22,931 bases of DNA from a virus. Below, piece by piece: positions 1-22,931 of this stretch. How positions within the stretch are numbered: position 1 is the first letter of the stretch; each line of letters begins with the position of its first letter. The position numbers and the translations under genes are program-made. The stretch is taken from IMG/VR virus record IMGVR_UViG_3300006802_000620, positions 1-22,931 of that record. The stretch is one strand, 5' to 3'. The notes beneath the pieces are model-generated. The model was given only the letters and a program-made list of their open reading frames with translations. It was not told the DNA's origin and made no database searches.

Positions 1-2
1 TA

Positions 3-1937
3 CCAAAATCGCCTTTTTCTTTCAAAGACAAAAGCGACATCATAAGTAATTATGGGTTTAAGGGCAGGCTTGTACAGGTGAAGAATCCATATAAAGCGGA
101 GGAGATATTAGGCAAGTTCGATCCAAAGACAACTGCTGTGGTATTTATGGTTGGTGCAAAAGATATGCAGGAAGATCCTAGGTTTGCAATGAAACCAAAA
201 AAGGATGGATCAGCGTCATATTTTCAAGCATACGATAAAAATAAATCAAATCTTCAAGGGTTTGATACTCATGGATATTTAGTTGTAGCACCACACGTTC
301 GAATTAATATTCCTGGGTATGGAGAAATGTCTGGCACTAGTTTAAGAAAAGCCTTAGGGGCAAAAATTCCTAGAGCACAGAAAGTAAATTTATTTAAAGC
401 AGTATTTGGTTGGCACGAACCGAAGACAGCAAATATGGTATTTGATAAATTAGAATCGCTTTCTGAATCAAAATTATCAATATCAGAAGTTATGAAATTT
501 AAAAACAAAATACCAATGGAGGTAAAAAAAGAAACACCAACGTTTACTAAACAATGGTGGGCAGAGTCACTTAATTTAAATGAAGAAGTTAACGAAGCTA
601 TTAAATTTAGTGAAGTAAAAAATAAGTTTAAAAAGATCTTAGGAGCTATTAAACAAGAAAGTCGAGAAACAAAAGAAGCTTTTGTATTATTAGCAAAAGC
701 TGCAATGGGTAAAATTGACTTAACTGATTCAGATAAAAAACAAATCGGAGACCAAATGAAAGACTTACTTAAGAGTGTAGGTCTTACTGCAGTAGCTGTT
801 ATGCCAGCTGGCACGATTGTAGCTATTTTGATAAAATTACTAAAAGCTGAAAAATATATCACTCCGTCGGCATTTGCAAATTTAAATTTAAAAGAGTCAT
901 TATTAACTGAAGGCGGAGCTGGAGGTCATATGGCGCATCCGTTTAATGTAGATTGGGTTAAATCAGGTAAAGACTTACTTAAGATATTTGACCAATCCGT
1001 TAAATATTTAGAGAAAGGACCGGCATCAGTTAAGATCGACGGCGTTAATGCTTCTATTCGTTTTGTTGAATTAGACGGAAGAAAACAATTTGTAATGGAC
1101 CGTGGGTCGAATAAACCTTTAGATGTCAAAGGCATCACGAAAGCTGAATTATTAGATAGATTTGGTGAAGGTCATGGAATGATTAAAGTAGGCGGAAAGG
1201 TATTAGACATATTTAATGATGCAATTCCTAAAATTACTCCAGCATTAAAAAAATTAAGATTATGGGATAACCCAAATATCTTATTTAATATTGAATATGT
1301 TGCTGGATCGACAAATGTGCTTTCATATAGTAAAAATTTCTTAGCAGTACACGGATTATTAGAAATTGAACAAGTAACTCCAAAGCGCAGAGGTACTAAA
1401 GAAATTAAGTTTGACGAAACTGCAATGCAAGAATTGTTAAATAATTTAGCACCTTCTGCGAAAAAACAAGGCTACGAAGTATTAGGTTCAGTACCCACGG
1501 AATTAAAAGGTAAACCTAATTTTGGAAGCGTATTAAATCAAAAGTATACTATTAATTACGGCGGCGGAAAGGAAGAAACAAAAACTCTTCTTCAATGGTT
1601 ATCAAACGCAAAAGTACCTGACCAAAATATTAAAACAGTCGACGGCAAAACAATTGCTGCATTATCAAAAGACGTACTAATTAAAATTTCAGATGGTACC
1701 CCATTAAGTGAATATATTGCAGATCCTAAAGATTATCAAGCAGCAATAGATGGGTTTGCAGTTTATATGGCTACAATGAAAATGGGAGATGCTGTACTAG
1801 AAAAATTAGAATCTCCCCTAGGGCCTGTTACAGATCACGAAGGAATCGTAATTCGAGATAAATCAATCTATAAAGAGCCGTTTAAAATTACCGGAAAATT
1901 CATTTTAGGTGGATTAGCGACATCTTTTAGAAAGTAA
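3..1937 (+). CDS. Multidomain nucleotidyltransferase / LETM1-like / ligase-like protein, 5' end outside window
   Basis: The frame is open from base 3, so the gene is partial; the GTG at 78 is unlikely to be the true start. Residues are counted from that GTG. Residues 1 to about 120, plus about 25 codons before, look like the C-terminal half of a small-molecule nucleotidyltransferase (NMNAT/cytidylyltransferase type): FMVGAKD near 23-29 and the SGTSLRKAL motif at 85-93. The N-terminal HxGH motif would lie outside the window. Residues about 180-268 resemble the LETM1-like ribosome-binding segment (MPAGTIVAILIKLL, then PSAF). Residues about 285-619 carry motifs of ATP-grasping ligase/capping-type nucleotidyltransferases: KIDG at 319-322, NIEYV at 404-408, EGIVIR at 588-593 and FKITG at 602-606. 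I recall this C-terminal part as a widespread uncharacterised phage family (perhaps DUF6267). The linker LLTE/GG at 275-280 resembles a gp21 cleavage site. Overall function is unknown; the domain calls are by motif only. Confidence 0.75.
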   Translation, partial: PKSPFSFKDKSDIISNYGFKGRLVQVKNPYKAEEILGKFDPKTTAVVFMVGAKDMQEDPRFAMKPKKDGSASYFQAYDKNKSNLQGFDTHGYLVVAPHVRINIPGYGEMSGTSLRKALGAKIPRAQKVNLFKAVFGWHEPKTANMVFDKLESLSESKLSISEVMKFKNKIPMEVKKETPTFTKQWWAESLNLNEEVNEAIKFSEVKNKFKKILGAIKQESRETKEAFVLLAKAAMGKIDLTDSDKKQIGDQMKDLLKSVGLTAVAVMPAGTIVAILIKLLKAEKYITPSAFANLNLKESLLTEGGAGGHMAHPFNVDWVKSGKDLLKIFDQSVKYLEKGPASVKIDGVNASIRFVELDGRKQFVMDRGSNKPLDVKGITKAELLDRFGEGHGMIKVGGKVLDIFNDAIPKITPALKKLRLWDNPNILFNIEYVAGSTNVLSYSKNFLAVHGLLEIEQVTPKRRGTKEIKFDETAMQELLNNLAPSAKKQGYEVLGSVPTELKGKPNFGSVLNQKYTINYGGGKEETKTLLQWLSNAKVPDQNIKTVDGKTIAALSKDVLIKISDGTPLSEYIADPKDYQAAIDGFAVYMATMKMGDAVLEKLESPLGPVTDHEGIVIRDKSIYKEPFKITGKFILGGLATSFRK

Positions 1938-1938
1938 A

Positions 1939-1947
1939 ATATTTATT
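1939..1947 (+). promoter_or_regulatory. Late-promoter-like motif ATATTTATT
   Basis: The nonamer ATATTTATT lies in the 25-base gap before the gene at 1963, 15 nt ahead of its ATG, and is followed by AATAAA. The same motif precedes six other operon-leading genes at similar spacing. Promoter activity is an inference from position and recurrence. Confidence 0.5.
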
Positions 1948-1962
1948 AATAAATTTAAGTTT

Positions 1963-2571
1963 ATGTCAAAGTTACGAAATATAGAAGCAATTAAAAAGAT
2001 GCTAGATGGCACGCATAAAATGCAAACCAAAAAATCTGTTTCTTTTACAAATGCCTCTAAAACGAAAGAATCTCTTAAGCGAGAAATCGGTGAGGTTTGG
2101 GTTGATGATGATGGAATTGAATGGGAGCAGCGGGCTGGATTTAAAATTAAAAAAGGAAAGCTCGACGAAATTAGGGAACTAATTAATGCTTCAAAAGTCC
2201 CGTCTAATTGTCCAAAATGTAGTCAGTCAATGACTAAAAATTTGGATAAAAAGTTTTGGAAACTAGAAGGTCATTGTTTTGACTGCCAAATTGAATTTGA
2301 GCATAATCTACGTATTGAGGGAAAATATGAAGATTATGAACGAGATCGTGTATTGCGTAATGCAGAGGCTTGGCTTAAAGATGCCGAGCAAGAAGCCAAA
2401 GAAATTGCAGAAGCATTTCGCAATCCATTGACATTCGCAAATGCAGATGGCACGATTGAAGAATGGTCAGGTGGTATGAATGCTGATGAATTAGCTACTA
2501 AAATAGAAGCTGATTTTGCAGAATTTAAACAAAACTTTATACATAAACTCAAACATAAAGAAGAACTATAA
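1963..2571 (+). CDS. Hypothetical phage protein with zinc-ribbon-like Cys pairs
   Basis: The product has 202 residues. Two CxxC pairs, C83/C86 (CPKC) and C105/C108 (CFDC), are spaced as in a zinc ribbon, so the middle of the protein probably binds a metal ion. Before it, residues 43-60 include a short segment rich in Asp, Trp and Glu (EVWVDDDGIEWEQ). After it, residues about 118-200 are charged and predicted helical, with heptad-like patches. There is no signal peptide or membrane segment. The ATG is preceded by an A/T leader without a Shine-Dalgarno sequence. The stop overlaps the next start by one base (TAATG), so the two genes are probably translationally coupled. I do not recognise a named family. 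A role in the virion or in packaging is suggested only by the neighbourhood. Confidence 0.8.
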   Translation: MSKLRNIEAIKKMLDGTHKMQTKKSVSFTNASKTKESLKREIGEVWVDDDGIEWEQRAGFKIKKGKLDEIRELINASKVPSNCPKCSQSMTKNLDKKFWKLEGHCFDCQIEFEHNLRIEGKYEDYERDRVLRNAEAWLKDAEQEAKEIAEAFRNPLTFANADGTIEEWSGGMNADELATKIEADFAEFKQNFIHKLKHKEEL

Positions 2572-3185
2572 TGATAGAATTTACACCAGTAGTTGTTGCG
2601 TTTTTAACGGGTGTTGCGGGTCCAGTAGCTGTACTATTAGTACGAAACTATATGGAAAAGAAAAATGCTAAGCGTGATATGGTAACTGACGCTGTCGAAG
2701 TAGGTAATTTAATTACTTTGAAGATAGAGAGTATTAAAGATGAAGTAAAGGCCGACAGAGTTTGGATTACCCAATTTCATAATGGCGGTCACTTTTATCC
2801 AACCGGAAAGTCAATAGCCAAATTTAGCATTTTTTATGAGACTGTTTCTAGTAACACAAATTCAATACAGTCAAATTTTCAAAACATCCCAGTAAATTTA
2901 TTTACAAAATCAATAAATGAATTGTTAGAAAGTGAAATGATAGCAATACCTGATTACAAAGATGACGAAATTGCTACATATGGATTAAAGTATATCGCAC
3001 AAGATACGGGATGTAAGTCAGGATATTTATTTGCTATTAAAACTATTGATGGCAGGTTTATCGGTACATTAGGAGTTGACTATACGAAAAGAAAAACTAA
3101 ATTAGACGAAGATACACTTAATCATTTACTTAATCACGCAACTGCATTAGGAGGCGTGTTATTAACTCATTTAAATAAAAAATAA
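2571..3185 (+). CDS. Membrane-anchored GAF-like domain protein
   Basis: The product has 204 residues. Residues about 5-24 form a hydrophobic helix (VVVAFLTGVAGPVAVLLV) followed by a basic stretch (EKKNAKR), as in a single-pass anchor with the rest in the cytoplasm. Residues about 45-200 have the layout of a GAF sensor domain: a leading helix, a strand with RVWITQFHNGG, a variable middle, then CKSGYLFAIKTIDGRFIGTL and a closing helix. GAF domains bind small ligands or mediate dimerisation, but no ligand can be named and no output domain is attached. The start overlaps the previous stop (TAATG) and one base separates the stop from the next ATG. The GAF assignment rests on pattern only; a PAS-like fold is the main alternative. 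Confidence 0.72.
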   Translation: MIEFTPVVVAFLTGVAGPVAVLLVRNYMEKKNAKRDMVTDAVEVGNLITLKIESIKDEVKADRVWITQFHNGGHFYPTGKSIAKFSIFYETVSSNTNSIQSNFQNIPVNLFTKSINELLESEMIAIPDYKDDEIATYGLKYIAQDTGCKSGYLFAIKTIDGRFIGTLGVDYTKRKTKLDEDTLNHLLNHATALGGVLLTHLNKK

Positions 3186-3186
3186 A

Positions 3187-3891
3187 ATGACTCCAAATAT
3201 TTCTAAGGAATTAAAAAAAGCAACCGAAGATCTTCACGCTAAAATGTTAGCGATGCAGACAGAAGAAGAAAAAATGATGACTCTTCGTGATGCTTTTGTA
3301 AAAGCCACTGATCCGGCTAAAAAAGAAAAACTTAAACCAGCATTAATTAAGCAACATAAAATTCTAAAAGCTGCTGAAGATGCGGCGGATGCTGCTGATG
3401 CTGCATTTCATAAAATTTTAGAAAAAGAGCCAGAAGAATTATATGATTTATTAGATCATGTAGTTCAAGAGCATGTTGTTCGGTTAGCAGTTCGTCGAAT
3501 TGTAAAAGAGGCGACAGAAGAGCCGGTATCCGTCGATGAAGAAGTATTTAAATTCTTCGAATCAAATAAAAAGAAATTAGAAGGATTAGCAGAAGACTCT
3601 GATTGGGACGAGTTCTATCAATTAGCATTTGATAAATTCGAAGACTATGATCAAGATAAAGTAGCTCAAGCTATGAATGTCGCTGCAATGAGAGCAGGTT
3701 GGTTTGAAAATGAAATTGAAGATTTTCGCCAAAATGAAAAAGAGCTAGATATGATGGCTAATGGCACTAAAGAGCAACAAAAAGGTGTTGATATGGGTGA
3801 TTATACTAAAAAGAATAAATTACCTAAAGCATCTCCGACAGATTTAGTAGTTGGCGATTTGAAAAAATTAAAAGAATCAAAAAAAAAGTAA
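3187..3891 (+). CDS. Helical phage protein, zero-frame product of a probable frameshift gene
   Basis: The product has 234 residues. The N-terminal 100 residues are highly charged and helical (Ala, Glu and Lys rich, with DAADAADAAF near 62-71), probably a coiled coil. Residues about 118-175 form an acidic helical segment (FKFFESNKKKLEGL, then WDEFYQLAFDKFEDYD). The C-terminus is a Lys-rich tail ending KKLKESKKK immediately before TAA. The last codons are TCA AAA AAA AAG TAA, a run of nine A ending in the slippery heptamer A AAA AAG. The -1 frame continues for 89 more codons as a convincing protein. I therefore regard this as the short form or 5' part of a longer gene (3187-4157). The family is unknown; the context suggests a head or virion protein. 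Confidence 0.75.
   Translation: MTPNISKELKKATEDLHAKMLAMQTEEEKMMTLRDAFVKATDPAKKEKLKPALIKQHKILKAAEDAADAADAAFHKILEKEPEELYDLLDHVVQEHVVRLAVRRIVKEATEEPVSVDEEVFKFFESNKKKLEGLAEDSDWDEFYQLAFDKFEDYDQDKVAQAMNVAAMRAGWFENEIEDFRQNEKELDMMANGTKEQQKGVDMGDYTKKNKLPKASPTDLVVGDLKKLKESKKK
3879..3888 (+). promoter_or_regulatory. Slippery run of nine A then G: candidate -1 frameshift or polymerase-slippage site
   Basis: Bases 3879-3887 are nine consecutive A, followed by G3888. In the zero frame they read A AAA AAG just before TAA; this is the classic heptamer used in bacterial -1 frameshifting (for example dnaX). A run this long also favours transcript slippage and sequencing indels. I see no strong downstream stem-loop and no clear upstream Shine-Dalgarno stimulator. 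Confidence 0.5.
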
Positions 3892-4157
3892 ATGAAGCCG
3901 AAGAGCTTGAAGAGGCTGAATATAGAGGTCGAAAAGTTAAATTAGGCAAACCATTTTATACTCCAGGAGGACCTAGAAAACGTGCCGTATATGTTAAAAA
4001 TGACAAAGGCAATGTCGTAAAAGTAGGCTTCGGCGAACCTGGAATGAAAATTAAAAAGAATAATCCAGAGAGGCGCAAGTCATTTAGAGCTAGACATAAT
4101 TGTGACAATCCTGGTCCAAGATGGAAAGCCCGCTATTGGTCTTGTGGATTTTGGTAA
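3888..4157 (+). CDS. C-terminal extension in the -1 frame (basic, Arg/Cys/Trp-rich phage domain)
   Basis: Read in the -1 frame from G3888, 89 codons run to a TAA at 4155. The peptide begins VNEAEELEEAEYRGRKV, has a TPGGPRKRAVYVKND segment, and ends in a conserved-looking basic block (RRKSFRARHNCDNPGPRWK, then ARYWSCGFW). I recall very similar Cys/Trp tails at the C-terminus of many phage head-associated proteins. The frame has no ATG, GTG or TTG before the conserved part: upstream it is open only back to 3828. The out-of-frame ATG at 3892 gives just 17 codons. The simplest reading is that this segment is made as a fusion with the 234-residue protein, giving about 323 residues. An indel in the A run of the assembly would look identical. 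Confidence 0.7.
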   Translation, partial: VNEAEELEEAEYRGRKVKLGKPFYTPGGPRKRAVYVKNDKGNVVKVGFGEPGMKIKKNNPERRKSFRARHNCDNPGPRWKARYWSCGFW

Positions 4158-4161
4158 TTAG

Positions 4162-4170
4162 ATATTTATA
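4162..4170 (+). promoter_or_regulatory. Late-promoter-like motif ATATTTATA
   Basis: ATATTTATA, preceded by G, lies 15 nt ahead of the ATG at 4186 in the short gap after the frameshifted gene. It is one of seven near-identical motifs at this kind of position. Its reverse complement contains TATAAATA, the T4 late consensus, but all genes here run on the + strand. Confidence 0.5.
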
Positions 4171-4185
4171 TTAAAGATATTAATC

Positions 4186-5367
4186 ATGAAACAAAACGAA
4201 GGATATACTCCAGGAAAAGGATGGTCTCAAGACTTTGCATATGAAGATATGTTGCAGGCCGGCATTGACCTTAAAATTACTGATAGCTTAGAGTTAATGG
4301 AAAAAATCGTCGAAGACTTTACCGACGTTAATTACCATAGAGAAGCAGCTCATTTATATGATGCGATTGATGCTATGAAAGAAGGTAAAAAGAACGAGGC
4401 TAAAAAATATTTAAAAGACTTCCAGACTGAATGTCAAAAGACATTAGATATTATTATTCGAGAGTCAGCTTATATGAAAGAAAGATTTACAAAATTAGCA
4501 AATCTTAAAGAAGACGAGACTCAAGACAAATTAGATGATTTGTCAGCTGCGTTCCAAGACAGTTCAGTTGAGGCATATGTTTCATTACTTAAAAAATACC
4601 AATCAGATCCAAAGGTAGCAGCAGTTCTTAGAGCTGGAACGACTGACGGAAAGCCTAGAGATGAAAAGTTTACTGTATCTAAAGCAACTTATTTTGCAAA
4701 AGTTTTAAAGCCCACGCAAAATGAAATTGGAGCTGAAGAGAGTTTAAAAAATATTTGTACTGATCAATATGGTTCTTTAGACGGATTCCTTAAAGGAAAA
4801 GCAAAATTTCCAGAGCCAATTATTATATATAATGCAGAATTTATCTTAGATGGTCACCATCGTTGGTCTCAAGTTTACGCAGCCGAGCCAAATGCGAAAA
4901 TTCCATCAATTAATGTTACTGGTAAATTTGAGCCTAAAGATATTTTAAAAGCTATTCATACTGCAATTGCAGTTGACGCCGGAGCAACTAAAACAATTAA
5001 TGCCAATTTAAAGGCAGGAAATTTATTAGAATTTACTCCAGATAAAACTAAAAAATTCGTAATGGATGAGTTACAAGACAAAGCTCGTAAAGTATGGAAT
5101 GCTAATGGGTATGAATCTGACGAAGCCATTGCTACTAGAATTGCTGAGAATGTAGAAGCTATGATTCAAAACTCTAAACCAGAAAGTTGGGCTCCTGAAA
5201 GAAGTTCAATGCCTCAGCCTGGCGTTAGCGGTTCAGAACAATGGGGAAAGAAAATGGCTGGAGGATCAGTTAACTTGATCGACCCAAAAAGTACTGATGT
5301 GAAAAAAGAATCAGTAAATAAAAAATTAGATAATATGCTTAAAGAGTCTATTATCAAAATTAAATAA
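4186..5367 (+). CDS. ParB/sulfiredoxin-like domain phage protein
   Basis: The product has 393 residues. Residues about 1-110 are helical and acidic. Residues about 165-265 contain a ParB/Srx-like core: AKVLKPTQNEIG at 171-182, then PIIIYNAEFILDGHHRWS at 211-228. The DGHHRW box at 222-227 corresponds to the G-x-x-R box of ParB N-terminal domains, which in various relatives bind CTP, act as nucleases or bind nucleotides. No ParB helix-turn-helix or partner ParA gene is visible, so plasmid-type partition is unlikely. The C-terminal 130 residues hold Pro/Ser-rich linkers (SWAPERSSMPQPG) and a Lys-rich end. A late-promoter-like motif precedes it, and only one base separates its stop from the next start (TAATATG). 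Comparable ParB-like proteins occur in other T4-type phages; their role is not clear to me. Confidence 0.78.
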   Translation: MKQNEGYTPGKGWSQDFAYEDMLQAGIDLKITDSLELMEKIVEDFTDVNYHREAAHLYDAIDAMKEGKKNEAKKYLKDFQTECQKTLDIIIRESAYMKERFTKLANLKEDETQDKLDDLSAAFQDSSVEAYVSLLKKYQSDPKVAAVLRAGTTDGKPRDEKFTVSKATYFAKVLKPTQNEIGAEESLKNICTDQYGSLDGFLKGKAKFPEPIIIYNAEFILDGHHRWSQVYAAEPNAKIPSINVTGKFEPKDILKAIHTAIAVDAGATKTINANLKAGNLLEFTPDKTKKFVMDELQDKARKVWNANGYESDEAIATRIAENVEAMIQNSKPESWAPERSSMPQPGVSGSEQWGKKMAGGSVNLIDPKSTDVKKESVNKKLDNMLKESIIKIK

Positions 5368-5368
5368 T

Positions 5369-5875
5369 ATGATTAAATTAGCAGATTTACTAAAAGAAGC
5401 TGACGGAGAATTTAAATGTCCAGTAGCGACTCAAAACGGTGAAGTAAATATTAAAAACCGACAAGTTGCTATTGACAGATATGGATATGGTCCATTAAAC
5501 CCGAACAATCCAAATATTAAATTTTGGAAAAAGAAAGCTGCTTTATGGAAAATTGAGGATATTGACGAAGTTAAATCTGCCAGATGCAATTCATGTGCCG
5601 CATTTAGTATTACTTCTAGAATGTTGGCCTGTATTGAAAAAGGATTAGTAGGCCCTGCGGGCGGAGTAGATGTGCCTGCTGCATTAGAAGGGGAAGAGCC
5701 AAAAGGTGCAGCAGTTGAAGCTCCAGAATTTGACGATACCGAAGGAGCACAACAAGACGCTTGGGATACTATTGAAGCCGGTAAATTGGGATATTGTACA
5801 ATGCATAAATTTAAGTGTGCTGGCTCAAGAACGTGTAATGCTTGGATCGAAGGCGGTCCTGTTAAAGACAAATAA
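5369..5875 (+). CDS. Cys-rich conserved phage protein with packaging-type N-terminus
   Basis: The product has 168 residues and starts MIKLADLLKEADGEF. The sequence LLKE/A at 7-11 fits the T4 prohead-protease cleavage signature, so the first ten residues may be a removable targeting peptide. The body has seven cysteines (C17, C73, C76, C88, C143, C150 and C156), with CNSC at 73-76 and a KCAGSRTCNAW segment near 149-159. This pattern suggests a bound metal ion or iron-sulfur cluster. The motif YGYGPLNPNNPN at 38-49 and the tail AWIEGGP are ones I recall from a family common in T4-type marine phages, with no known function. The Ala/Glu/Pro-rich stretch at 96-125 looks like a flexible linker. It sits between one-base TAATATG junctions on both sides. 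Confidence 0.78.
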   Translation: MIKLADLLKEADGEFKCPVATQNGEVNIKNRQVAIDRYGYGPLNPNNPNIKFWKKKAALWKIEDIDEVKSARCNSCAAFSITSRMLACIEKGLVGPAGGVDVPAALEGEEPKGAAVEAPEFDDTEGAQQDAWDTIEAGKLGYCTMHKFKCAGSRTCNAWIEGGPVKDK

Positions 5876-5876
5876 T

Positions 5877-6125
5877 ATGCCATTGGTAAAAACAGTTTTG
5901 GAACGACAAATATATGCTGCCTTTAAGCGTATGTCAAATAATACAAGCGGAGATTTAAACGGCGCACAAAAGGAATTGGCAAAAGATTTAGCAACGGCTA
6001 TTGACACTTATATCAAATCTGCTACAGTAATTACTCCTCCAGGACAGCCAGTAGCGACAGCAGGGTCTCCGGCTGCTCAAACAGGAGCAACAGTAGCACC
6101 TTCTCCACCAGCTACAATATCTTAA
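5877..6125 (+). CDS. Small phage protein with Ala/Pro-rich tail
   Basis: The product has 82 residues. I chose the ATG at 5877, one base after the preceding stop (TAATATG), rather than an in-frame ATG at 5706 that lies wholly inside the previous gene. Residues 1-48 form an amphipathic helical part (LERQIYAAFKRM, then ELAKDLATAIDTYI). Residues 49-82 are a low-complexity tail of Ala, Pro, Thr, Ser and Gly (TPPGQPVATAGSPAAQTG). I recall small virion proteins with this helix-plus-tail layout in tailed phages, but I cannot assign a function. It lies where T4 has its small terminase subunit (before gp17), yet it is half that length and shows no gp16-like coiled coil. Confidence 0.72.
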   Translation: MPLVKTVLERQIYAAFKRMSNNTSGDLNGAQKELAKDLATAIDTYIKSATVITPPGQPVATAGSPAAQTGATVAPSPPATIS

Positions 6126-6140
6126 GTAATTACTAGTTGT

Positions 6141-6149
6141 ATATTTATT
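6141..6149 (+). promoter_or_regulatory. Late-promoter-like motif ATATTTATT
   Basis: ATATTTATT occurs in the 43-base gap after the small Ala/Pro-tailed gene, 19 nt before the ATG at 6169. It would serve the gene pair that includes the terminase. The call rests on recurrence of the motif at gene-leading positions. Confidence 0.5.
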
Positions 6150-6168
6150 TAATATAACCTAGTACTTT

Positions 6169-6783
6169 ATGGATATCCTAAAATTTATTAAGAAAAATTT
6201 TTCTTTATTGGTAATTGCCATTTTGGTAATTATCATATTATTACAGCGTTCTTGCACTGGGCCAGTTAAAGGTGAGAAGGAAATTATTAAAATTGAGGGC
6301 AAGAAATACGAAGTCATTAAGCGTGACACTATTATTAAACTAGTAACTCAAACCGTATATAAACCAGGAGAAGTTATTTATAGAGACGTTCCTGTGTATG
6401 TCGAAGTACCCGCAGATGTTGATACAGCCGCAATACTTAAAAATTATTTTGCAATTAATATTTACAAAGATACTTTAAATTTAAAAGATTCTTTAGGTTA
6501 TATTGCAATATTAGACTCAATAACTCAGAACGGAATTTTATCTAGACAATATGATGCTAGACTTAATAAAATTCAAACAAATACCTTTTTAAAAGAATTA
6601 AATACTCAATTTTATTTGGGTGGAAGTTTGGGAATGCAATTGCCTGATAATTTATTAATTGGAGGTAATGCTTTATTAAAAACAAAACAAGATAAAGTAT
6701 ATGGATTAGGATTTGGAATTAATTCACAATTAGATCCTTATATATACGGAACGATGCTTTGGAAAATATCGTTTAGAAAATAA
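6169..6783 (+). CDS. Single-pass membrane protein with beta-rich C-terminus
   Basis: The product has 204 residues. Residues about 12-26 are a strong transmembrane helix (FSLLVIAILVIIILL) after a basic start, followed by QRSC with Cys29. The middle, residues 35-90, is a row of short alternating strands and Pro-Val repeats (YKPGEVIYRDVPVYVEVP). A predicted helical stretch follows (KDTLNLKDSLGYIAILDSI). The last 60 residues alternate hydrophobic and polar residues with many Gly and aromatic residues and end WKISFRK, resembling outer-membrane beta strands. The layout (inner-membrane anchor, periplasm-spanning middle, beta or outer-membrane-like end) could suit a spanin or an envelope-associated phage protein, but I do not recognise a defined family. 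It precedes the terminase gene by six bases. Confidence 0.72.
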   Translation: MDILKFIKKNFSLLVIAILVIIILLQRSCTGPVKGEKEIIKIEGKKYEVIKRDTIIKLVTQTVYKPGEVIYRDVPVYVEVPADVDTAAILKNYFAINIYKDTLNLKDSLGYIAILDSITQNGILSRQYDARLNKIQTNTFLKELNTQFYLGGSLGMQLPDNLLIGGNALLKTKQDKVYGLGFGINSQLDPYIYGTMLWKISFRK

Positions 6784-6789
6784 TATGTT

Positions 6790-8385
6790 ATGGCAGACAA
6801 TCAAGCGTCTTTACGCGATATAATTAAACAGGAGTATAAGCGATGTGCGGCAGATCCAGCACATTTCATGAAAAAATACTGCCAAATTCAACATCCTCAA
6901 AAAGGAAAGATACCATTTCATTTATACCCATTTCAGGAAAATGCATTACATGATTTACGTGATCATGATTATAATGTTATTTTAAAATCACGTCAATTAG
7001 GTATATCAACACTTTCTGCGGGATATGCACTCTGGTTAATGACATTTTTTAGTGATAAAAATATCCTAGTTATTGCCACTAAACAAGAGGTAGCCAAGAA
7101 CTTAGTACTTAAAGTAAAGGTGATGTATGAGTATCTACCATCCTGGTTAAAATTACCGACAGTAGAAGATAATAAATTATCACTGCGATTAAATAATGGA
7201 TCACAAATTAAAGCAACTTCATCGTCAGGTGACTCAGGTCGTTCAGAAGCGTTGTCATTATTGATTATAGATGAGGCCGCATTTATTTCTAATGTAGAAG
7301 AAATTTGGATATCAGCGCAACAGACCCTAGCAACGGGTGGCGGTGCAATTATATTATCAACACCAAATGGTACTGGTAACTTCTTTCATAAAACATGGGT
7401 AGGCGCTGAGACAGGTCAAAATCGATTTAATACTATTAGATTAAAATGGGATGTCCACCCCGAGCGAGATCAAGCTTGGCGTGATAAACAAGATGAATTA
7501 TTAGGACCAAAAGGAGCTGCACAAGAATGTGATTGTGACTTTATTTCATCAGGTATGACAGTTGTCGACGGTCCATTAATTCAATGGTATGGTCAAACAA
7601 CAGTCCAAGACCCAATTGAAAAACGGTATATGGACCAAAATCTTTGGATCTGGGAACAAGCAGATTATGGTAAAGATTATATTGTAGTAGCTGACGTTGC
7701 TCGTGGCGACAGCGCAGACTTTTCAGCATTCCATGTTGTTGAAGTTGAATCTGTTACTCAAGTTGCAGAATATAAAGGACAAATTAGTACCAAAGATTAT
7801 GGCAATTTATTAGTTAATATTGCAACTGAATATAATGATGCATTACTAGTAATTGAAAATGCCAATATTGGCTGGGCTACAATACAAGTTGCAATTGACC
7901 GGGGCTATAAAAATTTATATTATTCTCCTAAAGATGGATCAGTGTCAGACGTATCACAACAATTAGCAAGATATATTGACTTAAAAGATACATCACAAAT
8001 GGTTCCTGGGTTCTCTATGACATCAAGAACTAGACCGCTTGTTATATCTAAATTAGATACGTATACAAGGGAAAGAGTTCCAGTAATTCGATCGAAAAGA
8101 TTAATTGATGAGCTCTATGTTTTTATTTGGAATGGAGCTCGAGCCGAAGCGCAACATGGATATAATGATGACCTTGTTATGTCTTTTTCAACTGCATTAT
8201 GGATTAGAGATACGGCGTTAAAATTGCGTCAACAAGGAATTGAAATGCATAGAAAAACATTAGATTATTTTGGTAAAGGTTCGGGCGCATATAATAGTAA
8301 TGCTGGAATGATGAAAAGCTCAGGATGGACTATGCCAACGGGCCACACCGGAATGGATGAAGATTTAACGTGGTTAATAAAATAA
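6790..8385 (+). CDS. gp17: Terminase large subunit, gp17-like
   Basis: The 531-residue product is the ATP-driven DNA-packaging motor and headful nuclease, which docks on the portal. ATPase domain: an adenine-binding Gln region (LYPFQENAL, 45-53); Walker A-like SRQLGIST at 67-74, where T4 gp17 has SRQLGKTT; Walker B LLIIDEA at 157-163 with D161 and E162; and motif III LSTPNG at 189-194. RNase H-like nuclease domain: D302 in VVADVARGDSADFSAF, E356 in LLVIENANIGW, and D460/D461 in HGYNDDLVMSF. The P-loop Lys is replaced by Ile, so the Arg of SRQ probably serves as the basic residue. I take the start at 6790 (MADNQ); the ATG at 6785 is out of frame and soon stops. T4 gp17 is somewhat longer (610 residues). 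No small subunit is recognisable upstream. Confidence 0.95.
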   Translation: MADNQASLRDIIKQEYKRCAADPAHFMKKYCQIQHPQKGKIPFHLYPFQENALHDLRDHDYNVILKSRQLGISTLSAGYALWLMTFFSDKNILVIATKQEVAKNLVLKVKVMYEYLPSWLKLPTVEDNKLSLRLNNGSQIKATSSSGDSGRSEALSLLIIDEAAFISNVEEIWISAQQTLATGGGAIILSTPNGTGNFFHKTWVGAETGQNRFNTIRLKWDVHPERDQAWRDKQDELLGPKGAAQECDCDFISSGMTVVDGPLIQWYGQTTVQDPIEKRYMDQNLWIWEQADYGKDYIVVADVARGDSADFSAFHVVEVESVTQVAEYKGQISTKDYGNLLVNIATEYNDALLVIENANIGWATIQVAIDRGYKNLYYSPKDGSVSDVSQQLARYIDLKDTSQMVPGFSMTSRTRPLVISKLDTYTRERVPVIRSKRLIDELYVFIWNGARAEAQHGYNDDLVMSFSTALWIRDTALKLRQQGIEMHRKTLDYFGKGSGAYNSNAGMMKSSGWTMPTGHTGMDEDLTWLIK

Positions 8386-8405
8386 CCAGGTTCTATTAAA
8401 ATTTG

Positions 8406-8414
8406 ATATTTATT
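8406..8414 (+). promoter_or_regulatory. Late-promoter-like motif ATATTTATT
   Basis: ATATTTATT, preceded by G, lies between the terminase and portal genes, 16 nt ahead of the portal ATG. The intervening bases are pure A/T, with no ribosome binding site. Confidence 0.5.
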
Positions 8415-8430
8415 TAAAATATAAAATAAT

Positions 8431-10266
8431 ATGGCAGATAAAACATTATATGGGCGACTGAAACGTCTCTTTAATACTAATGTTGTTGTGCGCCGCGTAG
8501 GTAAAGATAAACTTAGAGTGGTGGATAATGACCATTTACAGTCTACAGGAAACGCTCATAATTCAAAGTTTATTGACCGCTATACGCGTTTACATGGAAA
8601 TACTCATACGAATTCCATGAATACATATAATCCAAATTATAATTACTTTTCTTCAAAAACAGAATTGTATACGGATTATGAAGTTATGGATCAAGACTCA
8701 ATTATTGCTTCTGCATTAGACATTTATGCAGACGAAACAGTAATGAAAGACGACTTCGGCGATGTATTGCGTATTAACAGCAACAATGAAAATATCAAAA
8801 AAATTCTTTATAATTTATTTTATGATATTTTAAATATTGAATTCAATTTATGGCCATGGGTCCGTAATATGTGTAAATACGGAGACTTTTATTTAAAGTT
8901 AGATATACAAGAAGAAATTGGAATTGTAAATGTCGTGCCATTGTCTGCATATGAAGTTATACGCGAAGAGGGTATGGATCCAAAAAACCCATATCACGTA
9001 CAATTTAAACAATTAGGCGGCGGAAATATTACATTTGAAAATTATGAAATTGCACACTTTCGCAATTTAACCGATTCAAATTTCCTTCCATACGGAAAAT
9101 CAATGATCGAACCAGCCCGTAAGGTATGGAAGCAATTAACATTAATGGAGGATGCAATGCTTATTCACAGAATTATGCGTGCACCAGAAAAGCGTATTTT
9201 TAAAATTGATGTAGGAAATATTCCACCTGCTGAAGTTGACAGTTATATGCAGCGCATTATTAACCAAATGCGAAAGACTCCGTATGTCGATCAACAAACA
9301 GGCGAATATAATCTTAAATTCAATATGCAAAACATGTTGGAAGATTATTTCTTACCTGTCAGGGGTGGTCAGTCTGGAACCGAAATTGATACATTAGCAG
9401 GTATGGAATTTACCGGCATCGATGATATTGAATATTTAAAGAATAGAATGATGTCAGCCCTTAAAGTGCCAAAAGCATTTTTGGGTTATGAAGAAGGTCT
9501 ATCAGGTAAAGCTACATTAGCAGCAGAAGATGTTAGATTTGCTCGCACTATTGAAAAAATTCAAAGAATTATAATTTCTGAACTTCATAAAATTGCTATT
9601 ATTCATTTATATTCGCAAGGATATGACGACGCTGAATTGTTAGACTTCGAGCTAACAATGACATCTCCGTCGACAATTTATGAGCAAGAAAAATTAACTT
9701 TATATACTAGCAAAGTCGACTTAGCTAAATCAATGTTAGAGGGTAAAATTATCTCTAGAGATTGGATCTTTAAAAATATATTTAACTTTAACGAAGATGA
9801 AATTGTTGGTTTAGAAAAGGAAATTATTAAAGATCAAAAAGATACATTTAGGATGACTAAAATTGCAGAAGAAGGTGAAGATCCTGCAGATCCTAAAAAT
9901 GCTAAAAAGAAAGAAGAGGAAGAAGGCGATGAAGGCGGAGGAAATCCATTCGAAGCTATTAATCCAGAACTTCAAAAAGAATATGATAAGCGGTCTAAAA
10001 ATAGAAATACTCCTGAAGTACCTGAAGGTGGCTGGGAAGGAGCTGGAAGACCGAAAGAGCCTATTAAATATAATAGCGAAGCACACCCGAGAGGCTATGA
10101 CCCAATCGGAAAAGTTGCCTGGAAAAATGCTCGTTCAACTAGTAATGAATCGGTAGACATTGTCAAAAAATATGGATTATCGAAGTTAATGACAAATAAA
10201 CAGTCATTATTAGCTGAAAACGCTAGTATTATGGATGAGAATAATATCTTTCCAGAAGAAATTTAA
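8431..10266 (+). CDS. gp20: Portal vertex protein, gp20-like
   Basis: The 611-residue product forms the dodecameric ring at one capsid vertex through which DNA passes; it is also the docking site for the terminase and, later, the neck. It shows the gp20 hallmarks: RIMRAPEKRIFKIDVGN at 247-263, MLEDYFLPVRGGQ with GTEIDTLAG at 302-324, DDIEYLKNRMMSALKVPKAFLG around 331-352, and SGKATLAAEDVRFARTIEKIQ after it. The length is near that of T4 gp20 (524 residues) plus a C-terminal extension. From about residue 480 the tail is very acidic and low in complexity (KKKEEEEGDEGGGNPFEAI), then Pro/Gly/Arg rich, and ends with ESVDIVKKYGLSKLM and LLAENAS. In T4, sheath and tube genes lie between terminase and portal; here the two are adjacent. 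Confidence 0.95.
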   Translation: MADKTLYGRLKRLFNTNVVVRRVGKDKLRVVDNDHLQSTGNAHNSKFIDRYTRLHGNTHTNSMNTYNPNYNYFSSKTELYTDYEVMDQDSIIASALDIYADETVMKDDFGDVLRINSNNENIKKILYNLFYDILNIEFNLWPWVRNMCKYGDFYLKLDIQEEIGIVNVVPLSAYEVIREEGMDPKNPYHVQFKQLGGGNITFENYEIAHFRNLTDSNFLPYGKSMIEPARKVWKQLTLMEDAMLIHRIMRAPEKRIFKIDVGNIPPAEVDSYMQRIINQMRKTPYVDQQTGEYNLKFNMQNMLEDYFLPVRGGQSGTEIDTLAGMEFTGIDDIEYLKNRMMSALKVPKAFLGYEEGLSGKATLAAEDVRFARTIEKIQRIIISELHKIAIIHLYSQGYDDAELLDFELTMTSPSTIYEQEKLTLYTSKVDLAKSMLEGKIISRDWIFKNIFNFNEDEIVGLEKEIIKDQKDTFRMTKIAEEGEDPADPKNAKKKEEEEGDEGGGNPFEAINPELQKEYDKRSKNRNTPEVPEGGWEGAGRPKEPIKYNSEAHPRGYDPIGKVAWKNARSTSNESVDIVKKYGLSKLMTNKQSLLAENASIMDENNIFPEEI

Positions 10267-10281
10267 AAGATCAAAGATGTC

Positions 10282-10290
10282 ATATTTATT
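10282..10290 (+). promoter_or_regulatory. Late-promoter-like motif ATATTTATT
   Basis: ATATTTATT lies in the 47-base gap after the portal gene, 23 nt before the ATG at 10314. It would drive the protease operon (10314 to 14292), whose genes are separated by a few bases at most. Confidence 0.5.
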
Positions 10291-10313
10291 ATTAAAGAAA
10301 CAATAAGCCTAGA

Positions 10314-11159
10314 ATGAAAAATTTAAAGCACTCAAAGTTTAAAAATACTGGCGTACTTTTTGAATTATTAGTACGACAAGTAGCGTCGGATACTTTGAAC
10401 AATTCAGATTCGAAGGCAATACCGTTAATTAAAAAATACTTTTCAAAGTCAACCGAATTAGCCAAAGAGCTTAATTTATATCAAACTTTAGTTAAGGAAC
10501 AATTTAATAAAGAAGAAAAAGCCAATCATTTGATTGAAGCGGTATTGGCTGCACGTACACAATTAAACCAATCTGCACTTAATCGTCAAAAATATAACTT
10601 AATTAAAGATATTAAAGAGTCTTATGTATTAGAAGATTTCTTTAAATCAAAAGTTAATAATTACAAACCATTAGCAGCAATTTATAAACTTTTTGAATAT
10701 ACAATTGCAGATAACCCAGTAGAAGCTGTACAAAATCGATATACAATTGTTGAGCATATAGTACGTAAAGATGTAAAAAAATCGGCTCCATTAAATGAAA
10801 TGGCTGAATTTGTTAAGCAAGACAAAGAAGTTAGATTATTATCATATAAAATTTTAGTTGATAAATTTAATACTAAATACTCGACTTTAAACGAAGGTCA
10901 AAAGTCATTATTACGTAACTATATCAATTCAGTATCAGAAGGTACTGAACTCAAGACATTCGTTAATGAAGAAGTTACAAAATTACGAAAAACATTGAAA
11001 TCATTGACTGCTAAAGTTGATGACCAAGTAGTGCAAATTAAATTGAGCGAAGTTACCAATTTAATTAATGAAATTGCATCGGCAAAGACAATTAAAGATA
11101 ACCATATATTAAGTTTATTACGTTATCACGAATTAGTAAAAGAGCTTAAAAAAGTATAA
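10314..11159 (+). CDS. Helical phage protein between portal and protease genes
   Basis: The product has 281 residues and is almost entirely predicted alpha-helical and strongly basic, with no Cys and no membrane segment. The start KHSKFKNTGVLFELLVRQVASDTL is the most distinctive part; I recall it from a family conserved next to portal genes in many T4-type phages of environmental origin. Other features are a Leu/Lys-rich pattern at 40-70 (IKKYFSKSTELAKELNLYQTL) and a C-terminal coiled-coil-like stretch (LRKTLKSLTAKVDDQVVQ, then LLRYHELVKELKKV). In T4 this position holds the small core proteins gp67 and gp68, which are much shorter. A core or portal-associated role is possible but unproven. 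The stop is one base from the next start (TAATATG). Confidence 0.8.
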   Translation: MKNLKHSKFKNTGVLFELLVRQVASDTLNNSDSKAIPLIKKYFSKSTELAKELNLYQTLVKEQFNKEEKANHLIEAVLAARTQLNQSALNRQKYNLIKDIKESYVLEDFFKSKVNNYKPLAAIYKLFEYTIADNPVEAVQNRYTIVEHIVRKDVKKSAPLNEMAEFVKQDKEVRLLSYKILVDKFNTKYSTLNEGQKSLLRNYINSVSEGTELKTFVNEEVTKLRKTLKSLTAKVDDQVVQIKLSEVTNLINEIASAKTIKDNHILSLLRYHELVKELKKV

Positions 11160-11160
11160 T

Positions 11161-11583
11161 ATGAGTTACCTTAAGTCATTAAAGAAACCTTTACGAGAAG
11201 GCGCATTAGACGATAATGCTGCAGGAAATTATATGTTTTTTAGTAATTTAAAACAAATCCAAAGACAATGTGAAATATTATTAAGTCAAGATCATTCACA
11301 AATTGAAAATTTACTTAATAATGGGCACGATTGGGCCGACGATCATTTAACTGGATCTAAAGAATATATGGATCAAGTTTTTGATTTCTTTATGAATGAA
11401 CTAAACATTAAGGAAATGTCTACTAGTGCCGGGGCGGGTGCTTATGACACTCCTAATGCATTCGGTGAGTTACCTGATGCAAATGTAGAAATGTTAGGTT
11501 ATAAAAAAGCCAAAAAGAAAAAAGGAAATACAGTAACCAACGAGTCAGCATTTAAACGTTTGTCTAGAGAATTATACCTATAA
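11161..11583 (+). CDS. Small head-associated phage protein
   Basis: The product has 140 residues. The start MSYLKSLKKPLREGAL includes LRE/G at 11-14, which fits the prohead-protease cleavage signature. Residues about 22-80 are helical (MFFSNLKQIQRQCEILL, then NNGHDWADDHLTGSKEYMD). Residues 86-100 hold TSAGAGAYDTPNAFGE, a Gly/Ala motif I recall from several T4-type phage head proteins. The C-terminus is basic (KKAKKKKG), then NESAFKRLSRELYL. It is flanked by TAATATG junctions with the helical gene before it and the protease gene after it, so the three are probably co-translated. The function is unknown; the company it keeps suggests prohead assembly. Confidence 0.76.
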   Translation: MSYLKSLKKPLREGALDDNAAGNYMFFSNLKQIQRQCEILLSQDHSQIENLLNNGHDWADDHLTGSKEYMDQVFDFFMNELNIKEMSTSAGAGAYDTPNAFGELPDANVEMLGYKKAKKKKGNTVTNESAFKRLSRELYL

Positions 11584-11584
11584 T

Positions 11585-12187
11585 ATGGAAAACAAGAAAT
11601 TAATAGTAGACTACATTACATTTGACATTTCTCCGGAAATGATTAATGAGTCTATGGAAAAAAATAATGGCCGATTAGTAGTTAAGGGCGTATTGCAGCG
11701 TGCTGAAGCTAAGAATCAAAATGGCCGAGTATATCCTAAAGAAGTATTAATGCGTGAAGCAAAAAAATACAGCGACGTCAATATTAAAGAAAGACGTGCT
11801 TTAGGAGAATTAGACCACCCAGATAGTTCCGTTGTCAATTTAAATAATGTATCTCATAACGTAACTGAAATGCATTGGGATGGCGACGATCTAGTAGGTA
11901 CAGTTGAAATTTTATCAACGCCTTCAGGAAATATCTTAAAAGAATTATTTAAGTGTGGAATTAAATTAGGCATTTCTTCAAGAGGTTTAGGATCCGTAAA
12001 ACAATTAGGAGAAGGATCTGTAGAAGTGCAAGATGACTTTGAGTTAATTGCTTTTGATTTCGTATCTAATCCTTCTACTCATGGAGCTTTTTTAAAGCCA
12101 ATGCATGAATCAGTTAATAGGACTTTAGATATTAACAAATATGATAAAGTAAATAAATTAATTACTGATATTTTAACTGACATTTAA
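11585..12187 (+). CDS. gp21: Prohead core serine protease, gp21-like
   Basis: The 200-residue product matches T4 gp21 in size (212 residues) and key motifs. The catalytic His is H78 in RALGELDHPDSS, and the nucleophile is in GISSRGLGS at 129-137 (S131 or S132). Other herpesvirus/T4-protease-like features are GRVYPKEVLMREAKKY near 48-62, NNVSHNVTEMHWDGD at 87-101, and FDFVSNPSTHGAFL before the C-terminus. In T4 this enzyme sits in the prohead core, activates itself, degrades the scaffold and trims the capsid and internal proteins after L/I-x-E. Possible substrates in this window are the capsid (E60/A61), the scaffold, and several small proteins with LKE or LRE near the N-terminus. One base separates its ATG from the previous stop. 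Confidence 0.93.
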   Translation: MENKKLIVDYITFDISPEMINESMEKNNGRLVVKGVLQRAEAKNQNGRVYPKEVLMREAKKYSDVNIKERRALGELDHPDSSVVNLNNVSHNVTEMHWDGDDLVGTVEILSTPSGNILKELFKCGIKLGISSRGLGSVKQLGEGSVEVQDDFELIAFDFVSNPSTHGAFLKPMHESVNRTLDINKYDKVNKLITDILTDI

Positions 12188-12199
12188 TAACAATATATT

Positions 12200-12406
12200 A
12201 TGAACCTAGAAGAAAGATATAACGCTAGCGCCTTTAATAGTAAAAAATCGGCCTATGCCGGCAAAACTCAATTTGCCACTGACCGCTCAGATTTAAATAT
12301 TGATAAAGTACCAAGTCGTTATAACGTAAATGGTGCTTTGGCTGACGGCAAAGACCGTTCGAAATTAAACATCGATCAGATTCCTTCTAAATATGCACCA
12401 AAATAA
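12200..12406 (+). CDS. 68-residue protein with an internal sequence repeat
   Basis: This small basic protein lies directly after the protease gene. It has two copies of a 14-residue unit, at 28-41 (DRSDLNIDKVPSRY) and 52-65 (DRSKLNIDQIPSKY), with 10 of 14 positions identical and the rest mostly conservative. The N-terminal 27 residues (LEERYNASAFNSKKSAYAG) are Ser/Ala/Tyr rich. No Cys, Trp or membrane segment is present. The regular repeat suggests extended binding to a repeated partner such as capsid subunits, but I do not recognise a family. The ATG follows an A/T leader with no Shine-Dalgarno sequence, and the next gene starts one base after its stop. Confidence 0.78.
   Translation: MNLEERYNASAFNSKKSAYAGKTQFATDRSDLNIDKVPSRYNVNGALADGKDRSKLNIDQIPSKYAPK
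12281..12394 (+). repeat. Two-copy coding repeat (DRSxLNIDxxPSxY)
   Basis: The units at 12281-12322 and 12353-12394 each encode D-R-S-x-L-N-I-D-x-V/I-P-S-R/K-Y, separated by ten codons. The protein match is closer than the DNA match, which points to an old duplication kept by selection. Confidence 0.75.
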
Positions 12407-12407
12407 C

Positions 12408-12809
12408 ATGAATAAGACAGCACAATTAAGAAAGCTTATTGAAGCTGAGATTAAATCAATCCTCAGTGAAGAAATAGTAGAGCCTTCGGAGCAAATTTTA
12501 AAAGGTGCGATGGCATATTTTAAACAACAGACTGGTATTAATGCACCAATGCCTAGCCTCGAATCTAGAGGTCGCAGATCAGATGCATTATATTATAGCA
12601 CTTCGTTAGATAAAGAAATTCGCACCCCAGTAATGAAGAATTTATTTAGCGAATTAAACCTAAGCATTTCAGTATATCCTTTAAAAGACCATATCGGAGG
12701 TTATTCATTTATGTATAGCTTCAGTTATAAACATCCAAAAGGCGGTTCAAATGGTTTAGAAATTGGAACTGTATTCTTTATGGATGGAAAATATAAAGGA
12801 AGATTCTAA
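12408..12809 (+). CDS. Candidate inner-head protein downstream of the protease
   Basis: The product has 133 residues from the ATG at 12408, one base after the previous stop. An in-frame ATG at 12393 would overlap the previous gene and add five residues; I consider it less likely. The start MNKTAQLRKLIEAEIKSILSEE contains LIE/A and ILSE, both compatible with prohead-protease cleavage, in an amphipathic helix like T4 targeting peptides. Residues about 25-60 are helical (EQILKGAMAYFKQQTG). Residues 65-133 look beta-rich (LNLSISVYPLKDHIGGYSFMYSFSYKHP, shown here as motif fragments LSISVYPL and GGYSFMYSFSY) and end FFMDGKYKGRF. I know no family. The stop overlaps the next start (TAATG). Confidence 0.74.
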   Translation: MNKTAQLRKLIEAEIKSILSEEIVEPSEQILKGAMAYFKQQTGINAPMPSLESRGRRSDALYYSTSLDKEIRTPVMKNLFSELNLSISVYPLKDHIGGYSFMYSFSYKHPKGGSNGLEIGTVFFMDGKYKGRF

Positions 12810-13549
12810 TGCCTTATTTCGCTAAAAAAGAAGGCGACCAATATTGTGTCTATAAAAAAGACACTAAAGAAAAAGTAGGGTGCACTAAAGGAAATAAAGA
12901 GTCACTGCGAAAGTATTTAGCAGCATTGCACATGCACGAATTAAAAGAAATGAAACAAGATATGAAACCAATTAAATTAGCATCATTAATTCCTTTAAAG
13001 GAAGGCGAGCAAAAACTTAAAATGACTTCTGAAGAAAAGAAAGCATTTTTAGAGGCCGTATATCGATTTGCCGAACATTCTAGTAATATTTATAGAAACC
13101 ATAATATTGTTGAGACTTCAAAATTCTTAGGTGAATTAATTGAAGCGGCATCTCATTTAACATTATCAGAAACAGAGGATTGGTTTGATGCAAATACAGT
13201 AAATCGTCATATGAAACATTTAGGCGAGGCCCATAAAATCTTCGAAAAGACAGCTTCTGAAATGAATACATTGCAGCAGCGTCTAGAGTCAGCATATGAA
13301 GATATTGGAGAAACTCTTTCTAAATATTATGATGTAGGTTCTATGGTTAATGAAGCTAATGAATTAGTTAATTCAGGCCAAGACTACCAGAAGTTTTTTC
13401 AAAAAGCCATGAAAAAATTTAAAATTAATGGCCCTGGAGATTTAGAAAATGATAAGCAGAAAAAGAAATTTTTTAATTGGGTAGACTCTAATTATACATC
13501 TCCAGAGGAAGCAGAAAAATCTGAAAAATCTGAAAAAGAAGAAAAATAA
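12809..13549 (+). CDS. Two-module hypothetical head-cluster protein
   Basis: The product has 246 residues. Residues 1-44 form a compact module (MPYFAKKEGDQYCVYKKD, then KVGCTKGNKESLRKYLAALH) with C13 and C25, which I recall as a small stand-alone or appended domain in many phages. Residues 49-61 then read like a fresh packaging-type N-terminus (KPIKLASLIPLKEG), with a possible protease site LKE/G. The remainder is helical and charged (SEEKKAFLEAVYRFAEHSSN, then LQQRLESAYEDIGETLSKYY). The C-terminal end has FNWVDSNYTSPEEAEK followed by a KSEKSEKEEK tail. An ATG at 12959 precedes the second module and could be an internal start. Both ends overlap their neighbours by one base (TAATG). Confidence 0.75.
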   Translation: MPYFAKKEGDQYCVYKKDTKEKVGCTKGNKESLRKYLAALHMHELKEMKQDMKPIKLASLIPLKEGEQKLKMTSEEKKAFLEAVYRFAEHSSNIYRNHNIVETSKFLGELIEAASHLTLSETEDWFDANTVNRHMKHLGEAHKIFEKTASEMNTLQQRLESAYEDIGETLSKYYDVGSMVNEANELVNSGQDYQKFFQKAMKKFKINGPGDLENDKQKKKFFNWVDSNYTSPEEAEKSEKSEKEEK

Positions 13550-14292
13550 TGGCACGTCAACTAGTACCAATTGCTGAGGGTATATTGTTTCAAAGAAAGG
13601 TTGAGGCTATTTTTGAAGAATTACTTACAACTCCCGCTCACTTATTAGAGGCCGAGGGAGAAGAATTATCTGAGCCAGAGCAAAAGGCAATGGATAGTTT
13701 AATGAAAATATTTGTTGACCAACTTAAAAAAGGAGCTGGTGAAGTTAAAGCTACTGCCGCAGACCCAGAAGAATTAGAAGATATTAAGAAAGATATTCCA
13801 GAGCTTGAAAAATTAAATTCTAAAGTAAAAGAAGGCGATCTTAATGAGTTTGTAATAAGCGGTGCATTAGTCGCAGGTCTAGTAGCCGCTATTCCAAAAT
13901 TAGTTGAATTATTCGGTTATTTAGTAAAAGGCATTGGCGCTGTTATAGGTAAACTAGGATTCAAAAAAGGTGCTGACGCAACGAAAAAGTTTGCTGAAAA
14001 AATAATACATGGCGGGCATAGCCTCCATAAATCATATTTAGGGGCAATTCAAAATGGTTTAAAACTATTAGTGCCTGGGTTTAAAGATCTTGATGCAGCA
14101 CGCCAGAAAAAAATTGCGGAAATATTATATGTCGTAATATTATTGACATTAGGTATAAATGCTGGAATAGAGGCAACAGCGGCATTGCAGCACGCTGAAT
14201 GGTTACATGTTGCAGTTGAAGGTGCTATGGCCGCTATTAAAAGTGGAGAAATAGGCCAATGGATTGCTGCTCAGATAGTAGCAATCGCTTAA
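13549..14292 (+). CDS. Putative inner-head protein with hydrophobic helices
   Basis: The product has 247 residues. The N-terminus MARQLVPIAEGILFQRKVEAIF has IAE/G at 9-11, and LLE/AEG follows at 33-37; both fit prohead-protease cleavage. Residues about 38-100 are acidic and helical. Residues about 104-140 form a long hydrophobic, Gly/Ala-rich stretch (SGALVAGLVAAIPKLVELFG, then YLVKGIGAVIGKLG), and a second lies near 193-215 (ILYVVILLTLGINAGIEATAA). The end is Ala-rich and amphipathic. Soluble head proteins seldom have such segments, so insertion into the host membrane during DNA delivery, or a holin-like role, are possibilities; neither is proven. It is the last gene of the protease operon, followed by a terminator-like hairpin. 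Confidence 0.76.
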   Translation: MARQLVPIAEGILFQRKVEAIFEELLTTPAHLLEAEGEELSEPEQKAMDSLMKIFVDQLKKGAGEVKATAADPEELEDIKKDIPELEKLNSKVKEGDLNEFVISGALVAGLVAAIPKLVELFGYLVKGIGAVIGKLGFKKGADATKKFAEKIIHGGHSLHKSYLGAIQNGLKLLVPGFKDLDAARQKKIAEILYVVILLTLGINAGIEATAALQHAEWLHVAVEGAMAAIKSGEIGQWIAAQIVAIA

Positions 14293-14311
14293 TTTATTAA
14301 AAATATATCAA

Positions 14312-14339
14312 ATGGGAGTGTTTTCTTAAGCGCTCCCAT
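14312..14339 (+). terminator. Terminator-like hairpin before the scaffold gene
   Basis: A nine-pair stem, ATGGGAGTG (14312-14320) with CGCTCCCAT (14331-14339), has one G-U pair and a ten-base loop. Only ATTTATT follows, not a full U-tract, so termination may be partial. It separates the protease operon from the scaffold/capsid pair. Confidence 0.6.
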
Positions 14340-14346
14340 ATTTATT
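14338..14346 (+). promoter_or_regulatory. Late-promoter-like motif ATATTTATT after the hairpin
   Basis: ATATTTATT begins within the last two bases of the hairpin. It is 118 nt from the scaffold ATG, much further than the other copies (15-27 nt), so any transcript starting here would have a long structured leader. Confidence 0.42.
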
Positions 14347-14464
14347 GATGTAACGCACAATGCCTTATCCATGTTCTATATTATAAGGCGCTAGAAAATT
14401 TATATTCTATTAAGATTCCTAATAATCTTATTTCCAATTAATTTATTTAATAAGAGGACAAATC
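14347..14464 (+). promoter_or_regulatory. Structured leader of the scaffold gene with an AGAGGA ribosome binding site
   Basis: Two further hairpins can be drawn. GCCTTAT (14362-14368) pairs with ATAAGGC (14383-14389). TAAGATT (14411-14417) pairs perfectly with AATCTTA (14424-14430) around a six-base loop. AGAGGA at 14453-14458, six bases before the ATG at 14465, is the only good Shine-Dalgarno-like sequence found before a gene in this window. The arrangement suggests special control of scaffold synthesis. Confidence 0.5.
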
Positions 14465-15397
14465 ATGAAAGATTTATTAAAAGAAGCTATTGCTGATGCA
14501 AAAGCTGTAAGAGAAACAGCCTTAGCCAATGCAAAACTTGCTCTTGAAGAAGCTTTCCAACCAAGACTTCAGTCTATGTTATCTGCTAAGTTATCTGAGG
14601 AATTAGAGGACGAAGAAATGACAGAAGAAGAAGAAATGGAAATGGATACTCAAGTTGAAGAAGGTGAAGAAGCTCCTGCTCCTGCACCTGAAACAGAAGA
14701 GTCAGAAGAGTCAGAAGAGTCAGATGATGACGATGATGACGATGACGACAACGAAGAAGAAGCTCCTGCAGAGGAAGAAGAAACAATGGAAGAGGAAGAT
14801 GATTTAGATTTAGAAGAAATCATCCGCGAATTAGAAATGTCAGATTCAGAAGGTGAAGACCTTGAAGAAGCCGATGGTGAAGAAGGCGAAGGCCAAGATG
14901 AGCCAATGGAAGAAGGTGATCATGAAGAAGATGCCATGGAAGAAGGAGAAGATGAAGAAATCAACATCGACGAAATCATCCGCGCATTACGTGAAGAGGA
15001 TGAAGCAGAGGAAGAGATGACTGAAGAAGAGGAAACAAATGAAGAAGAATTAGAAGAGGCTTACAATGTAATCCGTTTCTTAAAAGGTAAAATCAATGAA
15101 GTTAATTTATTGAATGCTAAACTTCTTTTCTCTAATAAGTTATTCCGTAACTTTAGCTTAAACGAGTCACAGAAAATGAAAGTTATCGAAAATTTCGATA
15201 GAGCTCACTCAATTCGTGAGGTCAAATTAGTTTACTCAACTTTAGCTGAAGGCTTTAAAATGCCAGCAGCAACTAAGAAAGTAGTTAAAGAATCATTTGC
15301 TTCGAAGCCTGTTGCTTCAACCAAACCTGCAAAGCAAGTAATTTCTGAAGGTACTGAGTTAGCTAATCGTTTCAAAAAATTAGCAGGTTTAAAATAA
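14465..15397 (+). CDS. gp22: Prohead core scaffolding protein, gp22-like
   Basis: The 310-residue product is the likely internal scaffold around which the capsid protein assembles and which the protease later destroys. The N-terminus is helical (MKDLLKEAIADAKAVRETAL) and includes LKE/A. Residues about 45-205 are extremely acidic and low in complexity, with a run of nine Asp near 88-96. Within this part, LDLEEIIRELE and INIDEIIRALRE are two copies of one helical motif. Residues about 205-265 form the gp22-like helical domain (YNVIRFLKGKINEVNLLNAK, then LFRNFSLNESQKMKVIENFD). A basic tail ends ANRFKKLAGLK. T4 gp22 is 269 residues and also acidic. Position just before the capsid gene, and acidity, support the call more than direct sequence identity does. 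Confidence 0.88.
   Translation: MKDLLKEAIADAKAVRETALANAKLALEEAFQPRLQSMLSAKLSEELEDEEMTEEEEMEMDTQVEEGEEAPAPAPETEESEESEESDDDDDDDDDNEEEAPAEEEETMEEEDDLDLEEIIRELEMSDSEGEDLEEADGEEGEGQDEPMEEGDHEEDAMEEGEDEEINIDEIIRALREEDEAEEEMTEEEETNEEELEEAYNVIRFLKGKINEVNLLNAKLLFSNKLFRNFSLNESQKMKVIENFDRAHSIREVKLVYSTLAEGFKMPAATKKVVKESFASKPVASTKPAKQVISEGTELANRFKKLAGLK
14696..14749 (+). repeat. Short tandem repeats encoding acidic residues
   Basis: Three exact copies of the nine-base unit GAAGAGTCA (14696-14722, Glu-Glu-Ser) run into a GAT/GAC tract (14723-14749, nine Asp). Tracts like this can change length by slippage without breaking the frame. Confidence 0.85.
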
Positions 15398-15422
15398 TTT
15401 AAACAATTAAAAAAACAAAAAA
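15398..15422 (+). promoter_or_regulatory. A-rich Shine-Dalgarno-free leader of the capsid gene
   Basis: The 25 bases before the capsid ATG contain no G and are mostly A, ending in a run of seven A followed by TG of the start codon. An A-rich, unstructured leader of this kind is typical of highly translated Bacteroidota genes. No ATATTTATT motif is present, so the gene is probably read from the scaffold transcript. Confidence 0.6.
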
Positions 15423-17099
15423 ATGTCTTTAAATAACATTCTTAACGAAAGTACATCTGCCGTACGTCGTCAGATGGAAGAAACCAAAGGCTTAGTAGCC
15501 AAGTGGGAAAAGACCGGTTTGTTAGAAGGCCTCGGCGCTGAGTATGACAAACACGGTATGGCAATTATGCTTGAAAACCAAGCAAAACAATTAGTATCTG
15601 AGGCTAACTCAACTGGTACTGCTTCTAACTCAGAGCAGTGGTCAGGTGTAGCTCTTCCTTTAGTACGTCGTGTATTCGCTGAAATCGCAGCTAAAGATTT
15701 CGTTAGTGTACAGCCTATGAATTTACCTTCAGGTCTTGTATTCTATATGGATTTCAAATATGCTTCAGGTCAAGCTGGATTCGCTACTACTAACGGCGGT
15801 TCTACCACTCCTTCATCAGCTGCTTACCAAGCTAATTCAGTATTCGGTGCTACTGCCGGTGCTGCTGACGCTAATGGTGGTTTGTATGGTGCAGGTCGCT
15901 TCGGTTACTCAATCAACGACTTAACAGTATCAGTTAGTGCTTCTGGTTCTTATACTCCTTCAGCTACTTTAGCTGACGTTGCTGCATTGACTATGGCTGC
16001 TGACGCTGATTTTGATGAGTTTAACTATGACAGCAAATTCACTGCTGCATACTCTGCATCAATCGCTGCTGGTGATTTCTCTAAAATTACTGTAGCTGTA
16101 GCTGCTTTACCTAGCTTAGATGCTGAAGGCGTTCGTGCTTTCGCAATCACTGGTTCAGGTATTGACACTTACTTCCCTCAATTCACTAAAAATGTAAATG
16201 ACACTCACGTTACTTTCATCGTTTCAGGTTCTATTAGCGAAACTGGTGCTGCTGAAGGCGTTGCTGTTCAGTACCACAAACAACCAACGGCTGACGGTCG
16301 TGGTGACTTTGAAGATACTGCAGGTAACGGAACTGACATCAACATTCCTGAATTGAACGTTGAATTGAAATCAGAAGCTATTATTGCTAAGACTCGTAAG
16401 TTGAAAGCAGTATGGTCTCCTGAATTCGCTCAAGACCTTAACGCTTACCATTCAATCGATGCTGAAGCTGAATTGACTTCTATGTTGTCTGAGTATATCT
16501 CTCAAGAGATTGACCTCGAGATCTTAGATATGTTGATCCAAAATGCAGTTACCGAAGAGAAATGGTCAGCACAATTAGGATATGAGTATAGCGCTGCAAC
16601 TGATAGCTTTGCTTCAATTGGTAATTCAGCCGCTGCTGCTTATAACCAAGGTCAATGGTTCCAAACTTTGGGAACTAAGATCCAAAAGGTATCTAACAAA
16701 ATTCACCAAAAGACTATGCGTGGTGGAGCTAACTTCTTAGTATGTTCTCCTGACGTTGCAACTATCTTGGAATCTATTCCTGGATATGCTGCTGACACTA
16801 ATGGTGATAAATCACAATTTGCAATGGGTGTTCAGAAAGTTGGTTTGTTAAACAGCCGCTTCACTGTCTACAAAAACCCATATATGACTGACAACGTGAT
16901 CTTGATGGGTTACAGAGGTGCTCAATTCCTTGAGACTGGTGCAGTATATGCTCCATATGTACCTTTGATCATGACTCCTTTAGTATACGATCCTACCAAC
17001 TTTACTCCACGTAAAGGTGTTATGACTCGTTACGCGAAGAAGATGGTTCGTCCTGAATTCTACGGAACTATTAAGGTTCACGGTTTGAATTTAGTATAA
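15423..17099 (+). CDS. gp23: Major capsid protein, gp23-like
   Basis: The 558-residue product is the main shell subunit (T4 gp23 is 521). An N-terminal propeptide is expected: QLVSE/ANSTG at 56-65 fits the gp21 cleavage rule, giving cleavage after E60, close to E65 in T4. Conserved blocks are VRRVFAEIAAKDFVSVQPMN at 81-100, then LPSGLVFYMDF, the block starting KSEAIIAKTRKLKAVWSPE, DLNAYHSIDAEAELTSML, and C-terminal FLETGAVYAPYVPL with PEFYGTIKVHGL. Residues about 120-310, Gly/Ala/Ser/Thr rich and beta-like, hold a lineage-specific insertion that probably makes the outer-surface domain. The gene is visibly richer in G and C and in codons such as GCT, GGT, AAC and TTC than its neighbours. That matches selection for high expression rather than recent transfer. 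Confidence 0.96.
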   Translation: MSLNNILNESTSAVRRQMEETKGLVAKWEKTGLLEGLGAEYDKHGMAIMLENQAKQLVSEANSTGTASNSEQWSGVALPLVRRVFAEIAAKDFVSVQPMNLPSGLVFYMDFKYASGQAGFATTNGGSTTPSSAAYQANSVFGATAGAADANGGLYGAGRFGYSINDLTVSVSASGSYTPSATLADVAALTMAADADFDEFNYDSKFTAAYSASIAAGDFSKITVAVAALPSLDAEGVRAFAITGSGIDTYFPQFTKNVNDTHVTFIVSGSISETGAAEGVAVQYHKQPTADGRGDFEDTAGNGTDINIPELNVELKSEAIIAKTRKLKAVWSPEFAQDLNAYHSIDAEAELTSMLSEYISQEIDLEILDMLIQNAVTEEKWSAQLGYEYSAATDSFASIGNSAAAAYNQGQWFQTLGTKIQKVSNKIHQKTMRGGANFLVCSPDVATILESIPGYAADTNGDKSQFAMGVQKVGLLNSRFTVYKNPYMTDNVILMGYRGAQFLETGAVYAPYVPLIMTPLVYDPTNFTPRKGVMTRYAKKMVRPEFYGTIKVHGLNLV

Positions 17100-17123
17100 T
17101 CTAGAGTCATACTCAATTAATTG

Positions 17124-17151
17124 GAAAAGGGGCTAGTAATAGTCCCTTTTC
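17124..17151 (+). terminator. Rho-independent-like terminator after the capsid gene
   Basis: An eleven-pair stem, GAAAAGGGGCT (17124-17134) with AGTCCCTTTTC (17141-17151), has one G-U pair and the loop AGTAAT. The descending arm carries CCCTTTT, as in bidirectional A/T-flanked terminators. T4 also ends its gene 23 transcript this way. Confidence 0.75.
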
Positions 17152-17175
17152 TACTGTTATAAAGGAGCAAACAAG

Positions 17176-17184
17176 ATATTTATT
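17176..17184 (+). promoter_or_regulatory. Late-promoter-like motif ATATTTATT
   Basis: ATATTTATT, preceded by G and followed by AATAAA, lies after the capsid terminator and 27 nt before the PhoH-like start. Between them is a three-codon mini-frame (ATG GAA TCT TAA at 17189). The motif would start the phoH to lysin/ART gene string. Confidence 0.5.
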
Positions 17185-17211
17185 AATAAATGGAATCTTA
17201 ATTAGTTACTT

Positions 17212-17907
17212 ATGGAAGACACTCAACAACAAAGACCAGCCCGTTTGTCAAATAGCGAAAAGCGCAAACCAAAAGGCGCAATTAAATTTAATATACAATT
17301 AAATGAAGAGCAAAAGGCAGCAAAGGCTGAAGTATTAAACAATACTGTTACTCTAATTAAAGGTGCCGCAGGATCTGGAAAAACATTAGTAGCGTGTCAA
17401 ATTGCATTAGATATGTTTTTTACCCGCCAAATTGAAAAAATTATTATTACGAGACCAAATGTCGCGTCAGCTGACGAAATTGGGTTCTTACCAGGATCAA
17501 TGAAAGAAAAAATGGATCCATGGCTAGCCCCAATTTATGCTAATTTATATATGTTATATAATAAGCAGACAATCGATAAGATGGTTGATAACCAAGAGAT
17601 CGAGATTCTTCCGTTCGCATTTGTACGGGGTAGGACGTTTGTGGATTCGGTGGTTATTGTGGATGAAGCTCAAAACGTAAATAATAATCAAACAGAGATG
17701 ATTGTTGGTCGATTAGGGCTTAATTCAAAAATGATTTTTTGTGGAGATATTGCACAAATTGATCTTAAAAACAAAAAAGAGTCGGGAGTTGACTTTTTTA
17801 AAATTTTAGAATCGCGCGTCAATGGAGTTAAGGTTATAACATTATTAAATAATCATAGGCATCCTATCGTGCCAGAAATTTTAACCGTATATACAGAGTA
17901 TAAATAA
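17212..17907 (+). CDS. phoH: PhoH-like P-loop ATPase
   Basis: The 231-residue product has the full PhoH core: Walker A GAAGSGKT at 51-58, the ITRPNVASADEIGFLPGSMK segment at 79-98, PFAFVRGRTF at 134-143, Walker B VVIVDEAQN at 147-155, and IFCGDIAQIDL further on. PhoH proteins are superfamily 1 helicase-like ATPases found in many bacteria and in a large share of marine T4-type phages; their substrate in phages is unsettled, with RNA metabolism the usual suggestion. The first 25 residues (TQQQRPARLSNSEKRKPKG) are basic and disordered. The gene follows the capsid terminator and overlaps the next gene by one base (TAATG), which suggests the two enzymes work together. Confidence 0.93.
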   Translation: MEDTQQQRPARLSNSEKRKPKGAIKFNIQLNEEQKAAKAEVLNNTVTLIKGAAGSGKTLVACQIALDMFFTRQIEKIIITRPNVASADEIGFLPGSMKEKMDPWLAPIYANLYMLYNKQTIDKMVDNQEIEILPFAFVRGRTFVDSVVIVDEAQNVNNNQTEMIVGRLGLNSKMIFCGDIAQIDLKNKKESGVDFFKILESRVNGVKVITLLNNHRHPIVPEILTVYTEYK

Positions 17908-18539
17908 TGGATATATTAGATAACTATTTTGGTGAAGAAATGCAAAAATATTTGCCGAAGTTTGAGCAACATAAAGTGTATTCAGACCCAAAAGCGTTTG
18001 CATTTAATTCTATAAATGAAGCCAAAACAAAAAAATTAAGAATTTTTGATTTTGACGACACATTAGCCAAGGTTAAGGCAAATATTATTGTACATAACAA
18101 AGACAAAGAGTTTACCTTAACCCCAGCAGAATTTGCAGTATATGAGCCAAAGCCCGGCGATACATTTAATTTTAAAGAATTTGACGCTATTGTAAAAACT
18201 GCTGCACCAATTAAAAAGAATATTGAATTGTTAAAAAAAGCTGCTAGCGATTCTAATACAAAGACTACGATATTAACCGCTCGTTTATTAGGATATCCAG
18301 TTAAGCGGTATTTAAAAAAGAATTTTAATTTAGATATATATGTAGTTGCGTTAGGCGATGCAAATCCTATTAAAAAATCAAATTATATCGAAAAAGAAAT
18401 TAAAAAAGGATATTCAGATATTGTCTTTATTGACGATTCTATTAAAAATGTAAAAGCAGTTTCGGAATTAACTAAAAAATACCCTGATATTAAATTAGAG
18501 GTAATACATACGACAGACGCGGAACATATAAAATTTTAA
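17907..18539 (+). CDS. HAD-superfamily phosphatase
   Basis: The product has 210 residues. HAD motifs are clear: motif I FDFDDTLA with nucleophile D48 and acid/base D50, motif II in TTILTAR with T124, a candidate motif III Lys at 156-157 (NPIKKSNY), and motif IV VFIDDS with D176/D177. The small insertion between motifs I and II (residues 60-100) would form the cap. The first 40 residues (DNYFGEEMQKYLPKFEQH) are an extra helical leader. The substrate is unknown; the fold is shared with the phosphatase half of T4 polynucleotide kinase, so a nucleic-acid end or a nucleotide is possible. It overlaps the PhoH-like gene by one base, and a five-base gap leads to the endolysin gene. Confidence 0.88.
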   Translation: MDILDNYFGEEMQKYLPKFEQHKVYSDPKAFAFNSINEAKTKKLRIFDFDDTLAKVKANIIVHNKDKEFTLTPAEFAVYEPKPGDTFNFKEFDAIVKTAAPIKKNIELLKKAASDSNTKTTILTARLLGYPVKRYLKKNFNLDIYVVALGDANPIKKSNYIEKEIKKGYSDIVFIDDSIKNVKAVSELTKKYPDIKLEVIHTTDAEHIKF

Positions 18540-18544
18540 AAATT

Positions 18545-19363
18545 ATGCTACTTAAAAATGGATCAAGCGGAGATGATGTAAAAAAGCTCCAAGAAAAATT
18601 GGGATTAGTTGCTGACGGCGATTTTGGACCAAAAACTGAGGCCGCTGTAAAAGCTTGGCAAACTGCAAACGGGTTAACAGCCGACGGCATTGTTGGTAAT
18701 AGCACTTGGGGAAAGATGTTTAGTAATGAGCCATCGACTATTTCAATACCTACTTCAGAATTTAAATTAGATGCTTTAAAAGGCCATGTACCTGATGCGG
18801 TAATTGCACAAATTCCAGATACGGCAGCTAAATTTAATATTACAAATACTTTAAGATTAGCACATTTTCTAGCACAATGTGCTCATGAATCGGGAAAGTT
18901 TAAAGCGGTAAGTGAAAACTTAAATTACTCAGCAGATGGTCTTAATAAAGTGTTTCCTAAGTATTTTAAAAATGCTGGGAGAAATGCAGCTGACTATGCT
19001 CGCAACCCAGAAAAGATTGCTAATGTAGTATACGCTAATAGAATGTCTAATGGCGATACAGCTTCAGGCGATGGATGGAAATTTAGAGGCCGTGGATATA
19101 TCCAATTGACAGGACGGGCTAATTATGCTAAATTTGATAAAATGGTAGACGATGATATTTTAGGTAATCCTGATTTGGTGGCTACCAAATACCCATTAAT
19201 GTCAGCCGCATTTTTCTTTAACTCAAATAACCTTTGGGCTATCTGTGATAAAGGAGCTGACGATGCTACAACGGCAATGGTAACAAAGCGAGTAAATGGC
19301 GGAACTTTAGGATTGCCAGACCGAATTAAGCATTTTAAAGAATTTTATAATTTATTAAAATAA
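18545..19363 (+). CDS. Endolysin: peptidoglycan-binding domain plus GH19 lysozyme domain
   Basis: The product has 272 residues. Residues about 1-58 are a peptidoglycan-binding domain type 1 (LKNGSSGDDVKKLQEKLG, DGDFGPKTEAAVKAWQ, then ADGIVGNSTW). Residues about 75-272 are a glycoside hydrolase family 19 (chitinase-like lysozyme) domain. Its likely catalytic Glu residues are E115 in AHESG and E124 in SENLNYSA; it also has FPKYF, the block ARNPEKIANVVYANRMSNGD, and the GRGYIQLTG motif at 182-190. It should cut the glycan strands of peptidoglycan at lysis, or locally at entry if carried in the virion. No signal peptide is visible, so release would need a holin; none is assigned with confidence. 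The stop overlaps the following start (TAATG). Confidence 0.92.
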   Translation: MLLKNGSSGDDVKKLQEKLGLVADGDFGPKTEAAVKAWQTANGLTADGIVGNSTWGKMFSNEPSTISIPTSEFKLDALKGHVPDAVIAQIPDTAAKFNITNTLRLAHFLAQCAHESGKFKAVSENLNYSADGLNKVFPKYFKNAGRNAADYARNPEKIANVVYANRMSNGDTASGDGWKFRGRGYIQLTGRANYAKFDKMVDDDILGNPDLVATKYPLMSAAFFFNSNNLWAICDKGADDATTAMVTKRVNGGTLGLPDRIKHFKEFYNLLK

Positions 19364-20184
19364 TGATTAAGTTAACGGACCTTTTATCTGAGTTAAAATC
19401 ACTTCGTGGTATTGATGAAATTGATACTACTAAACCATATACGTTAATATGGAACAATGGAGATTTAATGGCAATGTCTCCTAACTCTCAAATGATGCCT
19501 TCATTAGCAAAGAATTTTCCTTTGCGTATTAATCCCGATGAAAAGCTTGTCGAGTTAGTTGACTATGATGATTGGTCTAGTTTTAAGGATATACTTAAAA
19601 TGCAACAAGCGGTCAAAGACACCTTAAGGGCTAAGTTAATTGATATGTCTTGGAAAGTTAATATTCCAATGACAGATTCTAAAAAGAATATTGGATCACT
19701 TAAAATGTCTGATTTTCTTAATTATAATGCTACATTTTCAAATAAGATACCAAAAGCTTTTCATGGCACGACAGATAAAGATTTAGAGTCTATACAGCAA
19801 TTGGGAATTGTACCTCCGTCAAAAACAGACAGAGAAACTTTAAAATGGACTCAATTTTATGGAGAAGATTCTGAAAATAGAACATATTGGTCAATTGATT
19901 TTGACAGGGCCGCATATTATGCAAAGAACGCAGTAGCGATGTACAAAAGGCTGGGCATTAAAGCAAAGCCTATTGTTATTGAAATAAATAATTGGCCAAT
20001 GTCACAAAATGTAGTGGCTGATGACGACTTTCAATCAAATATGAGTATGGTTCAAATGTTAGCTGCACTGCAGCATGGAGGAGTTGATAAAGACTCGCCA
20101 ATTCAGTCAATTAGAATGACTTCGCAATTTGCAATCAAAGGCAGGGTTCCGGCTTCAAAAATTGTTAAAATTCATAAAGTATAA
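19363..20184 (+). CDS. ADP-ribosyltransferase-like protein with packaging-type N-terminus
   Basis: The product has 273 residues. The start MIKLTDLLSELKSL repeats the pattern of the Cys-rich protein at 5369 (MIKLADLLKEA), with a possible protease site after LLSE. Residues about 130-270 have the layout of H-Y-type ADP-ribosyl/RNA-phosphotransferase folds: KAFHGTTDKDLESIQQLGIV at 131-150 with candidate H134, TYWSIDFDRAAYYAKNAV at 174-191 with Y175, PIVIEIN at 203-209, and the closing IKGRVPASKIVKIHKV. Residues 15-125 are an unassigned N-terminal region. T4 packages the ADP-ribosyltransferase Alt in its head and injects it to modify host RNA polymerase, so an injected effector is a reasonable hypothesis. 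The acceptor and activity are unknown. The gene overlaps the endolysin gene by one base. Confidence 0.7.
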   Translation: MIKLTDLLSELKSLRGIDEIDTTKPYTLIWNNGDLMAMSPNSQMMPSLAKNFPLRINPDEKLVELVDYDDWSSFKDILKMQQAVKDTLRAKLIDMSWKVNIPMTDSKKNIGSLKMSDFLNYNATFSNKIPKAFHGTTDKDLESIQQLGIVPPSKTDRETLKWTQFYGEDSENRTYWSIDFDRAAYYAKNAVAMYKRLGIKAKPIVIEINNWPMSQNVVADDDFQSNMSMVQMLAALQHGGVDKDSPIQSIRMTSQFAIKGRVPASKIVKIHKV

Positions 20185-20187
20185 ATA
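20180..20187 (+). promoter_or_regulatory. TATAAATA, exact T4 late-promoter consensus
   Basis: TATAAATA spans the stop codon of the ADP-ribosyltransferase-like gene, 29 nt before the fibre ATG. It is the only gene-leading site here with the T4 form rather than ATATTTATT. In such AT-rich DNA chance is a real alternative. Confidence 0.3.
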
Positions 20188-20216
20188 TTACACATTATTA
20201 AAATAATTAATACAAT

Positions 20217-21218
20217 ATGTCAATAACAATACCAGGGCCATATAATTACCCAATAGTACCGTACCATTCAGGAAGTGCTAGCACTACTATAATAGAATCA
20301 GATCCTATATACGTTTCTGACTCTGGTAGTTTAGCAACTCTGGGTTCAAATACATTTACAGGAACTCAAACTTTTACAGGAAATTTAGTACCTACCGTAT
20401 CTTCATCGTTTAGTTTAGGTACTGTTAATAATCCATGGAAAGAAATATATATTTCATCAGGATCGCTTTCAATACAATCTGATACGCCAGGAAATCCGGA
20501 CGCAGTTATTACAAATAAATTAGGCAACCTAGAGATTTCTGTAGGAGGTATGCAGCTTTTAGGAAATGGATCATTCCGAGCATCGACAGGCTCATTTAGT
20601 TATATTTCCGGAAGTATAACCCAAGTAGGTGATCATATCCAGACTGGTACTAAAACTATTAGCGGATCTTTAAGAGTAAGCGGTTCATCCGTATTTGATA
20701 GTGATGTAAATGTTCAAAGTGGATTTTATCACAAAGGACATTTACAATTCAACTACGGACAATTCTATTCATTAGAAACTCAATCGGGTTCGGCTGATAC
20801 AGCCTATGCAATGAAATATGAAGTAACGGATGGAACTGATGGTGTATCTATTACAAATAATGCAAGTGGATTACCAACGAGAATAACTCCAGCCAATACT
20901 GGCGTATATAATATTCAATTTTCAAATCAATTAGGTAACACCGATAATTCGGACATTACATTTGATATTTGGTTTAGAATAAATGAAGTAAATGTACCAA
21001 ACTCTAATACAAAGTTTAGTTTGATTAAATCATTAGGAAGTGGATTATATGCAGTTGCTGCACTAAACTTCTTAACTCAACTAAATGCAGGTCAGTATGT
21101 TGAAATAATGTGGAGTTGTGCCGCATCAACTGGACAATTTGAATATTTAGGAACACAATCAACACCAACACGACCAGCAACTCCATCAATCATATTGACA
21201 GTAACTCAAATAGCGTAA
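20217..21218 (+). CDS. Virion fibre with C1q/TNF-like C-terminal domain, whisker-position
   Basis: The product has 333 residues. The N-terminal part is Ser/Gly/Thr rich with fibre-type repeats (SNTFTGTQTFTGNL, SSSFSLGTVNNPWKEIYI, then GSLRVSGSSVFDSDVNV). Residues about 185-333 look like a compact trimeric jelly-roll head of the C1q/TNF type: QSGSADTAYAMKYEVTDG, RITPANTGVYNIQFSNQL, DITFDIWFRINEVNVPNS, QLNAGQYVEIMW, and a final IILTVTQIA. It lies immediately before gp13-like and gp14-like genes, the position of the fibritin gene wac in T4, so a neck whisker or collar fibre is the favoured guess. A tail fibre or capsid decoration is the alternative. Neither a chaperone nor an adhesin partner is next to it. 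Confidence 0.8.
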   Translation: MSITIPGPYNYPIVPYHSGSASTTIIESDPIYVSDSGSLATLGSNTFTGTQTFTGNLVPTVSSSFSLGTVNNPWKEIYISSGSLSIQSDTPGNPDAVITNKLGNLEISVGGMQLLGNGSFRASTGSFSYISGSITQVGDHIQTGTKTISGSLRVSGSSVFDSDVNVQSGFYHKGHLQFNYGQFYSLETQSGSADTAYAMKYEVTDGTDGVSITNNASGLPTRITPANTGVYNIQFSNQLGNTDNSDITFDIWFRINEVNVPNSNTKFSLIKSLGSGLYAVAALNFLTQLNAGQYVEIMWSCAASTGQFEYLGTQSTPTRPATPSIILTVTQIA

Positions 21219-21246
21219 CTAAAAACACCGTAATTTGATACAAAAG

Positions 21247-21255
21247 ATATTTATA
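21247..21255 (+). promoter_or_regulatory. Late-promoter-like motif ATATTTATA
   Basis: ATATTTATA, preceded by G, lies in the 53-base gap after the fibre gene and 16 nt before the neck-protein ATG. The surrounding sequence (GATATTTATATTAAAGA) repeats that at 4161-4177 base for base. Confidence 0.5.
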
Positions 21256-21271
21256 TTAAAGAAAGAACGAA

Positions 21272-22423
21272 ATGGCAGTACAAATTCCAATATGGCCTGG
21301 ATCTAGTAGCTTTGCTCCGTCCACGGGGCAGACTCCTTTCGGTTTCTTTGACACAGACAGCACATTCCAGCAACACGCAGATAAAGTATCTGACTGGTGT
21401 GCTACTCGTTTAGGATACCCTTTAAGTGAAGTTGAGTTGCAAGACATACATTTTTATACAGCTTTTGAAGAGGCTGTATTAGAATATTCAAATCAAGTAA
21501 ATGAGTTTGCAATTAGAGACAATATGCTTTTATTGCAAGGAAGCTCTACGAGTGCTAACTTAACCGGAAAGCCAATTACAGCTACATTAGATAGAATAAT
21601 TGGCATTGCAAAAAATTATGGAACCGAGGCTGGTTCCGGTGGATATTTAACATATAAATCGGCTTCAATTGATATTAGCACGGGTCAACAAGTATATGAC
21701 TTAACTAATTTTTCTTTTGAGGTTGCCGGGGATAGTTCAAAAACTATTGAAGTTAAAAAAATATACCACACGACACCACCCGCAATTGTAAGATATTTTG
21801 ATCCCTTTGTTGGCACAGGTTTAGGCTCTCAACAATTATTAGAAAATTTTGGATGGGGTGCATATTCTCCGGGAGTATCATTTTTAATGATGCCAATGTA
21901 TGCCGATTTATTAAGAATACAGGCTATTGAGTTTAATGATATGATACGCAAGTCAGGATATTCATTTGAATTAACTGGAAATAGATTAAAAATATTTCCT
22001 ATTCCGACTTATGATTATAAATTATATATTGATTATATTACGACTGAAGATAGAGCAAATTTAACTTCAACAATGACTGGTGCGGGAGATATTTCAAATG
22101 CTCCGTACCAATTACATGTATACAATGAAATTAATCCATCAGGTAAACAATGGATATTTAAGTATACATTAGCATTAGCAAAAGAAGTCTTGGGAAATAT
22201 TCGAAATAAATACGGATCAATTCCTATACCAGGTTCTGAAGTTACATTAAATGGGCAAGATTTAATTTCCCAAGCACAAACAGAAAAAGATGCATTGGTA
22301 ACTAATTTAAGAGAAAGTTTAGAAGCTGTAGGCCGTCAAGCACAAATGCAAAAAATGACAGAAGAAGCTGACAATTTACAATCTCAATTAAATAAAGTGC
22401 CTATGCCAATTTATATTGGATAA
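21272..22423 (+). CDS. gp13: Neck protein, gp13-like
   Basis: The product has 383 residues. Features I associate with gp13-type neck proteins of T4-like phages are the N-terminal FGFFDTDSTFQQHADKVSDW segment, ATRLGYPLSEVELQDIHFY with FEEAVLEYSNQV after it, the aromatic middle SFLMMPMYADLLRIQAIEF, and LKIFPIPTYDYKLYIDY. The C-terminal part (FKYTLALAKEVLGNIRNKYG, then a Gln-rich helix) is predicted helical. gp13 and gp14 form the ring that closes the filled head and docks the tail. T4 gp13 is shorter (309 residues). The stop overlaps the start of a gp14-like gene (TAATG), which strongly supports the pairing. Confidence 0.82.
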   Translation: MAVQIPIWPGSSSFAPSTGQTPFGFFDTDSTFQQHADKVSDWCATRLGYPLSEVELQDIHFYTAFEEAVLEYSNQVNEFAIRDNMLLLQGSSTSANLTGKPITATLDRIIGIAKNYGTEAGSGGYLTYKSASIDISTGQQVYDLTNFSFEVAGDSSKTIEVKKIYHTTPPAIVRYFDPFVGTGLGSQQLLENFGWGAYSPGVSFLMMPMYADLLRIQAIEFNDMIRKSGYSFELTGNRLKIFPIPTYDYKLYIDYITTEDRANLTSTMTGAGDISNAPYQLHVYNEINPSGKQWIFKYTLALAKEVLGNIRNKYGSIPIPGSEVTLNGQDLISQAQTEKDALVTNLRESLEAVGRQAQMQKMTEEADNLQSQLNKVPMPIYIG

Positions 22424-22931
22424 TGGCATTATACGGAGGACAGCGAGACGTATCTTTATTTAGGAGAATTAATAAAGAATTAATACATCGGTATATTGAT
22501 ACTGAGGTATTATTCTACAAATTAGATCTTGTTACTACCAGCACAAATATTTATGACGAAACGACTTCGAGACAATATCATCGAGCCGTATTAGTTCCGG
22601 TAATCGCTACCGTAGACGACACTCAATGGCAAGACCTAGACTATGGATCAGAGTCAACTCAAACAGCAACATTTGGCTTTTTGCGTGACGATTTAGTTGA
22701 ATTAGACCTAGTGCCAGAAATCGGTGATATATTAGAGTATCGTTCCAGATTTTTTGAAATTGATTCACTTAACGACAATCAATTGGTTGTTGGTAAAGAT
22801 CCTGAAAACTGGTTCGGTGGCGCTGAATTTGGATATAACGTATCAATGATAGTGTCAGCTCATATGACTCGTCAGTCAAAACTTAATATTGTTGAGACTA
22901 GATTTGGAAATTCCATATCAATTAAAGATCA
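22423..22931 (+). CDS. gp14: Neck protein, gp14-like, 3' end outside window
   Basis: The frame is open from the ATG at 22423 to the window end (169 codons), so the gene is partial. The start MALYGGQRDVSLFRRINKEL leads into EVLFYKLDLVTTSTNIYDET, where gp14-type proteins have an aromatic strand followed by N-I/L-Y-G/D-E. Then come a beta-rich part with a TATFGFLRDDL strand, VPEIGDILEYRSRFFEIDSL (the typical 'GDI...FEI' pattern), and NQLVVGKDPENWFG. It overlaps the gp13-like gene by one base. The call rests on this pattern plus gene order; a general head-closure protein is the alternative. Confidence 0.78.
   Translation, partial: MALYGGQRDVSLFRRINKELIHRYIDTEVLFYKLDLVTTSTNIYDETTSRQYHRAVLVPVIATVDDTQWQDLDYGSESTQTATFGFLRDDLVELDLVPEIGDILEYRSRFFEIDSLNDNQLVVGKDPENWFGGAEFGYNVSMIVSAHMTRQSKLNIVETRFGNSISIKD

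What the first reader, a model, noticed from the sequence alone, without database searches (positions are those of the whole stretch)
3..1937. Fusion of nucleotidyltransferase, LETM1-like segment and ligase-like domain
One reading frame joins the C-terminal half of an NMNAT-type nucleotidyltransferase (SGTSLRKAL), a LETM1-like ribosome-binding segment, and a C-terminal domain with KxDG, EGIVIR and FKITG motifs in the order expected for ATP/NAD-dependent ligases or capping enzymes. A nucleotide-making domain joined to a nucleotide-using one suggests a self-contained NAD/RNA-end or cofactor reaction carried by the phage. Motif order is visible in the sequence; the activity is inference.
Basis: partly seen in the sequence, partly recalled or inferred. 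Interest (0 to 1): 0.68.

Follow-up and report, generated by a model that had tools for sequence, protein, structure and literature searches.

The report
Cleavable multi-enzyme protein of T4-like phages

Summary
ORF 3-1937 (644 aa, 5'-truncated; about 46 residues missing) joins a HIGH-type nucleotidyltransferase (NT), a LETM1-like segment and an RNA-ligase-like domain. A model of the ligase-like domain (pLDDT 86.6) best matches T4 RNA ligase 1 and other covalent nucleotidyltransferases, weakly; its KxDG lysine is invariant. The reading as a self-contained NAD-to-ligase reaction is not supported. In about 190 relatives the LETM1 piece is one of many exchangeable modules: P-loop kinase, HAD phosphatase, CCA-enzyme piece, DUF192, anti-Thoeris Tad3. 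The ligase-like domain also occurs alone. Its start is preceded by [LIV]xE|GG in 32 of 35 non-redundant cases, fused or free-standing. L/I-x-E is the cleavage motif of T4 prohead protease gp21, and a gp21-type protease is encoded in the window. Internal NT modules nearly always carry the same mark. An NT of the same PHROG, bearing a T4-like capsid-targeting peptide, was found by mass spectrometry in virions of cyanophage S-SZBM1. Best reading: a polyvalent, head-packaged polyprotein cut by the prohead protease and delivering end-repair, nucleotide and counter-defence enzymes. Cleavage, packaging and enzymatic activity are inferred, not shown.

The parts
3..1937 (+). Open frame, 644 aa, 5'-truncated by the contig end; fusion NT - LETM1-like - ligase-like
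3..452 (+). C-terminal three quarters of a HIGH-superfamily nucleotidyltransferase (SGTSLRKAL at 330-356); first ~46 residues lie off the contig
453..596 (+). Linker with four [LIV]xE sites (after residues 155, 162, 194, 198) and the FTKQWW motif (543-560); candidate internal capsid-targeting/cleavage region
597..887 (+). LETM1-like segment (matches C-terminal ~75 positions of NCBIfam LETM1_rel_film); exchangeable module
888..917 (+). Junction NLKE|SLLTE|GG: [LIV]xE sites after residues 298 and 303, directly before the ligase-like domain; very low confidence (probably flexible) in the model
912..1934 (+). RNA-ligase-like covalent nucleotidyltransferase domain: KIDG 1032-1043, NIEYVAG 1287-1307, EGIVIR 1839-1856, FKITG 1881-1895
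11585..12187 (+). Head maturation (prohead) protease, T4 gp21 type: the proposed processing enzyme
   Evidence: phrog_207, 9.5e-57; in 11 of 12 contigs checked that carry the domain
17907..18539 (+). Free-standing HAD phosphatase (phrog_415, polynucleotide kinase family), homologous to the HAD module fused into the L112/L032 polyproteins; FNSINE|A precedes the domain

Best explanation
The protein is a polyvalent, probably head-packaged polyprotein of a T4-like phage. It is made with the head proteins and carried into the prohead by capsid-targeting-like peptides; here these would be internal, e.g. FTKQWWAESLNLNE and LNLKESLLTE. The gp21-type prohead protease then cuts after [L/I/V]-x-E in the linkers, releasing the NT, the LETM1-like piece and the ligase-like enzyme, which are ejected with the DNA. 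In the new host the ligase-like domain uses its KIDG lysine to carry AMP and seal or modify RNA ends. In relatives it travels with a P-loop kinase, a HAD phosphatase or a CCA-enzyme piece, so repair of host-cleaved tRNA at the start of infection is the most likely role; the NT supplies or repairs a nucleotide cofactor. Shown here: modular fusion and module exchange; invariant ligase motifs; the [LIV]xE mark at module boundaries; co-encoded protease. Shown by others: virion presence of an NT of the same PHROG family in S-SZBM1. Inferred: packaging and cleavage of this protein, its enzymatic activity and its substrates.
For: Domain shuffling: about 30 architectures end in the same domain; kinase and YTDENP modules occur in both orders. 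Boundary mark: P3 [LIV] 35/35, P1 E 32/35, nothing conserved upstream of P4. Exact-end [LIV]xE 31/34 against 0.86 expected on shuffling; linker density 0.059 per residue against 0.009 (ligase) and 0.006 (NT); in the window 6 of 9 sites fall in the two linkers, matched by 5 in 100,000 shuffles. Free-standing ligase-like ORFs begin MISFKQFVLE|GG, MNLIKILLSE|GG. Internal NT modules are preceded by the same mark in all but a few cases, and N-terminal forms read MNLGNWLAKQILTE|DT. T4 gp21 motif is L/I-X-E and a 10-residue CTS suffices for packaging (PMC9026906). Protease in the window and in 11/12 contigs checked. S-SZBM1_140 (phrog_395, like the window clade) begins MRFRQFIIE|A and is in the virion proteome (PMC9146016). 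Ligase-like fold: top PDB hits T4 Rnl1, RNA editing ligase, other RNA/DNA ligases and capping enzymes. Repair modules: AAA_33/zeta-type kinase and PolyA_pol_RNAbd, HAD. Counter-defence: Tad3 in L111, 2.6e-30.
Against: No mass spectrometry of any fused form. Window-clade relatives with a complete 5' end start directly with the NT (MIKNIIAIYPGRF), with no N-terminal targeting peptide. L-x-E is short and linkers are Glu-rich; relatedness inflates the counts. Three of 35 junctions have M or C instead of E. Foldseek scores are weak (E 0.012, TM about 0.2) and profile comparison with Rnl1 is not significant. The second motif V lysine of Rnl1 is Thr in all 187 resolvable members. The cyanophage ligase-like homologue (SSZBM1_141) has no targeting peptide and no mention of it was found in the S-SZBM1 paper's main text or table.
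Confidence: 0.55

Rival explanations
1. The fusion is an ordinary uncut bifunctional enzyme made in the infected cell (NT plus RNA ligase), and the [LIV]xE stretches are merely flexible Glu-rich linkers.
For: Window clade has no N-terminal targeting peptide; cyanophage T4-GC71 ligase-like genes sit with replication genes and lack one; the NT+ligase pairing recurs in both fusion orders.
Against: Exact placement of [LIV]xE at module starts in both fused and free-standing forms; genes lie beside terminase and head genes; middle modules are exchanged freely.
Confidence: 0.25
2. One reading: a self-contained NAD/RNA-end reaction in which the NT makes NAD (or another dinucleotide) that the ligase-like domain uses.
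For: NT resembles NMNAT/PPAT enzymes; NT and ligase-like domains co-occur in S-PM2 and as neighbours in many cyanophages; NMNAT-like proteins occur in cyanophage virions (PMC9602691, PMC10665884).
Against: Free-standing ligase-like forms exist; NT can be another subfamily (L025, L032); HxGH first His is replaced in most; no NAD-ligase Ia domain seen in the ~350-aa domain (sequence inspection).
Confidence: 0.1
3. The C-terminal domain is a catalytically changed covalent-NTase fold with a structural or assembly role (as T4 Rnl1 also promotes tail-fibre attachment), not a ligase.
For: Second motif V Lys replaced by Thr throughout; weak fold scores; T4 rnlA is annotated as tail fibre attachment catalyst.
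Against: The other nucleotide-binding motifs are invariant; company of repair-type modules.
Confidence: 0.2

Closest known systems
Polyvalent proteins of phages and conjugative elements (Iyer et al. 2017, PMC5512222)
   Same: Large proteins of unrelated enzymatic domains, predicted to be injected with DNA; some processed by proteases; ParB-like, Pol-beta, peptidase modules
   Different: In the passages read: processing mostly by embedded zincin peptidases, LETM1 not mentioned, RNA ligase mentioned only as not associated with their 2H domains. Here a trans-acting gp21-type protease and [LIV]xE sites at module starts are proposed, with HIGH NT + RNA-ligase-like as the core
T4 internal proteins IPI-III and Alt (capsid-targeting sequence, gp21 cleavage)
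   Same: Short N-terminal peptide ending in [LI]xE before free-standing modules; head-gene location; gp21-type protease
   Different: T4 proteins are single cargoes with terminal peptides; here several cargoes are fused and the peptides are internal
T4 RNA ligase 1 (Rnl1) and the ATP-type RNA ligase / capping-enzyme superfamily
   Same: KxDG, motif III acidic strand (NIEYVAG vs NMEYVAP), EGxVxR, motif V Lys; Rnl1 is the best Foldseek hit
   Different: No significant sequence match; second motif V Lys is Thr; different C-terminal half; conserved GG(A)xGHMxHPF N-terminus
Cyanophage T4-GC71 / PHROG 455 plus cytidyltransferase (PHROG 395)
   Same: Ligase-like domain and HIGH NT paired, fused in S-PM2 in the order LIG-NT
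   Different: Usually separate genes, opposite order, ligase-like gene without a targeting peptide; homology to the window domain rests on Foldseek and motif order, profile comparison not significant
Microcystis phage Mel-JY01 WWT39297
   Same: Isolate with the same NT-ligase-like fusion and I-A-E|GG junction
   Different: No LETM1 module; belongs to the sister subfamily; has an N-terminal LLSE/IFSE peptide

Membership tests
ATP-type RNA ligase / covalent nucleotidyltransferase superfamily | KxDG motif I lysine conserved | tested here: met
   KIDG 111/111 resolvable, K[LT]DG 81/81
ATP-type RNA ligase / covalent nucleotidyltransferase superfamily | Motifs III, IV (EGxVxR) in order | tested here: met
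   invariants E138, E320, G321, R325
ATP-type RNA ligase / covalent nucleotidyltransferase superfamily | Motif V with two lysines (KxK), as K240/K242 in Rnl1 | tested here: not met
   K[IL]TG or K[FL]TG in all 187 resolvable members; Rnl1 set has K240, K242
ATP-type RNA ligase / covalent nucleotidyltransferase superfamily | Same fold | tested here: inconclusive
   Rnl1 and other ligases rank first but E 0.012, TM ~0.2; sister model gives Rnl1 first at E 0.21
ATP-type RNA ligase / covalent nucleotidyltransferase superfamily | Lysine adenylylation and end joining | not testable with these tools
   bench assay needed
NMNAT (HIGH-superfamily adenylyltransferase) | HIGH nucleotidyltransferase fold/family | tested here: met
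   Pfam PF01467 above cut-off in L002, L009, L035; PDB profile hits
NMNAT (HIGH-superfamily adenylyltransferase) | [H/T]xGH motif | tested here: not met
   GxHH-type in 24/30 representatives; window's own copy is off the contig, so judged from close relatives
NMNAT (HIGH-superfamily adenylyltransferase) | NMN specificity | not testable with these tools
   PPAT and NMNAT score alike
LETM1 family | Match to LETM1 models | tested here: inconclusive
   NCBIfam LETM1_rel_film 7/7, C-terminal part only, below its full-length cut-off; no Pfam LETM1
LETM1 family | Ribosome binding / membrane helix | not tested
   -
Polyvalent (injected multidomain) proteins | Several domains of disparate activity, variable architecture | tested here: met
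Polyvalent (injected multidomain) proteins | Present in virion / injected | not testable with these tools
   only a same-PHROG NT is reported in virions (PMC9146016)
T4 internal proteins (CTS class) | N-terminal capsid-targeting peptide ending in [LI]xE | tested here: inconclusive
   Present in free-standing ligase forms, L024/L030-like and marine forms; absent at the N-terminus of the window clade
T4 internal proteins (CTS class) | Cleavage by gp21-type protease | not testable with these tools
   protease and sites present; cleavage not shown

The most novel reading that the evidence does not exclude
T4-like phages use their prohead protease as a viral polyprotein processor: a single late gene encodes a string of exchangeable enzymes, each behind its own capsid-targeting/cleavage peptide, packaged as one chain and cut inside the head into an RNA-repair and counter-defence kit that is injected ready-made.
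Probability: 0.45. Interest if true: 0.82.

Novelty: new variant of a known kind. Interest (0 to 1): 0.64.

Why it matters
If true, a short [LIV]xE mark next to a gp21-type protease could be used to read injected cargo proteins off uncultured T4-like phages, and unknown modules in the same position (DUF192, DUF5661, LETM1-like, GNAT-like) become candidate host-takeover or counter-defence proteins, as Tad3 in one of them suggests. It would also mean phages deliver an RNA-ligase-like enzyme with the DNA, so host-cleaved tRNA could be repaired before phage genes are expressed.

Tried and rejected
Pfam, PHROG and PDB sequence searches with the window protein: no hits, uninformative alone. Profile comparison of the ligase-like family with T4 Rnl1 and with the cyanophage T4-GC71 family: motif registers agree but not significant. 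Second model from the sister family: pLDDT 72, Rnl1 still top but E 0.21. Looked for a canonical RNA ligase in ten large contigs: only G004 above cut-off, so this domain is not simply a duplicate of one, but fragments limit this. Rejected: chimeric assembly (many independent contigs); NAD-dependent DNA ligase (no Ia-type domain seen); SSZBM1_139, seen in virions next to the cytidylyltransferase, as the ligase-like protein (it is not, the ligase-like gene is _141). FTKxWW as a motif shared with other packaged proteins: found only in this fusion among the loci held. Cellular origin: genome-contig scan gave only two weak or short relatives.

Full report
WHAT IS THERE. The window is a complete IMG/VR record of 22,931 bases, a fragment, from the head region of a T4-like phage: terminase, portal, head maturation protease, major head protein, PhoH. 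ORF 3-1937 runs in from the contig start. Relatives with complete 5' ends show that about 46 residues are missing, including IAIYPGRFQPFGKHH. The frame holds three modules. First, a HIGH-superfamily nucleotidyltransferase (NT): PF01467 above its cut-off in L002, L009 and L035, phrog_395, nearest solved structures PPAT 3do8 and NMNATs 2qjt and 1f9a. Second, a ~100-residue LETM1-like segment that matches only the C-terminal part of NCBIfam LETM1_rel_film (7 of 7 members, best 7.5e-11), not Pfam LETM1. Third, a ~340-residue C-terminal domain without a Pfam or PHROG match in the window protein.

THE C-TERMINAL DOMAIN. An AlphaFold2 model built on 22 relatives has pLDDT 86.6 and pTM 0.82. Foldseek against PDB ranks T4 RNA ligase 1 first, followed by archaeal, Naegleria and trypanosome RNA ligases, a viral DNA ligase and capping enzymes. 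E-values (0.012 and up) and TM-scores (about 0.2) are weak, but the ranking is strikingly uniform. In BFVD, close relatives are phage 'cytidyltransferase-like' fusions, then DNA and RNA ligases. KIDG, the motif III strand NIEYVAG, EGIVIR and one motif V lysine are conserved; the lysine is KIDG in 111/111 resolvable members and K[LT]DG in 81/81 of a sister family. The sister family was found through Microcystis phage Mel-JY01 and is homologous (HHalign probability 97.9, E 3.5e-13). One superfamily feature fails: the second motif V lysine of Rnl1 is Thr in all 187 resolvable members. So 'works like a ligase' is plausible, 'is an active RNA ligase' is untested. Residues 1-15 of the model, which contain the LLTE|GG junction, are of very low confidence, as expected for a flexible junction.

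THE FUSION IS MODULAR. Across about 190 ORFs ending in this domain there are about 30 architectures (truncated contigs included). The LETM1 segment is present in a minority. Elsewhere in the same place, or further upstream, are: a P-loop kinase (AAA_33/zeta); a HAD phosphatase homologous to the free-standing HAD protein of this window (43% identity); a PolyA_pol_RNAbd piece typical of CCA-adding enzymes; DUF192; DUF5661; and Tad3, a type I Thoeris inhibitor. Kinase and 'YTDENP' modules occur in both orders. The NT itself can be replaced by another HIGH-type enzyme (L025, L032), and in L035/L037 NT and ligase-like domain are separate ORFs in reverse order. The domain also occurs as a free-standing ORF.

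A CLEAVAGE-TYPE MARK AT MODULE STARTS. In 35 representatives (80% identity) the residues just before the ligase-like domain read P4 L (26/35), P3 L/I/V (35/35), P1 E (32/35), then GG; nothing further upstream is conserved. Free-standing forms begin MISFKQFVLE|GG or MNLIKILLSE|GG. The T4 prohead protease gp21 cuts after L/I-X-E, and the first 10 residues of T4 IPIII suffice to direct proteins into the head (PMC9026906). Internal NT modules carry the same mark a few residues before their first strand in all but a few cases, and N-terminal forms read MNLGNWLAKQILTE|DT or MSLSNWLVEQIVTE|. Site density in the 30 residues before the ligase-like domain is 0.059 per residue, against 0.009 in the ligase core and 0.006 in the NT core. 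Shuffling the linkers gives 25 +/- 4 sites against 60 observed, and 0.9 exact-end sites against 31. In the window, 6 of 9 sites fall in the two linkers, none in the NT or LETM1 modules; a fraction of 5e-5 of 20,000 shuffles does as well. Relatedness makes the family counts non-independent. A gp21-type protease is in the window and in 11 of 12 contigs checked. The window's major head protein carries LVSE|A where T4 gp23 is cut, inferred by position (T4 site from memory).

LINK TO EXPERIMENT. The ligase-like/NT pairing is widespread in cyanomyoviruses: fused as LIG-NT in S-PM2, adjacent genes in most others, with 522 INPHARED records matching the S-PM2 protein over one or both parts; PHROG 455 matches the ligase-like part of these proteins. 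Their kinship with the window's ligase-like domain rests on Foldseek (S-PM2 E 7e-4, metaG-MbCM1 E 5.5e-6) and motif order; profile comparison was not significant. Published virion proteomics of S-SZBM1 lists its cytidylyltransferase SSZBM1_140 (2 peptides, 13.5% coverage; PMC9146016). This protein belongs to phrog_395 as do window-clade NTs and begins MRFRQFIIE|A, much like the T4 capsid-targeting peptide (from memory MKTYQEFIAE|A). NMNAT/cytidylyltransferase-like proteins were also reported in virions of S-SCSM1, S-CBWM1 and S-CREM2 (PMC9602691, PMC10665884). These link the NT family, not the ligase-like domain, to virions.

MECHANISM. Most likely: made late, drawn into the prohead, cut by the prohead protease into separate enzymes, ejected with the DNA. 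The ligase-like part, in the company of kinase, phosphatase and CCA modules in relatives, points to RNA (tRNA) end repair at the start of infection. Main weakness: complete relatives of the window's own clade start directly with the NT, so targeting would have to depend on an internal peptide such as FTKxWWxESLxLxE.

COMPARISON. It fits the class of polyvalent proteins (PMC5512222), which were described with embedded zincin peptidases as the main processing enzymes; LETM1 does not occur in that text and RNA ligase only in the 2H discussion and references. It shares the targeting and protease logic of T4 internal proteins, which act in counter-defence (PMC12373910). I therefore rate it a new variant of a known kind.

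Noticed in passing
L111:3738-6023: The same kind of fusion carries Tad3 (type I Thoeris inhibitor, 2.6e-30) and DUF5661 between NT and ligase-like domain: counter-defence cargo in a probable injected protein.
   Followed up: partly
L187:1-4239: Polyprotein whose truncated N-end is the RNA-binding part of a CCA-adding enzyme (PolyA_pol_RNAbd, 5.9e-7), suggesting tRNA repair.
   Followed up: partly
L063:3528-6050, L038, L065: HNH-endonuclease-like insert (by eye) inside the linker; in L063 and L038 the junction reads LLMC|GG instead of LLxE|GG.
   Followed up: no
L155, L198 and related marine loci: Junction LLLM|GG: P1 Glu replaced by Met, in one sub-group; meaning unknown.
   Followed up: no
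window 19363-20184: 273-aa protein starting MIKLTDLLSE, a capsid-targeting-like peptide; no family found; HGT...-type motif recalls ADP-ribosyl or phosphotransferases (by eye only).
   Followed up: no
window 5369-5875: 168-aa Cys-containing protein starting MIKLADLLKE|A, another candidate packaged protein.
   Followed up: no
window 4186-5367: ParB-like/DGHHR-type domain protein (weak Pfam 0.09; phrog_2859 2e-7) in the head region.
   Followed up: no
L040:4201-6795: 865-aa fusion with NT, 'YTDENP' module, LETM1-like segment and a HEMIHHKQ peptidase-like end, without the ligase-like domain.
   Followed up: no
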